From Pseudovibrio brasiliensis (GTDB lineage Bacteria > Pseudomonadota > Alphaproteobacteria > Rhizobiales > Stappiaceae), in assembly GCF_018282095.1 (NCBI RefSeq), contig NZ_CP074126.1:3328341-3392340 (forward strand): 64,000 bases of DNA, written 5' to 3'. This document shows, in pieces, positions 1-64,000 of this stretch (the stretch's first letter is position 1; each line of letters begins with the position of its first letter). A program made the translations under genes and the position numbers. The notes beneath the pieces were generated by a model, which made no database searches, was not told the origin of the DNA, and saw only the letters and a list, made by a program, of their open reading frames with translations.

Positions 1-40
1 ACCCGTACGACTTGTTCTACAAACGCAATGGTACGTGCCT

Positions 41-805
41 ATGAACCGCCGTCGGCGAATTTACGAAGGCAAGGCCAAGATTCTCTATGAGGGTCCTGAG
101 CCGGGAACGCTGATTCAGCACTTCAAAGATGATGCTACAGCCTTCAACAACGAAAAGCATGAAGTCGTTGATGGAAAAGGTGTCCTGAACAACCGGATTT
201 CTGAGTACATTTTCAACAATCTGAATAACATGGGCATTCCAACCCATTTTATTCGTCGGTTGAACATGCGCGAACAACTGATCCGTCAGGTGGAAATCAT
301 CCCGATCGAGGTCGTTATCCGCAACGTTGCTGCAGGTTCTCTGTGCAAACGCCTGGGATTGGAAGAAGGCACTCAGCTTCCACGCTCCATTATCGAGTTC
401 TACTACAAGAACGATGAACTTGGAGATCCGCTGGTTTCTGAAGAACACATTACCGCTTTTGGTTGGGCCGCTCCTCAGGAGCTTGATGACATCATGGCAC
501 TCGCCATCCGCATCAATGACTTCCTGTCCGGTCTGTTCATGAGCGTTGGCATCCGCCTCGTTGACTTCAAGATCGAACTTGGACGTCAAATCGAAGGCGA
601 CATGATGCGCATTGTTCTTGCGGACGAGATTTCTCCAGACAGCTGTCGCCTGTGGGATACTTCCACAAACGACAAGATGGACAAAGACCGCTTCCGTCAG
701 AACATGGGTGGTATGGTTGAAGCCTATCAGGAAGTAGCCCGCAGGCTCGGCATTCTGATCGACAACGACCGTCCGGGACACTCTGGACCAGTGCTAGTCA
801 AGTAA
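41..805 (+). CDS. purC: Phosphoribosylaminoimidazole-succinocarboxamide synthase (SAICAR synthetase)
   Basis: Joins aspartate to CAIR with ATP to give SAICAR in de novo IMP synthesis, in the cytoplasm. The protein starts [18 protein letters not shown], the typical N-terminal ATP-binding strand and glycine loop of PurC, and carries the family segments [15 protein letters not shown] and LVDFKIELG. Its length of about 254 residues matches the bacterial family. A GTG two codons upstream (35) is in frame, but the ATG at 41 fits known PurC N-termini better; no strong Shine-Dalgarno sequence is visible for either. A hairpin with a weak T-tract follows, so purS probably has some transcription of its own. 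First gene of a purC-purS-purQ cluster. Confidence 0.96.
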
Positions 806-811
806 TCAATG

Positions 812-834
812 AACGGGCCCGTGAGGCCCGTTTT
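812..834 (+). terminator. Rho-independent terminator after purC
   Basis: Inverted repeat AACGGGCC / GGCCCGTT with a 5-nt loop, then TTGCATTTTT. It lies 7 bases after the purC stop. The T-tract is interrupted, so termination may be partial. Confidence 0.7.
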
Positions 835-1016
835 GCATTTTTGGGGCAATCAAATCTGCCGTACGGGTATTGAACTATCTCACGACACCCGGTCATTTTT
901 GCTTCCCCAGCATAGATTCCCGCGTTATGAACGCGCGCAAAGAATGGATTTGGGCGATACGCGCAATGCAGTCCGCTTAAATCTCCCATTTTGGTAAGGA
1001 AGGACCAGTTAGAACC

Positions 1017-1256
1017 ATGAAGGCACGTGTGACCGTCACTCTTAAGAACGGTGTTCTCGATCCCCAGGGCAAAGCAATCGAAGGCTCCCTTGGTTCTCTT
1101 GGTTTTGAAGGCGTTGAAGGCATTCGCCAGGGTAAAGTATTTGATCTGGAGCTGGCTGACCGCAGCGAAGCGCAGGCCAAAGCTGACATTGAAGCCATGT
1201 GCGAACAGCTGCTGGCAAACACCGTCATCGAAAACTACTCTATCGAGCTGCTTTAA
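1017..1256 (+). CDS. purS: Phosphoribosylformylglycinamidine synthase subunit PurS
   Basis: Small structural subunit that holds the glutaminase PurQ and the synthetase PurL together in the three-part FGAR amidotransferase. It has 79 residues, the usual size, with the family pattern MKARVTVTLKNGVLDPQGKA near the N-terminus and an IENYSIELL ending. GGAAGGA lies upstream of the ATG. It is followed by a short membrane-peptide gene and purQ on the same strand, which supports an operon. A separate PurS is expected with the small type of PurL, and purL at about 8.2 kb is indeed that short form. Confidence 0.96.
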   Translation: MKARVTVTLKNGVLDPQGKAIEGSLGSLGFEGVEGIRQGKVFDLELADRSEAQAKADIEAMCEQLLANTVIENYSIELL

Positions 1257-1292
1257 GCTGTAACCGATAGACGAACCTGCGAGGGCAAAACC

Positions 1293-1400
1293 GTGCAAGA
1301 CGATACCAGCCGGATCATCCGTTTCATGGTCATCAAGGCGATCATCTTTATTGGCTTGCCAGCTGCCCTCTCTGTTCTTGCGGTGTTTTTACTCCTGTAA
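1293..1400 (+). CDS. Small membrane peptide between purS and purQ
   Basis: An open frame of 35 codons from GTG to TAA, with GAGGG about 7 bases before the start. The product begins MQDDTSRIIRFMVIK and continues as one hydrophobic helix of about 20 residues ending in LLL, so it is predicted to be a single-span inner-membrane peptide with a short charged N-terminus. From memory, alphaproteobacterial annotation recognises a short membrane protein at this same place, named only by its association with the FGAM synthase genes; I cannot check that here. Its role is unknown. Position within the purS-purQ operon suggests co-expression with the amidotransferase. Confidence 0.7.
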   Translation: MQDDTSRIIRFMVIKAIIFIGLPAALSVLAVFLLL

Positions 1401-1445
1401 AACCTCGTCTGTGACAAGCGGCCCTCCATCCAAGAGGAAACATTC

Positions 1446-2117
1446 ATGAAATCCGCAGTGATCCTATTCCCCGGCTCCAACCGGGACCGCGATATGATCA
1501 AAGCGCTGGAGCAAATCTCCGGCCAGCCTGTTGCCACAGTATGGCACACCGAAACAGAACTGCCGGAAGCAGATCTCTACGTCCTTCCAGGCGGTTTCTC
1601 CTACGGTGATTATCTGCGTTCAGGTGCAATTGCAGCTCGTTCCCACATCATGCCAGCTCTGAAAACAGCAGCTGATCAGGGACGTCACGTTCTGGGCGTT
1701 TGCAACGGCTTCCAGATGCTGACCGAAGCAGGCCTTCTGCCAGGCGCGCTGATGCGCAACGCATCCCTGCACTTCGTCTGTAAGGAAGTCATGCTGGAAA
1801 CCACCAGCACCAACAGTGCCTTCACATCCCACATGGAAAAAGGCAAGGTCTGGCGCTGCCCGGTGGCTCACCATGATGGCAACTACTTTGCTGATGCAGA
1901 AACGCTGAAAGAACTGGAAGACGAAGGCCGCGTGGCATTCCGTTATGCTGATGGCACCAACCCGAACGGTTCCATCAACAACATCGCTGGCATCACCAGT
2001 GCAAAAGGCAATGTCCTCGGCATGATGCCTCACCCGGAGAATCTCATCGAAGATCTTCATGGTGGTGTTGAAGGTCGTGCTCTGTTCGAAAGCGTCATGC
2101 AGAACCTTGCAGCTTAA
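1446..2117 (+). CDS. purQ: Phosphoribosylformylglycinamidine synthase subunit PurQ (glutaminase)
   Basis: Class I glutamine amidotransferase subunit that hydrolyses glutamine and passes ammonia to PurL. Visible motifs are FPGSNRD at the N-terminus, the oxyanion segment [16 protein letters not shown], the catalytic Cys in [11 protein letters not shown], and the His-Glu pair in GMMPHPENL near the C-terminus. Its 223 residues match the family. GAGGAAAC lies just upstream of the ATG. It closes the first purine block and is followed by a clear terminator; the partner purL lies 6 kb further on. Confidence 0.97.
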
Positions 2118-2140
2118 ACTGCAAGCACAATAACTTTTTC

Positions 2141-2173
2141 AAAACCCGGATGCTCAGCACTCCGGGTTTTTTC
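2141..2173 (+). terminator. Rho-independent terminator after purQ
   Basis: AAAACCCGGA / TCCGGGTTTT arms with a 10-nt loop, followed by TTC. Placed between the convergent purQ and chrA genes and can act on both. Confidence 0.85.
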
Positions 2174-2178
2174 ATGTC

Positions 2179-3405
2179 TCAGATAAACGCGAAACCGATC
2201 CCGGTCAGGCCCAACAGTACCACAACAACCCACGGCGGAGATTTGAAAGAAACCAGCAACACAAAGCCACAAAGCGCCGCTGCAAAGTCCTTCGCCTCCA
2301 AAATCGCACTGGTCCACACAGGTGAATAAAGCGCCGCACCGAGCACGCCAACCACGGCTGCATTAGCGCCTGCCATGATCCCACGCGCTGAAGGCGTCTG
2401 CCGCAGCACAGCCCAGTAAGGCAAACCGGCAATCAAAAGCAAAGCTCCCGGCAAGAAGATACCAATCAAAGCAACACATGCGCCAATCCATGGTGCATAC
2501 CCAGTCGGCATCTCAGCCCCTAGATAGCCAGCAAACGTGAAGAGCGGCCCAGGCACCGCTTGCGTGGCTCCATATCCGGCAAGGAACGAACTCTCGCTCA
2601 CCTGCCCGGTTCCAACAACTTCCGCCTCCAGAAGCGGCAGCACCACATGACCGCCACCAAACACCAGTGAACCAGAATGATAAAAGCTGGCAAACACACC
2701 AAGCAGCGGATCAACAATCCACTCACTCAAAACAGGCAGACCGAACAACAGAACTGCGAACAGCGCAACGGCTAAAAGACCAAACCGTCGCCTAGGAGCA
2801 AACAGCACTTCATGAACGTCGGCTTTGGGCTCAGATCGGCAGAAAAGGAAACCACCTAACCCACCAGCAACGATCGCCGCAATCTGCCCGCCAGCGCCGC
2901 CCAGCGCAACAACCAGAACCGCTGCAAGAACCGCTAGCCCAGCCCGCAACTGATCTGCACAGAAGTTGCGTGCCATCCCCCAAACCGCCTGCGCCACCAC
3001 GGCGACGGCAACCAGCTTGAGCCCATGGATCAGGCCCATTCCGACAGGTCCATCAAAAGCACTGGCCCAATATGCAAAACCAAAGAGCAGCAAAGCGGAA
3101 GGTGCGGTAAACGCAAAGAAAGCAGCAAGCGCCCCAAGCGGTCCTGCCCGCATCAAACCAAGCCCAAACCCAACCTGGCTACTCGCAGGCCCCGGCAGAA
3201 ACTGACAGAGTGCAACCAGATCCCCATAGGCTTCTTCTGAAAGCCATTTGCGTCGCTTAACCAGCTCCTCTCGGAAATAGCCAAGATGCGCAATCGGCCC
3301 ACCAAAGGATGTCAGGCCCAACTTCAGGAAAGCAACAAAGACCTCTAACGCATGACCCTGAACATGGCTTTCAGGAAGATTTGTCGGACGTTCTGCAAAA
3401 CTCAT
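2179..3405 (-). CDS. chrA: Chromate transporter (ChrA family, long two-domain form)
   Basis: Inner-membrane efflux protein of the CHR superfamily, which exports chromate. The 408-residue protein has two homologous halves. The N-terminal half has FLKLGLTSFGGPIAHLGY and LCQFLPGPASSQ, and the second half repeats the pattern with FYHSGSLVFGGGHVVLP and GATQAVPGPLF. About ten to twelve hydrophobic segments are visible. ATG start at 3405. No chrB-like regulator is adjacent; the next minus-strand gene upstream is an AraC-type regulator. Substrate is inferred from family membership; some CHR proteins have untested substrates. Confidence 0.93.
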   Translation of the reverse strand: MSFAERPTNLPESHVQGHALEVFVAFLKLGLTSFGGPIAHLGYFREELVKRRKWLSEEAYGDLVALCQFLPGPASSQVGFGLGLMRAGPLGALAAFFAFTAPSALLLFGFAYWASAFDGPVGMGLIHGLKLVAVAVVAQAVWGMARNFCADQLRAGLAVLAAVLVVALGGAGGQIAAIVAGGLGGFLFCRSEPKADVHEVLFAPRRRFGLLAVALFAVLLFGLPVLSEWIVDPLLGVFASFYHSGSLVFGGGHVVLPLLEAEVVGTGQVSESSFLAGYGATQAVPGPLFTFAGYLGAEMPTGYAPWIGACVALIGIFLPGALLLIAGLPYWAVLRQTPSARGIMAGANAAVVGVLGAALYSPVWTSAILEAKDFAAALCGFVLLVSFKSPPWVVVVLLGLTGIGFAFI

Positions 3406-3494
3406 GGATAGCTCAATCGTATTCTGAATAGAAAGCGGAGCAGCATATAAAGCAGAGTTGTGGCATTAGGACAAATACTCAGAGCGCCTCGGTA

Positions 3495-4307
3495 CTAGGC
3501 AGCCACAACTGTTTTCAATGCAACATTGCGCGGCAACTCATTGTAACGCCGTTGGTAGGCACGGGACAATGCCGTCGGTGACGCAAAACCTACACGCGCA
3601 GCCACACTCTTCAAGGGACGCCCAGCCTCCAGATCCAGTTTCGCCAGAGCCAGACGCCAGTTGCTCAAATAAGAGCCCGGCGTTTCCCCCATCACATCTT
3701 TGAAGTGAACGGCAAACTGAGTGCGCGACATGCCCGCCACCTCAGCGAGGCTCTCCAGCCGCCATTGCTTTGCCGGCTCCTCATGAATAGCCACAAGCGC
3801 TTGCGCCAGATTTGGGTGGGCAAGTCCGGCGATCAACCCACTGCCCACAGCTCCCGAGCGAACTGCATGTCGCAGTAACCGGATCACCACGACCTCGCAA
3901 AGTCGATTGATCACTGCTGCACCGCCACAGCGTGGAGACAGCACTTCTTCCACCATCAGGTCAGCAAGGCTTTCCAGCTCAGGCGCATCCTGCAGATAGA
4001 TCTCGACATAGTCCGGCAGCGCTGTGCTCAGCTGAGATCCCGGTCCACCAAACTCCACCCGCGCACCAGCAAGCACAATGGTGTCATCGCAAACACGCTT
4101 GATCTCAGTCGGGTTGTTGGGACTGGAAGGAAGAAATACGAGCTTCCGAAAACCATGCATGCAACGAAGGATGAAAAAGTTACCCTGAAGCACCTCATCC
4201 TCGGTGTTTTGAAGAATGTGCGCCTCCACCCTAAAGCGCTCAATAAGCGAAGACAGACGGTCGTATCGTAGCTCTCGTGGTTTCACTTCAGCTAGCTCAG
4301 TGGCCAT
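3495..4307 (-). CDS. AraC-family transcriptional regulator
   Basis: DNA-binding regulator of 270 residues. The N-terminal half (about 20-150) resembles the cupin-like AraC sensor domain, with GNFFILRCMHGFRKLVF. The C-terminal part (about 165-262) carries the two helix-turn-helix motifs: RLESLAEVAGMSRTQFAVHF, then PLKSVAARVGFASPTALSRA. It is divergent from a peroxiredoxin-like gene at 4453; a 12-bp inverted repeat sits between them. That arrangement suggests it controls the peroxiredoxin-like gene and perhaps chrA downstream. The effector is unknown. Confidence 0.88.
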   Translation of the reverse strand: MATELAEVKPRELRYDRLSSLIERFRVEAHILQNTEDEVLQGNFFILRCMHGFRKLVFLPSSPNNPTEIKRVCDDTIVLAGARVEFGGPGSQLSTALPDYVEIYLQDAPELESLADLMVEEVLSPRCGGAAVINRLCEVVVIRLLRHAVRSGAVGSGLIAGLAHPNLAQALVAIHEEPAKQWRLESLAEVAGMSRTQFAVHFKDVMGETPGSYLSNWRLALAKLDLEAGRPLKSVAARVGFASPTALSRAYQRRYNELPRNVALKTVVAA

Positions 4308-4336
4308 ATCCGAACTCTCGATCAGTTTTTCCGAAC

Positions 4337-4398
4337 AAAAGGCAATTAAACGTTCAATAACATAATAGCTACAAATCGACCACCGCTAATTGCCTTTT
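4337..4398. promoter_or_regulatory. Inverted repeat in the divergent AraC/peroxiredoxin intergenic region
   Basis: Two perfect 12-base arms, AAAAGGCAATTA (4337-4348) and TAATTGCCTTTT (4387-4398), separated by 38 bases. The arms sit between the starts at 4307 (minus) and 4453 (plus), where an AraC-type protein would be expected to bind. Operator function is inference. Confidence 0.5.
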
Positions 4399-4452
4399 CA
4401 AAAAACGAAATGAGCAAAGCTACAAGAAGAATACTTAGCTCAGGAGAATAAT

Positions 4453-4989
4453 ATGCTGATCCCTCGCAAACCAGTCCCAAGCTTATCTGCGAACCTCGTT
4501 GGTGGTGGTACATTCGATCTGTCAGCCGACGCTTCTGATTTTGCCACTCTGGTTGTCTTTTACCGTGGTCTGCACTGCCCCATCTGTGCAACCTACCTGA
4601 AAGAACTGGAACGTCTGACACCAGAATTCGAAGAACGCGGTGTGAAAACCATTGCTCTCTCCACCGATACAGAGGACCGTGCCCAAACATTCTCCAACGC
4701 AATCAAAGCAGACAAACTGCGCGTTGGGTATGGCGTTTCTCTGACCAAGGCGCGTGAATGGGGTCTGTTCATTTCGGCAGGCCGCGGAAAAACGTCTATC
4801 GGTATTGAAGAACCGGATCTGTTCGCAGAACCAGGCCTGTTCTTCGTAAAGCCTGACGGCACACTTTACTTCGGGAATGTGCAGACTATGCCATTTGCAC
4901 GTCCTGACTTTAAACCAATGCTCGGTGCTCTCGACTTCTGCATCAAGAATGATTATCCCGCCCGCGGTGAATACACCGGGGCACTATAA
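4453..4989 (+). CDS. Peroxiredoxin-like (AhpC/TSA-type) thioredoxin-fold protein
   Basis: A 178-residue thioredoxin-fold protein. LVVFYRGLHCPICATYLKEL (about residues 34-53) has the strand-turn-helix and a C-P-I-C pair where peroxiredoxins carry their peroxidatic Cys. TIALSTDTEDRA and a FFVKPDGTLYFGNVQ strand follow. The second Cys three residues after the first makes it less like classical 2-Cys AhpC and more like the peroxiredoxin-like AhpC/TSA families. Probably reduces peroxides or thiol substrates in the cytoplasm, as no signal peptide is seen. ATG is preceded by CAGGAG. Divergent from the AraC regulator. Confidence 0.82.
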   Translation: MLIPRKPVPSLSANLVGGGTFDLSADASDFATLVVFYRGLHCPICATYLKELERLTPEFEERGVKTIALSTDTEDRAQTFSNAIKADKLRVGYGVSLTKAREWGLFISAGRGKTSIGIEEPDLFAEPGLFFVKPDGTLYFGNVQTMPFARPDFKPMLGALDFCIKNDYPARGEYTGAL

Positions 4990-5021
4990 TCAATTTTACC
5001 ACAAACATTTTCTTGGTGCTC

Positions 5022-5055
5022 AGAGAGGCTGTGTTTTCGCAGCCTCTCTTTTTTA
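5022..5055 (+). terminator. Rho-independent terminator after the peroxiredoxin-like gene
   Basis: AGAGAGGCTG / CAGCCTCTCT arms with an 8-nt loop, followed directly by TTTTTTA. Confidence 0.88.
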
Positions 5056-6105
5056 TGTCTTTTTCGTACGTGTCCTTCGTGCCTTCTGTTTATTGATATG
5101 TTCAATGTCAGGAAAATCTGCCCCTTGCCAGATACGGACAACAACCAAAACAAATATCGCAATCACCGCCCCCAGAACAACACCGACAAGCCGATCAATA
5201 ACCTGATTAAAGTTGTCGACGGGTCCCGCAGACGCCAACGCAGCAATCACAAACGCATAGCCCCCTTGTGTCCCCGCATAAGCCCAATAACTCTTGCCAT
5301 GATGCACCGAGGCAAGGAAGAACAGGCCAATTGCAAGCAGCAAGGCCCACCAGAAGAACGACTGAAGCCCAAGGCCAATCAACCCAAAACCCATCAACCC
5401 GCCAATGAGGCAGCCTAGACTTCGATTCAGGGCAAACTTCTTCACGGACACAACAGGCCCGTAGAGCACCACAAGTGAGGTGATGATAATTTGCACCATC
5501 GCGGCAAGATCATGCCCCACATAGATAATGGGGGCCAGCATAGCAACAGCCGCCCCGCTCAGACACAAGGCAATCACCCAGCTCTTGTCCATGCTGTCGA
5601 TATTGGGTGTCAGATAAGGGCCGACCCCAACCCCAAGTGAGGTTTCTTCCAGAAAATAGTAGGAAACAACAGCCGCCGTTGTTACACCAATCGCAACGGT
5701 AATTGTCCGGTCAACCATCAAGTAAAACAGCAGGTCAATTTCAATAAGCGAAATGTAAATGGCCAGCATCGCTGTCACAGTGCCCATAAGCCAGGCGTAG
5801 GCATAATTGGGGCTCGCCATACGTTTGTAGATCGCAAACGCTGCAAGCCCGCCCACGGCAAGCATTTGGAAAATTTCGTAGTTTTTAACGATCACCGCAA
5901 TCCAATAGCCGGAAAAGCCTCCGATAATAGTCCCAATCACACGCTGCATGCCTTTGCGCCAAACATTGGTCCAATCCGCATTCGCCACCGTCATGGCGGA
6001 CATGGCCGCCCACCAAGGATCATCCGCATCAACAATCAGAGCAATGATAGAGGCGAGTGTGACCATCAGGCTGGTGCGGAGACCGATAGCGTAGTTGAAG
6101 AACAT
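5053..6105 (-). CDS. FUSC-family inner-membrane protein (aromatic/fusaric acid resistance type)
   Basis: Polytopic inner-membrane protein of about 350 residues. It starts MFFNYAIGLRTSLMVTLAS and has DDPWWAAMSAMTVANAD and RVIGTIIGGFSGYWIAV, features of the FUSC/AaeB-like proteins that work with a membrane-fusion partner to export aromatic acids or related compounds. A second set of helices (about 195-340) repeats the pattern. The start at 6105 is chosen over a longer frame because GAGGAGG lies 6-12 bases upstream and the longer frame would overlap the HlyD gene. It lies 10 bases downstream of the HlyD-like gene: a two-gene operon. Confidence 0.85.
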   Translation of the reverse strand: MFFNYAIGLRTSLMVTLASIIALIVDADDPWWAAMSAMTVANADWTNVWRKGMQRVIGTIIGGFSGYWIAVIVKNYEIFQMLAVGGLAAFAIYKRMASPNYAYAWLMGTVTAMLAIYISLIEIDLLFYLMVDRTITVAIGVTTAAVVSYYFLEETSLGVGVGPYLTPNIDSMDKSWVIALCLSGAAVAMLAPIIYVGHDLAAMVQIIITSLVVLYGPVVSVKKFALNRSLGCLIGGLMGFGLIGLGLQSFFWWALLLAIGLFFLASVHHGKSYWAYAGTQGGYAFVIAALASAGPVDNFNQVIDRLVGVVLGAVIAIFVLVVVRIWQGADFPDIEHINKQKARRTRTKKT

Positions 6106-6115
6106 AGCGCCTCCT

Positions 6116-7099
6116 CTAGTGCACAAGGAAGATGCGAGCATCTCCCCCATGCATTGGAACGTGGTCCTCTAAAAACTCCCCCATATCAATTTCGACCGGA
6201 AACCGCTGTGAAAGCCGGATCCAGTCGGTCGTCAATGGTATGTAAGGCAGCACCCTGGGGTCCTGATCCATTCGGGAAATGCCTCGCCCAATGGAACGGA
6301 CCGTCCCCTTGTGAACTCTGTATGGATCACTGGAGACCTGAAAGTATACCGTTTGCCCCGGTTTCAACCGGGCCGCGTGCCTCTCAATCAGGTTTGCAAT
6401 GATCCGCCAGTTCGTATTCGTGATAAGCGCCATCTGCGGAATACCCTCAAGCACATAGTTACCCGGATTAACCGTGTACTCGCTGACGACCCCACTCACC
6501 GGCGACAGTAATGAAGATTTACGCAAATTGTATTGCGCCAGCGCCGTCGCAGCCTGTGAAGCCTCATAGGTGGAGCGTTGTACTTCCACCTGATGTGCGG
6601 CCGCCCGCAAAGCATCTCTCGCCGAATCTGTTTCCGCATTCGCTTCTTCCAGCGAGAGTGTGATGTTGTCGAGACGTTGTTGGGTTACAAACCCGTTGTC
6701 CGTCAGCTCCTCAAAGCGCTGCTGCTGCGCTGAAAGATTAGCAACCTTAGCAACCGCGGCAGTCACCGCAGCTTCGGCAACCTGCACCTCAGCCTCGGAT
6801 CTACGCAGGTTTGCAAGAGACATACTTTCCTGCGCCCGCGCTTCCTGAACCGCCAAAGCAAAAGGTTCAGGATCGATTTGCATCAGCAACTCGCCAGCTT
6901 TTACGGCCTGGTTCCGATCAACAGGAACCTCGGTAACAAATCCAGAAATTTCAGGGGAGACACGCACCACATCTGCGGAGACATAGGCATCGGCGGTATA
7001 CGTGAAGAAATAATCGATAACAACATAAGCGCCGATCAAGGCGCATGCGCCTAAGATCACCTTGATCGGACCACTTATGTGAAAAATGCCTCCAGGCAC
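6116..7099 (-). CDS. HlyD/EmrA-type membrane-fusion (periplasmic adaptor) protein
   Basis: Periplasmic adaptor of 327 residues that links an inner-membrane pump to the outside. One N-terminal membrane helix (about 12-31) is followed by the biotinyl-lipoyl-like half YVSADVVRVSPEISGFV. A coiled-coil hairpin rich in Ala, Glu and Gln (about 85-190) comes next, then the second half LSPVSGVVSEYTVNPGNYV and a beta-barrel. GTG start at 7099 with GGAG upstream. It is the first gene of a pair with the FUSC protein, the same organisation as aaeA-aaeB. No outer-membrane channel gene is nearby. Confidence 0.9.
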   Translation of the reverse strand: MPGGIFHISGPIKVILGACALIGAYVVIDYFFTYTADAYVSADVVRVSPEISGFVTEVPVDRNQAVKAGELLMQIDPEPFALAVQEARAQESMSLANLRRSEAEVQVAEAAVTAAVAKVANLSAQQQRFEELTDNGFVTQQRLDNITLSLEEANAETDSARDALRAAAHQVEVQRSTYEASQAATALAQYNLRKSSLLSPVSGVVSEYTVNPGNYVLEGIPQMALITNTNWRIIANLIERHAARLKPGQTVYFQVSSDPYRVHKGTVRSIGRGISRMDQDPRVLPYIPLTTDWIRLSQRFPVEIDMGEFLEDHVPMHGGDARIFLVH

Positions 7100-7458
7100 C
7101 CTTTATCTCCGCTCACCTGACACTACGCAAAACACAAGCATCGGCGAATTCTTGTTAGACAAGCCAGCTATTAGCACCAGCAAAAGGCGCCCATTTGGAG
7201 GCACGTGAAAGCATCGCAAATGAGGGTTTTGAAATCGTGAAAATGAACCCTCTAAATTCTAAGTAGCTAGTAAATACAGTAAGTTAACGAACATTTCCGA
7301 AGCGTAAAATTTTGACGCCTGCTCATTGCATAACGCGAAACAAAACCCTAACCAGTTCAAAAGGACATGATTGAAACAGCCTCTGAGGTTGTGGTTGCAT
7401 CGCGAAAACACATGCACTTGGCTAAATCGCCGGGCAAACCTGCAAAGGACTATCTGTG
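7100..7458. other. Intergenic region between the efflux operon and a secreted-protein gene
   Basis: About 360 bases without a convincing gene. It must hold the divergent promoters of the HlyD/FUSC pair and the secreted protein. I see no clear inverted repeat; AT content rises around 7230-7320. Confidence 0.4.
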
Positions 7459-7971
7459 ATGCCACTCCTTGCGAAAAGAATTGCCGTCCTCGGAACCGTT
7501 TTCGCCACTGCAGTTGGAGCCACCGCTCTTTCCGCCAACGCAGCACAGGTTAACGCTCGCGCCGCCAGCTTCTCGCATACGGGTCAATTGGCGACCTTCG
7601 GTCTCTACAACAACGCAATTGTAACAGACCAACTCAATCTAAAACGCATAAACGCAGATTATGTGTTCCTCAGCGAAAATCCTGAGGATCCATTTGATTA
7701 CGTCTCAGGCAGCTGTTTTGGCGGTGCCGTGGTCAAAAACATGCAAGTACAAGGAGGCGGCGTTTGCAGCTTGAAGGACAAAAACGGCGCGCCATTTGCT
7801 CTTAGCTATGAGATTACAGGCGTTAAGGACGGAAAGTACTCAGGCAACTGGGCTCTTCTGGGTGGCGATGAAAAATGGGCAAACGCCAAAGGCAGCGGAA
7901 CATGGAGCCGCACCAAGCTGCCAAACATGTCCATGTCCGTGACAACTCTGCAAGGCGAAGTCACGTTCTGA
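7459..7971 (+). CDS. Secreted hypothetical protein
   Basis: About 170 residues. It begins with a Sec-type signal peptide: K-R, then a hydrophobic core, ending ANAAQ near residue 28. The mature part is about 140 residues, rich in Gly, Asn and Ser, with two cysteines (SGSCFGGAV and GGGVCSLKDK) that could form a disulfide. The end pattern GSGTWSRTKLPNMSMSVTTLQGEVTF looks like beta strands. I do not recognise the family. AAAGGA precedes the start; GTG at 7456 immediately before the ATG is an alternative. Likely periplasmic or extracellular. Confidence 0.7.
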   Translation: MPLLAKRIAVLGTVFATAVGATALSANAAQVNARAASFSHTGQLATFGLYNNAIVTDQLNLKRINADYVFLSENPEDPFDYVSGSCFGGAVVKNMQVQGGGVCSLKDKNGAPFALSYEITGVKDGKYSGNWALLGGDEKWANAKGSGTWSRTKLPNMSMSVTTLQGEVTF

Positions 7972-8198
7972 CCACCGCAAACTGCACATTTTGGGCTGAA
8001 AAATTTTTCAGCTAATTCAAAAGATTACAGCTCCATATGATTTAAACAGAGTGACTTGTCGTCAAGCTGCAAAAAACCATGCCTTGGCAGCAAAAAATCC
8101 AAAAAAGCGACCTCTACAGTTTCCATTTTTCTATGAATCCTGTTAAGCAGCCCGTGACATTTGGCCCCGGCGCACAGCGCCCAAATTTTCTGAGTGTG

Positions 8199-10400
8199 AT
8201 GATCCAAAATAGCGTTAAGATCACCCCCGAACTCATTGAGGCCCACGGTCTTAAGGAAGATGAATATGCTCGCATTCTGGAGCTGATTGGCAGAGAGCCA
8301 ACCTTCACCGAGCTTGGAATTTTCTCCGCAATGTGGAACGAGCATTGCTCTTACAAATCCTCCAAGAAATGGTTGAAGACACTCCCGACCACTGGCCCTC
8401 GCGTCATTCAGGGACCAGGCGAGAACGCAGGCGTTGTCGACATTGATGATGGCCAGGCTGTCGTCTTCAAGATGGAAAGCCACAACCACCCATCTTACAT
8501 CGAGCCTTATCAGGGCGCGGCAACCGGCGTCGGCGGCATCCTGCGCGACGTGTTCACCATGGGCGCGCGTCCTGTCGCAGCTATGAATGCACTGCGTTTT
8601 GGTGAGCCGGATCATCCACGTACGCGCCACCTCGTTTCCGGTGTTGTCTCCGGTGTTGGTGGCTACGGCAACTCCTTTGGCGTCCCAACAGTGGGCGGTG
8701 AAGTTGAGTTCCACAAATCCTACAACGGCAACTGCCTTGTAAACGCTTTTGCGGCAGGTCTTGCTGATGCAGACAAGATCTTCCTGTCCGAAGCAAAAGG
8801 TGTCGGCCTTCCAGTCGTATACCTCGGCGCAAAAACAGGCCGTGACGGCGTCGGCGGCGCAACAATGGCCTCCGCTGAGTTCGACGATTCCATCGACGAA
8901 AAGCGTCCTACCGTTCAGGTTGGTGACCCGTTCACCGAAAAATGCCTGATGGAAGCCTGCCTTGAGCTGATGAAGACCGGTGCGGTTATCGCTATTCAGG
9001 ATATGGGCGCCGCTGGCCTCACCTGCTCTGCAGTTGAGATGGGTGCAAAAGGCAACCTCGGCATCGAGCTCGACCTCGACAAGGTTCCTGCACGCGAAGA
9101 AAACATGACTGCCTACGAGATGATGCTCTCAGAAAGCCAGGAGCGTATGCTCATGGTTCTTGAGCCATCCAAGGAAAAAGAAGCAGAAGCCATCTTCACC
9201 AAGTGGGGCCTGGACTTCGCAATCTGCGGCATTACCACTGATACCCTGCGCTTCGTTGTGAAACAGCACGGTCAGGTCATGGCAAACCTGCCAATCAAGG
9301 AACTCGGAGACGAAGCTCCGGAATATGACCGTCCATGGACACAATGGCCTGAGCCGGAAGAAATCGCAGCAGCCAACGTTGAAGAACCAGCAGACTACAA
9401 AGAAGCTTTGCTGAAGCTACTCGGTGGCGCAAACGGCTCTTCCCGTCGCTGGGTTTACGAACAGTACGACACCCTCATTCAGGGCAACTCTGCTGCAACT
9501 CCGGGCGGTGATGCAGGCGTCATTCGCGTAGACGGCACAGACAAGGGTCTGGCATTCTCCGTCGACGTGAACCCGCGCTACTGCTACGCAAACCCTTATG
9601 AGGGTGGCAAGCAGGCCGTTGCAGAAACCTACCGCAACTTGTCCGCAGTTGGCTCCCTGCCACTGGCAATCACCGACAACCTGAACTTCGGCAATCCTGA
9701 AAAGCCAGAGATCATGGGTCAGTTCGTTGGCTGTCTGAAGGGTATCGGCGAAGCTTGTGAAGTGCTGGAAACCCCAATCGTTTCCGGTAACGTTTCCCTT
9801 TACAACGAAACCTACGGCGAAGGCATTCTGCCAACACCAGCAATCGGTGGCGTTGGCCTGCTGAAAGACGTCACCAAACGCGTCGGCAGTGCATTTGTTA
9901 GCACTGGCGAAACCATCGTCGTTTTGGGTGGCAAAGGCAAGCACCTCGGCTCTTCCCAGTATCTTCAGGAAGTTCTGGGCCGCGAAGAAGGCGCTCCTCC
10001 TCCTGTTGATTTGGAAGTTGAAAAGCTCACCGGCACCTTCGTTCGCGAAGCAATCACCGAAGGCCGCATCACAGCAGCACACGACATCTCCTCAGGTGGT
10101 CTCGCTGTTGCTCTGGCTGAAATGGCGATCAAAGGCAAGCTCGGCGCAACTGCAAAAGTGACCGGTGACCATCCTCATGCCATTCTGTTTGGTGAAGATC
10201 AAAGTCGCTATGTTGTGACTGTGGCAGAGGAAAAACTCGCTGCCTTCTTGGAAGATGCGATCGACGCTGGTATCAGCACAGAAGAAATCGGTAAGACTGG
10301 TGGTGATACTCTGGTTCTTGGCGATAAAATCAGTGTGTCAGTTGAAGAGCTGAATAATGCTTTCGAGGGATGGTTCCCGCATTTTATGCAGGCGAGCTGA
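8199..10400 (+). CDS. purL: Phosphoribosylformylglycinamidine synthase subunit PurL
   Basis: Synthetase subunit that converts FGAR to FGAM with ATP and the ammonia delivered by PurQ. It has about 733 residues from the chosen ATG, which matches the small PurL that needs PurS and PurQ. Motifs include [67 protein letters not shown] and the second-half [13 protein letters not shown]. The open frame extends 40 codons further upstream (to 8079), but known PurL proteins begin near [13 protein letters not shown], so 8199 is chosen; a GTG one codon earlier is possible. Followed by bolA and grxD. Confidence 0.96.
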
Positions 10401-10443
10401 TACTCGTCCACCGAACTGCTAAACTGAGTTCTAAATAAGATTC

Positions 10444-10473
10444 GCTTCTCTCTTCATTCGTGGTGAGAGAAGC
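10444..10473 (+). other. Hairpin between purL and bolA
   Basis: GCTTCTCTC / GAGAGAAGC, a 9-bp stem with a 12-nt loop. No T-tract follows, so it is not a standard terminator; it could stabilise or process the purL-bolA transcript. Confidence 0.4.
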
Positions 10474-10514
10474 AGCCAAACAGAAGCAACCCAGTCGGGC
10501 AAGGAGGCACACTC

Positions 10515-10748
10515 ATGGCCATGGACGCAGGCGAACTACAGACCCTTATTAAAGAGGCTTTGCCGGACGCACACGTGGAAATCAGAGATCTGGCAGGTGA
10601 TGGTGATCACTACGCAGCTGTCGTCATCTCAGAAAGTTTCCGCGGTAAATCCCGCGTACAGCAGCACCAGATGGTGTATCAGGCTCTTAAGGGTAAAATG
10701 GGCGACGAATTGCACGCTTTGGCGTTGCAGACCTCAGCTCCGGAATAA
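10515..10748 (+). CDS. bolA: BolA-family protein
   Basis: 77-residue BolA/IbaG-like protein. It has the alpha-beta fold signature with HYAAVVISESFRGKSRVQQHQMVY in two parts: the FRGKSRVQQH segment with the conserved His, and LHALALQT at the end. BolA proteins bind monothiol glutaredoxins through a shared Fe-S cluster, and the next gene encodes exactly that partner. AAGGAGG lies 8 bases before the ATG. Likely cytoplasmic, with a role in Fe-S or iron homeostasis. Confidence 0.93.
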   Translation: MAMDAGELQTLIKEALPDAHVEIRDLAGDGDHYAAVVISESFRGKSRVQQHQMVYQALKGKMGDELHALALQTSAPE

Positions 10749-10878
10749 CAGAACACGAAGGTGCGACCTTTTTCTTGCATTACCTATGCAAGTTCCCATA
10801 TGAGTGGCCGCACTACGAACAAAATACAATCACGGTCACCGGGCTTTGACCCCGGTCGAGCGAAAGGAACTCGACGAA

Positions 10879-11214
10879 ATGAGCGATATCCAAAACTGGA
10901 TCAAGCACGAAGTAGAAAACAACGATGTTGTGCTCTTCATGAAAGGCACCCCAAACTTCCCACAGTGTGGCTTCTCCGGCCAGTCAGTGCAGATTTTGGA
11001 CTACATTGGTGTGAAGTACATCGGTCATAACGTTCTTGAAGACGATAACCTCCGTCAGGGCATCAAAGACTACAGCCAGTGGCCAACAATCCCACAGCTT
11101 TACGTCAAAGGTGAGTTCATCGGTGGCTGTGATATTATCCGTGAGATGTTCCAGTCTCAGGAACTGCAGGCTCTGTTTGCAGAAAAAGGCATCGAGATCG
11201 CACCAGCTGCATAA
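10879..11214 (+). CDS. grxD: Monothiol glutaredoxin Grx4 family
   Basis: Monothiol glutaredoxin of 111 residues that carries and transfers Fe-S clusters with BolA. It shows VVLFMKGTPNFPQCGFSGQ with the CGFS active site and the glutathione-binding WPTIPQLYVKGEFIGGCDI. The start at ATG 10879 gives MSDIQNWIKHEV, the usual N-terminus; an upstream in-frame extension lacks similarity. AAAGGAAC precedes the start. It follows bolA by 130 bases and is closed by a strong terminator that is duplicated 1 kb further on. Confidence 0.96.
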   Translation: MSDIQNWIKHEVENNDVVLFMKGTPNFPQCGFSGQSVQILDYIGVKYIGHNVLEDDNLRQGIKDYSQWPTIPQLYVKGEFIGGCDIIREMFQSQELQALFAEKGIEIAPAA

Positions 11215-11233
11215 GTCTCTGCTAAAAAGACAT

Positions 11234-11271
11234 TTTCCAAAACGGGCCTTCACACGAGGGCCCGTTTTTTT
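11234..11271 (+). terminator. Terminator of grxD, copy 1 of a duplicated terminator
   Basis: ACGGGCC / GGGCCCGT stem with loop TTCACACGA, then seven T. Positions 11234-11263 are identical over 30 bases to 12300-12329. Confidence 0.9.
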
Positions 11272-11362
11272 GTTCTTACATCTTCTAATACATTTCTATA
11301 CCGACTGATTTGCAGGATTGTCCTCACTTCCCAACGGTGCAACCTATCATTTAAAATTTTCG

Positions 11363-12268
11363 ATGGAGCACCAGGTGACTGAACCGACTATAAAGTTTTC
11401 GCCTCAAGATCAGCGTGTAAAACAATCCATTTGGCTACAGGACTACAGGAAAAACGTAGTTACCAAATACGGTGAAGATGGCCTCATTGAGAAAATATTT
11501 GAAGTCATTGGCACGCAAAACAAATTTCTATGCGATGTTGGTGCTGCTGATGGAAAGCACCACAGCAACTCCTATAACCTTTTGGTCAATAAAGAGTGGA
11601 AAGGGATCTTATTTGAACCAACCAAACAACGCTACAAGGAACTTAAAGAGCTATATAGAGAGAACAAGCAAATCCTCACACGTTATGATTTTGTGGGTTT
11701 GGACAAACATAACGATCTAGATTTCCATCTGGACCAACTTGAAAACAAGGTTCCTCAAAACTTTGACTTTCTTTCGATCGATATCGACGGTTGCGATGTT
11801 CATATCTGGAAAGACATTAAACGGTATCGCCCTCGTGTCGTTTGTATAGAGTTCAACCCTTGCATATCGCTTGATATATATTTTTTACAGGCAAGAGATC
11901 TATCAGTTAATCAGGGGAACTCCCTACTCGCCATTTGCGAAGAAGCAAAAGATATGGGTTACGAACTCATTGCAACAACTCAATTGAACGCATTCTTTGT
12001 AGAGCGCTCCGAGTTCCAAAAGTTCAAAATCACAGATAATTCCCCCAAAGCTATGCACTTCTTAGAAGACAAGGCCACGCATATCTTAATGACCTATGAT
12101 GGTCATCTTTTCTTAGCAGGAAGAACACACCATCCTTGGAAACACTTCGAGCTCAGAGAAGAGAGCATTCAAGTTCTCCCACCAGAATATCAGAAATGGA
12201 AAGCCGATGGGCGCCTTTCATTTGCAACACAGAACAAGCAAAAAGTACGTATTGAAGCTGCAATCTAA
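11363..12268 (+). CDS. FkbM-like SAM-dependent methyltransferase (putative)
   Basis: About 301 residues. FLCDVGAADGKHHSNSYNLL is a methyltransferase motif I (D-x-G-A-x-D-G); ILFEPTKQRYKELKELY is the acidic motif II segment; FDFLSIDIDGCDVHIW resembles the LSIDIDG core strand of FkbM-type enzymes. The acceptor is unknown; FkbM relatives often methylate sugars or small molecules. TTG at 11318 would add 15 residues; the ATG at 11363 is chosen, but neither has a good Shine-Dalgarno sequence. Three 60-base samples I counted had 35-45% GC, lower than the purL region, and terminator copies flank the gene. Both suggest acquisition by transfer. Confidence 0.7.
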   Translation: MEHQVTEPTIKFSPQDQRVKQSIWLQDYRKNVVTKYGEDGLIEKIFEVIGTQNKFLCDVGAADGKHHSNSYNLLVNKEWKGILFEPTKQRYKELKELYRENKQILTRYDFVGLDKHNDLDFHLDQLENKVPQNFDFLSIDIDGCDVHIWKDIKRYRPRVVCIEFNPCISLDIYFLQARDLSVNQGNSLLAICEEAKDMGYELIATTQLNAFFVERSEFQKFKITDNSPKAMHFLEDKATHILMTYDGHLFLAGRTHHPWKHFELREESIQVLPPEYQKWKADGRLSFATQNKQKVRIEAAI

Positions 12269-12299
12269 GTCTAAGAGACGAGTCTAAAACCCAAGATAC

Positions 12300-12336
12300 T
12301 TTCCAAAACGGGCCTTCACACGAGGGCCCATTTTTT
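12300..12336 (+). terminator. Terminator copy 2, direct repeat of the grxD terminator
   Basis: Thirty bases identical to 11234-11263, then A instead of G and six T. It ends the methyltransferase gene. The two copies form direct repeats around that gene. Confidence 0.88.
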
Positions 12337-12397
12337 GTTGCCATGCTGTCAGAACCGAATAGTGTTAACTGCACTTTTTTCAATAAGCAGACAGTAC

Positions 12398-13060
12398 ATG
12401 TTCAAAACCATTGTTTTCGATCTGGATGGCACCATTTGCCATCACAAAGCCTCCTATCCCAAAATGTTCTTTGAGATCTTCGGTGAGCAGTTCAACAAGC
12501 ACAGCGACACCTGGCTACGTCATATGCTGCACAATGGAGAGCATACCGGCCTTGAAGCTGTTCAATCTTGCTTTCCGGAAATGTCACCTGAAGAACAAAA
12601 GAACGCGTTAGATACGTTCACATACCGTTGGTCGGAAGCTCAAGTACCATTCACAGGCATCTTTGAAGCAATGGCACTCCTTAAAGCCAACTTTGGCTGT
12701 CAGATCGGCGTGATGACAAACGGCCCCTCTCAGTTTCAATGGGCCGTCATGAACAAGCTTGGCCTCTCAGAACATGTTGACTTCGCCTATGCCAGTGGAG
12801 ATCCCTTCCCCGCAGAGTGCAAGCCAAGCATTCCTCTCCTCCGTAAGCTCCAAAGCCAGCGCAACTTTGAAGCCGATACTGCACTTTTCATCGGAGACAA
12901 TCTGGAGAAAGACATCAAGCCCGCGCGGGAAGCTGGATGGAGTGCATTGCACGTCGCCCCACATGACGACAAGACGGTGCCTCTACCTCTCTCTGACTTC
13001 ACTAAAGCAGCAAAACAGGACAGTCTTTTAAAGGTTAACTGGAGCAGCCTGACGGCTTAA
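12398..13060 (+). CDS. HAD-superfamily hydrolase (phosphatase-like)
   Basis: Haloacid-dehalogenase-like hydrolase of 220 residues. MFKTIVFDLDGTICHHK has the nucleophile motif D-x-D-G-T (residues 8-12), GVMTNGPSQFQ the motif II Thr, KPSIPLL the motif III Lys and FIGDNLEKDIKPAREAGW the motif IV acidic pair. An alpha-helical cap lies between motifs I and II (about 20-90). Probably a cytoplasmic small-molecule phosphatase with unknown substrate. ATG 12398 is chosen because it begins exactly at the family N-terminus. It follows the duplicated terminator. Confidence 0.85.
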   Translation: MFKTIVFDLDGTICHHKASYPKMFFEIFGEQFNKHSDTWLRHMLHNGEHTGLEAVQSCFPEMSPEEQKNALDTFTYRWSEAQVPFTGIFEAMALLKANFGCQIGVMTNGPSQFQWAVMNKLGLSEHVDFAYASGDPFPAECKPSIPLLRKLQSQRNFEADTALFIGDNLEKDIKPAREAGWSALHVAPHDDKTVPLPLSDFTKAAKQDSLLKVNWSSLTA

Positions 13061-13153
13061 CCATCCTGAACACCAAATGAACATTGTTCTCAGAGCTCTC
13101 TCACATTGCCCTTGCTAGAAACGTCTCATCAACAGTTCATCGGGGGATGAGAG

Positions 13154-13345
13154 ATGCAAGTTTATCTGAGAGTTTTGCTCCTTGGCATAATCACAGGCAC
13201 CACCATGGGAGCTGTCGCCGCAAGCATCACGCCAACCACAAAGGAAGGCCTGGCTCGCTACGAATGCAACCACATGACCGTGTTCCAGAAACCATCCTTA
13301 CTGAACGGTCCTGACGCCTGTAAGTACTATGGTGGAATGAAGTGA
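13154..13345 (+). CDS. Small secreted protein, hypothetical
   Basis: 63 residues. The N-terminal 23 residues, ending VAAS, form a plausible Sec signal peptide. The mature part of about 40 residues has two cysteines (YECNHM and DACKYYGG). Purine-rich GGGGATGAG lies just upstream of the ATG. I do not recognise the family, and the short length leaves doubt that it is expressed. Confidence 0.5.
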   Translation: MQVYLRVLLLGIITGTTMGAVAASITPTTKEGLARYECNHMTVFQKPSLLNGPDACKYYGGMK

Positions 13346-13349
13346 GAGC

Positions 13350-13655
13350 TCAGCTGCACTCATACTGATGTGTCAGTACGGTGACTGTACCCTCTCTGAG
13401 ATTGAAGCGATCAGTTTGCTTGCTACAACTATCGCACAGGGGGATGATTTGAGGACGGCTGCCGCTAAGCCATCTGACATCTGCGCCTTGTGTGGGTTTC
13501 TTATGGCAATCTGCATTACTGCATTTTGACGGCCAGTCACGCTTGGAGTGTTTGATCCAATGCAGTTTCCAGGAACCGCACTGACAGGATTCAGAAGCAG
13601 GATTTCTCCGCTTTCGCCATCCAATGCCATTCAGGCCTTCAATCACCATATTCAT
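13350..13655 (-). CDS. Small cysteine-rich, probably zinc-binding protein
   Basis: 101 residues. Cysteines occur as SCQCGSWKLHW, KCSNADCHK and LCDSCSK, with conserved-looking Trp and His between them. The spacing suggests two zinc sites or an HNH/zinc-ribbon-like fold. RKRRNPASESCQCGSWK resembles the start of a scattered family of bacterial small hypothetical proteins that I remember only loosely. GGAGG lies 5 bases before the ATG at 13655, which decides the start. Convergent with the small secreted gene. Function unknown. Confidence 0.65.
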   Translation of the reverse strand: MNMVIEGLNGIGWRKRRNPASESCQCGSWKLHWIKHSKRDWPSKCSNADCHKKPTQGADVRWLSGSRPQIIPLCDSCSKQTDRFNLREGTVTVLTHQYECS

Positions 13656-13896
13656 AGTTGCCTCCAATGCCTTTGGTGAAAAATCACATCGAGAAACTAA
13701 AAAATATTGCCCCTCAAACCGGGACCTGACCGCTGAAATGTATGTCCTTATTCGACTTTAGTTACAGGTTCTGGATACATTCTTTATCGAATAGGTAAAA
13801 TCGCGTATCTTTTGCAATTATTTCATGCCATTTACGAATTTTTATTACCTAACAAGAGTTTAAAATTCTGTCTGGATTCTCTAGCAACTAGTCCAG

Positions 13897-14394
13897 TCAA
13901 ACCCTGGCAACACCACGAATCTGCTCGATCTGCTGTGCCATCTCTTCAGGTGTTTCTCTGTAAGAACCCGGAAGAATGCCGTCGATGCCCAGACCGCGGA
14001 CGGCTTGCGCGTAAGGGAACTTGCATTTGCCTTTCAGATCCAGCACCACGCGCTTACCCAACTTGACACCCATGAAGGTCAACGGTTTCACACCAACCGC
14101 TTCCACCTCTTCCCAGGCCAGTCGGCGCTTAACCAGTGCGCGGTGATACACAATCCCGTCACGGTTGATCTCAACGTAGTTCAGAGAAGGCAGATAGAAC
14201 ATGCAGGCAGTGCCGAGTGCGATGGTGATACCGAGCGAAAAGAATGTAGCAACCCCAATGCCAAACACTTCCTCTAACAACGGAGAAAGCGCAGCAAACC
14301 CATGCAGCTGTGAGAACACGACAAACATCACAGCAACAAACAGGTTCTGCAGAACCAAGGCAGTGTTACGAGCCCGAAAACGAAGTGGTGCCAT
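13897..14394 (-). CDS. Membrane protein with a C-terminal PH-like domain, hypothetical
   Basis: 165 residues. Two membrane helices (about 13-35 and 47-68) are followed by a cytoplasmic part: LNYVEINRDGIVYHRALVKR, a Trp-containing strand RLAWEEVEAVGVKP, and a Lys-rich middle. The order of strands resembles bacterial PH (YdbT/DUF304-like) domains. Function unknown. The gene lies downstream of ttcA on the same strand but after a terminator-like hairpin. Confidence 0.65.
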   Translation of the reverse strand: MAPLRFRARNTALVLQNLFVAVMFVVFSQLHGFAALSPLLEEVFGIGVATFFSLGITIALGTACMFYLPSLNYVEINRDGIVYHRALVKRRLAWEEVEAVGVKPLTFMGVKLGKRVVLDLKGKCKFPYAQAVRGLGIDGILPGSYRETPEEMAQQIEQIRGVARV

Positions 14395-14438
14395 CTTTCA
14401 ATCCTGTACAGCTCTGCAATCAATGTCCTAAGAACTAA

Positions 14439-14470
14439 AAAGCCGCTGCATCAAATGATACAGCGGCCTT
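14439..14470 (-). terminator. Terminator of ttcA (minus strand)
   Basis: GCCGCTG (14442-14448) pairs with CAGCGGC (14461-14467). Read on the minus strand, TTTTTAGT follows the stem. Confidence 0.7.
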
Positions 14471-14495
14471 AAATATTTAGAGGTCATCCAAGCGA

Positions 14496-15461
14496 CTAAA
14501 ACTCATTGCCGAATAGCTTCTCAGTCATCGCCTCAGCAGCAGCACAAGGCTCTTGATCGCTCTCGCCCTTCTCACCGGTGTTCGGGCGCAGACCAACAAA
14601 ATCAAACGCCTTCGCATCATGCAAGTGAGATGGACGCACATGTGCCAGAGCGCGCGCCATGATGCCCAGACGGCCCGGCGTTTCCTTTTCCCACTGCTGC
14701 AGCATGTTCTTCACTTGAACGCGTTGCAGACCATCCTGAGAGCCACACAAGTTACAAGGAATGATCGGGAACTCCATTGCCTTGGAGAACTTCTCAATGT
14801 CTGCCTCTGATGAGTTCATCAGCGGGCGCAGAACCATCAGATCGCCCTCATCGTTCACCAGCTTTGGTGGCATGGATGCCATACGGCCACCGTGGAACAT
14901 GTTCATCATGAAGGTTTCCAGCGCATCATCGCGGTGGTGCCCAAGCACAATCGCTTCACAGCCCAGCTCGCGCGCCGTGCGATAAAGAATGCCGCGGCGC
15001 AAACGGGAGCACAAAGAACAATAGGTCGAGGTCTCTGGCAGCTTGTCGGTGACGATGCCATAGGTGTTTTCGCGCACGATCAGGTTCGGGATCTCATACC
15101 GCTCAAAGAACTCAGGCAGAATGTGTTGAGGGAAGCCCGGCTGGGACTGATCTAGATTGCAGGCGATCAGGTCTACTGGAAGAAGACCGCGCCACTTCAG
15201 ATCCATCAGAACCGCAAGCAGGGTGTAGCTGTCTTTACCGCCAGATAGGCAGATGAGCCACTTGGTCTTTTCCGGGCTCGCACCATCCGGCACCATTTTG
15301 TAATCAGAGATCGCCTGACGGGTCTCACGCAGCAAACGCTTACGCAGCTTCTTAAACTCAACCGAACTTGGCACCTCACGGAATAGCGGATGGCAATCTG
15401 GATCGAAAACTTTGCTTTCAGCAGCTGTATCGGTTGCGTGTTCTGCGCTTAACTGACTCAT
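14496..15461 (-). CDS. ttcA: tRNA 2-thiocytidine(32) synthetase TtcA
   Basis: Thiolates cytidine 32 of certain tRNAs using ATP and an Fe-S cluster. 321 residues. Visible features are the PP-loop [14 protein letters not shown], the paired cysteines [25 protein letters not shown], and a third conserved Cys region [13 protein letters not shown]. These three cysteines and the PP-loop define the TtcA group. ATG start at 15461. Minus strand, downstream of rpsD. Confidence 0.95.
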
Positions 15462-15540
15462 GGCTTTATCTTATCTTTACTCGTTATTCATCCGGCGATG
15501 ATGAATGCAATTTGTTGCGGCAGGAATAGCACCGCAAAAT

Positions 15541-15566
15541 GAAAAGGGCCACCCAAAGGGCAGCCC
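15541..15566 (-). terminator. Terminator of rpsD (minus strand)
   Basis: On the minus strand GGGCTGCCC and GGGTGGCCC form a 9-bp stem with two wobble pairs, followed by TTTTC. Confidence 0.82.
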
Positions 15567-15593
15567 AAATCAAATCGTTCAGGATCAAACCTA

Positions 15594-16211
15594 TTAGCGG
15601 GAATAGAATTCCACAACCAGGTTTGGTTCCATCTGAACTGGGTAAGGCACGTCACCAAATGCTGGGATGCGGGAGTAAGTTGCAACCAGCTTGTTGGTGT
15701 CAACGTCAATGTAGTCAGGAGTGTCACGCTCAGCGGACTGTACTGCTTCCAGTACGATTGCCAGCTGCTTGGACTTCTCACGAACTTCGATAACGTCGCC
15801 AGGCTTACACATGTAAGAACCGATGTTTACACGACGACCGTTTACGTTCACGTGACCGTGGTTGATGAACTGACGAGCAGCAAACACAGTTGGAACGAAC
15901 TTTGCGCGGTAAACAATAGCGTCAAGACGGCACTCGAGCAGACCGATCAGGTTTTCAGAAGTATCGCCGCGCTGACGGGAAGCTTCATCATAAACTTTGC
16001 GGAACTGTTTCTCGGAGATGTTGCCGTAGTAACCTTTCAGCTTCTGCTTTGCGCGCAGCTGCACGCCGAAGTCAGAAAGCTTGCCTTTGCGGCGCTGACC
16101 GTGCTGACCAGGACCGTATTCACGGCGGTTAGCTGGAGACTTTGGGCGACCCCAAATGTTCTCACCCATACGACGGTCAATTTTATACTTGGCGCTCTGG
16201 CGCTTAGACAT
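15594..16211 (-). CDS. rpsD: 30S ribosomal protein S4
   Basis: Primary 16S rRNA-binding protein that starts 30S assembly. 205 residues with the S4 N-terminal region [20 protein letters not shown], the [18 protein letters not shown] segment, and the S4 RNA-binding domain near residues 95-160 ([28 protein letters not shown]). AAAGGAAA precedes the ATG. Standalone gene here, as in many alphaproteobacteria, rather than in the alpha ribosomal operon. Confidence 0.98.
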
Positions 16212-16449
16212 CGCAGTTTCCTTTGCGTTGATCTATAATTTTAAAGGAAACGCGCCCTCCTTTTTCGCTGCAAACACAAAAGCTTACAAGCGACTGACAG
16301 CAGTTACGGCAAATAGCGCATGCCGAACCACACGGGTGCGTAAAATCAAAGCGGCTCCACAGGAACCGCTCTGAACAGCGCATTCCTATTGAAAATGCAC
16401 TCAAGAGTCAACGAAATATGACAGCAAATCGCCAGAAACACAGACCTGA

Positions 16450-17904
16450 TCAGTACCGCTTCTGCGCTTCCTCACCACGCTCCTTGCTCCAGATCGTGGC
16501 ATCCACACCCTCAGACAGCTCAGGATGCTCAGCAACATCGAATAAAGGCTCCTTCCCTTCCTTCAGCTGCTTGATGTAATCCTTTGTGATCAAAGAGACT
16601 TTTGGCGCCAAAAGCACAATCGCGATCAGGTTGATCGTCGCCATCACCGCCATGGCTGCATCTGCAGCATTGAACACCGTATCAACGGTCTGCAATGATC
16701 CCCAGAACACCATGGCCAGAGAAAGAATACGCAGCACCGTCAGGCCACCTTTCCAGCCATGTTCCAGATAAATCATGGCATTCTCCGCATAAGAGTAGTT
16801 CGCCACGATGGACGTGAAAGCGAAGAACAGAATCGCCACTGCGATGAAGTAGACACCAAAGTCCCCCACATGCGCTTCAGCCGCTGATTGGGTGAGCGAA
16901 ATACCTGTCACACCGGTCGTAGGATCATAAATGCCAGAGAGAAGGATAATCAGCGCAGTCGCGGTACAAATCACGATCGTATCGATAAACACACCCAGCG
17001 CCTGCACAAAACCCTGAGAAGCCGGATGATGCGGATCAGGAACGGCAGAGGCAGCCACGTTCGGCGCAGAGCCCATGCCTGCTTCATTGGAGTAAAGCCC
17101 ACGGCGGACACCATTGAGCAGCGCTGCCATCACACCGCCAGTCACACCACCAACGGCCTCTTCCAGCCCAAACGCATGCGCCACGATGCTCCAAAGAACA
17201 CCTGGAACCTGCTCAAAATTCACCGCCAGAATACCAAATGCGATCACCACATACGCAATCGCCATGAACGGAACCACAACCTCGGCAAAGTGCGCGATCT
17301 TACGCAAACCGCCAAAGATAACGAGCCCAGCAGCCACCACAAGCACGGCACCAGTCACGATTTCCGGCATATCAAAGGCACTGTACATGGCATCTGCGAT
17401 AGAGTTGGACTGCACGGCAGAGAACACAACACCAAACGCAAAAATCAAAGCAATTGCAAAGATATGGCCGAGGAGCGGGCTCTTCAGCCCTGCCGCCATA
17501 TAGAAAGCTGGACCACCACGAAACTGCCCTTCATCATCCTCAACCTTGTATAGCTGAGCCAACGCACTTTCAGCATATGCCGTCGCCATACCTACCAGCG
17601 CAACCATCCACATCCAGAAGATAGCCCCCGGCCCACCCAACGTCAGTGCAACAGCAACCCCTGCGATGTTGCCTGTACCAACACGTGAAGCCAGACTGGT
17701 ACACAAAGCCTGAAAAGGACTGATCCCGTTGCGGTCTTCATGACGGGATTTGAGAAGAACACTGAAACATTGTCCGAAATATCGAAACTGGATGAACCCT
17801 AGCCGAAAGGTGAAAAACACACCAACCGCCAGCAATCCATAAAGCAGAACATAGTTCCAGAGGATGGCGTTGGTGTAATCGACGACAATGTTGATGATAT
17901 CCAA
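16450..17904 (-). CDS. Sodium:alanine symporter family protein (AGCS)
   Basis: Inner-membrane amino-acid:cation symporter of 484 residues with about eleven hydrophobic segments. AGCS signatures are LCTSLASRVGTGNIAGVAVAL near the N-terminus and RRGLYSNEAGMGSAPNVAA in the middle. Probably imports alanine or glycine with Na+. The start is TTG at 17904 with GGAG eight bases upstream; it gives MDIINIVVDYTNAILWNYVL, a normal AGCS N-terminus. It appears monocistronic. Confidence 0.93.
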   Translation of the reverse strand: MDIINIVVDYTNAILWNYVLLYGLLAVGVFFTFRLGFIQFRYFGQCFSVLLKSRHEDRNGISPFQALCTSLASRVGTGNIAGVAVALTLGGPGAIFWMWMVALVGMATAYAESALAQLYKVEDDEGQFRGGPAFYMAAGLKSPLLGHIFAIALIFAFGVVFSAVQSNSIADAMYSAFDMPEIVTGAVLVVAAGLVIFGGLRKIAHFAEVVVPFMAIAYVVIAFGILAVNFEQVPGVLWSIVAHAFGLEEAVGGVTGGVMAALLNGVRRGLYSNEAGMGSAPNVAASAVPDPHHPASQGFVQALGVFIDTIVICTATALIILLSGIYDPTTGVTGISLTQSAAEAHVGDFGVYFIAVAILFFAFTSIVANYSYAENAMIYLEHGWKGGLTVLRILSLAMVFWGSLQTVDTVFNAADAAMAVMATINLIAIVLLAPKVSLITKDYIKQLKEGKEPLFDVAEHPELSEGVDATIWSKERGEEAQKRY

Positions 17905-18024
17905 GGCTTCGACTCCAGCAGATACGCAGGTGTCGACTGACTATCAAAACAAATTCAAGATCCGCCTAGAACAACCACTTAAATAAGAGAGGATTTGCGC
18001 CAAGCCCCGCAACAATCCAGCAAC

Positions 18025-18678
18025 CTATAAAAGCCTCAGGGCAATGAAAGCTCTATGGGCGATCCAGGCCAAACCATGGATAAGCAATCCCAGAACCACA
18101 TAGGGAAACCAGTCAGCCGTCATGACATCAGTGATAATGTCTGGCTGAAGCAATGTTCCTCGATTACCGAGTTCAATAGGCCGTGCCGCAGAAAGATCAA
18201 GCGTCCGGATCTGACCGCCTTCTGAGAAGAAAACAACTTCACTCGCATTGAGAATTTTGTACATGGCGTATCCCATGGACCCGACGAACGCCATCACCTT
18301 TGGAACAGCCAGCCGCGTCTTGCGCTCAACATCCATCACCAGCCCGCCGAGCACCGGTGTGACAAGCACAATCAGGAAACTGAAACCAAGAAATGTCGTT
18401 TGTCCAACAGCAAGCGCCTGCTGCTCAGGTGTTTGAGCTTGGGCAGCCAAATCCCCAAGGAACGGAAGGACCCACTGCATTAGCTCAGTAACAGCCTGCG
18501 GGGGTAAAAACGTGCCGTCCGCGTAAGCTCCTGAATAAGCTAGGTAACAGTTGGATACGATCAGAAGACCAGTAATAACCTCGAATACCCGGAGCTGCAT
18601 GAGGTTATGCTGTGCAATGTACGGATCAAGGAGAAAGTACTTCTGCCCTTTGTAAGAGCGAATGAGAGAATTCAACAT
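18025..18678 (-). CDS. Hypothetical membrane protein
   Basis: 217 residues. Four probable membrane segments: about 29-50, 97-119, 131-147 and the C-terminus (PYVVLGLLIHGLAWIAHRAF). Between the third and fourth lies a hydrophilic loop of about 45 residues. The N-terminus starts MLNSLIRSYKGQKYFLLDP. I do not recognise the family. It lies between the AGCS symporter and murI on the same strand with about 100 bases on each side, so an operon is not evident. Confidence 0.65.
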   Translation of the reverse strand: MLNSLIRSYKGQKYFLLDPYIAQHNLMQLRVFEVITGLLIVSNCYLAYSGAYADGTFLPPQAVTELMQWVLPFLGDLAAQAQTPEQQALAVGQTTFLGFSFLIVLVTPVLGGLVMDVERKTRLAVPKVMAFVGSMGYAMYKILNASEVVFFSEGGQIRTLDLSAARPIELGNRGTLLQPDIITDVMTADWFPYVVLGLLIHGLAWIAHRAFIALRLL

Positions 18679-18777
18679 GGCAAATCACTTAATAATAGAA
18701 ATGCCATCAGCATAAGTCGGCACCGCACCTCATCCAACAGATGAGAAAGGTAACTCTCACACGTGTTTAATGCGGGC

Positions 18778-19551
18778 TTAACCGGTCACAAAGAACAGAT
18801 CCTCACACCCCATCGCAACGTGATCGCGTTTGAGCACATCTGTCAGGCGACGGGCAATGGCAGGGGCTGGGTCGATCCAGGTCACAGACCATGGAGCCAC
18901 CTGCTCCATTTCCTCCTGCAGAAACGGATAATGCGTGCAGCCAAGCACAACGCAGTCCGTACGCTCTCCGCTTTTCTCGACAAAGCATGGCGCAATTTCA
19001 CGGCCGAGACGATCAAGATCAACCGCGCGACCAGCCAGCTTGTCTTCCGCCAGCGCGGCAAGGCCGGTAGCACCAACCAAAGCGATATGATGCTCCGGTG
19101 CAAAATCGATGATGAGATCCTGAGTGTAGTCGCGCTTCACTGTCCCCGGCGTCGCCAACACCGCAAACACTCCGGATTTCGTCTTCTGCGCAGCTGGTTT
19201 GATCGCAGGCACCGTGCCCACCACAGGCACGTCAAGGAACTCCCGCAAACGCTTGAGCACAAGTGTGGAAGCCGTGTTACACGCCACCACAACAGCACTC
19301 GGCTGCCATGCATCGCTCACGGAACTCACCAGAGAGGCAATATGATCCCGAAGAGCATTCGCCTCCCAGTCTCCATAGGGGAATGCCGCCCGGTCTGCCA
19401 GATAAAGCAGCCCGGCATCAGGCAATGCCCGCTTGATCTCACGTTGAACAGAAAGCCCTCCGACACCACTATCCAGCACCAGCACACGGCCAGACACATC
19501 TGGCTGCATATGCAGGGGCTGAAACGGAACAACCGGAGAGCCGTTCAACAT
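18778..19551 (-). CDS. murI: Glutamate racemase
   Basis: Makes D-glutamate for peptidoglycan. 257 residues. The two catalytic cysteines are in VVACNTASTLVL and VLGCTHYPFLQ, and the N-terminal substrate segment is VLVLDSGVGGLSV. LADRAAFPYGDW is also typical. The ATG shares one base with the stop of the upstream trmJ-like gene (TGATG), so the two are translationally coupled. The N-terminus is about 20 residues longer than the first catalytic strand requires. Confidence 0.95.
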   Translation of the reverse strand: MLNGSPVVPFQPLHMQPDVSGRVLVLDSGVGGLSVQREIKRALPDAGLLYLADRAAFPYGDWEANALRDHIASLVSSVSDAWQPSAVVVACNTASTLVLKRLREFLDVPVVGTVPAIKPAAQKTKSGVFAVLATPGTVKRDYTQDLIIDFAPEHHIALVGATGLAALAEDKLAGRAVDLDRLGREIAPCFVEKSGERTDCVVLGCTHYPFLQEEMEQVAPWSVTWIDPAPAIARRLTDVLKRDHVAMGCEDLFFVTG

Positions 19552-20321
19552 CAGTCTTTGTCCTTCACACCATACTTTTCGAAGCAGGAAATCACGCCAC
19601 GCAGAATGCGCACTTCATTATCGGTGAGATCTGCTTTCTGAAAGATGTTGCGCAACCTACGAATTGTAACTGGCTTTTTCTCGACAGGACGGAAGAAACC
19701 ACGCGCGTCCAGACCGGATTCCAGATGACCAAACATCCGTTGAATGGATTCCTGAGTTGCTGGCTCACCCTCATAATCATCCAGTGAGAAAGGCAGTGCA
19801 CCCGCTGTCGCCACACGGCGCCATTCATAGGCACATACCAAAACAGCCTGAGCAATATTGAGGGACGCATAGGTCGGATCAACCGGCAGCGTCACGATCT
19901 TATTCGCAAGCGCCACTTCATCATTGTTCAGGCCCCAGCGTTCGCGGCCAAACATGTAACCGGATGGAATGCCACGCAAACCCTGAGCCACACTCTCGTT
20001 GGCAGCTTCATCAGGTCCAACAACCGGCTTTGGAATATCGCGGCTACGCGCCGTGGTCGCAAAAACCAGTTTCAGATCAGCAACAGCTTCTTCCACACTG
20101 TCAAAAACCCGAGCAGCATCAATCACATGATGAGCCCGGCTGGAAGCAGAGCGCGCTTTTTCACTCGGCCAACCATCACGCGGGTTGATTAGGCGCAGGT
20201 CGTGCAGGCCAAAGTTGGCCATCGCACGGGCAACCATGCCGATGTTTTCGCCAAGTTGAGGCTCACAAAGGATCACAACAGGAGGAATGGCGGTGTTTGT
20301 TTCAGGAGTGCTTTCAGACAT
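19551..20321 (-). CDS. trmJ: SPOUT-class tRNA/rRNA 2'-O-methyltransferase, TrmJ-like
   Basis: 256 residues of the SpoU/TrmH superfamily, trefoil-knot SAM-dependent ribose methylases. Motif 1 is VVILCEPQLGENIGMVARAM, with the catalytic Arg and Asn; motif 2 is YMFGRERWGLNNDEV; motif 3 is YASLNIAQAVLVCAYEW. This set and the C-terminal helical extension match TrmJ, which methylates nucleotide 32 of tRNA. A role on another RNA cannot be excluded. ATG at 20321. Overlaps murI by one base. Confidence 0.88.
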   Translation of the reverse strand: MSESTPETNTAIPPVVILCEPQLGENIGMVARAMANFGLHDLRLINPRDGWPSEKARSASSRAHHVIDAARVFDSVEEAVADLKLVFATTARSRDIPKPVVGPDEAANESVAQGLRGIPSGYMFGRERWGLNNDEVALANKIVTLPVDPTYASLNIAQAVLVCAYEWRRVATAGALPFSLDDYEGEPATQESIQRMFGHLESGLDARGFFRPVEKKPVTIRRLRNIFQKADLTDNEVRILRGVISCFEKYGVKDKD

Positions 20322-20578
20322 GCCGATCCTCTAGCCGATCAGACTGAAAATTACCAGAGCAGTTTGCGCCAGTATGGCCTGAAGAGACACAAAATCCCAT
20401 CAGGATTAGCCTAAGGTTTTCCAGCGGCGATAACTCACCACCAGCACCTCAGTCCTGCGAAATCGTGTGAGAGCTCTGACTAGTCACCTAAAGAGGGTAA
20501 AATTCGGCGAATTCAATCAAGAGTAAAGCTGTGATTTGCTGTTACCTAGAGAGTTAGCCGTTTCAATGCAGCCTCTGA

Positions 20579-21199
20579 ATGGCCCGACCCTCTACGAAGG
20601 AGACCCCGACGACTATGCCTGGACAAGAACCCAACACAGGTGGCACCCCGCCTCCAAATGTCCCGGACCTCACGCAGTTAGTGCGTGACAACTGGTGGAA
20701 ATTCCTGGTGCTCGGAGTATTGATGGTGATTGGTGGTACGATTGTGTTGGTCATACCATACGCGTCCTCCATCGCAGTAGCACTGGTTATCGGACTGGTT
20801 TTAATCGTCGTCGGGGTTCTTCAACTCTGGCATGCCATGCAGGTGAAAGAATGGGGAGGCTTCCTCTGGCAATCCCTCATCGGCATCATCGCATTGGTTG
20901 GCGGTATCGCGATCTATTACAACCCCGTAGCGGGAACAGAAGCACTCACACTGGTGCTCTCAGTTGTCTTCATCGCACAGGGCATCGCACAAGCCATGTT
21001 CTCCTTTCGCCTACGACCTCACAGCAGCTGGGGCTGGATCCTCGCGTCCGGTATCATCGCAATTGGTGCAGGCCTGATGATCCTGCTCGACTTCCCCGGC
21101 TCAACAGCATGGGCACTCGGCCTCGTTGCTGGCATCTCGATCATGTTCAACGGATGGAGTTATGTCGCCATCGCCCTTGCAGCTCACAAAAAGCAATAG
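20579..21199 (+). CDS. HdeD-family membrane protein (DUF308)
   Basis: 206 residues. A 40-residue polar, proline-rich N-terminus (GQEPNTGGTPPPNVPDL) is followed by six membrane helices arranged as repeated pairs: FLVLGVLMVIGGTIVLVIPY, then VALVIGLVLIVVGVLQLWH, and so on. HdeD in E. coli contributes to acid resistance; whether this does is not known. An in-frame ATG at 20615 is preceded by AAGGAG at longer than ideal spacing, so the true start may be 36 bases downstream. Convergent with the UPF0314 gene across a shared terminator. Confidence 0.85.
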   Translation: MARPSTKETPTTMPGQEPNTGGTPPPNVPDLTQLVRDNWWKFLVLGVLMVIGGTIVLVIPYASSIAVALVIGLVLIVVGVLQLWHAMQVKEWGGFLWQSLIGIIALVGGIAIYYNPVAGTEALTLVLSVVFIAQGIAQAMFSFRLRPHSSWGWILASGIIAIGAGLMILLDFPGSTAWALGLVAGISIMFNGWSYVAIALAAHKKQ

Positions 21200-21242
21200 G
21201 GCGTTCGCTTCAGGCGTTCATCGATAGCTTAAATTCAAAAAC

Positions 21243-21282
21243 AAAAGTGCCGCGCGATCAGCAATGAGCGCGGCACTTTTGT
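21243..21282. terminator. Bidirectional terminator between the HdeD-like and UPF0314 genes
   Basis: Long perfect arms AAAAGTGCCGCGC and GCGCGGCACTTTT with a 12-nt loop; A and T tracts on both sides allow function in both directions. Confidence 0.9.
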
Positions 21283-21287
21283 GTAGA

Positions 21288-21878
21288 TCAATAGGCTTGC
21301 ATCTGCCATTCGCGGATCGCATCCAACGGATAGACCAGCATGATCACATTGAGGGTCAGATTATCCCGGATGATCGAGCCAACGATCAGCTCCATCGCCA
21401 GGATCAGCACAACTGTCAGCCACACTGGCAAACGAGCCGCGAGCCAGAAGCCGAAGATCATCCAGATGATATCAAAGACGGAGTTGAGAACGCTGTCGCC
21501 GAAGTAATCTAGCGCAATCGTCGCTTCCCGGTAGCGATTGATGATGAAGCTGGAGTTCTCGACAATCTCCCAGGCCGCTTCCACAATAACAGATAGCACC
21601 AGACGGAAGCCCATCGGCCAACCGGCACCGCCCGTAAACAACCGCCCCATCCACCAGAACAGCGCATAAAACAGCATGCCGTGAATGATGTGCGAAGGCG
21701 TGTACCAGTCAGCAATATGCTGACTGTTGTCCGAGCTGTTGACGTCCCACGTCCAAAGCTTGATCTCCCCACACTTACAAATCGGCTCTCGCCCCATGGC
21801 AAGCAGAATGACGGCTGTCAGGACAAGCAGGAGAACGGTGATCAAAGCATAATGCTTGTTATTCAATCGACTGAGCAT
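21288..21878 (-). CDS. UPF0314 / DUF2585 membrane protein
   Basis: About 196 residues with an N-terminal membrane helix (LITVLLLVLTAVILLAM). Conserved-looking polar parts follow: GREPICKCGEIKLWTWDV, then DWYTPSHIIHGMLFY, then VEAAWEIVENSSFIINRYR and DYFGDSVLNS. These match the alphaproteobacterial UPF0314 family as I remember it. The glutamates and histidines within membrane segments suggest an enzyme or metal site, but function is unknown. ATG at 21878; a TTG just before it is less likely. Confidence 0.85.
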   Translation of the reverse strand: MLSRLNNKHYALITVLLLVLTAVILLAMGREPICKCGEIKLWTWDVNSSDNSQHIADWYTPSHIIHGMLFYALFWWMGRLFTGGAGWPMGFRLVLSVIVEAAWEIVENSSFIINRYREATIALDYFGDSVLNSVFDIIWMIFGFWLAARLPVWLTVVLILAMELIVGSIIRDNLTLNVIMLVYPLDAIREWQMQAY

Positions 21879-22208
21879 CAATCAGACTTTCAATATCTAC
21901 GTAAACGATGAGCATAGCTGTGAAGAATGAACAGGACCTTCAGAACAGAATGCGTATATAAGTAATACCTAAACCAGCTTGATAAAACAGCAAGAACCAT
22001 GAGCCGTTTTAAGCTGATAAAGCGCGCTTAATCGACCAATGTGGCAAAAAGAAAAAAGGCTCAGAAGATCTCTGAGCCTTTCCCAAAACTTCTACCCTCT
22101 CCAAATCGCACTACCCACATCAAATGGCTATTGAGCCAGTATGGCAGCGCTGGAACAGGGGATTAAAGCAACTCGTAGTTTCCGCAGAATGGCAACCTGC
22201 TTTAATCC
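21879..22208. other. Intergenic region between fabF-type gene and UPF0314 gene
   Basis: About 330 bases with no convincing gene. It holds the fabF-type terminator at 22056-22081 and the promoter region of the UPF0314 gene; nothing else stands out. Confidence 0.4.
22056..22081 (-). terminator. Terminator of the ketosynthase gene (minus strand)
   Basis: AAAGGCTCAGA / TCTGAGCCTTT, an 11-bp stem with a 5-nt loop. On the minus strand it is followed by TTTTTCTTTTT. Confidence 0.9.
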
Positions 22209-23471
22209 TCAGCCTGGCTTTCCAAAAATAACAGAGGCATTCACACCTCCAAATCCAAAGCCATTGGACATGACATACTTGAGGTCTTTTTCCTTGGACT
22301 CATTGGCCACCAACTCAAACTGAGAAGCCGCTTCATCCGGCTCTTCCAGGTTCAACGTTGGTGGAAGCACCCCTTCCCTCAAAGCCATGATGGAGGCAAT
22401 CGCCTCAATCGCACCAGCTGCACCCAGAAGGTGGCCAGTTGCCGACTTGGTTGAGGAAATAGCCAGATCTTTTCCGCGATCACCAAACACCGCCTGAATA
22501 CCAGCAATCTCTGCCGCATCTCCAACTGGTGTCGAAGTACTGTGCGCATTGATATAATCAATGTCATCGGGATTGATCCCGGCCTGCTTCAGCGCCTTAC
22601 GCATAGCAGCCTGACCACCTGCTCCGTCTGGCGGAGAAGCCGTCACATGGTGTGCATCTGCTGAAGTGCCATACCCAAGGATCTCTGCAAGCGGCGTAGC
22701 TCCACGCTCAAGTGCATGGTCCAGTCGCTCGATAACCAGCATCGCAGCCCCTTCACCCATCACGAACCCATCGCGGTTCCTGTCAAATGGGCGGGAGGCC
22801 TTGTGCGGTTCTTCATTAAAGCCGCTGGAAAGTGCACGAGCAGCAGAAAAGCCAGCAAACGACACAGCATCAATGCAAGCCTCAGCTCCACCAGCAAGTG
22901 CCACATCCGCTTCACCGCTCTTGATCATGCGAACCGCATCACCAATCGCCTGCACACTGGCAGCACAAGCCGTCACAGGAGTTCCCAGTGGGCCTTTAAA
23001 CCCATTGGCAATCGAAACCTGCCCAGCTGCTAGGTTTGCCAGAAAGCTTGGTACAATAAATGGAGAGAGACGCCGCGGACCTTTGGTCTCCACGGTACGG
23101 GTAGCTCCAGTCATGGCAGGAAATCCACCAACGCCAGAGGCAATAATAGTAGCCGTGGCTTCCTTGTCTTCATCCGTTTCCGGATACCAGCCAGCCTGGT
23201 CAACAGCTTCCTTGGCTGCAACCAGAGCATAACGGATGAACAGATCCATCTTCTTCTGGTCTTTAAAAGGAATAGCCACACCGGCGTCGAAGCCAAATTC
23301 ATCTTCATCAATGGAAGGAACCTGTCCTGCCACCTGGCAAGCCTGCTCGCTTCCATCAAATCTGGTAAGAGCGCGAATACCGCTTCTGGAAGCTACCAGA
23401 CGCTCCCAAAACGGGTTGATCCCAACACCCAGGGGTGAAACCACCCCCATACCGGTTACAACTATCCGCAT
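22209..23471 (-). CDS. Beta-ketoacyl-ACP synthase II type (FabF-like)
   Basis: Condensing enzyme of fatty-acid synthesis, 420 residues. The Cys-His-His triad lies in VTACAASVQAIG (Cys about 168), NAHSTSTPVGD and SATGHLLGAAGAIEA. The C-terminal NGFGFGGVNASVIF is typical. GGAG lies before the ATG. No acpP, fabD or fabG is adjacent, so this may be a second FabF paralogue rather than the core fabF; such stand-alone KAS II genes also occur next to special acyl-chain or secondary-lipid pathways, none of which is visible here. Confidence 0.93.
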   Translation of the reverse strand: MRIVVTGMGVVSPLGVGINPFWERLVASRSGIRALTRFDGSEQACQVAGQVPSIDEDEFGFDAGVAIPFKDQKKMDLFIRYALVAAKEAVDQAGWYPETDEDKEATATIIASGVGGFPAMTGATRTVETKGPRRLSPFIVPSFLANLAAGQVSIANGFKGPLGTPVTACAASVQAIGDAVRMIKSGEADVALAGGAEACIDAVSFAGFSAARALSSGFNEEPHKASRPFDRNRDGFVMGEGAAMLVIERLDHALERGATPLAEILGYGTSADAHHVTASPPDGAGGQAAMRKALKQAGINPDDIDYINAHSTSTPVGDAAEIAGIQAVFGDRGKDLAISSTKSATGHLLGAAGAIEAIASIMALREGVLPPTLNLEEPDEAASQFELVANESKEKDLKYVMSNGFGFGGVNASVIFGKPG

Positions 23472-23932
23472 CTTCCCTAACTCCTAAGCTAAAGAGCGCA
23501 GCAACCGACTCCTGCGCGCTCTACAAAATGCTCGCGTCCCAATTATGGCGCCATCTAATGGTTAGAGTAATTGGATATGTTTTGAGAGTTAAGAGCAAAC
23601 TACGAAAACACAACTCTTAGTGGATAACATCTTGGGATATCGGAACAATCAGTTCCCAGCCTCTCACGAGAATGACCGACAATCACTCCCCGAAAAGGAA
23701 GAGGGCCTGCGGAATTATAGACAGCAATTCAAACCATCATTGAGCGCAAATACAGTTGAAATAGCAAATTGTTAGCGGCAACCACTTCAGTGCGGCATAC
23801 GAATTTGGTATTACTGGCACTCCAACCGCAGATTTCCACTGGCATTAAATTGCGCACATGTGTATACACATGGCAACTTGAGCCTTAACCGGCTCCATTG
23901 TCACGTACCTAATAAACACGAGGTCTACTAAT
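23472..23932. other. Long intergenic region upstream of icd
   Basis: About 460 bases between the divergent ketosynthase and icd genes. No open frame with coding character. It contains a 16-bp perfect palindrome at 23857-23872, about 60 bases before icd. It must contain both promoters. Confidence 0.45.
23857..23872. promoter_or_regulatory. Palindromic operator-like site upstream of icd
   Basis: CATGTGTATACACATG, perfect dyad of 16 bases. The core matches GT-N-TA-N-AC, the general operator pattern of HutC-type GntR regulators. Its position 60 bases before icd fits an operator near the promoter. Regulator unknown. Confidence 0.45.
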
Positions 23933-25150
23933 ATGGCGAAGATCAAGGTAGAAAATCCAGTCGTCGAGCTCGACGGCGATGAGATGACCCGCATCATTTG
24001 GCAGTTCATCAAGGACAAGCTGATCCATCCTTATCTGGACATCGACCTGAAGTACTACGACCTCGGTATCGAGTCTCGTGATGCAACTGATGACCAGATC
24101 ACCGTTGACGCTGCTGAAGCGATCAAGAAATACGGCGTTGGCGTTAAGTGTGCGACCATCACTCCGGACGAAGCACGCGTTGAAGAATTCGACCTGAAGC
24201 GCATGTACCGCTCTCCAAACGGCACCATCCGTAACATCCTGGGCGGCGTTATCTTCCGTGAGCCAATCATCATGTCCAACGTTCCACGTCTGGTTCCAGG
24301 TTGGACTCAGCCAATCATCGTTGGCCGTCACGCATTTGGTGACCAGTACCGCGCGACTGACTTCAAATTCCCAGGCAAAGGCAAGCTGACCGTTAAGTTC
24401 GTTGGCGAAGATGGCGCTGAGATCGAACACGAAGTATTCGATGCACCATCCTCTGGCGTTGCAATGGCAATGTACAACCTGGATGATTCCATCCGTGACT
24501 TCGCACGCGCTTCCATGAACTACGCTCTTGGCCGTAAGGTACCTTGCTACCTCTCCACCAAGAACACCATCCTCAAAGTTTACGATGGTCGCTTCAAGGA
24601 TATCTTCCAGGAAATCTACGACGCTGAGTTCAAAGAGAAGTTCGAAGCAGAGAAGATCTGGTACGAGCATCGCCTCATCGACGACATGGTTGCTGCATCC
24701 ATGAAGTGGTCCGGTGGCTACGTTTGGGCTTGTAAGAACTACGACGGCGACGTTCAGTCTGACACTGTTGCACAGGGCTTCGGTTCCCTCGGCCTGATGA
24801 CTTCCGTTCTGATGTCACCTGACGGACGCACCGTTGAAGCTGAAGCTGCACACGGCACCGTGACCCGTCACTACCGTCAGCACCAGAAAGGTGAAGAGAC
24901 CTCCACTAACTCCATCGCATCTATCTTTGCATGGACCCGTGGTCTGGCTCACCGCGCGAAACTGGACGACAACGCTGAGCTGAAGAAGTTTGCTGAAACT
25001 CTTGAGCAGGTATGTATCGACACAGTTGAAAGCGGTCACATGACCAAAGATCTGGCCCTGCTCGTAGGCCCAGACCAGAAGTGGCTCACCACAACTGGCT
25101 TCCTCGACAAAGTCGACGAAAACCTTCAAAAAGCAATGGCAGCTGCATAA
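23933..25150 (+). CDS. icd: NADP-dependent isocitrate dehydrogenase
   Basis: TCA-cycle enzyme that oxidises and decarboxylates isocitrate to 2-oxoglutarate. 405 residues, of the eukaryote-like homodimeric type usual in alphaproteobacteria. Visible are the N-terminal [14 protein letters not shown], the substrate-binding [14 protein letters not shown], the Mg2+ region [12 protein letters not shown] and [17 protein letters not shown], and [12 protein letters not shown] for cofactor binding. GAGG precedes the ATG. Monocistronic with its own terminator. Confidence 0.97.
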
Positions 25151-25173
25151 GCTCAGCCTCTGCTGGATTTCCG

Positions 25174-25200
25174 AAAAGGGTGCCTCCGGGCACCCTTTTT
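25174..25200 (+). terminator. Terminator of icd
   Basis: AAAAGGGTGC / GCACCCTTTTT with a 6-nt loop. Confidence 0.92.
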
Positions 25201-25310
25201 GCGTTTGGGGCGCCACCTCAAACTGCATAGAGCTCCCCCAAATCTGAGAGGCCCCGTCGCAAGACAACATTCTCCTTTCCCAGCTTACCCTCGCTGAAAA
25301 GGAGATAGTC

Positions 25311-26417
25311 ATGCAGAATGCACTCTCACTACTGACCGCAAGCATCCTCTTATGCTCAGCTGCCTATGCGCAGGAGCAGCCCATCACCGCCAAGAAAGTC
25401 GGAGCCTACTTCCAGCTGGAACTGCACCGCCCGGACGGCGAGCACTCCTACTTTGTAATGGACACTGGTTCGACGGGCATCGTCGGCTCAGCGAAATTCT
25501 TCACGCCCACAAAGGACGAAAAGTCCGGAGGCACCTGCGTCCCCTTCGGATACTCCAGCTCGGGCAACAACTACGCCGGTTACATCGTCAAAAGAGATCT
25601 TTCCTTCGGCACCATTGGCGAGCAGCCAACCAAACACCTGAAAGACTTCCCGGTTTACGCCGCCGTGCAGCGGTGCCCGGCAGGCCCCCCCCCCAACTGC
25701 TCCAGTACACCACCCGAAGGCTGTACCCTTAACCCACAAGTCTACATGATGGGTGTCGGCTTTGATCAGGCCAGCAGCTTCTCTCAGAAAGACGATGACA
25801 GCAACGCCACCAACAACCCCTTCCTGAACCTCGTTGACACCGATGGCAAACCGCTCCCGCAACAGAACTATGCGCTGAGCAGCGTCAAAGCAGGCAGCCC
25901 TGCCCTCGATGTTTATCTCGCCTCACCCCAAAACCCGCTGCCCAACCTCGGGCAAACCATCACCGTGCCACTCTCAAAACCAGCAGACGGCGCAGAAACA
26001 CTCATAACCCCACAGCTGGCCTTTGCATTGCGAGACAAAGCCACCGGCAAGCCGGTCTTCCCAACAGACGCCCCACAACCGGTCCGCTTTTTACCAGACA
26101 CAGGCATCAGCTACGGCATCCTCTCAGTTGCAAGCAGCTCAGCCCCGTGCTGTACAGAGGGCACCTCAAAGTCAAAAATCGACACATCAAGCTACGACTT
26201 CCAACTCTTCGCCAACCCAGAGAGCAAAACACCCTTCACCAATCTCTCCTACGGAACAGACCAGCCACTCGGCCAATCCGCCAGATGGTCTTTGAACCAC
26301 CCTGCAGGCAGCACCCTATTCTTCAACAGTGGCCAGCTCTTCTTCCAGAGCTGCAACTACTTCTACAATCCTGCCAGCACTGAAATTACATTCAGCTGCC
26401 ACACAGCTGATCAATAA
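25311..26417 (+). CDS. Secreted aspartyl-protease-like protein with two D-T-G motifs
   Basis: 368 residues. A signal peptide of about 20 residues ends AYAQ. The first D-T-G is in YFVMDTGSTGIVGS (Asp51) and the second in RFLPDTGISYGIL (Asp263). Two such motifs about 210 residues apart are the layout of bilobal pepsin-type enzymes, in which each lobe supplies one Asp. At least eight cysteines (CVPFG, QRCPAG, NCSSTPPEGC, APCC, SCNYF, SCH) suggest disulfides and periplasmic or extracellular location. Overall similarity to pepsins beyond the motifs cannot be judged by eye, so catalysis is inference. A run of ten C lies within the gene at 25685-25694. AAGGAG precedes the ATG. Confidence 0.7.
   Translation: MQNALSLLTASILLCSAAYAQEQPITAKKVGAYFQLELHRPDGEHSYFVMDTGSTGIVGSAKFFTPTKDEKSGGTCVPFGYSSSGNNYAGYIVKRDLSFGTIGEQPTKHLKDFPVYAAVQRCPAGPPPNCSSTPPEGCTLNPQVYMMGVGFDQASSFSQKDDDSNATNNPFLNLVDTDGKPLPQQNYALSSVKAGSPALDVYLASPQNPLPNLGQTITVPLSKPADGAETLITPQLAFALRDKATGKPVFPTDAPQPVRFLPDTGISYGILSVASSSAPCCTEGTSKSKIDTSSYDFQLFANPESKTPFTNLSYGTDQPLGQSARWSLNHPAGSTLFFNSGQLFFQSCNYFYNPASTEITFSCHTADQ
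25685..25694 (+). repeat. Homopolymer run of ten C inside the aspartyl-protease-like gene
   Basis: Ten consecutive C encode part of Gly-Pro-Pro-Pro, in frame as given. Loss or gain of one base would shift the frame in the first 40% of the gene and remove the second D-T-G. Confidence 0.9.
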
Positions 26418-26577
26418 ACCAACAAGCACAACGGGCTGTTTCGAGCCTCCAAACAGCCTGCACTTTAAGAGAGGATAATCGACAAAGCCTTGAGTGCGCC
26501 CAAACAACGCCTAAGTGCGAACACAATCCAAATTCAACTTGAGGGCACGGTGTTCATTTCAAACCGGTGCTCTTCTC

Positions 26578-27570
26578 ATGTTTAAAAAGATTGCGCTCTT
26601 TCTCCTGCTCGCAGCCGCAGGCATCTACCTCTACAATGCATCCTGGCTGACGTTTGACCCCTCATCAGGAAAGCCGAAGTTCATCGCCCATCGCGGTGTG
26701 CACCAGACCTATCACCGCGAGAACCTGACCAACAAAACCTGCACGGCAGAGCGCATCGACACGCCTTCCCACCCCTATCTGGAAAACACCATCACCTCCA
26801 TGCAGGCTGCGTTTGAAGCTGGAGCAGACATCGTCGAACTGGACATTCACCCAACCACCGACAACAAGCTGGCCGTGTTCCACGATTGGACGGTCGATTG
26901 CAGAACCAATGGCACCGGTATCACACGAGATCACTCCCTCGCAGAACTCAAGGCACTGGACATCGCCTTTGGATACACTGCCGATGGCGGCAAGTCCTAC
27001 CCGCTCAGAGGCACCGGCATTGGCGCGATGCCCGAGTTGGATGAGGTGTTTCTCGCCTTTCCAAAAAAGAAATTCCTGATCAACTTCAAGGAAAAAGAAC
27101 TCCGCTCCGCAAAGCTGCTACAGGCAAAACTAGAGAAGCACCCTCAATGGAAACAGCAGGTTTGGGCCGTCTATGGCGCACAAAACCCAACCCGGTACAT
27201 GGCTGAAACCACCGCAAACACCATGGGCTTCGACAAGGCGAGAACCAAATCCTGCCTGAAGGAATACATCACGCTGGGATGGAGCGGTTACGTCCCACAA
27301 ACATGCAGAAACACGGTGATCACCGTGCCTTCAAACTACGCATGGGCCGTCTGGGGCTGGCCAAACAAGTTTCAAAGCAGACTGAAAGCACATGGAAGCG
27401 AGGTCATTCTATCCGGGCCTTACAAGTCAAAGGGCGCGGGCGCCGGGATAGACACACCTGAGCAGCTACTGGGAGTCCCAGCCAGCTTCGACGGTTACAT
27501 CTGGACGGACAAGATAGAAGCACTGGCCCCTTACATCAGAAAGGAGAGCCCAACCGAACCTAAGACGTAA
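26578..27570 (+). CDS. Glycerophosphodiester phosphodiesterase family protein
   Basis: 330 residues of the GDPD TIM-barrel family. An N-terminal membrane anchor or signal (KIALFLLLAAAGIYLYNA) is followed by the hallmark PKFIAHRGVHQ (His38), then ADIVELDIHPTTDNKLAVFHDWT with the metal-binding Glu and Asp and the second catalytic His. An insert of about 35 residues with a Cys lies between HRG and the ELDIH strand. Probably periplasmic, hydrolysing glycerophosphodiesters or a related phosphodiester. ATG 26578 is chosen because the signal begins there. Its 3' end overlaps the convergent channel gene by 11 bases. Confidence 0.88.
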   Translation: MFKKIALFLLLAAAGIYLYNASWLTFDPSSGKPKFIAHRGVHQTYHRENLTNKTCTAERIDTPSHPYLENTITSMQAAFEAGADIVELDIHPTTDNKLAVFHDWTVDCRTNGTGITRDHSLAELKALDIAFGYTADGGKSYPLRGTGIGAMPELDEVFLAFPKKKFLINFKEKELRSAKLLQAKLEKHPQWKQQVWAVYGAQNPTRYMAETTANTMGFDKARTKSCLKEYITLGWSGYVPQTCRNTVITVPSNYAWAVWGWPNKFQSRLKAHGSEVILSGPYKSKGAGAGIDTPEQLLGVPASFDGYIWTDKIEALAPYIRKESPTEPKT

Positions 27571-28735
27571 ACTCCACATCCACGTAGTGCGCTTTACGCT
27601 CATCAATCGCTTCATCAATGATCTTCTTCGCCACTGCAGGCTTGCGATCCATGAAGCGACGCAGATCATCCATCTTGAGCACCATTAGCTGCACCGGCGT
27701 TTTGGCAACAGCGCGCGCACGCCGTTTGTGGTGGCCAAACAATGACGCCTCCCCAAAGTGCTCCCCTTCTCCATGAAGCACCCGGTGATCGTCAAAAACC
27801 TCTTCCACCTCACCCGAAGCGATCAGGAAAAGACTATTCCCGTCCTCCCCCTTCTCACAGATGGATTGCCCGGCAGGTACACTATGGGAATGCAGAAGCT
27901 CAGTAACGGCTGCAATTTCAATAGCAGAAAGCCGCTCAAACAGCGGAATGGTGGCCACCATGCCCCAGGTCACTACGAAATCACGGCTATGGATTTCGCG
28001 GGCAAAAGCGGTGCCCACAATTCCCACCGGCAACGCAAACAAGCAGTAGCCCATCAACATTACGATGCTTGCGATCATCTTGCCAGCAGCCGTCACCGGT
28101 ACAACATCACCGTATCCAACTGTTGTCAGGGTTGAGAACGCCCACCAAAGCGCAGAGGGTATCGTGCCAAAGTGCTCCGGCTGAGCCGCATGCTCCACAC
28201 TGTAAAGCAGCGTTGCAGCCACCAGCGCCACCCCTAAAATCAACACAAGACTGCCAACAATCGCCCGCTGCTCCGCAACCACAGCCGACACAAGCGAGCG
28301 AACAGCAGGTGAGTAACGTGCGATCTTTAGGAAACGGAATAAGCGTAGGATAACCAGCGATTTCCAGCTGATGCTCGCAAAGAACAGAGAAAGCCAGAAC
28401 GGCACCACCGCAACAAAATCAACCACAGAGAGCGGCTGCAAGGCATAAACCACACGCGCTTTCAAAGGCCCATACTTCTTCAGCGGCGGATGCAGATCAG
28501 ACACCCAAAGGCGCAGCAGATACTCGATCGCAAAAATAGACCCGGCAATGAAATCGAGGAGAAAAATCTCCCAAACATACACCCCACCAATGCTCGGCTC
28601 CGTCTCTAGAACCGCAAGGCCTACATTCACAACGATGAAGACGATCAGAATGGCATCTATCTGCTGAGCCAGGCGGTTGCCCGCACTGCTGCGCTCCAGC
28701 AGGTTGTACACTTTCAACTTGATCGAGTTAGCCAC
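27560..28735 (-). CDS. Cyclic-nucleotide-regulated voltage-gated-type K+ channel
   Basis: About 391 residues. Six membrane helices include an S4-like helix LVILRLFRFLKIARY with regularly spaced basic residues. The pore loop carries the K+ selectivity filter TLTTVGYGDVVP. The cytoplasmic C-terminus (about 275-380) is a cyclic-nucleotide-binding domain with the phosphate-binding cassette GEGEHFGEASLFGHHKRRARA, which keeps the Glu and Arg that contact cAMP. The architecture is that of MlotiK1-type channels of rhizobia. GTG at 28735 is chosen; a TTG one codon earlier is possible. Confidence 0.92.
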   Translation of the reverse strand: MANSIKLKVYNLLERSSAGNRLAQQIDAILIVFIVVNVGLAVLETEPSIGGVYVWEIFLLDFIAGSIFAIEYLLRLWVSDLHPPLKKYGPLKARVVYALQPLSVVDFVAVVPFWLSLFFASISWKSLVILRLFRFLKIARYSPAVRSLVSAVVAEQRAIVGSLVLILGVALVAATLLYSVEHAAQPEHFGTIPSALWWAFSTLTTVGYGDVVPVTAAGKMIASIVMLMGYCLFALPVGIVGTAFAREIHSRDFVVTWGMVATIPLFERLSAIEIAAVTELLHSHSVPAGQSICEKGEDGNSLFLIASGEVEEVFDDHRVLHGEGEHFGEASLFGHHKRRARAVAKTPVQLMVLKMDDLRRFMDRKPAVAKKIIDEAIDERKAHYVDVEFTS

Positions 28736-28819
28736 CAAAGCCCCACAAATGCCCGAGCATCAAAATAAAAAAGAAACGCAAAAATCGAATAACTTCAAAA
28801 GTAACTAGCAAAAAATAAA

Positions 28820-28839
28820 GGGGAGATTAAATCCCCCCC
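28820..28839 (-). terminator. Terminator of alaS (minus strand)
   Basis: On the minus strand GGGGGGA pairs with TCTCCCC around a TTTAA loop, followed by TTTATTTTTTG. Confidence 0.65.
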
Positions 28840-28868
28840 TTCATGAAGCTCAGATTTTCAGGTCAGCT

Positions 28869-31529
28869 TTAAAGCGTTTCAAGATGCGCCTTGATGGCAG
28901 CAATCGCTTCTTCTGCTTTGCCTGCATCAGGGCCACCTGCCTGCGCCATGTCAGGGCGACCACCGCCACCACGACCGCCGAGCGCCGCAGAACCGATGCG
29001 CACAAGATCAACCGCACTTGCGGTTTCACTCACGTCCTTGGTTGACCCAACAACGATCGCAGCCTTGCCGTCTTCAGCTTTGCTGATCAGCACCACAACA
29101 CCAGAACCGATTGCAGTCTTGCCTTCATCGGCAACAGACTTCAGATCCTTCGGGTTGATGCCTTCAAGCACACGCGCCATCAGCTTGAACTTGCCAGCTT
29201 CAGTCACACCAGCATCTCCGCCGGAGCCACCGCCGCCCATTGCAAGCTTCTTCTTCGCTTCAGCCAGTTCACGCTCCAGCTTCTTGCGCTCGTCCAGAAG
29301 ACCCGCAATACGCGCAGGAACATCAGCAGCAGAAACCTTCAGCAGGCCAGCAGTTTCGCGCATCAGCGCATCCTGCTCAGCCAGATACTTACGGGCTTCA
29401 TCACCGGTCAGCGCTTCGATACGGCGCACACCCGCTGCAACTGCACCTTCAGAAACAACGGTTACAAGACCGATGTCTCCAGTGCGCTTAACGTGTGTAC
29501 CACCACAAAGTTCAACGGAGTAAGACTTGCCAGCTTTCTCGCCAGTGGTTGCCGTACCCATGGAAACCACGCGAACTTCATCGCCGTACTTCTCGCCGAA
29601 CAGAGCCATCGCGCCAGCTTCAATCGCTTCATCAACTTCCATCAGAGAAGTCTCAACAGCGCCATTCTGCAGCACGATCTCATTCGCAAGAGCCTCAACC
29701 TTAGTGGTCTCTTCCGCACTCACAGGCTTTGGATGTGAGAAGTCGAAACGCAGACGCTCAGGCGTCACCAAAGAACCCTTCTGAGCCACGTGAGTACCAA
29801 GCACTTCGCGAAGCGCTTCATGCACAAGGTGAGTTGCGGAGTGATTGGAGCGAATAGCACTGCGACGAGAATGGTCAACAACCAACTCAAGCGCATCGTC
29901 CACGTTCACATCACCGCTTTCAACACGAACAGAATGGACAAACAGGCCATCAGCCTTCTTCTGTGTGTTGGTCACAGTGATGGAAACACCATCCGCAACC
30001 ATGATACCACAGTCGCCAACCTGACCACCAGATTCACCATAGAACGGGGTCTGGTTGAGGATCAGAGACCCCTCTTCACCCTGCTTCAGAACTTTGACTT
30101 CTTCGCCGTCCTTCACAAGGCCCAGCACAACACCTTCTGCCTTCTCGGTTTCATAACCGAGGAACTCAGTGGCACCAGCCTGTTCCTTGATGGAGAACCA
30201 GATCGCATCCGTCGCGGCATCACCAGACCCGGACCAGGCCGCACGCGCTTCCGCACGCTGACGTTCCATCGCGGAGTTAAAGCCATCAGTATCAACCGCG
30301 ATCTCACGGTTGCGCAGCGCATCCTGTGTCAGATCAAGCGGGAAACCATAGGTGTCATAAAGCTTAAAGGCAGTCTCACCATCCAGCTGATCACCGGAAC
30401 CCAGAGAGCTTGTTGCATCTTCAAGAAGACCAAGGCCGCGCTCAAGCGTTTTGATGAAGCGCTTCTCTTCAAGCTGAACAGTCTCTTCAATCAGCTTTTC
30501 TGCACGCGGCAGCTCAGGGAACGCCTGTCCCATTTCGCGCACAAGCGTTGGCAGCATCTTGAAGATGACCGGTTCTTTCGCACCGAGAAGGTTTGCATGA
30601 CGCATCGCGCGGCGCATGATGCGGCGCAGAACATAACCACGGCCTTCATTGGACGGCAGAACACCGTCAGCAATCAGGAACGCCATAGAACGCAGGTGGT
30701 CAGCAATCACCCGGTGGCTTCCCAGCGCTTTGCCAGCAGCTTCAACACCAGTGAGATGCTCAGAACTTGCGATCAGGGCCTTAAACAGATCAATCTCGTA
30801 GTTGTTGTGCACGCCCTGCATGATCGCCGCAAAACGCTCAAGGCCCATGCCGGTATCGATGGACGGACGCGGTAGATCAATGCGCTCATCAGCCAGCTGC
30901 TCGTATTGCATGAACACGAGGTTCCAGATCTCGATAAAGCGATCACCATCTTCCTCAGGAGAACCTGGAGGGCCACCCCAGATCTGCTCGCCATGATCGT
31001 AGAAAATTTCAGAGCAAGGACCACAAGGACCAGTATCCCCCATCGCCCAGAAGTTGTCTGAGGTCGGAATGCGGATGATCTTCTCATCAGCAAAGCCAGT
31101 CAGCTTCTTCCAGATGTTGAAGGCTTCATCATCCTCGGAATAAACGGTCACAAGCAGCTTATCAGCTGGCAGGCCGTATTCTTTGGTGATCAGGTTCCAG
31201 GCCAACTCAATCGCGTTTTCCTTGAAGTAGTCACCAAAGGAAAAGTTGCCGAGCATCTCAAAGAAGGTGTGGTGACGGGCAGTGTAGCCAACGTTGTCCA
31301 GATCGTTGTGCTTACCGCCCGCACGAACACATTTTTGCGAAGATGTTGCACGCACGTAATCCCGCTTTTCCAAGCCGGTGAATACGTTCTTGAATGGCAC
31401 CATACCCGCATTTGTAAACATCAATGTCGGATCATTGCGTGGCACCAATGGACTGGAAGGAACAACCTCGTGTCCGTTTTTTGCAAAGTAGTCGAGAAAA
31501 GCCGACCGAATTTCGTTGACGCCACTCAT
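28869..31529 (-). CDS. alaS: Alanyl-tRNA synthetase
   Basis: Charges tRNA-Ala, class II enzyme, 886 residues. Motifs visible: [14 protein letters not shown] and the class II motif near [22 protein letters not shown]; the editing-domain zinc/catalytic residues in [13 protein letters not shown] and the [11 protein letters not shown] segment; and the C-terminal C-Ala domain with [12 protein letters not shown] and [16 protein letters not shown]. Full length. Lies downstream of recA on the same strand after a terminator, a common alphaproteobacterial order. Confidence 0.98.
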
Positions 31530-31682
31530 AGGTCTTGATGTCCGTCTCGTTTTCTAGTGGGCAGCTACTTCAACAATCACAGCCGCCAAATTGCAGGGTA
31601 TGCGCATCCAGAAAGATGCAACAAAAAATTAGTATCTGCCGCGTTTTAGCCATATGCAGCAAATCTGTCCATAAAACCCTAC

Positions 31683-31713
31683 AAAAAAAGAGGCTGGATA
31701 AATCCAGCCCCTC
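31683..31713 (-). terminator. Terminator of recA (minus strand)
   Basis: GAGGCTGGAT / ATCCAGCCcCTC around AA; on the minus strand CTTTTTTTG follows. It sits between recA and alaS, so alaS probably has its own promoter or receives read-through. Confidence 0.88.
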
Positions 31714-31719
31714 TAAACT

Positions 31720-32784
31720 CTATTGGTTTTCCGCAGTTTTTTCCGGATCATCAATCGCTTCAGCGATCAAACCCGCATTCTGCCGGATCGCAAGTTCGAT
31801 CTCTTCCGCCAGTTCAGGATTCTCTCGCAGGAAGGTTTTCGAGTTCTCACGCCCCTGCCCCAGTCTCTGGCTATTGTAGGAGAACCAGGCGCCGGACTTC
31901 TCGACAATGCCGCCTTTCACACCAAGATCCAGCAATTCACCCATTTTGGAGATGCCTTCACCGTAAATGATGTCAAACTCAACCTGCTTGAATGGAGGCG
32001 CCAACTTGTTCTTCACCACCTTCACGCGTGTCTGGTTACCAACGATTTCGTCACGATCCTTAATCGCACCAATACGGCGGATATCCAGACGCACAGAAGC
32101 GTAGAACTTCAGCGCGTTACCACCAGTCGTGGTCTCAGGAGAACCAAACATCACACCGATCTTCATACGGATCTGGTTGATGAAGATCACCATGGTGTTG
32201 GATTTGGAAATGGATGCAGTCAACTTGCGCAATGCCTGGCTCATCAAACGCGCCTGCAGGCCTGGGAGCGAATCGCCCATCTCGCCTTCAAGTTCAGCTT
32301 TTGGTGTCAGAGCTGCAACGGAGTCGATCACCAGCACGTCAATCGCGCCGGAACGAACCAGAGTATCTGCAATCTCAAGCGCCTGCTCACCAGCATCCGG
32401 CTGGGAAATAAGCAGGTCATCAATGTTCACACCAAGCTTGCGTGCGTACACCGGGTCCAGTGCGTGCTCGGCATCAACAAAGGCGCAGATACCACCTTCG
32501 CGCTGCGCAGATGCCACAGTGTGCAAAGCCAGCGTGGTCTTACCGGAGCTTTCAGGGCCGTAGATCTCAATGATACGCCCCTTCGGCAATCCACCAATGC
32601 CCAGTCCAATGTCCAGACTGAGAGAACCAGTCGAAACACTTTGGATCTCTACGGCCTGTCCTTGGCCCATGCGCATAATGGAGCCTTTACCAAAGGCTCG
32701 TTCAATTTGGGAAAGCGCTGCATCCAGTGCTTTATTTTTGTCCATCTGATTGCCCTCAACAAGGCGAAGTGAAGTTTGTGCCAT
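31720..32784 (-). CDS. recA: Recombinase RecA
   Basis: DNA strand-exchange ATPase and LexA coprotease. 354 residues. Walker A is [16 protein letters not shown], Walker B is [17 protein letters not shown]; the L2 loop [21 protein letters not shown] binds DNA. The N-terminus [11 protein letters not shown] matches alphaproteobacterial RecA. A GTAC-N7-GTTC element resembling the alphaproteobacterial LexA box lies about 55 bases upstream. Confidence 0.98.
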
Positions 32785-33086
32785 ACGTTCTCATCCCTTA
32801 TTTCACGATGGACGTGCAGTTTCAAAGTCAGTTATTTGTACTCACTTTGTTCCAACTTCGCAATACCTGATAACTAACTAATAAAAATGGATTAATTTCA
32901 ATGCGTTCTCCTATTGTTCAACATGTAGATAACTTTTCCCCGCACCTGTTCGGAGGCACGCATCTGGAATCAAACCACAAAATGCACTTTTGATACATCA
33001 CCCACAGTCTGTATTTGCTCGTAGCTTGCTTTGGCCAACCAACTTGCATATCAACGGTCTTTCGATGTCGGGAGGAAGAATTGGTT
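32785..33086. other. Divergent recA/psuK intergenic region
   Basis: About 300 bases with no gene. Contains the possible LexA box and the promoters of recA and psuK. AT-rich around 32860-32920. Confidence 0.45.
32839..32853 (-). promoter_or_regulatory. Possible LexA (SOS) box upstream of recA
   Basis: GTACTCACTTTGTTC on the plus strand is GTAC-N7-GTTC, one base away from the GTTC-N7-GTTC direct repeat bound by LexA in many alphaproteobacteria. Its location 55 bases before recA is where an SOS operator is expected. Confidence 0.5.
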
Positions 33087-34010
33087 ATGTCGTCTAAACA
33101 GGTCGGAGTAATCGGAGCAATCCATCTGGACAGGATTGCCCATGCAGATCGACCATTCAAACCAGACACCTCAACACCTGGGAAAATTATGTCCCGCGCA
33201 GGAGGTGTTGGAGCCAACATTGCGCGCGCTATGGCGCGGTTGGGCATGCAGCCGACAATGCATGGATGTCTGGGTGACGATGCCGACGGAGCGTTCCTCG
33301 CAAAAAGCCTGTCAGAATGCGGAATTAATACATCCAGCATCAAGACAGTAGCTGACGGAAGAACCGGATCGTATCTGGCCCTTCACAACCCGGATGGCAC
33401 ACTGTTCTCAGCCATTTCGGACAGCGAGATCACCTCCAGAGTGAGTTTTTCAGAAGCAAATCCAATTCCGCAAGCACTGCTGAACTGCGATATCTGGCTC
33501 TGTGAAACCAATCTGGAAGAAGAAACGCTTCTCACGCTCGCCAATTCCAAAGGGGATCACCTTCTGGCCGCTGATACGGTCTCAATAGCTAAGGCACCTA
33601 AACTCCGTCCCCTTCTCTCCCAAATTGACATTCTTTTCACCAACACAGATGAAGCCACGGCCCTGCTGGATTGCAAGCCGGGGGAATTTTCCGCAGAAGA
33701 GCTGGCCCAACAGCTGGCTGCAAAAGGTATTCCTACCGTTCTGGTCAGCAACGCCAACAAGCCACTGGCTCTTCACTGTGCAGGCAGCACAAGTTCGCAC
33801 ACTCCATTTTCTGTTGTTCCCGTGGATGTCACCGGCGCCGGTGATGCCTTCATTGCAGGCTTTCTTTATGCAAGCTGCCTCAATGAAGCCCCACATTCAG
33901 CAGTAAAGAGCGGGCTTGCTTCTGCATCCATTACAGTGGAAGCGACCGGCGCCGCGCCGGAAACGCTTTCGCCCCAATCGCTTAAAGCTCGTTTATTAGA
34001 ACATGCCTAA
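33087..34010 (+). CDS. psuK: PfkB-family carbohydrate kinase, probable pseudouridine kinase
   Basis: 307 residues. PfkB features: N-terminal VGVIGAIHLDRIAHA, the glycine motif SRAGGVGANIARAMARLGM, and the C-terminal anion-hole and catalytic Asp in VDVTGAGDAFIAGFLYA. Pseudouridine kinase phosphorylates pseudouridine to pseudouridine 5'-phosphate. That substrate is inferred from the adjacent psuG, whose enzyme then cleaves the C-glycosidic bond. GGGAGGAAG before the ATG at 33087 decides the start. The 32-base gap to psuG indicates an operon. Confidence 0.88.
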   Translation: MSSKQVGVIGAIHLDRIAHADRPFKPDTSTPGKIMSRAGGVGANIARAMARLGMQPTMHGCLGDDADGAFLAKSLSECGINTSSIKTVADGRTGSYLALHNPDGTLFSAISDSEITSRVSFSEANPIPQALLNCDIWLCETNLEEETLLTLANSKGDHLLAADTVSIAKAPKLRPLLSQIDILFTNTDEATALLDCKPGEFSAEELAQQLAAKGIPTVLVSNANKPLALHCAGSTSSHTPFSVVPVDVTGAGDAFIAGFLYASCLNEAPHSAVKSGLASASITVEATGAAPETLSPQSLKARLLEHA

Positions 34011-34042
34011 GCACCAACAACATACGAAAGACTGGGAAAACC

Positions 34043-34957
34043 ATGGGAAGTTCAATTAAAATCCATCATTCAAAAGAAGTTGCAGAAGCTCTCAGCAGCG
34101 GCGCTCCAATCGTTGCGCTGGAGTCCACAATCATTACCCATGGCATGCCGTACCCGCAAAACGTTGAAACAGCGCGCGAAGTTGAACAGATCATCCGCGA
34201 CGGCGGTGCCGTTCCTGCAACCATCGCAGTGCTCAACGGAGAACTCCACGTCGGTCTGGAAGACGAAACTCTGGACGAGCTGGCCAACGCCAAAGACGTG
34301 ATGAAATGCTCCCGCGCAGACCTGTCCTTCGCAATGGCTCTGGGCAAGAACGGCTCCACCACAGTGGCGGCAACCATGATGGCAGCACACGCTGCTGGCA
34401 TCCGTGTCTTCGCAACCGGCGGCATCGGCGGCGTACACAAGGGTGCTGAAACCACCTTCGACATCTCCGCAGACCTGGACGAACTGTCCCGCACCGCTGT
34501 CTGTGTTGTCTCCGCTGGTGCAAAAGCGCTGCTCGACATCCCAAAAACTCTGGAAGTTCTGGAAACCCGCGGCGTGCCGGTCATCGGCTTTGGTTGTGAA
34601 AACGTTCCAGCATTCTGGTCCCGCGATTCCAAGATCAAAGCGCCTTACCGCCTGGATGATGCAAACGACATCTCCAAGCTGATCAAGTTCCGCGAAACGT
34701 TTGGCGATCACGGTGGCATGCTCGTAACCAACCCGGTTCCAGCTGAAGATGAAATCCCATCTGATGAAATGCAGGTGTTCATCGATGCGTCTATCAAGGC
34801 CGCTGAAGAACAGAACATCACCGGCAAGAACGTAACACCATTCGTTCTGCAAGATATCTTCGAGCGCACCGCAGGCCGCAGCCTGGCGACCAACATTGCG
34901 CTGGTTAAGAACAACGCAAAACTTGCAACAAAGATCGCGTGCGGTCTGACTGATTAA
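34043..34957 (+). CDS. psuG: Pseudouridine-5'-phosphate glycosidase
   Basis: Cleaves pseudouridine 5'-phosphate to uracil and ribose 5-phosphate, using Mn2+ and a catalytic Lys. 304 residues. Family segments: IVALESTIITHGMPYPQNVETA, FATGGIGGVHKGAETTFDISADL, VVSAGAKALLDIPKTLEVLET and GMLVTNPVPAEDEIP. Full length. Second gene of the psuK-psuG operon, which salvages pseudouridine from RNA turnover; no nucleoside transporter is adjacent. Confidence 0.96.
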   Translation: MGSSIKIHHSKEVAEALSSGAPIVALESTIITHGMPYPQNVETAREVEQIIRDGGAVPATIAVLNGELHVGLEDETLDELANAKDVMKCSRADLSFAMALGKNGSTTVAATMMAAHAAGIRVFATGGIGGVHKGAETTFDISADLDELSRTAVCVVSAGAKALLDIPKTLEVLETRGVPVIGFGCENVPAFWSRDSKIKAPYRLDDANDISKLIKFRETFGDHGGMLVTNPVPAEDEIPSDEMQVFIDASIKAAEEQNITGKNVTPFVLQDIFERTAGRSLATNIALVKNNAKLATKIACGLTD

Positions 34958-34982
34958 GTTTTTGCAGGCATCTGCCTCATAA

Positions 34983-35018
34983 GAATCCGGGTTGGAGCCT
35001 CCAGCCCGGATTTTTTTG
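34983..35018 (+). terminator. Terminator of psuG
   Basis: AATCCGGG / CCCGGATT arms around an inner GGAG/CTCC stem, followed by seven T. Confidence 0.9.
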
Positions 35019-35138
35019 TGATCCTGTAACTTGTGCAGAGCTTTCCCCACGCTTCCAATCAACTCAATACATGCAGAGGTTTTCACGTCTCTTTGATCGA
35101 AAGATTCCGTTGTTTTTCGGCCCCGATTATTTTAGGTG

Positions 35139-35156
35139 TTCTATAGCTATAGAACT
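35139..35156. promoter_or_regulatory. Perfect palindrome upstream of the lipoprotein gene
   Basis: GTTCTATAGCTATAGAAC, 18 bases of exact dyad symmetry, 190 bases before the lipoprotein start. Could be a repressor operator or overlap a promoter -10. Nothing else identifies the protein that would bind. Confidence 0.4.
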
Positions 35157-35345
35157 TTACATCGCTGTGTTTTTATTGGCGCATCTGCATCTTGTGGTCA
35201 TATAGTACTCATCAAAACGCCATCTGGCGCGCATATGTGAAAGAGGCCAATCCAATTTATTGGGTGGTTCCATTGAAATCACGCCCAACAGAGTTTCGCG
35301 GCTGGGGCAGTTGCATCAGCTTTTGTCACCCGCAGGATTTACGCT

Positions 35346-35816
35346 ATGAAGAAACTTATTTTTATCGGATTAACTGCAGCTCTCGCAGCTTGCCAAAGCG
35401 GCCCATCCACTCGCAGCGGGCAACCATCCATCCGCGCGGACGCCGATTCTCAAACCATTCAGATCAAAGCTTCGCCTGAAGTTGTACGCACCACTCTGGT
35501 CAACAGCGCAAGCGCCAAAGGCACCATTGTTCAGCAGAACGAGCCAAACATGGTGGTGATGGAAAGCTATGTGCGCGGCGACAACGCTGTGCTCGACAAC
35601 GAATTCGGCCCGTCAGATTCCGGCGAGCGCGCCTACCGCATTCGCGTTCGTTTTTCCGGCACACAGTGCAGCACCAACGTTGTGCAGGATCTTGCGCTGG
35701 TCAACAACATCTACACCTCGCAGGAACAGTCCTTCCAACTGCCAGGCAACCCAGGCTCCATGCAGAGCCTGCAGCGCTTGAAGTCCAACGCGGAAAACTC
35801 TTCCGGCTGCGTCTGA
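35346..35816 (+). CDS. Putative lipoprotein, hypothetical
   Basis: 156 residues. MKKLIFIGLTAALAAC is a lipoprotein signal with Cys16 as the lipidated residue; the following Gln-Ser would send it to the outer membrane. The mature part has two further cysteines near SGTQCSTN and the C-terminal SSGCV. The segment ASPEVVRTTLVNSASAKGTIV resembles a small alpha-beta domain. No family recognised. Confidence 0.75.
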   Translation: MKKLIFIGLTAALAACQSGPSTRSGQPSIRADADSQTIQIKASPEVVRTTLVNSASAKGTIVQQNEPNMVVMESYVRGDNAVLDNEFGPSDSGERAYRIRVRFSGTQCSTNVVQDLALVNNIYTSQEQSFQLPGNPGSMQSLQRLKSNAENSSGCV

Positions 35817-35839
35817 TACGCAACGCATATAGATATCAA

Positions 35840-35877
35840 AAAAAAGCCGGAGAGCAGACCATGCTCTCCGGCTTTTT
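35840..35877. terminator. Bidirectional terminator between lipoprotein gene and cckA
   Basis: AAAAAGCCGGAGAGC / GCTCTCCGGCTTTTT with a 7-nt loop; serves both convergent genes. Confidence 0.92.
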
Positions 35878-35896
35878 ATTTCAAAGTGAGAAAAGG

Positions 35897-38461
35897 CTAA
35901 GCCCGTTCCTGCGTCTTGGCTTCCAACGTTTCTTTCACCGTGGTTGCCAGCTGTTTCAGAGTGAATGGCTTCGGCAGGAAGGTGAAGCTCTCCTCCGCTG
36001 GCAGGTTCTTTTCAAACGCATCCTCAGCATAACCGGAAACGAAGATGATCTTCAGATCAGGACGTGTCTTGCGCAGCTCAATCAGCAGGCTCGGCCCATC
36101 CATCTCCGGCATCACAACGTCAGAAACCACAAGGTCAACCGCCCCGCCGGTCTCTTCCATCACTTCCAGCGCCTCAGTGCCAGAACCAGCCTCAAACACC
36201 TCATAGCCGCGCCCACTCAAGGCGCGTGCTGCAAAGGCCCGCACAGCCTCTTCATCTTCAACAAGAAGAATAGTTGCAGAACCCGTCAGGTCCGCTTCAG
36301 TCGCTTCCTGTTCCGGTTTAACCTCAACCACCTCTTCCTTCTCGGTGGTGATGTGGCGCGGGAAGAAGATGCGGAACGTTGTACCGACACCAACCTCACT
36401 GGTACAGAACACATAGCCGCCGGTTTGCTTCACAATGCCATAAACAGTGGAGAGCCCAAGGCCTGTTCCTTTGCCGACATCTTTGGTCGAGAAGAATGGC
36501 TCGAAGATCTTGTCCATCACGTCCTGAGACATGCCGTGACCGTTATCGGCCACTTCAATCAGCACGTACTCACCCGGAGGCATACCGCGCGTGTTCTCGT
36601 AGGTTTTGGAAGCGTCCTCATCCACGTTCAGCGTCCGGATGGAAACTTCACCGCCCCCTTCCATCGCATCACGGGCGTTCACCGCAAGGTTCACGATCAC
36701 CTGTTCCAGCTGGTTCACGTCAGCCATCACGGGCCACAGCTCTCGGCCATGCACCAACTTCAGCTCAATCTTTTCACCCAGCAAGCGGTCCAGTAGGATG
36801 GAAACATCAGCCAGCACATCCGCCAGCGCCAGCTCCTGCGGACGCAGTGTCTGACGACGGGAGAACGCAAGCAACTGGCGCACAAGGCCAGCAGCCCTGT
36901 TTGCATTCTGCTTGATGTTCATGATGTCCTGGAAGGCCGGATCTGTCGGACGGTGGCTTGCCAGCAGCAAGTCAGAGAAGCCGATAATCGCGGTCAGAAC
37001 GTTGTTAAAGTCATGCGCAACACCGCCAGCCAGCTGGCCAATCGCCTGCATTTTCTGGCTCTGCGCAAACTGAGCTTCCAACGCACGCTGCTGTGTGGTC
37101 TCAAGAACGTAAATCACAGCGGCATCTTCACCAGCCTGCCCGTCCTGAACAGCAGATACATAGAAGGTCGCGGAACGTGGGTCACCATTGCCCTCAAGCG
37201 AAACATCCAGCGGTGCAATCTCACTCTTGCCCAGCGCGGCTTCTTCCAGCGCGCCCTGCAAGGCAGCACGATCATTCTCAGCTACAAACTCGGTCAGCTT
37301 CACGTCTTTGCCAAGGCCCTCGCCCTGTTCAAACAGGCGCATGAACGGACCGTTGGTGCGCTCAACACGGCCATTCTTGTCGATTGAGGCAATCGCGACC
37401 GGTGTGTTGTTGAAGAAGCGGGAGAAGCGCACTTCAGCAGCACGCAGTGCTTCTTCGTCATCATTGCCAGCAGAACGGTTAATCACCAGCGTCCGGCTGT
37501 CACCAGCAAGTCCATCAGCCCCAAACGGAACACGGTGCACAAGGCGAACCGGCAGGCCAGTGCCGCTGCGGGTCACCAGATCCATATCAAAGCTCTCAGT
37601 CTTAACTTCACCCTCAGAACCCTGTAGAGCTTCAACCAGAGCCGCCCCTTCTCCGCGCACGATGTCTTTCAAAGACAGTTCGCCGGAGATGAACTGAGTC
37701 AGGTCGTAACCAAGCCAGTCCGCAAGGGTCGCATTCAGGTAAACCAGCTTGCCGGTGCTGTCAGAGGAGAAGAAGCCGCAAGGCGCATGATCAAGGAAGT
37801 TGATCACGCGTTGCAGTTCCTGGAAAGAATTTTCCTGCTCGGTGCGATCACGGGTAATGTCAGAAACCTGCCAGATGGTAATGCCGCTATCCACGCCAAC
37901 AGCAGCATCCTGCTCCAGCGGGCGAACGGTAATGCGATACCAGCGCGCGCCGCTGGCAACCTCACCAACAGCATTCGGCAGGCGCACTTCCTCTGTCGCG
38001 TAACGACCAGTTCGCACGGCTTGCGAAAGCCGGAATATGGCATCTGCGGCGTCCGGATCCGAGGAGAATACCCGCTCGACCGTGCGCACATCAGCTGGAC
38101 CGCGCGCGCCTGTCAGCTCAGCATAGGACTGGTTGGCGTAGATGATGCGGCCATTATGATCCGCCAGCAACACACCATCATCCAGCGAGTTCATGAAGGA
38201 TTCGGCCAGCGGATTGCGGTGGGATTTGGAGATGAACCGTAACAGGCCAATGGCCATGGCAAAGAGCGAGAACACCCCGACAACGGCCAGAACACCCAGC
38301 AGCCCCAGTATGTAAGGCTCGGCCTGTTCTTTGCGCATCAACGCGAAAGCGGCTGTTGCTGCGACAAGGCCGAGTGCAAGCAGCATCAAGGCCCCAAGGC
38401 TGCCCCCCTTGTCTGTCCTGTCAATCACCGGCTCAGGTCGCCGCGCTTCGGTCTTTGTCAT
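35897..38461 (-). CDS. cckA: Hybrid sensor histidine kinase/phosphatase CckA
   Basis: Membrane-bound cell-cycle kinase that, through ChpT, phosphorylates CtrA in alphaproteobacteria. 854 residues from the chosen ATG, which has GAGGG upstream. Two membrane helices (about 22-42 and 50-76) are followed by three PAS-like regions (about 85-460). The HisKA domain has the CckA-specific QLAGGVAHDFNNVLTAIIGF (His483). The ATPase domain has NLAVNARDAMEGGGE, DNGHGMS and KGTGLGLSTVYGIVKQTGG. A C-terminal receiver follows with LVVSDVVMPEMDGPSL (Asp781). It sits directly upstream of none of its own pathway genes but beside flhB, an arrangement seen in several alphaproteobacteria. Confidence 0.95.
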   Translation of the reverse strand: MTKTEARRPEPVIDRTDKGGSLGALMLLALGLVAATAAFALMRKEQAEPYILGLLGVLAVVGVFSLFAMAIGLLRFISKSHRNPLAESFMNSLDDGVLLADHNGRIIYANQSYAELTGARGPADVRTVERVFSSDPDAADAIFRLSQAVRTGRYATEEVRLPNAVGEVASGARWYRITVRPLEQDAAVGVDSGITIWQVSDITRDRTEQENSFQELQRVINFLDHAPCGFFSSDSTGKLVYLNATLADWLGYDLTQFISGELSLKDIVRGEGAALVEALQGSEGEVKTESFDMDLVTRSGTGLPVRLVHRVPFGADGLAGDSRTLVINRSAGNDDEEALRAAEVRFSRFFNNTPVAIASIDKNGRVERTNGPFMRLFEQGEGLGKDVKLTEFVAENDRAALQGALEEAALGKSEIAPLDVSLEGNGDPRSATFYVSAVQDGQAGEDAAVIYVLETTQQRALEAQFAQSQKMQAIGQLAGGVAHDFNNVLTAIIGFSDLLLASHRPTDPAFQDIMNIKQNANRAAGLVRQLLAFSRRQTLRPQELALADVLADVSILLDRLLGEKIELKLVHGRELWPVMADVNQLEQVIVNLAVNARDAMEGGGEVSIRTLNVDEDASKTYENTRGMPPGEYVLIEVADNGHGMSQDVMDKIFEPFFSTKDVGKGTGLGLSTVYGIVKQTGGYVFCTSEVGVGTTFRIFFPRHITTEKEEVVEVKPEQEATEADLTGSATILLVEDEEAVRAFAARALSGRGYEVFEAGSGTEALEVMEETGGAVDLVVSDVVMPEMDGPSLLIELRKTRPDLKIIFVSGYAEDAFEKNLPAEESFTFLPKPFTLKQLATTVKETLEAKTQERA

Positions 38462-38553
38462 CTTACCCTCTCTACGGCTACCCGCAGACACCTTGACTCT
38501 TTCGCCATGAGAATAATCCGCTCAAAAGCCGACACTCCAGCGCTCCCGCGCTG

Positions 38554-39630
38554 TTAAGACCGCCAGCTCCTCTTTTTACGCAGCTGCATGACATAACCAA
38601 TCACCTTCGCAACCGCGGCGTAGTGCTCCTCAGGCACATAATCGTTCAACTCAATCGATGCGTACAACGCACGTGCCAGTGGAGGGTTCTCCACGATCGG
38701 CACATCAGATTCTTTCGCAACCTCTCGGATGCGGAGCGCCAGGTCATCCACCCCAAGCGCAACACACTGCGGCGCTCCCATGCCCTCTTCATAGCTCAGA
38801 GCAACCGCGTAGTGGGTCGGGTTTGTAATAACAACCGTCGCATCCGGCACACTTGCCATCATTCTGTTGCGTGAACGCTGAAGGCGCAACTCTCGAATTT
38901 TGGCTTTAATCTTGGGATCACCCTCAGATTGCTTGTATTCCTCTTTCACTTCCTGCTGGGTCATCTTTTGCTTTTCGAACCATTTTTTGCGCTGCCAGAC
39001 CAGATCGGCCCCGGCAACAACAGTCATAAGCGCAAGAATTGCCCCAATCACCATAATGGCGAGTTCACGAACCTCCTCCAGCACAAGGCCCGTTTCTCGG
39101 AACACCACCGTGTCCAACCGGTCTCTTTCTGGCCACAACACCAGAAAAACCACCGCCGCCACCGCAATGATCTTCACCAGCCCCTTCAGGAAGTTGGCGA
39201 GGCTGTCTTTAGAGAACAGTCTCTTCATCCCTGAAAGCGGCGAGATCTTGTTCAGCTTCGGCTTCAACCGCTCCGCAGTCCAGAGCGGTTTATGCTGAAC
39301 CACGTTTCCAACCACGGCGAGCGCCATCAGCGTCAGCAAGGGCAGTGCCACCACACCAAGTATTTCGGGCCCAGTTATTTCTAAAAGGAAAACAAGCGCA
39401 CCCGGATCAACAGCAATTGTGTCCGCATGGGCAAAAAAACCCTTTAAAATAGTAGAAATGCCCCCGACCATCGCTGGCGCAAGGAAAGATATCACCAAAG
39501 CGGTCCCCACCAACGAGAACCATGCACTCACTTCCTGCGATTTTGGTATGTCCCCTTTCTCGAATGCATCATCGAGCCGCTTTTGCGTGGGGTCCTCGGT
39601 TTTCTCCGAATCGTCGGTATCTTCAGCCAT
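38554..39630 (-). CDS. flhB: Flagellar type III export protein FlhB
   Basis: Inner-membrane export-gate component that controls the switch in export specificity. 358 residues. The N-terminus SEKTEDPTQKRLDDAFEKGD is canonical. Four membrane helices follow, then a cytoplasmic domain with the self-cleavage site VVITNPTHYAVAL (N-P-T-H). The C-terminus ends in basic LRKKRSWRS. Lies 10 bases downstream of fliR, in the minus-strand flgB-flgC-fliE-fliQ-fliR-flhB operon. Confidence 0.97.
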   Translation of the reverse strand: MAEDTDDSEKTEDPTQKRLDDAFEKGDIPKSQEVSAWFSLVGTALVISFLAPAMVGGISTILKGFFAHADTIAVDPGALVFLLEITGPEILGVVALPLLTLMALAVVGNVVQHKPLWTAERLKPKLNKISPLSGMKRLFSKDSLANFLKGLVKIIAVAAVVFLVLWPERDRLDTVVFRETGLVLEEVRELAIMVIGAILALMTVVAGADLVWQRKKWFEKQKMTQQEVKEEYKQSEGDPKIKAKIRELRLQRSRNRMMASVPDATVVITNPTHYAVALSYEEGMGAPQCVALGVDDLALRIREVAKESDVPIVENPPLARALYASIELNDYVPEEHYAAVAKVIGYVMQLRKKRSWRS

Positions 39631-39640
39631 CAGCTCCTCA

Positions 39641-40414
39641 CTAATTCAAAAGGAACGGCTGAAGTGCTTCACGGAACTCTGACAGATAGTAGCCCATCAG
39701 AGTGGAAAGCAGCAGCAGGAAGATGCCAAAGCCGATCATGATGTTGACCGGCATGGCGATGAAGAAGATCTGCATCTGAGGCATCAGCTTATTCAGCAAG
39801 CCCAGACTGAAGTAAAACACAATCCCGACCACAATAAACGGCGCGCCCAGACGCACGGCCACGGAGAACATATGCGTCACCGTCTCAACTGCCAACGCAG
39901 AAAGGTCACCAACTGGCAATGGATTGCCAGGCGGAAACAGCACAAAGCTGTCCTGCATGGCCGCAATCATCACGTAGTGCAGGTTTGTCACGAACACCAT
40001 GCAAATGCCAAGCACGTTGAGGAAGTTACCCATCAACGCCCCTTGCTGGCCGGAGTTCGTCGCATCCCCGCCCATCGCGAACGCAAGGCCGGACTGGTTT
40101 GCCATGATTGTCCCCGCCACTGAGAGTGCATAGGAAATCAACTTCATGGACAAACCAATGAAGAACCCAACCATCAGCTCACCACCCAGCAACGCCAGAA
40201 GCTTGGGCAAGCTGCTCATCACATCATCAGGATAGAGATTGGAGTTGATTGGCAGGAACACATAGGTCAGCAGTAGCGCAATAGTCAGACGAACGCGAAC
40301 GGGAATGAAGGTTTCACCAAACGCCGGCACAAGCATGATCATCGTGCCAATACGCGCAAACATCAGCAGAAAGCTAACGACGATCACCGGTAAAAAATCC
40401 AGATTGATCGTCAC
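39641..40414 (-). CDS. fliR: Flagellar export protein FliR
   Basis: Export-gate subunit in the inner membrane, 257 residues with about six helices. Typical segments: MFARIGTMIMLVPAFGETFIPVRVR at the start and SVAVRLGAPFIVVGIVFYFSLGLLNKLMPQ later. GTG start at 40414 with GGGGG upstream. Located between fliQ and flhB. Confidence 0.95.
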   Translation of the reverse strand: MTINLDFLPVIVVSFLLMFARIGTMIMLVPAFGETFIPVRVRLTIALLLTYVFLPINSNLYPDDVMSSLPKLLALLGGELMVGFFIGLSMKLISYALSVAGTIMANQSGLAFAMGGDATNSGQQGALMGNFLNVLGICMVFVTNLHYVMIAAMQDSFVLFPPGNPLPVGDLSALAVETVTHMFSVAVRLGAPFIVVGIVFYFSLGLLNKLMPQMQIFFIAMPVNIMIGFGIFLLLLSTLMGYYLSEFREALQPFLLN

Positions 40415-40457
40415 AGAATTGCCCCCAGAATGCGCGTCGCCTTGCGCTGTATCTCGC

Positions 40458-40724
40458 TCAATATCCGGAGATAATCAACCCGGCAATGCGGTTTGTAAAA
40501 GAATTCATCAACTCCCCCATGAAGGGAAGCGTCACAAGCAACGCAATAAAGATGCTCAGGATCTTGGGAACAAACACCAGCGTCTGTTCCTGAATTTGTG
40601 TCAGCGCCTGAAACAGCGCCACAATCACACCAACCAGAAGTCCGATAAGCATAACGGGGGCCGACACCAGAATAAGTGTCCATATGCCTTCGCTGGCAAT
40701 ATCCAGCACTTCTGCTCCGGTCAT
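40458..40724 (-). CDS. fliQ: Flagellar export protein FliQ
   Basis: 88-residue export-gate subunit with two membrane helices (VSAPVMLIGLLVGVIVALFQ and SIFIALLVTLPFMG). The pattern ALTQIQEQTLVFVPK between them is the FliQ signature. ATG at 40724. 43 bases before fliR in the same operon. Confidence 0.95.
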   Translation of the reverse strand: MTGAEVLDIASEGIWTLILVSAPVMLIGLLVGVIVALFQALTQIQEQTLVFVPKILSIFIALLVTLPFMGELMNSFTNRIAGLIISGY

Positions 40725-40780
40725 TGTGTTCTAACCACCATTTCCCTTAGTTCACTGACACCTCACATAAAGCGAACCAA

Positions 40781-41089
40781 TCAGATTGGCATCCGCATAA
40801 TTTCTTCATACGCAGAAATAACGCGGTCACGAACAGAAACAACGGTTTCCAGAGCCAGCTCAGTCTCGGCAACTGCGGTCACAACATCCACCACATTGGC
40901 CTTGCCCTGCAGCAGATCGAGAGACTGCACATCAGCAATCTGACCGCTCTCATTGATCTCGCTGATCGCCGACTGGACCATATTGCCAAAGGCGCCGCTC
41001 TTATCACCAGACTCACTGGCAGCTTCAAGCGGGTTGCTCAGCTTTGCTGTGTTTGCATATGCACTTGCAGCAATAGAAGCATTAGACAT
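40781..41089 (-). CDS. fliE: Flagellar hook-basal body protein FliE
   Basis: Joins the MS ring to the rod. 102 residues. C-terminal SLDLLQGKANVVDVVTAVAETELALETVVSVRDRVISAYEEIMRMPI in several parts (VAETELALETVV, AYEEIMRMPI) is the FliE signature. The ATG at 41089 is chosen because AAGGAG lies upstream. Follows flgC closely. Confidence 0.95.
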   Translation of the reverse strand: MSNASIAASAYANTAKLSNPLEAASESGDKSGAFGNMVQSAISEINESGQIADVQSLDLLQGKANVVDVVTAVAETELALETVVSVRDRVISAYEEIMRMPI

Positions 41090-41124
41090 GATTGTATCTC
41101 CTTCCGGTGTCAGCCAACCGGTCA

Positions 41125-41535
41125 TCAACCTCTAAGAATGTCGAGTGTTTTCTGCATCATGGAGCGGGAAGACTTCACCACGTTCAGGTTTGCCTCATAA
41201 GAACGTGTGGCTTCCTGCATGTCCGCCATCTCAACCAGCGTATTCACATTCGGCATCTTTACGTAGCCTTTGTCATTCGCTGCAGGATGGTCTGGCTCAT
41301 AACGCAGCTTGAACTCGCTCTTGTCTTCACGAACCCGGCCAAGCTTCACCAGCTCAGCCTCAACCTTGGCGTCAAAGCTGCTGGAAAATGTAGGAACCTT
41401 ACGGCGATACGGATCCTCACCTGGTGTCTGACCAGTGGAATCAGCGTTCGCAATGTTTTCTGCGATCACACGCATACGGCCCGTCTGAGCTTTCAGACCG
41501 GACGCCGCAATAAACATCGACTTAATAAAATCCAT
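41125..41535 (-). CDS. flgC: Flagellar proximal rod protein FlgC
   Basis: Proximal rod subunit, 136 residues. N-terminal IAASGLKAQTGRMRVIAENI has the rod-hook motif, GYVKMPNVNTLVEMADMQEA is typical of FlgC, and the C-terminal helix RSYEANLNVVKSSRSMMQKT follows. GGGAGGGGA precedes the ATG at 41535. Second gene after flgB. Confidence 0.96.
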   Translation of the reverse strand: MDFIKSMFIAASGLKAQTGRMRVIAENIANADSTGQTPGEDPYRRKVPTFSSSFDAKVEAELVKLGRVREDKSEFKLRYEPDHPAANDKGYVKMPNVNTLVEMADMQEATRSYEANLNVVKSSRSMMQKTLDILRG

Positions 41536-41592
41536 GGTCCCCTCCCACATTTGCCTTGATGCCGCTCACATCACAGCAACTGCTCTCAATCA

Positions 41593-41997
41593 TCACTTCA
41601 GCGCGCTCTTCAACATGCCAAGGCTGCGCGAATAAAGGCTCGTCGCAGTCTGGTAGTCGATCTGGTTCTGAGCGATCTTCATCATCTGCTCTTCAAGAAC
41701 CACGCTGTTGCCATCCGGCGTTCTCTCAAAGCTGGACGCCTTGGAAACTTTCGTCCCAACGCCCGCGCTGATACCCCCACTGGTAATATGCCCGGCACTG
41801 GTCACCACAGGGCGCAGCGCCCCGGTTCCCTGCTCGGCATCCACCATGTCGGAGAAGCTCAGTTCCTTAAGGTCTTTACTGCGGTATCCCGGCGTGTCCG
41901 CATTTGCGACGTTTTCCGCAAGCACACCCTGACGTTGTTGGTGCCATTGCATTTTCTGGCGCAACGCCTGAAACATCGGGAGATCAGTTAAGGCCAT
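41593..41997 (-). CDS. flgB: Flagellar proximal rod protein FlgB
   Basis: Proximal rod subunit, 134 residues. Motif QGVLAENVANADTPGYRSKDL and C-terminal NQIDYQTATSLYSRSLGMLKSA are canonical. First gene of the flgB-flgC-fliE-fliQ-fliR-flhB operon. Two CtrA-type boxes lie 65-100 bases upstream. Confidence 0.95.
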   Translation of the reverse strand: MALTDLPMFQALRQKMQWHQQRQGVLAENVANADTPGYRSKDLKELSFSDMVDAEQGTGALRPVVTSAGHITSGGISAGVGTKVSKASSFERTPDGNSVVLEEQMMKIAQNQIDYQTATSLYSRSLGMLKSALK

Positions 41998-42063
41998 CTG
42001 ACAGCACAACCTATGAGAACAGATTTGTTAAATTAAACTAGGAAGAAAGTGCCTAGGCAATGG

Positions 42064-42078
42064 TTAACAAAAGGTTAA
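42064..42078. promoter_or_regulatory. CtrA-type box 1 (flgB/fliO region)
   Basis: TTAACAAAAGGTTAA: two TTAA half-sites exactly 7 bases apart, the full consensus for the cell-cycle regulator CtrA. CtrA controls early flagellar operons in Caulobacter. Confidence 0.65.
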
Positions 42079-42080
42079 TA

Positions 42081-42095
42081 TTAAGGTTCCATTAA
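42081..42095. promoter_or_regulatory. CtrA-type box 2 (flgB/fliO region)
   Basis: TTAAGGTTCCATTAA: again TTAA-N7-TTAA, starting 17 bases after the first box. Confidence 0.6.
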
Positions 42096-42442
42096 GAATT
42101 ACACACCGAAGAATCCTTAAAAAGCAGGGGAATAGCCAAAATCACGCTCCGGCGAGTCACCGGACAGAATCAACACCTTCAGAACCTATTAAGAATTGCG
42201 GCAGCGGGAGTGGAAAATTTTGCCCAGCTAGCAAAATTCACCTAGCCAAGAGGCCCATTTCGCGATTTTCGCGCAAAAACTCGGGTAACGCCACAAACTT
42301 CACCCTTCTAAACTGTTCATTCTACATAAACTATAGGTTACAAATGCGCGCATGAGTTAATGCGGGGATTCGTACCCCAGTTCCGGGCTGTTTGCTCACG
42401 CAGATGGTCCGCTGAATGTTGAATACGAGTTGAGGAACATTC

Positions 42443-43960
42443 ATGCCTGACTGGCTGGCCCAAACCACCGGTATGTCTCAGGGAAGCGCGCAGCTTCTTG
42501 CAGTCGTACTGGCCATGCTGATTATCGCGGTTCTCATCGCGGTTTGCATTCCGCTTTTGAAACGCTTTGCCCGAACCAGCTACAAAGGTTCGCGAAGTCG
42601 CCAGCCTCGTCTGGCCATCATGGATGCAACCGACATTGATGCACGGCGCAGACTTCTCCTCGTGCGCAGAGATAATGTCGAGCACCTCATCATGATTGGT
42701 GGTGCAAATGATGTTGTGGTCGAACAGGGCATCATCCGCGGCATGCCGGTTTCCACGCCGCCACGCGGACAGATGTACGCAGGCAACGGCCAGACCGGTG
42801 CAGCACCGGCAGCCGTTGAGCAGGCTCAGGGAACGGGCGAACCAACCGCTCGCCTGAACTGGGGGGAAGAGGCAGCTCCAGCGCCAACCCCGGCTCCTGC
42901 TCCGGCAGAACCTAAGCCAGCACCGGTTACCCGCCCTGATCCAAAACAGACGCCAGAAGCCAAGGCACCTGTTCAGCCAGCAGCGGCAGCACCTGCGCCA
43001 ACGGTTGCAGCACCTCAGCGCGAGAAAGTTATCGCAGCACCACAGACTGCACCACTACGCGCAGCAAAGCCGATGGCTGCTGCTCCTACTCCAGCGGCTA
43101 CAGCAAACAAACCAACAGCGCTTCAAACACCTACCATTGGCGGCGCGCGCGGTGTTCAGAAGGTAGCAGCCCGTCCAATTTCCGCACGTCCGGCACCTGC
43201 TCGTAATGTTGGCTTCAACCAGCCAAAGCCTGCGCCAAAAGCAGCTGAACCTCAGGCACCTGTCGTAGAGAAGCCAGCACCGAAGGCCGCTGAACCAAAG
43301 GCACCAGTTGCTGAAAAGCCTGCTGCAAAAGCTGAAGAGCCAAAGGTTGAGACAGCGCCATCCAACAAGCCAATTCCAAAAGCTGCAATGCGACCGCCAA
43401 TGAATGGCCCGGCAGCAAAGGCAGCCAGCGCCTTCATGCGTCCACGTGTCAACGAAGCTCCAGCCAAAGCACAGGACGAAAAGAAGGAAGAGCCGAAGCC
43501 AGAAGCAGCTCCAGCAGACAAATCAGCTGCAACTCCGAATAAGCAGGCTGCTGAGAAACCAGCAGCAACGCCGGAAAAAGCAGCTGAGGCAAAACCTGCA
43601 GAACAGCCCAAAGAGCCAAAAGAGCCAGCAGTAAAAGAACCTGCGGCCAAGGCGGAAGCAGAAGCGGCTCCAGCAGCAGCAGCAGATCAAAAGCCTGCGA
43701 AAGCTGAGGGCCAGAAGCCGGCACCTGCAAAGACAGAAGAAAAGCCAGCAGAAAAGTCTGAAGCGAAGAAGCCTGCAAAAGCTGAAAAGTCCAAAGAGCC
43801 TGCCAAGCAGCCGAAACAGGAAGAGAAGCCAAAAGCTTCAAAGCAAGCTGCAAAGAAAACAGACAAAACACCACCTAAAGAAGACCCGCAAGAAGCCATG
43901 GATGGCATCGCAAAGGAAATGGCAGACCTGCTAGATGACATCGAGGCCAACACTAAATAA
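42443..43960 (+). CDS. fliO: FliO-like flagellar biosynthesis protein with long Ala/Pro/Lys/Glu-rich C-terminus
   Basis: FliO helps assemble the FliP ring. The 505-residue protein has a short N-terminus, a membrane helix (about 19-40) and a FliO-like cytoplasmic domain (LAIMDATDIDARRRLLLVRR, then IMIGGANDVVVEQGI, to about 105). After that come some 370 residues of low complexity with degenerate repeats such as KAAEPQAPVVEKPAPKAAEP, and a short acidic end with MDGIAKEMADLLDDIEANTK. Usual FliO is 100-150 residues, so the extension is exceptional. AGGAAC precedes the ATG. The 3' end overlaps fliP by 26 bases. Confidence 0.85.
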   Translation: MPDWLAQTTGMSQGSAQLLAVVLAMLIIAVLIAVCIPLLKRFARTSYKGSRSRQPRLAIMDATDIDARRRLLLVRRDNVEHLIMIGGANDVVVEQGIIRGMPVSTPPRGQMYAGNGQTGAAPAAVEQAQGTGEPTARLNWGEEAAPAPTPAPAPAEPKPAPVTRPDPKQTPEAKAPVQPAAAAPAPTVAAPQREKVIAAPQTAPLRAAKPMAAAPTPAATANKPTALQTPTIGGARGVQKVAARPISARPAPARNVGFNQPKPAPKAAEPQAPVVEKPAPKAAEPKAPVAEKPAAKAEEPKVETAPSNKPIPKAAMRPPMNGPAAKAASAFMRPRVNEAPAKAQDEKKEEPKPEAAPADKSAATPNKQAAEKPAATPEKAAEAKPAEQPKEPKEPAVKEPAAKAEAEAAPAAAADQKPAKAEGQKPAPAKTEEKPAEKSEAKKPAKAEKSKEPAKQPKQEEKPKASKQAAKKTDKTPPKEDPQEAMDGIAKEMADLLDDIEANTK

Positions 43961-44732
43961 TTTTGCGGGATTGGTGAAAGCAAAGTTGGGCGGAAGCAAA
44001 GGGCAAATTGGCCTTTTGGTTTTCGCTCTCTTGCTTTTCTGGTTTGGTCCTGCCGCCGCACAAAGCATCTCAATTGACTTCGGCGGTGGTGAAGGCGATT
44101 CCGTAACAGAGCGCGCCGTTCAACTGGTCATGCTGTTAACGGTGCTTTCTCTTGCACCAAGCATCCTGATCATGGTGACGAGCTTCACACGTATTGTTGT
44201 GGTGCTCTCCCTGCTCCGCTCAGCCATCGGCTTGCAGACTGCCCCACCAAACGCAGTCATGCTTTCCCTTGCCTTGTTCCTGACAGCATTCGTCATGATG
44301 CCTGCCTTTGAAACTGCATGGGATCTGGGCGCAAAGCCTATGATTGAAGGAACCATCGAGCCACAGGAAGCCTTTGAGCGTGCCTCCGAGCCGTTCCATC
44401 AGTTCATGCGTCAACAAGTGCGTGAATCTGATCTGTTGCTCTTTCAGGAACTCGCCAAGGCCCCTACCCCAGAAACACCAGAGGATCTCAGCCTCCGCGT
44501 TCTGGTACCGGCCTTCATGATCAGTGAACTGCGCCGCGCCTTCGAGATCGGCTTCCTGCTGTATCTCCCGTTCCTGATCATCGACCTTGTGATCGCATCC
44601 GTTCTCATGTCCATGGGTATGATGATGCTGCCACCCATCGTGATCTCCCTGCCCTTCAAGCTCATCTTCTTTGTGCTTGTCGACGGCTGGCAACTGATCG
44701 CGGGCAGTCTGGTCCGAAGTTTCGGCGGTTAG
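43935..44732 (+). CDS. fliP: Flagellar export protein FliP
   Basis: Export-gate pore subunit, 265 residues. A signal-like N-terminal helix (LLVFALLLFWFGPAAAQ) is followed by the canonical LSLAPSILIMVTSFTRIVVV and LRVLVPAFMISELRRAFEIG and PPIVISLPFKLIFFVLVDGW. The start overlaps the end of fliO, which suggests translational coupling. A 540-base non-coding stretch follows. Confidence 0.97.
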   Translation: MTSRPTLNNFAGLVKAKLGGSKGQIGLLVFALLLFWFGPAAAQSISIDFGGGEGDSVTERAVQLVMLLTVLSLAPSILIMVTSFTRIVVVLSLLRSAIGLQTAPPNAVMLSLALFLTAFVMMPAFETAWDLGAKPMIEGTIEPQEAFERASEPFHQFMRQQVRESDLLLFQELAKAPTPETPEDLSLRVLVPAFMISELRRAFEIGFLLYLPFLIIDLVIASVLMSMGMMMLPPIVISLPFKLIFFVLVDGWQLIAGSLVRSFGG

Positions 44733-44756
44733 CGCCGCTCTAATCATAGAAAGTAC

Positions 44757-44790
44757 GTCAGGGCTTGGCAGCATTTCACTAAGCTCTGAC
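44757..44790 (+). other. Hairpin shortly after fliP
   Basis: GTCAGGGCTT (44757-44766) pairs with AAGCTCTGAC (44781-44790), 10 bp with one wobble. No T-tract follows. It may be the fliP 3' hairpin or a flank of the structured RNA that begins near 44846. Confidence 0.45.
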
Positions 44791-44845
44791 GACACCCTCG
44801 CAAAACTTATCCCCCTTCCCAAAATCCGTCCTATCCTAACTCTCG

Positions 44846-45205
44846 CGCCCACGCATTCGGGCAGGAGTGGACCGTCCATTCCGTGGCGTGGGCGGGGTTG
44901 GGCTACCGGCATGAGGTAACGTATCGTGTCGGGAGGTCCGGTGAAGCGCCATACCCTATTGAGACCACAGTGGTAGTAGGGAGCTTGGGGTCGTTCCGGA
45001 GGGCGTCCGGTGGTGACAGGAAACTGTCAAAGGCATGAAGCGCATCTATGATGCGCAAACGTGCCTGTCGCGTCTGTTCGAGAGGGAGCCCGCGTGTTCA
45101 TGAGAAAAGGCCCGGGCGAGGCGAACAGCCAATGCCGAAGAAACACATCTAACAAGTAGCGCAGGCAGAGCCTGTTCGCCTTGCTCCACCCGTTGAAACG
45201 GGGTC
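44846..45205 (+). ncRNA. Candidate large structured non-coding RNA, family not assigned
   Basis: No open frame, but dense nested inverted repeats. CGCCCACGC 44846-44854 pairs with 44886-44894 around an inner hairpin 44864-44870/44876-44882. CCCTA 44954-44958 pairs with 44977-44981 with inner ACCA/TGGT. TGACAG-GAAA-CTGTCA lies at 45014-45029. AGGCA 45031-45035 pairs with 45062-45066 and encloses GCGCAT/ATGCGC 45040-45056. CTGTTCG 45074-45080 pairs with 45122-45128 and encloses GCCCG/CGGGC 45088-45117. CAGGC/GCCTG lies at 45162-45174 and CCCGT-TGAA-ACGGG at 45189-45202. The GAAA and TGAA loops favour the plus strand. CTGTTCGCC at 45172-45180 can also pair with 45120-45128, an alternative to the 45074 stem. 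It does not show RNase P, tmRNA, SRP or 6S signatures. Ends are approximate. Confidence 0.6.
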
Positions 45206-45217
45206 CTCAAACACAAA

Positions 45218-45241
45218 CACCGCCGGGATAGCCCAGCGGTG
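45218..45241 (-). terminator. Terminator of the TPR-protein operon (minus strand)
   Basis: CACCGC / GCGGTG with inner GGG/CCC; on the minus strand TTTGTGTTTG follows. It lies just after the stop of the TPR gene at 45269. Confidence 0.65.
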
Positions 45242-45268
45242 CTAAAATGGTTTCAGGAAAAGACCAGC

Positions 45269-48200
45269 CTAAGCCGCCCCCTCGCTCTTATCGTTGGGAT
45301 AGAGCGAAGCCTCTTCGGTCGGAACAATCGGTGTCGCCGACAGGTACTGTCGTCTGTATTCCTCAAGGAAGGACACCAGACTATCCCCTCCCCCAATTGA
45401 CTTGGCCACATTGAGGAACTCAACGCCGCGATCTTCAATCGGCCGCGTCACGACCTCAAAAGTCTCAGCCTGAGGAGACTGGCTCATCTTCTGAGAGTAT
45501 TTCTGGCGCAAACGCTCAAGCCCCAGACTATCCTCAGCCAGAGTGTAGGCAATCGCTGCGCGGATCACATCAACACGCTCATGATCGGCCAGCGGCACTT
45601 CATCAGACCAGCGGCTGCCATTCATCTGCTCCAGCTGCTCACCTGCCTTCTGCCAGGACCGTGCGGACCAAAGCGTATCAGCACGCAAACGATCCACGTC
45701 AGATCCAGACATATTGCGGACCAGCTCCAGCGCAAGGTCAGGCCGGCCACTCTCACTCAGGGCACGCGCTTCAACAATGTTGCGTTGACGCTGCAAAGCC
45801 GCTGGCAACTGCCCCTGACGGGTCTGGGAAAGCACACGAAGCGCTTCTTCGGGCTTCCGATTGAGCAAATAAACAACGGCAAGATCAGCCGCAATCTGCG
45901 CTCGGGCCGCACCCTTCAGGCGCTTGTCGATCTGGTGCCGCAACACAGAGGCCGCCTGATCCAGCAGATCCATATCGATCAATCGACTGGCCAGCATCCG
46001 GGCCATCTCATCACCCTGACGACCAGCAGGCACCAGCTCACGGAAGTCATAGAACAACGCAAGCGCCTTCACAGGCTCCAAAGCCTGCGCTTTGCCTTCA
46101 AGGAACAGAGTTGCAAAAACAGACCCCATTTCCTGCTGAATGTTCGAGGTGATCTCAGCGCCTGCATCCGACTGCACCGCCTGAGACATCGCCTCAAACG
46201 CCCGGCGATAATTGCCTTCTTGTGCATGCAGCTGCGCCATCAACCGAAGCGTCTTCAGCTCAGTCTCATCACCACGCCAGGAAGCGGCCAGACCTTCCAG
46301 TTCGGAGAGAGCCTCATCCGCATCGATCAAACCATCGCGATAGCGCAGCTTCACACTCAGAAACTTCGCTTCAGCCGCCTCCGGCCCATCACTGGAACGC
46401 ACCACCAGATCATAAACGTCCAGCGCCTCCTGAGAACGACCAGAAGCATCCGCAATCCGGCCACGCAGCAAGTCGTATTGGATCGCCTGCTCTTCGTTCA
46501 CATCAGACGGCTCAATCTGAGAAAGTGCCCCAAGCGCCTTGCCATAGTTGCCAAGCGCCAGATGCGTCTTCGCAGCAGCAAGGTTGAAATACACCTGCAG
46601 CATCACCGGGTAGTTCGCCATAACAGCAAGCCCGCGCCCCAGATTGGCATGCGCCCCCTGCCAGTCCCCCAGCGAAGAATGCGCAAAGGTCCGCCAGACC
46701 GCAGCATCAGGACTACTCGCCAACTCTGGCGCAGCCAGATACTCCAGCGCCGTTCCCGGACGCGCTGCCAGCATCTGTGCAGCACCCATCATCACGTTAA
46801 ACGTGGCATCTTTCTCGATAAGCGGATCGTCTTCTTCCATGATCCGCAAGGTGCCAATGGCTTCCTGAGCAAACCCGCTAGAGAGAAAAAAACGCGCCAT
46901 ATCCAACCGCGGACCGCTCAGCTCTTCAGGATCAGCCCGCGCAATAGCCTCTTCGTGAGCACGAAGGTTGCGCATGTAATCCTCAGGCTTCTGCTGGTGC
47001 AGCTGAGAAAACTCAATCAGCCCCGGCTGTGTCGGATCTTTCACATGAGCACCAATGGTCGTGCCTTTGGAAAGACCACGATTGGAAATCTTTAACCCAT
47101 CAGGTCGGGAGATCACCAGATCCTCACCGGAAAGCTCAACATCAATGCCATCCGCACTCGGAACAACAGCAAGCCCCTGCGAGCTGCGCAGGATCTGAAC
47201 CTGAGGGAACCGATGCGATTTCAAAATACCGCGAACAGGTGCAGCCCCACTGACCACGTAAATACGGTCACCAACGCTCTTGTCCGTCAACACATGAAGA
47301 CGCCCACTCTCACCAAACGGCAAACGCAGAACATTGGAGCCATCCCCCTGAACGTTCCGCTCCACATCAACCGGCTCAGTCTTTGTCGAGATGGAAGGCC
47401 CCAGAGTAATCGCCCAGGCTTCATCCTGATACTCGATGGAAATCAGCGTGGTCCGCTTCAGATCAAACCGCAGAACCTGCGCAGCATCAACTTCTTCAAG
47501 CTCAACGTTACGAGCCAGATCACTCAAAACAGCAGGAATACCGCGCCCATCAAGATGCTCAGTACTATCAAAAACAGCCCAGACCTTGTCATTCCGGCGG
47601 AAAACAGCAGCCCCCACTTCCCCTTCAAATGGGAAGACGAGACGCACAGTATCGCCGATGCGATATGTTTCAACACCAACAACCTGACCAGCGGCATCAT
47701 TCTCTTCCTGAACGATGCTCTCTGCGGAAGCCCGGCGCGCAATCGGCAAGTCCTCGGCAACATCTGTCACCACGGGAGCCGTCGCAATCACAGGCTCACT
47801 CTGCTTCGCAACTTCATCATCAAGCGCCAGTGGAATGGACGTCTGCCCACCCGCATTAACAACTTCAGCAATCAGGTCCGTTTCCGGAATAACCTCAGCT
47901 GCAGGCGCCTCAGCAGTTTCCTGAGTAGCAGGTGCGGGTGCAACTTCCGGCGCTGGCGCTTCAGCCACAACTTCTGGCTCAGCCGCCTCTGGTGCGTTCT
48001 CAGCAGCAGCACGAAGATCTTCTTCCGATGGCTTCGACTGCGGAATATCCGCAGGTGTCAGTCGGTCGACAGGCTCTCCAATCCGCTCAAGTTCAGGCTT
48101 GGCAACAGGCAATGGCATCTGCGCAAACTCAAGCCCCTCGGCCTCTTCACGAGGCTGGGGCTGCTGCACCTGCTGCGGTGCAGGCATCAAACTTCCCGGC

Positions 48201-49159
48201 GCATTTGCAGGCTGTTGAACAGCCACTGGAGCCGGAGCGGACGCGTTCTTATCGCCCAACGTGTTGATCACATTAGCCGCTCCCTGAGGAACGTCACCAT
48301 TGCCAAACAACTCATCACGGACGTCAGCAACACGTGGATCCAACTGCCCAATATCTTCAGGCGTCACATCCACAATCAGCTGCTTGCCTTCCTGAAACGA
48401 GCGCACATCAACACGAGGATCAACGATCATGTTGAAGATGAGATCATTGTCACGTGTCTTGGAAGCCACATCCAGAACCGTTCGCGGCAAACTGGCTTTG
48501 AACTGCGACAGATCCAGATCTGCAGCCTGATCAAACTTGACGCGAATATTGTTTCCATTCCGCTCAAACGAGCTGCCAACGTTCACGTTCCAATCAAAGA
48601 TCAAACGCGTAAACGTCGGATGTTCCCCGATCCGCAATTTGACTTTGATTTCCTGATCTTCAAGCGCATTTGCTTCTTCCAGCACCCGGATGCGCTCAAG
48701 CGCCTCCGCAGCCCGGCGTGCCAACTCGTCCACCACGTCCTGTGGCAACGAAGGCGGACGCCCTTCATAGCTGGAAGGCAGAAGATCAATAAACAGCTTC
48801 TCACCCGCTTCCATGCTGTTGATGTTCAACGGCTGCCGCAGAGCAAAACGCAGCGCCGCACCATCAGGATCAGTTCGGGCGATGGAGATGTAATCCATCA
48901 GCGCTTCCGGCACATCATCTACATCCGCCTCAATCCCCTCAGGGAAAGAGATGCGCAGAACGCTGGTGGAAATGGAGGCTTCATAAGGAGGCAAGAGCGA
49001 GCGGTCCGGGAATGTAATCACCATCCGCGCAAAGGTGCCGGTGTCCTCAACCTCAACAACAGCCGGAGCAGGCTCGGCCCACGCACTCAAAACACTGCTT
49101 CCCAGCGCAGTAGTGGCAAGCATCAGGGAGACAAGCCAGGCTTTGCCTTTGACCTTCAC
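45269..49159 (-). CDS. Large secreted TPR-repeat protein of the flagellar cluster
   Basis: About 1296 residues. GTG at 49159 with GGAG eight bases upstream is chosen because it puts a clear signal peptide (KAWLVSLMLATTALGSSVLSAWA) at the N-terminus; an in-frame ATG at 49261 would add 34 residues. After the signal come several beta-rich repeats (residues about 25-280) such as FARMVITFPDRSLLPPYEAS and TRLIFDWNVNVGSSFERNG, resembling AMIN-type domains. A Pro/Ala/Glu-rich linker follows (about 285-480), then a further beta region and many TPR-like helices (about 740-1250). Last gene of the fliL-fliM-DUF6468-motE operon, so probably periplasmic and linked to flagellar assembly or motor function. 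Exact function unknown. Confidence 0.75.
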   Translation of the reverse strand: MKVKGKAWLVSLMLATTALGSSVLSAWAEPAPAVVEVEDTGTFARMVITFPDRSLLPPYEASISTSVLRISFPEGIEADVDDVPEALMDYISIARTDPDGAALRFALRQPLNINSMEAGEKLFIDLLPSSYEGRPPSLPQDVVDELARRAAEALERIRVLEEANALEDQEIKVKLRIGEHPTFTRLIFDWNVNVGSSFERNGNNIRVKFDQAADLDLSQFKASLPRTVLDVASKTRDNDLIFNMIVDPRVDVRSFQEGKQLIVDVTPEDIGQLDPRVADVRDELFGNGDVPQGAANVINTLGDKNASAPAPVAVQQPANAPGSLMPAPQQVQQPQPREEAEGLEFAQMPLPVAKPELERIGEPVDRLTPADIPQSKPSEEDLRAAAENAPEAAEPEVVAEAPAPEVAPAPATQETAEAPAAEVIPETDLIAEVVNAGGQTSIPLALDDEVAKQSEPVIATAPVVTDVAEDLPIARRASAESIVQEENDAAGQVVGVETYRIGDTVRLVFPFEGEVGAAVFRRNDKVWAVFDSTEHLDGRGIPAVLSDLARNVELEEVDAAQVLRFDLKRTTLISIEYQDEAWAITLGPSISTKTEPVDVERNVQGDGSNVLRLPFGESGRLHVLTDKSVGDRIYVVSGAAPVRGILKSHRFPQVQILRSSQGLAVVPSADGIDVELSGEDLVISRPDGLKISNRGLSKGTTIGAHVKDPTQPGLIEFSQLHQQKPEDYMRNLRAHEEAIARADPEELSGPRLDMARFFLSSGFAQEAIGTLRIMEEDDPLIEKDATFNVMMGAAQMLAARPGTALEYLAAPELASSPDAAVWRTFAHSSLGDWQGAHANLGRGLAVMANYPVMLQVYFNLAAAKTHLALGNYGKALGALSQIEPSDVNEEQAIQYDLLRGRIADASGRSQEALDVYDLVVRSSDGPEAAEAKFLSVKLRYRDGLIDADEALSELEGLAASWRGDETELKTLRLMAQLHAQEGNYRRAFEAMSQAVQSDAGAEITSNIQQEMGSVFATLFLEGKAQALEPVKALALFYDFRELVPAGRQGDEMARMLASRLIDMDLLDQAASVLRHQIDKRLKGAARAQIAADLAVVYLLNRKPEEALRVLSQTRQGQLPAALQRQRNIVEARALSESGRPDLALELVRNMSGSDVDRLRADTLWSARSWQKAGEQLEQMNGSRWSDEVPLADHERVDVIRAAIAYTLAEDSLGLERLRQKYSQKMSQSPQAETFEVVTRPIEDRGVEFLNVAKSIGGGDSLVSFLEEYRRQYLSATPIVPTEEASLYPNDKSEGAA

Positions 49160-49367
49160 AGTGCGTGCTCCATGCAAGGCACGACGCGGCAGGTATGGTA
49201 AAGTGGCGCGCAGAAAGGAACGCTTCTGCCTATCCCCATTGTCGCCCCCAAAGTCGCGCATGCCCGATTCTTACTCCCTAAAATTAATTAGGTATCTGTA
49301 ACAATTGGCTATTAACGCAAGCTTACAGACTCCAGCATCAGGAGCGAAAAACCGCCAATTGGTTCCG

Positions 49368-50066
49368 TTAATTCCCCTGAATCTTCGGGAGAATTGTGGA
49401 AGTGGTCTTCACATTACGGCTTTCACCGGCCGCCAGAGCAATGGTGAGCTGCTCAGCCATCTCCGGATCCATCTCGGAAAGCACATCTGCCATCTTCCGC
49501 GGCTGCATCTGCTTGACCACTTTCAGCATGATGTCCAGATCCAGCCGGTTGAAGATACGGGCTGCATTTTTGGCTTTCATGCTCTCATAGATCTTCACCA
49601 GATCCATGATCTCTTCCGCAGCCTGTTTTTCTTTGCGCTCAACTTCAGAATCGATCTTCGCTTCCAGCGCTTTCAGCTCCTGAAAACGCTTGTTCAAACG
49701 CGCTTCAGCCGCTGCAAGAACCTGCGCACGCAACTCCAGATCTTTCTCACGCTGGTTCAGAGCATCACGGCGATTACCAAGACTATTCAGAACAGCAAGC
49801 TCAGACACAGAGTTCGTTGGAACACCGCTGTTCTTTACACCCGCAGCATTTTGAGCAACCTGAATTTCCCTCGCACCAGAAGGGTTTGGCAGAACGTTTG
49901 GATCCTGCACCGCTTCCGCTTCAGCCGCAACAGATGCGGATTGCTGCGCATCAGCAACACGAACAGCACCGATCGGATAGGTATCACCCAGAAAGAAACC
50001 CAGCATCTTCAAAACAAAAAGAGAGCTACCAGCAAAAACAACGATCGGAAGAAGTCTCAGTTTCAT
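49368..50066 (-). CDS. motE: MotE-like flagellar protein (FliG/MgtE-N-related)
   Basis: 232 residues. An N-terminal membrane helix (IVVFAGSSLFVLKMLGFFLG) is followed by a periplasmic low-complexity part, a coiled coil (about 105-150, LNQREKDLELRAQVLAAAEARL), and a C-terminal domain AARIFNRLDLDIMLKVVKQM and ADVLSEMDPEMAEQL similar to MgtE-N/FliG-type repeats. In rhizobia, MotE is a periplasmic chaperone that stabilises the motility protein MotC. The name rests on this architecture and the position; it is moderately sure. Overlaps the upstream gene by 4 bases (ATGA). Confidence 0.75.
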   Translation of the reverse strand: MKLRLLPIVVFAGSSLFVLKMLGFFLGDTYPIGAVRVADAQQSASVAAEAEAVQDPNVLPNPSGAREIQVAQNAAGVKNSGVPTNSVSELAVLNSLGNRRDALNQREKDLELRAQVLAAAEARLNKRFQELKALEAKIDSEVERKEKQAAEEIMDLVKIYESMKAKNAARIFNRLDLDIMLKVVKQMQPRKMADVLSEMDPEMAEQLTIALAAGESRNVKTTSTILPKIQGN

Positions 50067-50629
50067 GCTACGCGGTCCTGCGCTTGCCTGCGAAAGCGCT
50101 CAAGGCGCGCAGCAGATTCGTTAGCAGCCTCGCGAATATCGCGGGTCACAGAGCGTGTAGGCACCTTTGGAGCTGGTGCACTGCGCGGTTCAACCGGTTG
50201 CGCAAATTCCTGGTCCGCAATGATCCCGGCAGCAAGTCCCTCAGCTGCGGTTTCATAAGTGCGGGAAATAGGAGCAGCAGGCGCTGCAACACGCGTATCA
50301 CGATCTGCCAGAGCCCGGTCTGCAACACCACCGATACGATCCAGAACATCCTCACCAGCACCCAGCTGATCAGTCAGCTTACGGGAAACAGCCTCAGCTT
50401 CACCAAGACGCGCCCCGAGAGTGCGATCTGCATTGCCAGCAGTAGACTTGAGACCCAGGATCGCACGCTCTGCAATCTCTGTTGCTGTAATCAGCTCAGA
50501 AATCGTGGCACGCAGGGACTCTTCATCAGACCGCAGGCGGCTGAGACGTCGGTTAAGCGTCCAGCAGTAGCCGATGGTGATCACCAGAAGAACAGCAACA
50601 ATGCATTCAATGATAAGACCTAGGGACAT
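50063..50629 (-). CDS. DUF6468-type protein of the flagellar operon
   Basis: 188 residues. A single N-terminal membrane helix (LIIECIVAVLLVITIGYCW) precedes a helical, probably coiled-coil region NRRLSRLRSDEESLRATISELI and then an Ala/Pro-rich, basic C-terminus. The domain is common between fliM and motE in alphaproteobacterial flagellar operons and has no assigned function. Start two bases after the fliM stop and 4-base overlap with motE show tight operon packing. Confidence 0.78.
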   Translation of the reverse strand: MSLGLIIECIVAVLLVITIGYCWTLNRRLSRLRSDEESLRATISELITATEIAERAILGLKSTAGNADRTLGARLGEAEAVSRKLTDQLGAGEDVLDRIGGVADRALADRDTRVAAPAAPISRTYETAAEGLAAGIIADQEFAQPVEPRSAPAPKVPTRSVTRDIREAANESAARLERFRRQAQDRVA

Positions 50630-50631
50630 GA

Positions 50632-51861
50632 CTAGTTTGTCTCCAGTTCGCTTTGCAGGGACTTCTCAAAAGCGGCGAGCGTCATTTTCGGTTGCTTCAG
50701 CTTCTTTGAAATTTCGATAGAAATTCGGTCATCAACATGGCCCATAAGGCCTTCTGTCAACGCCACCCCACCGCATTTCACCTGAACGGGATCGCGAGGG
50801 CCGGTGTCAAACAGCAATGTCTGACCAACTTCCAGATTAAGCACCCGCTGGAGCGGGATGGTATTTTCATAAAGGACGGCATCAACCTGCACTTCAGAGG
50901 AGTAAACCTCCGTTGCAAGGTGCTCTTCCCAAATAGGATCACGCCCGAACTTCTCACCCATGAACATCTGCAGAAGCAGGTCACGGATAGGTTCAAGGGT
51001 CGCATAAGGCAGAACAATCTCAACCTTGCCGCCGCGGTCTTCCATATCGATACGCAGCTCAACCATGATAGCAGCGTTTGCCGGACGGGAGATAGCAGCA
51101 AAGCGCGGGTTCGTCTCAAGACGCTCAAGCGGAAAGCTTACTGGAGAAAGTGGCCCAAAAGCCTGCTCCGCATCCAGCAAGATGATCTCGATCATCCGGC
51201 GAACCAGATTGCTCTCAATAGTCGTGTAAGGACGACCTTCAACACGCGTTGGCGAAGATCCACGCCCACCGCCAAGCAACACGTCAATGATGGAGTAAAT
51301 CAGAGAGCTTTCAACGGTAACAAGCCCGAACCCGTCCCATTCCTTCGCCTTGAACACACCAAGGATCGCAGGAAGTGGAATGGAGTTCAGATAATCACCA
51401 AAACGCACGTTGGTCATGGAGTCCAAAGAGACTTCAACATTGTCCGACGTGAAGTTGCGCAGAGAAGTCGTTGTCAGACGCACAAGACGGTCGAAGACAA
51501 TCTCAAGCATCGGCAGGCGCTCATAAGACACCATCGCCGAGTTGATCAGCGCGCGAATACCGCCTTCATCACCGGTCAGAGAACCATCCAGCGTAAAGCC
51601 CAGAAGATTGTCGATCTCTTCCTGATTGAGGATACGGTCCGCACCACGAGACGCACTTTCAAGATCCGGCTCGCTGTCGTCGATCATCGCAGCCCATTGA
51701 GCTGCAGCCTCTTCACCGCCTTCTACACCTTGTTCCTGAAGAGCAGCACCCCAGGCAGCAGCAAGATCTTCGTCGCTGTCGCCGCTACCACCTTCAGAAA
51801 GAGCAGTGTCCCAGGCATCATCCATATTTTCATTTTCAGGGAAGCTATCGGTATCTGACAT
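50632..51861 (-). CDS. fliM: Flagellar motor switch protein FliM
   Basis: C-ring component that binds CheY-P and FliG/FliN. 409 residues. The conserved start of FliM, RILNQEEIDNLLGF, appears only at residue 76-89, after an acidic extension of about 75 residues. That extension has three short tryptophan repeats: DDAWDTAL, LAAAWGAAL and AAAQWAAMI. Core segments GVFKAKEWDGFGLVTVESSLIYSIIDVLLGG (in part) and RMIEIILLDAEQAF match the CheC-like domain, and the C-terminal SPOA domain has LEVGQTLLFDTGPRDPVQVK. Second gene of the fliL operon. Confidence 0.95.
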   Translation of the reverse strand: MSDTDSFPENENMDDAWDTALSEGGSGDSDEDLAAAWGAALQEQGVEGGEEAAAQWAAMIDDSEPDLESASRGADRILNQEEIDNLLGFTLDGSLTGDEGGIRALINSAMVSYERLPMLEIVFDRLVRLTTTSLRNFTSDNVEVSLDSMTNVRFGDYLNSIPLPAILGVFKAKEWDGFGLVTVESSLIYSIIDVLLGGGRGSSPTRVEGRPYTTIESNLVRRMIEIILLDAEQAFGPLSPVSFPLERLETNPRFAAISRPANAAIMVELRIDMEDRGGKVEIVLPYATLEPIRDLLLQMFMGEKFGRDPIWEEHLATEVYSSEVQVDAVLYENTIPLQRVLNLEVGQTLLFDTGPRDPVQVKCGGVALTEGLMGHVDDRISIEISKKLKQPKMTLAAFEKSLQSELETN

Positions 51862-51872
51862 ATGCCGCTCCC

Positions 51873-52370
51873 CTACTGGATCAGGATCTCTTTAAAGAGA
51901 ACCCCTTCGACCTTGGCTGGATAGATTGCAGAGTTGATGCGGCGCAGAAGCTGCTCTTTCAAACGGAACAGACCAGCAGACCCTTCCAGATCTGCCGGAC
52001 GCAGCTCGCGAAGATAAATCTGGAAAGCATCAAGAATGCGAGGAAGGTACGGCTCCACCTGAGAAACCATGCTGTCGCTCTCAACTTCAAGAGCGATGCG
52101 GACTTTCAGATAGGTTGTGCGGCCTTGGGTAGAAAGGTTCACCGTCATTTCTGGCAGATCGTAGAAAACGACAGGCTTGGTTTCAATCTGCTCCACCGTA
52201 CCATCGGCTCGTTTGACGGTCGCAGTGTCACCCAGATTGATCCAGTCCATTACATATGCACCGCCCACACCAAGGGTTAACAGCAAAACGCCAGCAATCG
52301 CACCGATCACGATCTTGCGCTTGCCGGATTTACCCTCATCCTCGGTATTTTGCAGTTCTGCATCTGCCAT
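51873..52370 (-). CDS. fliL: Flagellar basal body-associated protein FliL
   Basis: Inner-membrane protein around the stator that aids motor function. 165 residues. A charged N-terminus, one membrane helix (IVIGAIAGVLLLTLGVGGAYVM, about 22-43), then the periplasmic domain with VVFYDLPEMTVNLSTQGRTTYLKVRIALEV typical of FliL. ATG 52370 is chosen over a longer TTG frame. First gene of a five-gene operon. Confidence 0.94.
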   Translation of the reverse strand: MADAELQNTEDEGKSGKRKIVIGAIAGVLLLTLGVGGAYVMDWINLGDTATVKRADGTVEQIETKPVVFYDLPEMTVNLSTQGRTTYLKVRIALEVESDSMVSQVEPYLPRILDAFQIYLRELRPADLEGSAGLFRLKEQLLRRINSAIYPAKVEGVLFKEILIQ

Positions 52371-52397
52371 TTTTGCGTCCCGGTGAATCGCAATCAA

Positions 52398-52530
52398 AAG
52401 TTTAACAACTGTTAATATAACCTAATTGGTTAACACTGATTACCAAATGGTTAATACGCCATTACTAAGCAATTTTTGCCCACTAGGAAATTAAAGTAGG
52501 CATATTTTATCAAATACTTAACAGATATTT
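52398..52530. promoter_or_regulatory. fliL/flgF divergent control region with several TTAA motifs
   Basis: TTAA occurs at 52402, 52412, 52430 and 52451. Pairs are spaced 6 bases apart, or 7 with TTAC as second half (52451-52465). These are degenerate relative to the CtrA consensus, so CtrA control of fliL is possible but unproven. Confidence 0.35.
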
Positions 52531-52577
52531 TGCCTTTCACCCCATCAAAACAGCAGAATTCAGCCAAAGTCTCAAAC

Positions 52578-52593
52578 TGGCACAACTCCTGCA
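52578..52593 (+). promoter_or_regulatory. Sigma-54-type promoter upstream of flgF
   Basis: TGGCACAACTCCTGCA: GG and GC 10 bases apart, the strict -24/-12 spacing, and only one mismatch from TGGCAC-N5-TTGCA. The expected start of transcription is about 45 bases before flgF. Confidence 0.65.
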
Positions 52594-52648
52594 AGAACCT
52601 TGACGCTGCGGGTCTGGGGAGACCTGTCGCAATGCTGGGGAGCATAAA

Positions 52649-53389
52649 ATGGAAAACGCACAGCTGATCGGCTTGTCACGTCAAAGTGCCCTTCGTCGGA
52701 ACTTGGATGTGGTGGCCAACAATCTGGCTAACATCAATACGACTGGCTACAAGGCTCAAAGGCTCATCTTTGAGGAATACCTGATGCCAACCGCCCAGGC
52801 GACTGAGTTTCAGCGCCCGGACCGCCCTCTGTCCTTTACGCAGGATGTGGGCACGGCAACAGTCCTGACTCAAGGCTCAATTCAACTGACCGGCAATCCG
52901 CTGGACGTTGCAATTGAAGGTGACGGCTATCTCGCTGTGACTGGCGCTGAGGGCGAGCAGTTCTACACACGCGCCGGTAGCCTCGCGATTGATCCTGAAG
53001 GCACACTCGTGACTGACGGCGGCCTGCCAGTTCTAGCTGATGGCGCTCCAATCCAAATCAATCTTGAAGATGGTGAAATCACCATCACCAAAGAAGGCGT
53101 TATCTCCACGGGCCAAGGTGAAATTGGCCGCTTGGATGTTTACACTTTCGACAACCGCCAAGAGCTCAAGCATGTTGGCACAAACCTGTTTTCCGGCTTG
53201 AACCCGATCCCAGCAAACAACCCGACCGTCATTCAGGGAGCTCTTGAAGGTTCCAACGTGGAAGGCGTTCGCGAAATCTCCCGCATGATCGAAATCACCC
53301 GTCAATATCAAAGCGTGTCCAAGATGATGTCGCAGCGCAACGAACTCCGTCAGCGCTCCATCCGCGAACTTGGATCGGTTGAAGCTTAA
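52649..53389 (+). CDS. flgF: Flagellar basal-body rod protein FlgF
   Basis: Distal-rod subunit, 246 residues. N-terminal LVVANNLANINTTGYKA-type motif (DVVANNLANINTTGYKAQ), middle GNPLDVAIEGDGYLAV and C-terminal EISRMIEITRQYQSVSKMM are canonical. The ATG follows GGGGAG. First gene of flgF-flgG-flgA-flgH. Confidence 0.95.
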   Translation: MENAQLIGLSRQSALRRNLDVVANNLANINTTGYKAQRLIFEEYLMPTAQATEFQRPDRPLSFTQDVGTATVLTQGSIQLTGNPLDVAIEGDGYLAVTGAEGEQFYTRAGSLAIDPEGTLVTDGGLPVLADGAPIQINLEDGEITITKEGVISTGQGEIGRLDVYTFDNRQELKHVGTNLFSGLNPIPANNPTVIQGALEGSNVEGVREISRMIEITRQYQSVSKMMSQRNELRQRSIRELGSVEA

Positions 53390-53400
53390 GGAACAGCCCA

Positions 53401-54183
53401 ATGAAAGCCCTTCACATCGCCGCAACCGGCATGAAAGCTCAGGAACTGAACGTCGAAGTCATTTCAAACAACGTGGCTAACATGCGCACCACTGGTTACA
53501 AACGCCAGCGCGCTGACTTTCAGGATCTGCTCTACGAAAACCAGCGCCGCATGGGCACCGAAACCTCTGATGCAGGCACTATCGTTCCAAACGGCGTACA
53601 GATCGGCTCCGGCGTGCGCACCGCCGCAACAACCCGCATCATGTCTCCAGGTTCTGTCACCCAGACCGGCAACGAGTACGATGTAACTATCCGCGGTGAA
53701 GGCTTCTTCCAGATCCAGCGCCCGGACGGAACAATCGGCTATACCCGAGACGGCTCCTTCGCCCGCTCTCAGACCGGACAGCTAGTGACAAAAGACGGCT
53801 ACCCTGTTCAGCCGGGCATCACCATTCCCGACAACGCTCGCGATGTAACCATCAACGTTCAGGGCCTCGTGCAGGCAATGGACGACAATGATCAGGTTCT
53901 GAACCTCGGCCAGTTGGAGACAGCCCGCTTCACCAACCAGGCAGGCCTTGAGGCAATCGGCGATAACCTCTTCCTTGAAACACCAGCAAGCGGCCCGCCA
54001 CAGCTCAACAACCCGGGCACCGCAGGCTTCGGCAACATTTTGCAGCGCCACTTGGAATCATCAAACGTTGATGCTGTGACCGAGCTTTCCAGCCTGATCT
54101 CCGCTCAGCGCGCCTACGAGATGAACTCTAAGATCATCAAGGCAGCCGACGAGATGTACTCCACGACAACGAACCTTCGCTAA
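53401..54183 (+). CDS. flgG: Flagellar distal rod protein FlgG
   Basis: Main distal rod subunit, 260 residues. N-terminal ATGMKAQELNVEVISNNVAN and MRTTGYKRQRADFQDLLYEN, C-terminal ESSNVDAVTELSSLISAQRA and AYEMNSKIIKAADEM are typical of FlgG and separate it from FlgF. AAGGAA lies upstream of the ATG. 11 bases after flgF. Confidence 0.97.
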   Translation: MKALHIAATGMKAQELNVEVISNNVANMRTTGYKRQRADFQDLLYENQRRMGTETSDAGTIVPNGVQIGSGVRTAATTRIMSPGSVTQTGNEYDVTIRGEGFFQIQRPDGTIGYTRDGSFARSQTGQLVTKDGYPVQPGITIPDNARDVTINVQGLVQAMDDNDQVLNLGQLETARFTNQAGLEAIGDNLFLETPASGPPQLNNPGTAGFGNILQRHLESSNVDAVTELSSLISAQRAYEMNSKIIKAADEMYSTTTNLR

Positions 54184-54195
54184 AGGGTTGATCTG

Positions 54196-55164
54196 ATGAG
54201 AAAGCTGGCAACCACATTCTTTGCAGGCCTGATTGCACTGGCAGCTGGTAGCGCATTCGCCGCTCCGACCTTGCGTCCAACGGTAAACGTCACCGGACCT
54301 GTCGTGACCATCGGCGATTTTTATACCGAAGCTGGAGACTTGGCCCAAACACCAATCTTCCGCAGCCCAGATCTGGGAACCACAGGAAACGTCTCAGCGC
54401 TGATCATCGCTCAGCAGGCACAAGCGGCTGGCTTTATTCAGGCAGACACCAACGGCCTCACCACTGTAAGCGTGCACCGTCTGTCCATTCCGGTCGACGA
54501 AGTCCTGATCACAGACATTCTGCGCAATGCATTTGCTGAGCGCGCCAGCGTGCAGCCGGATGAAATCGAGATTTCTTTCAGCGCGCCACTTCCGGTAAAC
54601 CTGCAGGCAGACGCAAGTGCCATTTCACCTTTGACAATCGGCCACATCAACTGGACACCGCGCACAGCACGCTTCAAAGCGATTCTGAACGTCGTGCAGG
54701 AAGGCCAGAGCAAGCCGATTTCCGTCATTGGCAACGCCTCTCAAATGGTCTCCATCACAACACTCGCGCGCAATCTGGATCGTGGCGCGATCATCACTGC
54801 GAAGGATGTCCGTCAGGAACGCAAACCAGCAGGCCGTTATGCAGGGCGTGAATTTCTTGCCGCAAACGATCTCATCGGCATGGAAGTACGCCGCAACATG
54901 CGTTCCGGCTCAACAATTACCCCACGCGACGTCAGCACACCTGTTTTGGTAAAACGCGGTGCGAAAGTGACTGTGCTCTACAAGATCCCGGGCATGAACA
55001 TCTCCACTCAGGGCAAAGCCAAATCTGAAGGCGGCAAAAACGACCTGATCGAGATTCTGAACCCAATTTCAAAGAAAACAATCCTTGCAGAGGTCATTGG
55101 CAAAAACATTGCTGTTGTAAGCACCTCCAACACGCAAGTCGCAGCTGTACTGGGGAACCGTTGA
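54196..55164 (+). CDS. flgA: Flagella basal-body P-ring formation protein FlgA
   Basis: Periplasmic chaperone for the P ring (FlgI). 322 residues, longer than the enterobacterial form but normal for alphaproteobacteria. A signal peptide (LATTFFAGLIALAAGSAFAA) is followed by a variable N-terminal part and a C-terminal SAF domain: VTTLARNLDRGAII-like segment ARNLDRGAIITAKDVRQERK, then LIGMEVRRNMRSGSTITPRD. ATG preceded by AAGGG. Overlaps flgH by 4 bases. Confidence 0.93.
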   Translation: MRKLATTFFAGLIALAAGSAFAAPTLRPTVNVTGPVVTIGDFYTEAGDLAQTPIFRSPDLGTTGNVSALIIAQQAQAAGFIQADTNGLTTVSVHRLSIPVDEVLITDILRNAFAERASVQPDEIEISFSAPLPVNLQADASAISPLTIGHINWTPRTARFKAILNVVQEGQSKPISVIGNASQMVSITTLARNLDRGAIITAKDVRQERKPAGRYAGREFLAANDLIGMEVRRNMRSGSTITPRDVSTPVLVKRGAKVTVLYKIPGMNISTQGKAKSEGGKNDLIEILNPISKKTILAEVIGKNIAVVSTSNTQVAAVLGNR

Positions 55165-55925
55165 TGTCCAGAACTTCTTCAGCACACAAACTCAAACAAT
55201 ATGCTGCTGTTGCAATTGGTCTCATAGCTCTTGCAGGCTGCGAAACAGCTGACAAGCTTTCCAAGGTTGGGCAGGAACCTGCACTGACGGCAATTCAGGA
55301 TCCACGCACCCAGCCGGGTTACCGCCCTGTTCAGATGCCGATGCCAATGAAGGAAACGGAACGCTACAACGCCAACTCACTCTGGCGCACTGGCAACCGA
55401 GCATTCTTTCAGGATCAACGCGCAAAACGCATTGGCGACATCGTAACAGTGAACGTCACGATTTCTGACGAAGCAGCTTTCGAGAACTCCTCCAGAAGTT
55501 CTCGCAGTGATGCAAAGAACTCAGGAGCAGGCGGCGCACTGGGCGCAGCAATCAACACACTGGCCCTTCCTGCCAGCACGTCTGCCGACGCCCTCGCCTC
55601 CATCAACAGTTCTGACACCTTTCAGGGCAGCGGTTCAATCGACCGCACAGAGAGCTTGAAGACAACAGTCGCTGCTGTAGTGACACAAGTCCTGCCAAAC
55701 TCGAACCTCGTCATCGAAGGCCGCCAGGAAGTCCGCGTGAATCATGAAGTCCGCGAGCTGATCGTAGCAGGCGTCATCCGCCCGCAAGACATCGCGTCAG
55801 ACAACACGGTTGAAAGCACAAAGATCGCTGAAGCACGCATCGGCTACGGTGGTCGCGGCCAGATCTCAGTTGCCCAGCAGCCACGCTATGGCAGCCAGGT
55901 GCTCGACATCGTTCTTCCATTCTAA
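55161..55925 (+). CDS. flgH: Flagellar L-ring protein FlgH
   Basis: Outer-membrane L-ring lipoprotein, 254 residues. Lipobox LIALAGC near residue 22. Typical segments are SLWRTGNRAFFQDQRAKRIGDIVTV and NLVIEGRQEVRVNHEVRELIVAGVIRPQDI in parts, and the end RGQISVAQQPRYGSQVLDIV. The ATGA overlap with flgA shows coupling. Ends the operon before a terminator. Confidence 0.96.
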   Translation: MMSRTSSAHKLKQYAAVAIGLIALAGCETADKLSKVGQEPALTAIQDPRTQPGYRPVQMPMPMKETERYNANSLWRTGNRAFFQDQRAKRIGDIVTVNVTISDEAAFENSSRSSRSDAKNSGAGGALGAAINTLALPASTSADALASINSSDTFQGSGSIDRTESLKTTVAAVVTQVLPNSNLVIEGRQEVRVNHEVRELIVAGVIRPQDIASDNTVESTKIAEARIGYGGRGQISVAQQPRYGSQVLDIVLPF

Positions 55926-55981
55926 ATTTCAAAGAACCCAACGCCGCTCAATAAGCTCCCCGGCTTGAGCGGTACATAAAG

Positions 55982-56027
55982 CGAGCTCGGCAAAATGCTC
56001 CCCAGCATGCCGGGCTCGTTTTCTTTT
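55982..56027 (+). terminator. Terminator of the flgF-G-A-H operon
   Basis: CGAGCTCGGCA / TGCCGGGCTCG arms with one mismatch and a 15-nt loop, followed by TTTTCTTTT. Confidence 0.82.
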
Positions 56028-56167
56028 GAAGGCACCAGCCCACCCCCAAAAACGAAACAAGGGAAGCACAGCAGAGCCATGCTTCCCTCGTAAAGTCATA
56101 CTTCAAGTAATAGTGCCTACAATATTAGGACCACAGCTTGAAAGGCGATATCCTGTCTCCCAGAGGA

Positions 56168-56584
56168 TCAGTCATCCCGATAGATTTTCTCGCGACGCTC
56201 GTGGGCTTCCTGAGCCTCGATAGAAAGCGTAGCGATAGGTCGCGCATCCAGACGACGTACAGAGATTGGCTCGCCAGTCTCTTCACAGTAGCCGTAGGAT
56301 CCGTCTTCGATGCGAGCAAGGGCAGCGTCAATTTTGGAAATCAACTTTCTCTGCCGGTCGCGCGCACGTAACTCAATCGACCGATCGGTTTCAGAAGAAG
56401 CACGGTCAGCCAGATCTGGGTGATTTGTGCTTTCTTCTTGAAGCGCAGCAAGGGTCTCCTTGCTCTCTTTCAGAATATCTTCCTTCCACGCAAGCAACTT
56501 TCTGCGAAAGTACTCGCGCTGTTGGTCGTTCATGAATGGTTCATCCTGTGATGGACGATAATCAATTGCGACATCAACTGCCAT
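56168..56584 (-). CDS. dksA: RNA polymerase-binding protein DksA
   Basis: Binds the secondary channel of RNA polymerase and works with ppGpp. 138 residues. The coiled-coil region is about 18-90 (YFRRKLLAWKEDILKESKET, then DLADRASSETDRSIELRARD with the acidic tip residues). The C-terminal zinc-finger area reads YGYCEETGEPISVRRLDARP and ATLSIEAQEAHERREK: only the first of four canonical cysteines remains, as in other alphaproteobacterial DksA proteins. Located between flgH and fliX. Confidence 0.93.
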   Translation of the reverse strand: MAVDVAIDYRPSQDEPFMNDQQREYFRRKLLAWKEDILKESKETLAALQEESTNHPDLADRASSETDRSIELRARDRQRKLISKIDAALARIEDGSYGYCEETGEPISVRRLDARPIATLSIEAQEAHERREKIYRDD

Positions 56585-56742
56585 CTGAAACTCCGCCTAT
56601 TTATATGGGCGGCTGGAATATAACGAGAGGAACCTGAAACAACAATCTACTAAAAAGATGAAATTGTCTAAGAACACAATTATTCATTGTATTCAGCAAC
56701 TTATGCGGTTGGAAACCTTTGGCACTACCGTAACTAGATAGG

Positions 56743-57180
56743 CTATTCTACGTAGTGACCAAGCTTTGCAAGCTCGATTCTTGCACGCAATTCAATATCT
56801 TCGACCACCTTGTCGAGACCCGGATTACCACTTTTAACCTGCATAGAAAGATTCCCCACAAGCCGCTCCAGCCGCTCTGGCTGCACTTTCCCCTGCAGCA
56901 AATCGATCCGCAGCGCATCTAACTGATCAAGCAGCTTGTTTCCATGCTGAACAGCACGGCGCTTGTCATCAACCTGCACATCCATCTGCTGGAGCGCGAG
57001 TAAGGAATCAACACCCTGCAGCGATGGCGTCGGAACGCCTGCCTGTGATTGCGCAACACTCGTGGTTTCTTCTTCAACAGCAAACGCACCCGCCTGCTCG
57101 CCTTCAGAACCTTTACGACGTTTTGTGCCCACTTTACTCGTGGAGTTCAAACCAGAAACTGGAGTGGTGCGTACAAGCAA
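56743..57180 (-). CDS. fliX: Class II flagellar assembly regulator FliX
   Basis: 145 residues. FliX partners the sigma-54 activator FlbD in alphaproteobacteria and links basal-body assembly to later flagellar transcription. The N-terminus has the SGLNSTSKVGTKRRKG type segment; the C-terminal half has SLLALQQMDV and a helical region ending VVEDIELRARIELAKLGHY. The start is TTG at 57180 with GAGGG seven bases upstream; no ATG or GTG fits. Divergent from flgI, the same arrangement as in Caulobacter. Confidence 0.87.
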   Translation of the reverse strand: MLVRTTPVSGLNSTSKVGTKRRKGSEGEQAGAFAVEEETTSVAQSQAGVPTPSLQGVDSLLALQQMDVQVDDKRRAVQHGNKLLDQLDALRIDLLQGKVQPERLERLVGNLSMQVKSGNPGLDKVVEDIELRARIELAKLGHYVE

Positions 57181-57377
57181 AACCTTACCCTCAGAGCTTT
57201 ATTATTGGACAACAAGTTAAACCCGAACGCATTTGCCGAGCTGGTCACGCAAAAACTTTACCAAGCAGGCAACAATTGCCGCATTAAAATTTGCAGTGCT
57301 TTAACTTTTATCCACCCCCTACTAAAAATACTCAGTAAATTCAGCGGGTTAAAAATTAGCAAACGACACCTGGCAAC

Positions 57378-57393
57378 TGGCACAATATTCGCA
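57378..57393 (+). promoter_or_regulatory. Sigma-54-type promoter upstream of flgI
   Basis: TGGCACAATATTCGCA: GG-N10-GC spacing and one mismatch from the consensus. The 11 bases AACTGGCACAA are identical to those at the flgF site. The expected start of transcription is about 27 bases before flgI. Confidence 0.65.
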
Positions 57394-57430
57394 TAATTGC
57401 GGCAAGTGTGAATTGTATAGCCGGGTACCA

Positions 57431-58549
57431 ATGCGCTCTTTCGCAAGTTTACGTAGAATCGCCGCAACGGCATTGCTGATCCTTTTGGGCGCGACCCTAC
57501 AGGCGAACGCCGCCTCCAGGATCAAGGACATTGCCGATTTTGAAGGCATCCGAGACAACCAGCTGATAGGTTACGGTCTCGTCGTTGGCCTTCAGGGCAC
57601 AGGTGACTCTTTGAACGCCTCACCATTCACCCGGCAATCTTTGCAGGCCATGTTGGAACGTTTGGGCGTCAACACCAACGAAGCTGACCTGAACACCAAA
57701 AACACCGCCGCCGTCATGGTAACGGCCAACCTCCCTGCGTTCTCGACACAAGGTACCCGCATTGATGTCACCGTGAGCGCATTGGGTGATGCTAAGAACC
57801 TGCAGGGCGGCACATTGCTGGTAACCCCTCTGATGGGCGCGGACGGTGAAGCCTACGCCATCGCACAGGGTCCGCTGGCGATTGCTGGCTTTGCAGCACA
57901 GGGCGAAGCCGCCTCCGTTGTGCGCGGCGTCCCAACATCAGGCCGCATTCCAAACGGCGCTCTTGTTGAGCGTGAAGTTGAGTTCAAACTCTCTTCACTC
58001 AGCTCCATTCGCCTTGCCCTGCGCAACCCAGACCTGACCACATCCCGTCGTATCGCAATTGCAATCAATGAGCTGATTGGCCTGCCAACAGCAGAGCCAC
58101 TGGACCCGGCAACGGTTCGCCTGACATTGCCGAAACAGTTCGATGGCAACATTGTTGACCTCATCACCGACATTGAACAGCTCATCGTGGAGCCTGACCT
58201 GCCTGCGAAGATCGTCATCGACGAAAGCTCCGGCATCATCGTCATGGGGCAGCAGGTAAAAGTCTCCACTGTCGCTGTCGCACAAGGCAACCTCACGGTG
58301 ACCATCGCAGAATCACCAGAGGTGGTACAGCCACTACCATTCGCGCAAGGCCAGACGGCAGCAGTTCCGCGCACTGACGTTCAGGTGACTGAAGACAACA
58401 GGCAGCTCGCACTGGTCAATGAAACAATCACACTTCAGCAGCTAGTAGATGGGCTGAACGCTCTGGGCATCGGCCCAAGAGATCTGATCTCCATTCTACA
58501 GGCAATCAAAGCCGCTGGTGCCCTCCAGGCGGAAATTGAGGTTCTCTAA
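57431..58549 (+). CDS. flgI: Flagellar P-ring protein FlgI
   Basis: Periplasmic ring around the rod, 372 residues. The signal peptide ends ANAA. Canonical segments: RIKDIADFEGIRDNQLIGYG, LVVGLQGTGDSLN, GRIPNGALVEREV and the C-terminal LQQLVDGLNALGIGPRDLIS and ILQAIKAAGALQAEIEVL. ATG 57431 is chosen because the signal starts there. The TAATG overlap with flgJ shows coupling. Confidence 0.97.
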   Translation: MRSFASLRRIAATALLILLGATLQANAASRIKDIADFEGIRDNQLIGYGLVVGLQGTGDSLNASPFTRQSLQAMLERLGVNTNEADLNTKNTAAVMVTANLPAFSTQGTRIDVTVSALGDAKNLQGGTLLVTPLMGADGEAYAIAQGPLAIAGFAAQGEAASVVRGVPTSGRIPNGALVEREVEFKLSSLSSIRLALRNPDLTTSRRIAIAINELIGLPTAEPLDPATVRLTLPKQFDGNIVDLITDIEQLIVEPDLPAKIVIDESSGIIVMGQQVKVSTVAVAQGNLTVTIAESPEVVQPLPFAQGQTAAVPRTDVQVTEDNRQLALVNETITLQQLVDGLNALGIGPRDLISILQAIKAAGALQAEIEVL

Positions 58550-58878
58550 TGCTGCAACAAGCGCAACTCCCCTCACCTGCTCTGGCAAGCTCAGCAGAGC
58601 TGATCAACGGTGCCAAGGCAAATGGCAACGCACCCGCAGGCAAAGACCCGCTCTGGGAAAAAGCTAAGGAATTTGAGTCTGTGTTCCTCAATGAGATGCT
58701 GCAAAACATGTTCACCGGACTGGATGAAGGTGGAACATACGGCACCGAAGAAGGCTCAGATGCGTGGAAATCCATGCTGATCAATGAGTACGCTAACACA
58801 ATGTCTCAATCTGGCGGCATTGGTATTGCAGCTTCAGTTCATTCGCAATTACTACAACTTCAAGAGACCGCAGTATGA
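58549..58878 (+). CDS. flgJ: Rod-binding protein, FlgJ N-terminal-type
   Basis: 109 residues with only the rod-binding half of FlgJ (KEFESVFLNEMLQNMFTGL, then AWKSMLINEYANTMSQSGGIG). The muramidase domain found in enterobacteria is absent, as usual in alphaproteobacteria, so another enzyme must open the peptidoglycan. ATG overlaps the flgI stop; the stop overlaps the next start. Confidence 0.9.
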   Translation: MLQQAQLPSPALASSAELINGAKANGNAPAGKDPLWEKAKEFESVFLNEMLQNMFTGLDEGGTYGTEEGSDAWKSMLINEYANTMSQSGGIGIAASVHSQLLQLQETAV

Positions 58879-59375
58879 CCAATCACTACGAGGCTGAAAC
58901 TGTTCAGAGTACAGTATCGTTTGAAGAAGAACCAATCCAAACCCAGCTTCAGGCTGAGGTCTTCTGCGAAAACTTTGAAACCGCAATGGAGAATCTGGTC
59001 ACCATTATCGAAGCAGAGACAGAACTGCTGCGCGACGGACAGATTTCAGAGCTCCCAACAGTTGCCCCCAAGAAGCATGCCGCGATCGAGTCTTATCTCT
59101 CCGGCATCCGCGTCGCGAGCGCCAACGCAATTGCACTGGGCAACCTGGCGCCGCAGTCCATTCAACGTATGCGGGAACGCCACGGCAATTTAAGACCAAT
59201 TCTGCAGACCAACCTGCAAGTTGTCTCAACGGCACGCTCGGTCACTGACAACGTCATTGAAACCGTTGCCAAGGCTGTTGGATCGCAAATGAAAACAAGA
59301 GGTTACGGCGCCAACGGCATGATGAGCGCACCTCAGAGATCAGCCCAGGGCATCGCCGTTAACCAAACCCTCTGA
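58875..59375 (+). CDS. FlgN-like flagellar export chaperone
   Basis: 166 residues, mainly helical. The segment FCENFETAMENLVTIIEAET then ELLRDGQISELPTVAPKKHA is typical of FlgN-family chaperones, which bind hook-filament junction proteins before export. The remaining sequence is a second helix pair and a Gly/Ser-rich tail. The ATGA overlap with flgJ and position after flgI-flgJ fit this role. Sequence similarity is weak, so the family call is moderate. Confidence 0.72.
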   Translation: MTNHYEAETVQSTVSFEEEPIQTQLQAEVFCENFETAMENLVTIIEAETELLRDGQISELPTVAPKKHAAIESYLSGIRVASANAIALGNLAPQSIQRMRERHGNLRPILQTNLQVVSTARSVTDNVIETVAKAVGSQMKTRGYGANGMMSAPQRSAQGIAVNQTL

Positions 59376-59412
59376 TCCACGCCATATTAAGCGTGCATAT
59401 TAACGAAATACC

Positions 59413-59465
59413 CTGAAGACCGCCCAAGCACTCCCTGAAAAATAAGAGTATTTGGCGGTTTTCAG
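59413..59465. repeat. Inverted repeat after the flgN-like gene
   Basis: CTGAAGACCGCC (59413-59424) and GGCGGTTTTCAG (59454-59465) pair over 12 bases (one wobble) around a 29-nt loop. No T-tract. Could be a weak terminator or a regulator site before the flaG-like gene. Confidence 0.45.
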
Positions 59466-59567
59466 TCGCATTTCTCTAAATATTTAGTAAACTTCGAGCA
59501 TTAAGATTAATCTTATTTAAGAACATTCCCCATAAAGTTGTCCGAGAATGAAAACGTGGGGGACATT

Positions 59568-60032
59568 ATGGAAATAGTCGCACAAAGACCAACACTCTTA
59601 CATCAAGCGCTGACAACACAAGCAGCACCGGTAAAGTCAGAGACCGAACAGGTCAAAACCGAACTTTCCGGCGCTCAAGCCGTCACCGCATCCTCTGAAT
59701 CTTCAGACAACTCGACCGCCTCCGAAAAATCATACCTCTCAGATTCACGCCTCGGCGTCATTCCTAGCAAACCTAAGGACGACCAGAGCCGTGTTGAGCG
59801 CGGATACAATTATGATGAAGAGTCAGATGAGCTCATCTATTCGATGACGCAAGAGCCTGAAGGCGACGTCATTTACGAACTTCCTTCTAAAACGGCTCGC
59901 CGCATTCAGGCCTTCCTGGATGAAGTGCTACAAGCACAAGAAAAGCGTAATTTGGGTGGCGAAGCAAAAGCTGTCGAGCCAACAGCCTACGAAGAGAAGC
60001 AAGCAACTGCGCAGCAAGAGCACGCTGCTTAA
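59568..60032 (+). CDS. FlaG-like flagellar protein (putative)
   Basis: 154 residues from ATG 59568, chosen because GGGGGA lies 5 bases upstream; a TTG at 59538 is in frame. A polar Ser/Thr/Glu-rich first half (about 1-80) precedes DEESDELIYSMTQEPEGDVIYELPSKTARRI in parts, a beta hairpin like that of FlaG, where it reads D-E-E-T-G-E-V-I-x-x-I-P. The last 35 residues are Glu/Ala-rich. FlaG proteins affect filament length. The match is limited to this short core. Confidence 0.55.
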   Translation: MEIVAQRPTLLHQALTTQAAPVKSETEQVKTELSGAQAVTASSESSDNSTASEKSYLSDSRLGVIPSKPKDDQSRVERGYNYDEESDELIYSMTQEPEGDVIYELPSKTARRIQAFLDEVLQAQEKRNLGGEAKAVEPTAYEEKQATAQQEHAA

Positions 60033-60068
60033 GCTGGACGCGTTCTACACCTCAAAATGACTTAATCT

Positions 60069-60107
60069 AAGAGCCCTGCCGCCCCCGCTGCACGGCTCTT
60101 TTTTTGT
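60069..60107 (+). terminator. Terminator of the flaG-like gene
   Basis: AAGAGCC / GGCTCTT arms enclosing CTGCCGCCCCCGCTGCAC, followed by a run of T. Confidence 0.78.
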
Positions 60108-60175
60108 GCGCAATGACACAACATAAAAACGGCTCCCTCACCAAAAAAACGCAAAGCAACGCACACACCAACGCA

Positions 60176-60205
60176 AAAGAAAAACGCGCCCCAAAAGAGC
60201 GCGTT
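60176..60205 (-). terminator. Terminator of the flagellin gene (minus strand)
   Basis: On the minus strand AACGCGC and GCGCGTT form the stem, followed by TTTCTTTT. Confidence 0.78.
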
Positions 60206-60232
60206 CTCCAAAATCTAAATCTGAAACGAAGC

Positions 60233-61810
60233 TTATCGGATAAGCTGCAGAACAGACTGACCAGCCTGAGTTGCCAGAGACAGAGTAGAAGTAGCAATCT
60301 GGTTCTGAGTGTTCAGAGCCGCCAGATTTGCACCTTCCAGGTTGGAATCAGCAAGCGTCAGCTTACCAGCACCAACTTCCAGCGTGTTCACCAGATCAGC
60401 AGTGAAGTCCTGACGGTTGGTCACGATAGATAGGTTTGTACCGAAGGTAGAAGCTTGAGCACGCAGAGAAAGCTGAGCTTCACGAACTTGGTCCAAAGAT
60501 GCTTCGATCAACTCATCAGAGCCCCAACCACGACCAGCAATAGCGTCTACGTCAGCAGAGATTGTTTGCTTGGAAGAGTCTCCAAAATCGCCGCCTGTTT
60601 CACTACCACTGTAGGTAACACTGAACTCTTTGGCATTATCACCTTTAGACTTGTTGTCTATGGTCAGTTCCTGAGTAGTGTTGTCGAATGATGCTTCGAA
60701 GTCAGTGAAACCTGCACCATTAAGATCGGCTACCAAGTCAGCTACAGTTGAGCTCGCACCAATCGTAAACTCGTGCGTAGCACCATCCTTCTGAGCAACG
60801 GTGATCTTATCACCTTCACCAAAACCAGTGATGTCCTTAAGCTTAGTCGCGGTGATATCAGTGTTACCACCAGCACCTGTTACACTAACAGTGTTACCAC
60901 CCAACTCAACGCTCACATCGGCAGCCGCATTACCAATCACCAAATCACCACCGGTAACCGCGACTGTAGCATCCTGGTTACCTGCTGTTTTCCGGATTTC
61001 GGTCTGAATAGCTTCCTGAACGTCTCCCAATGTGGTTCCAGCACCGATAGTAAGGATGTCCTCACCGCCGACCTTAATCGTATCACCGACAGCAAAGTCA
61101 TCACCATCCGCAATTGCATCAGCTGCAGAAAGGTCCGCTGTGTCGCCACCTGTTCTGAATTGATCAGTTTCGGTAGCTGTACCTGTACCAGGAGCAGCGC
61201 TGAGGATATCATCTGCAGAGATACCGAGTTTAAATGCGCTCTTATTGTCTTCTGCATCTACTTCACCAACCGTATCACCGATACGACCAAGAGTGATGCT
61301 AGACTCAGAAGAATCAAGATCTGTATAGTCAACAGCGCCGATGTTCAGCTTGGAAGAACCATCTTCGTTGAACTTAACGAGCAAGTCGTTACCGTCACCA
61401 CCCAGAAGGTTTTTGCCCTTATAGCCAGAGTCTTTCGCGATGTCTTCGATCTGAGTACGCAGCTCGTTGAACTCAGCAGCATACTTTGCGCGAGTATCAG
61501 CGTCCTTGGACTGCAGCGCCTGGTTTGCTTTACCTTTTGCAGCATCCAGCAGCTTATCAATCGCAGAGATACCTTTATCAGCTGCTTCAAGCGTAGAAAC
61601 AGACTGTCCGATATCGTCCTGAAGGTTGCTCAGATCTGATGCGCGGGAGTTCAGAGAAGACGCAGTGAAGAAAGAATTCGGGTTATCAAGAGCAGAGTTA
61701 ACTTTCTTGCCAGTGGAAAGACGCTCTTGTGTATCGCTGATTAGGTTCGCAGTGCTCTGAAGTGTGTTCAGGTTCGTGCGCACCGCTGCGGTGAGTGTAA
61801 TATCAGCCAT
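60233..61810 (-). CDS. Flagellin
   Basis: Filament subunit, 525 residues. The conserved N-terminal D0/D1 part (about 1-150) begins MADITLTAAVRTNLNTLQST and contains LISDTQERLSTGKKVNSALD; the C-terminal part (about 430-525) has LVNTLEVGAGKLTLADSNLE and ends LATQAGQSVLQLIR. Between them lies an acidic, Gly/Thr/Asp-rich variable region of about 280 residues that makes it larger than typical alphaproteobacterial flagellins. AAGGGA precedes the ATG at 61810. A CtrA-type box lies about 120 bases upstream. Flanked by flbT and flaF, regulators of flagellin synthesis. Confidence 0.95.
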   Translation of the reverse strand: MADITLTAAVRTNLNTLQSTANLISDTQERLSTGKKVNSALDNPNSFFTASSLNSRASDLSNLQDDIGQSVSTLEAADKGISAIDKLLDAAKGKANQALQSKDADTRAKYAAEFNELRTQIEDIAKDSGYKGKNLLGGDGNDLLVKFNEDGSSKLNIGAVDYTDLDSSESSITLGRIGDTVGEVDAEDNKSAFKLGISADDILSAAPGTGTATETDQFRTGGDTADLSAADAIADGDDFAVGDTIKVGGEDILTIGAGTTLGDVQEAIQTEIRKTAGNQDATVAVTGGDLVIGNAAADVSVELGGNTVSVTGAGGNTDITATKLKDITGFGEGDKITVAQKDGATHEFTIGASSTVADLVADLNGAGFTDFEASFDNTTQELTIDNKSKGDNAKEFSVTYSGSETGGDFGDSSKQTISADVDAIAGRGWGSDELIEASLDQVREAQLSLRAQASTFGTNLSIVTNRQDFTADLVNTLEVGAGKLTLADSNLEGANLAALNTQNQIATSTLSLATQAGQSVLQLIR

Positions 61811-62256
61811 TTTATAATTCCCTTCTAGGATAATGAATGACCCTTTCTGGGTCACAAACGCAGCAAATAATTACTGAGTTTTAATTGGGTACAATTACCC
61901 GTCCTGCGAGTAAAGGGGGAACGTGTTAACAAGCGCTTAATAAATCAGCGATTGTAGTGGTGATCGTAACGCACATTTAAAAAATGAAAATTTTATTCAA
62001 TTAATTCAGCGAGATAACTCAAAGACCACTTTAGACATCCCCCCAATATTGCTTGTGCATATTTCTTGGGTCAGCAGCTTGATAAACCTCGCAAACAACT
62101 CAATCTATGAAGCATTGAGTCCAGTTCAGGATATTCAATTCAGAAACGCTCTAAACTTGATCAAAATTAGAAATAAATCGCTGAATAACTCGTAAGAATT
62201 AACTAGATTAACCTTTTGGTTGCCATCATAGTTAAGAGTGCTTTGAAGGAGGCTGC
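61811..62256. other. Divergent flagellin/flbT control region
   Basis: About 445 AT-rich bases without a gene. It contains a full TTAA-N7-TTAA box at 61926-61940 and the flbT ribosome-binding site AAGGAGG. A TTAA-N5-TTAA at 62200-62215 is not a standard CtrA box. Confidence 0.5.
61926..61940. promoter_or_regulatory. CtrA-type box upstream of flagellin
   Basis: TTAACAAGCGCTTAA: exact TTAA-N7-TTAA about 120 bases before the flagellin start. Confidence 0.6.
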
Positions 62257-62712
62257 ATGGCACTGAAAGTAGAACTGAAACCCGGAGAAAAACTGATTGT
62301 TGGCGAAACGCTTATCACCAACGACAAGCAGCGTGCACGCTTTTTTATACAAGGCGACGCGCCAATACTCCGCGAGAAAGATATTCTGCTGCCTGAAGAC
62401 GCCAGCACAATGGCACAACAGGTCTACCTTGCAGTCCAGGTTATGTATTTGAAGCAAGACATAACGGTCACTCAGAAAGAGTACTTCGACGTTATTGGAA
62501 AGATCTTGCAGGCCGCACCAAGCACACGCGACCTTATCAGTGATATCAGCCAAGCAATATTGCAGGAAGAGCTCTATCGCGCCCTGAAGCTCGCGAAGAA
62601 ACTGATTGAATATGAAAGGACTTTGATAAGTCATGTATCAACAAGCAACTCAGGCATATCAGCAGTCCGCGAACACCTCGGCCTCAGCGGATCCGAGGGC
62701 TCTGGAAGCTGA
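62257..62712 (+). CDS. flbT: Flagellin post-transcriptional regulator FlbT
   Basis: RNA-binding regulator that affects flagellin mRNA stability in alphaproteobacteria. 151 residues. Typical parts: LKVELKPGEKLIVGETLITN, AQQVYLAVQVMYLKQDIT and LQEELYRALKLAKKLIEYE. AAGGAGG sits 4 bases before the ATG. The 3' end overlaps flaF by 80 bases in a different frame, so the last 26 codons read on the flaF start. Confidence 0.94.
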   Translation: MALKVELKPGEKLIVGETLITNDKQRARFFIQGDAPILREKDILLPEDASTMAQQVYLAVQVMYLKQDITVTQKEYFDVIGKILQAAPSTRDLISDISQAILQEELYRALKLAKKLIEYERTLISHVSTSNSGISAVREHLGLSGSEGSGS

Positions 62713-63019
62713 AGCTCTGATGAAAGCTGCAGCACGACTTTCCGTGCTACAACGTGAGTGGGATACAGTTTCACGCGAAGAGCGCAATGAAACACTCATA
62801 TTCAATCGCACGCTTTGGACAATCTTTGTAACTGAGGCAACAGCAAGCCACAGCGAGTTACCGCTTGAGCTCCAAAACAACATCGCAAATCTAGCGCTGT
62901 TCATGTTCAACAGAACTATGGAAATGATGGGCGGCGCAGAGCCTGAAGCACTCGAGACCATGATCAGCATCAACAAGTCTCTGGCAGCTGGCCTTAGAGG
63001 GCAGAAGGCAAACATCTAA
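62633..63019 (+). CDS. flaF: Flagellin regulator FlaF
   Basis: Partner of FlbT needed for flagellin translation and secretion in alphaproteobacteria. 128 residues. Characteristic parts: ALEAEALMKAAARLSVLQRE, NRTLWTIFVTEAT, LPLELQNNIANLALFMFNRT, and ETMISINKSLAAGLRG. It starts within flbT, so the two share 80 bases and are probably translationally coupled. Terminator follows. Confidence 0.93.
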   Translation: MYQQATQAYQQSANTSASADPRALEAEALMKAAARLSVLQREWDTVSREERNETLIFNRTLWTIFVTEATASHSELPLELQNNIANLALFMFNRTMEMMGGAEPEALETMISINKSLAAGLRGQKANI

Positions 63020-63022
63020 AGT

Positions 63023-63054
63023 AAAAAAGCCTCCGTTTTCAGGAGGCTTTTTGT
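63023..63054. terminator. Bidirectional terminator between flaF and the flgL-like gene
   Basis: AAAAAGCCTCC / GGAGGCTTTTT with a 7-nt loop, usable in both directions. Confidence 0.92.
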
Positions 63055-64000
63055 TATCTCAAAAAGTTCGTAATACTCAGATTAAGAAGCATTGACGTCG
63101 CCTGATAAGAGGCTTCCAGATCAGTGCTCAAAACAGCTATCTCTGTACCAACTTGAGTCTTGTCGACGTTCTCTATACCAGTCAGCGTATTCTGATAGGT
63201 CAGCAACTCCTGTTTCTGTCGCTCAGCAGTTCGCTTTACAGTCGTGTTAACAACAGACATCTCAGAAGCAACACTTTGAATTCCAGAGTTTCGATTACCA
63301 GCGACGGAAAGAGCATCGTCACTTTTCTGCGCAAGTAACGCATAATAAGACTTTGCTACAGCCTCACTCTCGTCATCATCAGGCGTTTCAGCAGTAAAGT
63401 CCGCAGCAACGAACACAGCTAGATTCTGCAACTGTTCGGAGAAGGCTTTCTCGTTTGCACGAGCACCGTATTCAACACGTACGTTGTCATCAATCTGAAC
63501 AACCTTATCAGCACGCGGATCATCATCATTCTCGGTGCCAGTATACCAATCCACCAGAAGATCCGTTCCAGTCTCATAACCAGAGCCATCTGCTTTTGGC
63601 ACTTTTGGAGTTGGGTCAGGACGTCCATGGTTGCCAAAGAACTCTTCACCAGCCTGAACATCAGCAACCGCCCGAAGTTCCGTTTTAGCTATGCCACTGA
63701 TAGTCTGATCGAAAGCAGCTTGAGCATTTTGAGCGCTTTCTAATGTCGGATTTGCTCCTGTACCGATCAGAAAAGTTCCCTCACCCGCATCAGGATCATC
63801 TGTTGCAGTGAGTTTGACCACCGTTTTACTGCCATCAGGAAGTTCAAGCTCTACCTCAATGGTATCACCAACCTCCGGTGTATCATTAAAAGCGAATGTC
63901 CCTTGCTTGCCCTCCGGATTAAGTGGGTCAGAAAGATCTTCCGGAACAACAGCTGTAGCCACATCAGCAGAAGATGCTGTGACGGAGTTGATCTGAAAAC
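63054..64000 (-). CDS. flgL: Flagellar hook-associated protein, FlgL-like (5' part cut by window end)
   Basis: The frame runs off the window at 64000 without a stop, so only the last 315 codons are seen; the GTG at 63962 is internal. The C-terminus has LAVFVAADFTAETPDDDESE, then a helix with SVASEMSVVNTTVKRTAERQ, and ends LEASYQATSMLLNLSITNFL, the flagellin-type D1/D0 ending of FlgL. Before that lies a large acidic variable domain rich in Asp, Glu, Thr and Gly (about 200 residues), bigger than in ordinary FlgL. FlgL joins hook to filament; a second flagellin-like role cannot be excluded until the N-terminus is seen. Confidence 0.8.
   Translation of the reverse strand, partial: FQINSVTASSADVATAVVPEDLSDPLNPEGKQGTFAFNDTPEVGDTIEVELELPDGSKTVVKLTATDDPDAGEGTFLIGTGANPTLESAQNAQAAFDQTISGIAKTELRAVADVQAGEEFFGNHGRPDPTPKVPKADGSGYETGTDLLVDWYTGTENDDDPRADKVVQIDDNVRVEYGARANEKAFSEQLQNLAVFVAADFTAETPDDDESEAVAKSYYALLAQKSDDALSVAGNRNSGIQSVASEMSVVNTTVKRTAERQKQELLTYQNTLTGIENVDKTQVGTEIAVLSTDLEASYQATSMLLNLSITNFLR

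Follow-up and report, generated by a model that had tools for sequence, protein, structure and literature searches.

Large bacterial RNAs of unassigned role are few. In bacterial rRNA operons, gene conversion homogenizes several dispersed copies of structured RNAs. CsrB-type sponge RNAs and other sRNAs sequester a regulator and act in trans in a dose-dependent manner. None of OLE, GOLLD and ROOL is known as a dispersed family of tens of promoter-bearing copies. HEARO/omega RNA (IscB, IsrB) is described as a large structured RNA, which measures 343 nt in one case (PMC9755519, PMC12286853), and the MRSC-65-2 motif is presented as a single long stem found in diverse phyla, often in dozens of copies per genome (PMC11109978).

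Here, a putative non-coding RNA gene of about 400 nt is described, the body of which covers positions 44846-45205 of the window (the whole analyzed stretch of 64,000 nt) on the fliP strand (+). Like HEARO/omega RNA as characterized in PMC9755519 and PMC12286853, it is a large structured RNA with copies between genes, but it has no Rfam match, no HNH or RRXRR domain among the scanned neighbours, its own upstream box and an internal variable part. With OLE, GOLLD and ROOL, as outlined in PMC12286853, it has in common that it is large, intricately folded, non-coding and of poorly understood role, whereas it is shorter (about 400 nt), occurs almost only in the Stappiaceae and matches no Rfam model. 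Dozens of copies per genome and covariation are shared with MRSC-65-2 as reported in PMC11109978. In contrast to that motif, the Pseudovibrio RNA is a many-helix fold with a box and a 3′ hairpin and is found almost only in one bacterial family. The several dispersed copies of a structured RNA, apparently kept alike by gene conversion, resemble the rRNA operons, although here the subtypes coexist and switch between sites and some species are without the RNA. Dose-dependent action in trans would be a possible common mode with the CsrB-type RNAs, which differ in that one binding motif is repeated instead of an elaborate fold with long-range helices. Large orphan bacterial RNAs are the kind that this family joins, and its multicopy, putatively promoter-bearing and converting organization sets it apart. 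No description of it was found in the open-licence literature searched, and this RNA family of marine Pseudovibrio bacteria is apparently uncatalogued.

The RNA unit and its putative promoter

The RNA region is located downstream of fliP (PF00813) and is followed on its other side by a convergent minus-strand gene of 1330 aa (45269-49261) with a weak TPR match. By comparison of copies, the unit was found to extend from a promoter-like box at 44802 to a hairpin at 45216-45243, close to the borders given in an earlier note on this DNA. The main parts are as follows.

44802..44816, plus strand: promoter-like box AAAACTTATCCCCCT; CTTAT is invariant in 62 copies of three species
44832..44837, plus strand: −10-like hexamer TATCCT (family consensus TANNCT), at constant spacing from the box
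44846..45208, plus strand: RNA body with conserved helices, from alignments and covariation
45216..45243, plus strand: 3′ hairpin, part of the unit; terminator-like score on the opposite strand only

The earlier note had described about 360 bases without an open frame, and this was borne out, since the longest frame on both strands of 44841-45208 is 51 aa, which is below the mean of 64 aa in 300 mononucleotide shuffles. A coding role of the RNA body was rejected, as a conserved open frame is absent. The folding energy of 44846-45205 was −167 kcal/mol, compared to a mean of −138.5 for dinucleotide shuffles (z −4.4), and for 44733-45268 the z score was −5.5; in both cases none of 100 shuffles was equal.

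In the scan of the whole window against Rfam 15, no family reached its gathering score. For 44700-45300, only three unrelated sub-threshold matches were obtained at E up to 10. Nine loci with diverged copies gave seven matches at E up to 2 (rRNA, tRNA, SAM_alpha and others), all of them outside the copies. A known RNA family was thus rejected for the window and the diverged copies, which agrees with the unassigned large structured RNA proposed in the earlier note. The GGUAACG loop presumably resembles loops of RNase P and 16S rRNA, and GCCGAAG...CAGGC is taken by us to resemble the glycine riboswitch; neither likeness is supported by a model. A SAM-alpha riboswitch at L042 1051-1128 (78.8 bits) is unrelated to the RNA family.

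The aligned copies follow a common plan, consisting of the box AAAACTTATCCCC, the hexamer TANNCT at a constant distance, about 7 bases and the RNA body, with a variable hairpin and then a terminator-like hairpin at the 3′ end. For the window copy, we infer a transcription start at about 44845. The box pattern AAANCTTATYCCCC has 23 exact matches in the genome of the window, 22 of which lie at 22 of its 27 copies (reversed control 0).

The same promoter-like box is carried by all 62 copies analyzed in three species, with two positions varying more than the others. Over 45 ortholog pairs, CTTAT is 100% identical, and identity along the 14 positions of AAAACTTATYCCCC ranges from 87 to 100%, with Y (71%) as the exception, all in copies that had been cut out at no more than 3 mismatches to the box, which favours apparent conservation. 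The 22 preceding positions show an identity of 24-51% per position and the spacer between box and hexamer 29-69%. For the first two and last two bases of TANNCT, the identity was 0.71-0.87, compared to about 0.5 in the spacer. Even though the copies were cut by box match, the conservation of box and hexamer would be the pattern expected from selection on a promoter. In the low-copy species the box varies (CTTGTCCCC, CTTATCCAC); two genomes (G011 and G012) hold copies with variant boxes, and the exact box is absent from them. When scanned for sigma-70 promoters, the box gave no match, as its spacing does not fit, and the sole plus-strand promoter-like match of the scan is at 45024, inside the RNA body.

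Exact boxes were also found apart from RNA copies. In the window's genome there is one, upstream of gltX (L329 2067; contig C1, 2623566), with TATTCT at the same spacing and no RNA copy; it may represent a shared promoter type, a remnant or chance. In genome G008 the exact box occurs five times apart from RNA copies (L337, L341, L345, L353 and L357), four times in repeat-rich DNA with further TATCCCC-like stretches. On contig C5 of G002 (L336) it precedes a gene that we take, from its reading, to be like plasmid repA. Given the five stray boxes of G008 and at least one more of G002, the association between box and RNA is not a strict one. Its use as a regulon marker was rejected, since the sites without a copy (gltX, G008 repeats, RepA-like gene) form no coherent set.

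The exact pattern of the 3′ hairpin has 33 matches in the genome, 27 at 21 of the 27 copies and 6 elsewhere (reversed control 3). As 27 of the 33 matches sit at copies, an unrelated repeat was rejected. In the window copy, the plus-strand tail behind the hairpin has no terminator score, and the hairpin region scores terminator-like on the minus strand.

Fold and covariation of the RNA body

Much of the fold could be worked out by covariation. In an alignment of 23 diverse full-length copies (A7), the 47 core pairs are 95.4% paired, and 31 of them show changes on both sides, a number that none of 500 shuffles equalled. Sliding the partners by one to three columns reduced the pairing to 38-47%. 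RNAalifold on 40 copies gave a 5′ domain with two-sided changes at 21 of 27 pairs, in which 0 of 500 shuffles reached any of five measures, and a 3′ domain with such changes at 6 of 17 pairs; in a more diverse set of 31 sequences, the 3′ domain is still 97.5% paired. A full-length alignment of 22 sequences added two long-range helices and the helix closing a hypervariable arm. The elements are listed below.

44847-44853/44887-44893, plus strand: P1 of the 5′ domain; two-sided changes at 7 of 7 pairs, 98.7% of cells paired
44866-44870/44876-44880, plus strand: P2, hairpin of the 5′ domain (44847..44893); two-sided changes at 3 of 5 pairs, 97.4% paired
44895-44899/45109-45113, plus strand: P3, long-range helix; four inner pairs 100% paired in A7
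44900..44939, plus strand: P4 hairpin; stem pairs with two-sided changes
44915-44923, plus strand: P4 loop GGTAACGTA; GTAACG (44916-44921) invariant in A7
44942-44948/45093-45100, plus strand: P3b, second and weaker long-range helix; covarying pairs in the 22-sequence alignment
44954..44978, plus strand: P5 hairpin, uncertain; from RNAalifold, 13-22 of 22 cells paired per pair
44996-45006/45070-45080, plus strand: P6; its five inner pairs are 97.4% paired and show two-sided changes at two positions
about 45007-45069, plus strand: hypervariable, subtype-specific arm closed by P6; length differs among subtypes
45115-45123/45177-45185, plus strand: P7 of the 3′ domain; two-sided changes at 5 of 9 pairs, 98.1% paired
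45134-45136/45164-45166, plus strand: P8, enclosed by P7; never varies, so that covariation is uninformative
45137-45144, plus strand: core loop GAAGAAAC of the 3′ domain; GAA invariant (23 copies, several genera)
45159-45163, plus strand: GCGCA of the core loop; GCGC invariant (23 copies, several genera)
45189..45202, plus strand: P9, variable hairpin (CCCG...CGGG); 13-21 of 22 cells paired per pair

P3 was found in the same sequences on which it was then tested, with a register chosen by eye; in this test, 78 of 80 cells were paired in 20 distinct strand pairs from 48 copies (shuffled mean 67.4; 0 of 20,000 shuffles). Its strands are fully exchanged in two other genera (GTGAC/GTCAC and GGAAG/CTTCC), and L055 and L100 each break one of the four pairs. 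P3b is 78-80% paired in A7, with one pair mostly gapped, and together with P5 it is less certain than the other helices. The outer pairs of P6 have 14-20 of 22 cells paired in the 22-sequence alignment. In the subtype of the window, P7 is extended by AACAG/CTGTT to 45172. The core loop (45137..45163), which lies within P8, contains a variable A/T-rich stretch of 14 nt in its middle, and most of the rest is nearly invariant.

The helices of the 5′ domain, which had been derived on the plus strand, contain 197 G-U versus 9 A-C cells, and the 3′ set contains 19 versus 3. This excess is compatible with the plus strand as the sense strand, in line with the assignment of the RNA to the fliP strand in the earlier note.

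The note had also listed two alternative partners for 45120-45128 and read them as a possible switch or pseudoknot. Both complementarities are present in the subtype of the window, so this part of the claim holds. The alternative pairing is not upheld by covariation: 45115-45123 pairs with 45177-45185 (P7), and the partner of 45074-45080 is 44996-45002, the outer part of P6. Since each alternative strand has its own conserved partner, no switch is indicated, and this candidate was rejected.

Compensatory changes in a conserved structure, as expected of an independent non-coding RNA gene, are found in this family. Together with the 27 sense copies, they confirm that the density of hairpins is above chance, as had been proposed from the letters.

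Copies, relatives and sites

A blastn search of 44733-45268 against its own genome returned 33 pieces. Six of these are long, namely the window copy and five others at 90-93% identity covering about 44802-45247, and the rest are diverged. Three covariance models were used, R1 for the 3′ domain, R2 for the 5′ domain and R3 as a more diverse 3′ model. R1 gave 30 matches in the genome of the window, consisting of 27 sense copies and 3 antisense echoes. All 27 are located on contig C1 (4.84 of 6.03 Mb), and the chance of no copy on the remaining 1.19 Mb (five smaller contigs) is 0.0026. The copies are intergenic as far as mechanical ORF calls show, and overlap only with mechanically called frames.

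In the family Stappiaceae, R1 had matches in 32 of 87 genomes and 4 of 7 genera. Within the genus of the window, 14 of 16 genomes were positive and two were without a copy; two genomes had 0 matches, three had 1-2, another three 7-9 and the other eight 24-30, counts that include antisense matches (3 of 30 in the window's genome) and are thus upper bounds for the other genomes. Three other genera contributed 18 genomes, each holding between one and four matches. Of the 297 genomes scanned in the order, R1 hit 5, three within the family and two weakly (G344 and G128), the match in G128 having an E value of 8.8e-4 and no clear core. In the order, 8 of 397 genomes were positive with R3, namely G344 and seven members of the family; in the class, R3 hit 1 of 385 genomes, and R2 likewise 1 of 385, namely its own. 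Stricter filters applied whenever a search covered more than 40 genomes. Outside its training set, R2 detected 5′ domains at E values of 4e-5 or better in 12 Roseibium-type loci, and gave weak matches (E 0.11 and 1.8) in two genera that are more distant. In a pattern scan of genome records, 17 of the 80 records among the matches listed (80 of at least 118 stretches) score with R1 in the sense orientation, and each of these 17 carries Pseudovibrio, Roseibium or Labrenzia in its title. By these searches, the family appears to be confined almost only to the Stappiaceae (Pseudovibrio, Roseibium and two further genera).

Genome G344, from another bacterial family, has two 3′-domain-like matches, with no recognizable 5′ domain at either. 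One lies at L371 (about 1504-1599), and the second is weaker and without an exact core. One of the two was in the R3 training set; the R3 match of L106, a member of that set, is not independent. Possibly, these matches represent a relative built on the 3′ domain alone.

Plasmid or phage carriage was rejected, as blastn found no match in the plasmid collection (72,556 records) or the phage collection (50,697 records), both of which may lack entries close to the genome of the window. Twenty viral contigs fit a loose pattern, none of which scores with R1 at E up to 0.1.

For the comparison of flanks, 19 of the 28 matches of G002 and 20 of the 26 of G015 were fetched, and 62 of 66 loci from three species were used (L303, L306, L317 and L328 were dropped). 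The 62 copies fall into 17 flank-matched groups across the three species, which indicates that the sites are old. Eight groups are trios matched by both flanks in all three pairs, and one is a merged cluster of 12 copies with common dispersed flank repeats.

The bodies at these sites group by genome and not by site. In 36 of the 45 ortholog pairs, each of the two copies has a paralog in its own genome to which it is closer than to its ortholog (29 of 38 without the merged 12-copy cluster); among the remaining nine pairs, the paralog is closer for one copy only in 6 and for neither in 3. One site has two ortholog pairs with an identity of only 62%, and the paralogs of these copies reach 91-95%. 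When the 62 bodies are placed on a tree, 16 changes suffice for the genome labels (shuffled mean 28.4; none of 200 shuffles was this low), and the labels of the 17 sites require 33, a figure given without a shuffle control. The promoter spacer or the 3′ end keeps the identity of the site at several loci whose bodies differ (3′ end of L052/L304/L312; spacer of L046/L293/L309). Gene conversion among dispersed copies, with switching between subtypes, would be the simplest reading.

The fliP site was read in 15 cases, the window's own genome included, and the full unit is present only in that genome and in G006. Only the hairpin is left in G002 and G015, and in G004 the site is cut by the contig end. 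Decay is visible in G009 (L123/L330), where a truncated 3′ piece of the unit directly follows fliP as a fusion. From the partial units in G009, G002 and G015, loss of sites by deletion is likely.

A dispersed repeat, GGATCCCGGCTC...GCCGGGATGACACC, was observed about 38 bases before the box of L052-L055 and of several G015 copies. By a loose pattern, it precedes 6 of 27 copies in the window's genome, 2 of 17 in G002 and 9 of 18 in G015. L042 and L043 have 374 exact upstream bases in common. Some copies may have spread together with neighbouring repeats.

Around the copies of the window's genome, 51 neighbour proteins were examined, 38 with and 13 without a Pfam family. They include enzymes, transporters, ribosomal protein L19, MutS, an IS110 transposase and a SMODS nucleotidyltransferase. 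No recurring partner was found among the 51 (38 with a Pfam family), and a linked protein partner was rejected. HNH, RRXRR and reverse transcriptase domains are absent among these 51 proteins (13 without a Pfam family). At 18 low-copy loci, no gene recurs besides the neighbours of related sites and a GIY-YIG nuclease. This small nuclease gene precedes the RNA at 3 of the 18 loci, all from related genera (L090 782-1183, L102 386-820, L109 2069-2359), and may be a chance neighbour, a repeat passenger or a clue to mobility. The IS110-family transposase gene (L040 3559-4746) adjoins one RNA copy and is the only mobile-element type among the 51 proteins. With this single IS110 and the GIY-YIG gene near 3 of 18 low-copy loci, a regularly associated mobilizing enzyme was not found. 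The SMODS-type gene, of the kind found in CBASS defence, also adjoins one copy (L048 3765-4382). A consistent downstream gene on the same strand, as for a riboswitch or attenuator, was not found; the downstream genes differ and lie on either strand.

Role of the RNA family

We consider it rather probable that the RNA is a stand-alone gene of about 400 nt that belongs to a family of trans-acting structural or sequestering RNA genes, with 27 copies in the window's genome. Each copy would be transcribed, and the folded RNA would have its effect in trans; a scaffold for a ribonucleoprotein or a sponge RNA with a sequestering role is the most likely form of this. The invariant loops (GTAACG; GAA...GCGC) may bind a protein or another RNA, the many copies could supply dose, and homologous gene conversion would keep the bodies alike.

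A selfish, non-autonomous mobile RNA element, comparable to HEARO-bearing insertion sequences, group II derivatives or SINE-like elements, with its enzyme supplied in trans and now largely immobile, is a possible though rather unlikely alternative. Many intergenic copies in varied contexts are read as a hint of a selfish element by the authors of PMC11109978, in the context of their motifs, and such copies, in varied orientations as well, are found here. The range from 0 to 27 copies within one genus, the fliP site filled in 2 of 15 cases with remnants in three others, the shared repeat before some copies, the upstream bases shared by L042 and L043, and the GIY-YIG (3 of 18) and IS110 (one copy) neighbours fit in as well. 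Against an element of this kind stand the 17 flank-matched groups with their eight both-flank trios, which mark old sites, and the boxes of individual sites that are conserved where the neighbouring DNA diverges. Furthermore, IS110 is the sole mobile-element type among the 51 neighbours (13 without a family), the five smaller contigs hold none of the 27 copies, and terminal inverted repeats were not noticed by eye. A multicopy RNA gene under gene conversion would fit better than an active transposon.

It is doubtful, but conceivable, that the RNA forms a new class of RNA machine (ribozyme or RNP core), encoded by a multigene family with reshuffled subtypes and a repertoire of hypervariable arms. 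Equally tentative is the corresponding account of the sites, in which dozens of promoter-bearing copies stay in place and subtypes are overwritten within the transcribed body. The overwriting could proceed via RNA by cDNA-templated conversion, which is conceivable because at several sites the exchanged tract lies within the body and the promoter spacer or 3′ end keeps the site identity. A catalytic RNA in the narrower sense, a new ribozyme expressed from many copies, is improbable: the multi-helix core, the long-range pairing and the invariant asymmetric loops have the look of ribozymes or large RNPs, but no Rfam ribozyme model matches.

A cis-acting element of the adjacent genes (riboswitch, attenuator or plain terminator) is very improbable. 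The minus-strand terminator score of the 3′ hairpin and its persistence alone at the fliP site of two species would suit a terminator, whereas the unit has its own upstream box and the neighbouring genes vary by site on both strands, which argues against a cis-element of any one gene. The orphan HEARO/omega RNA and the degenerate group II intron suggested in the earlier note agree with the locus in size and hairpin density only and can almost certainly be dismissed, as the models of both in Rfam 15 give no match, HNH, RRXRR and reverse transcriptase domains are absent among the 51 neighbour proteins (13 without a family), and an upstream box and a 3′ hairpin are part of the unit itself.

If the favoured reading of a trans-acting RNA gene family is true, a structured repeat present in many copies would prove to be a family of genes rather than a mobile element. 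Within the genus, the genomes form a natural series, from 0 over 1-2 and 7-9 to 24 or more matches, and subtypes switch between old sites. Dosage, gene conversion and function of the RNA would then be directly testable in culturable marine bacteria.
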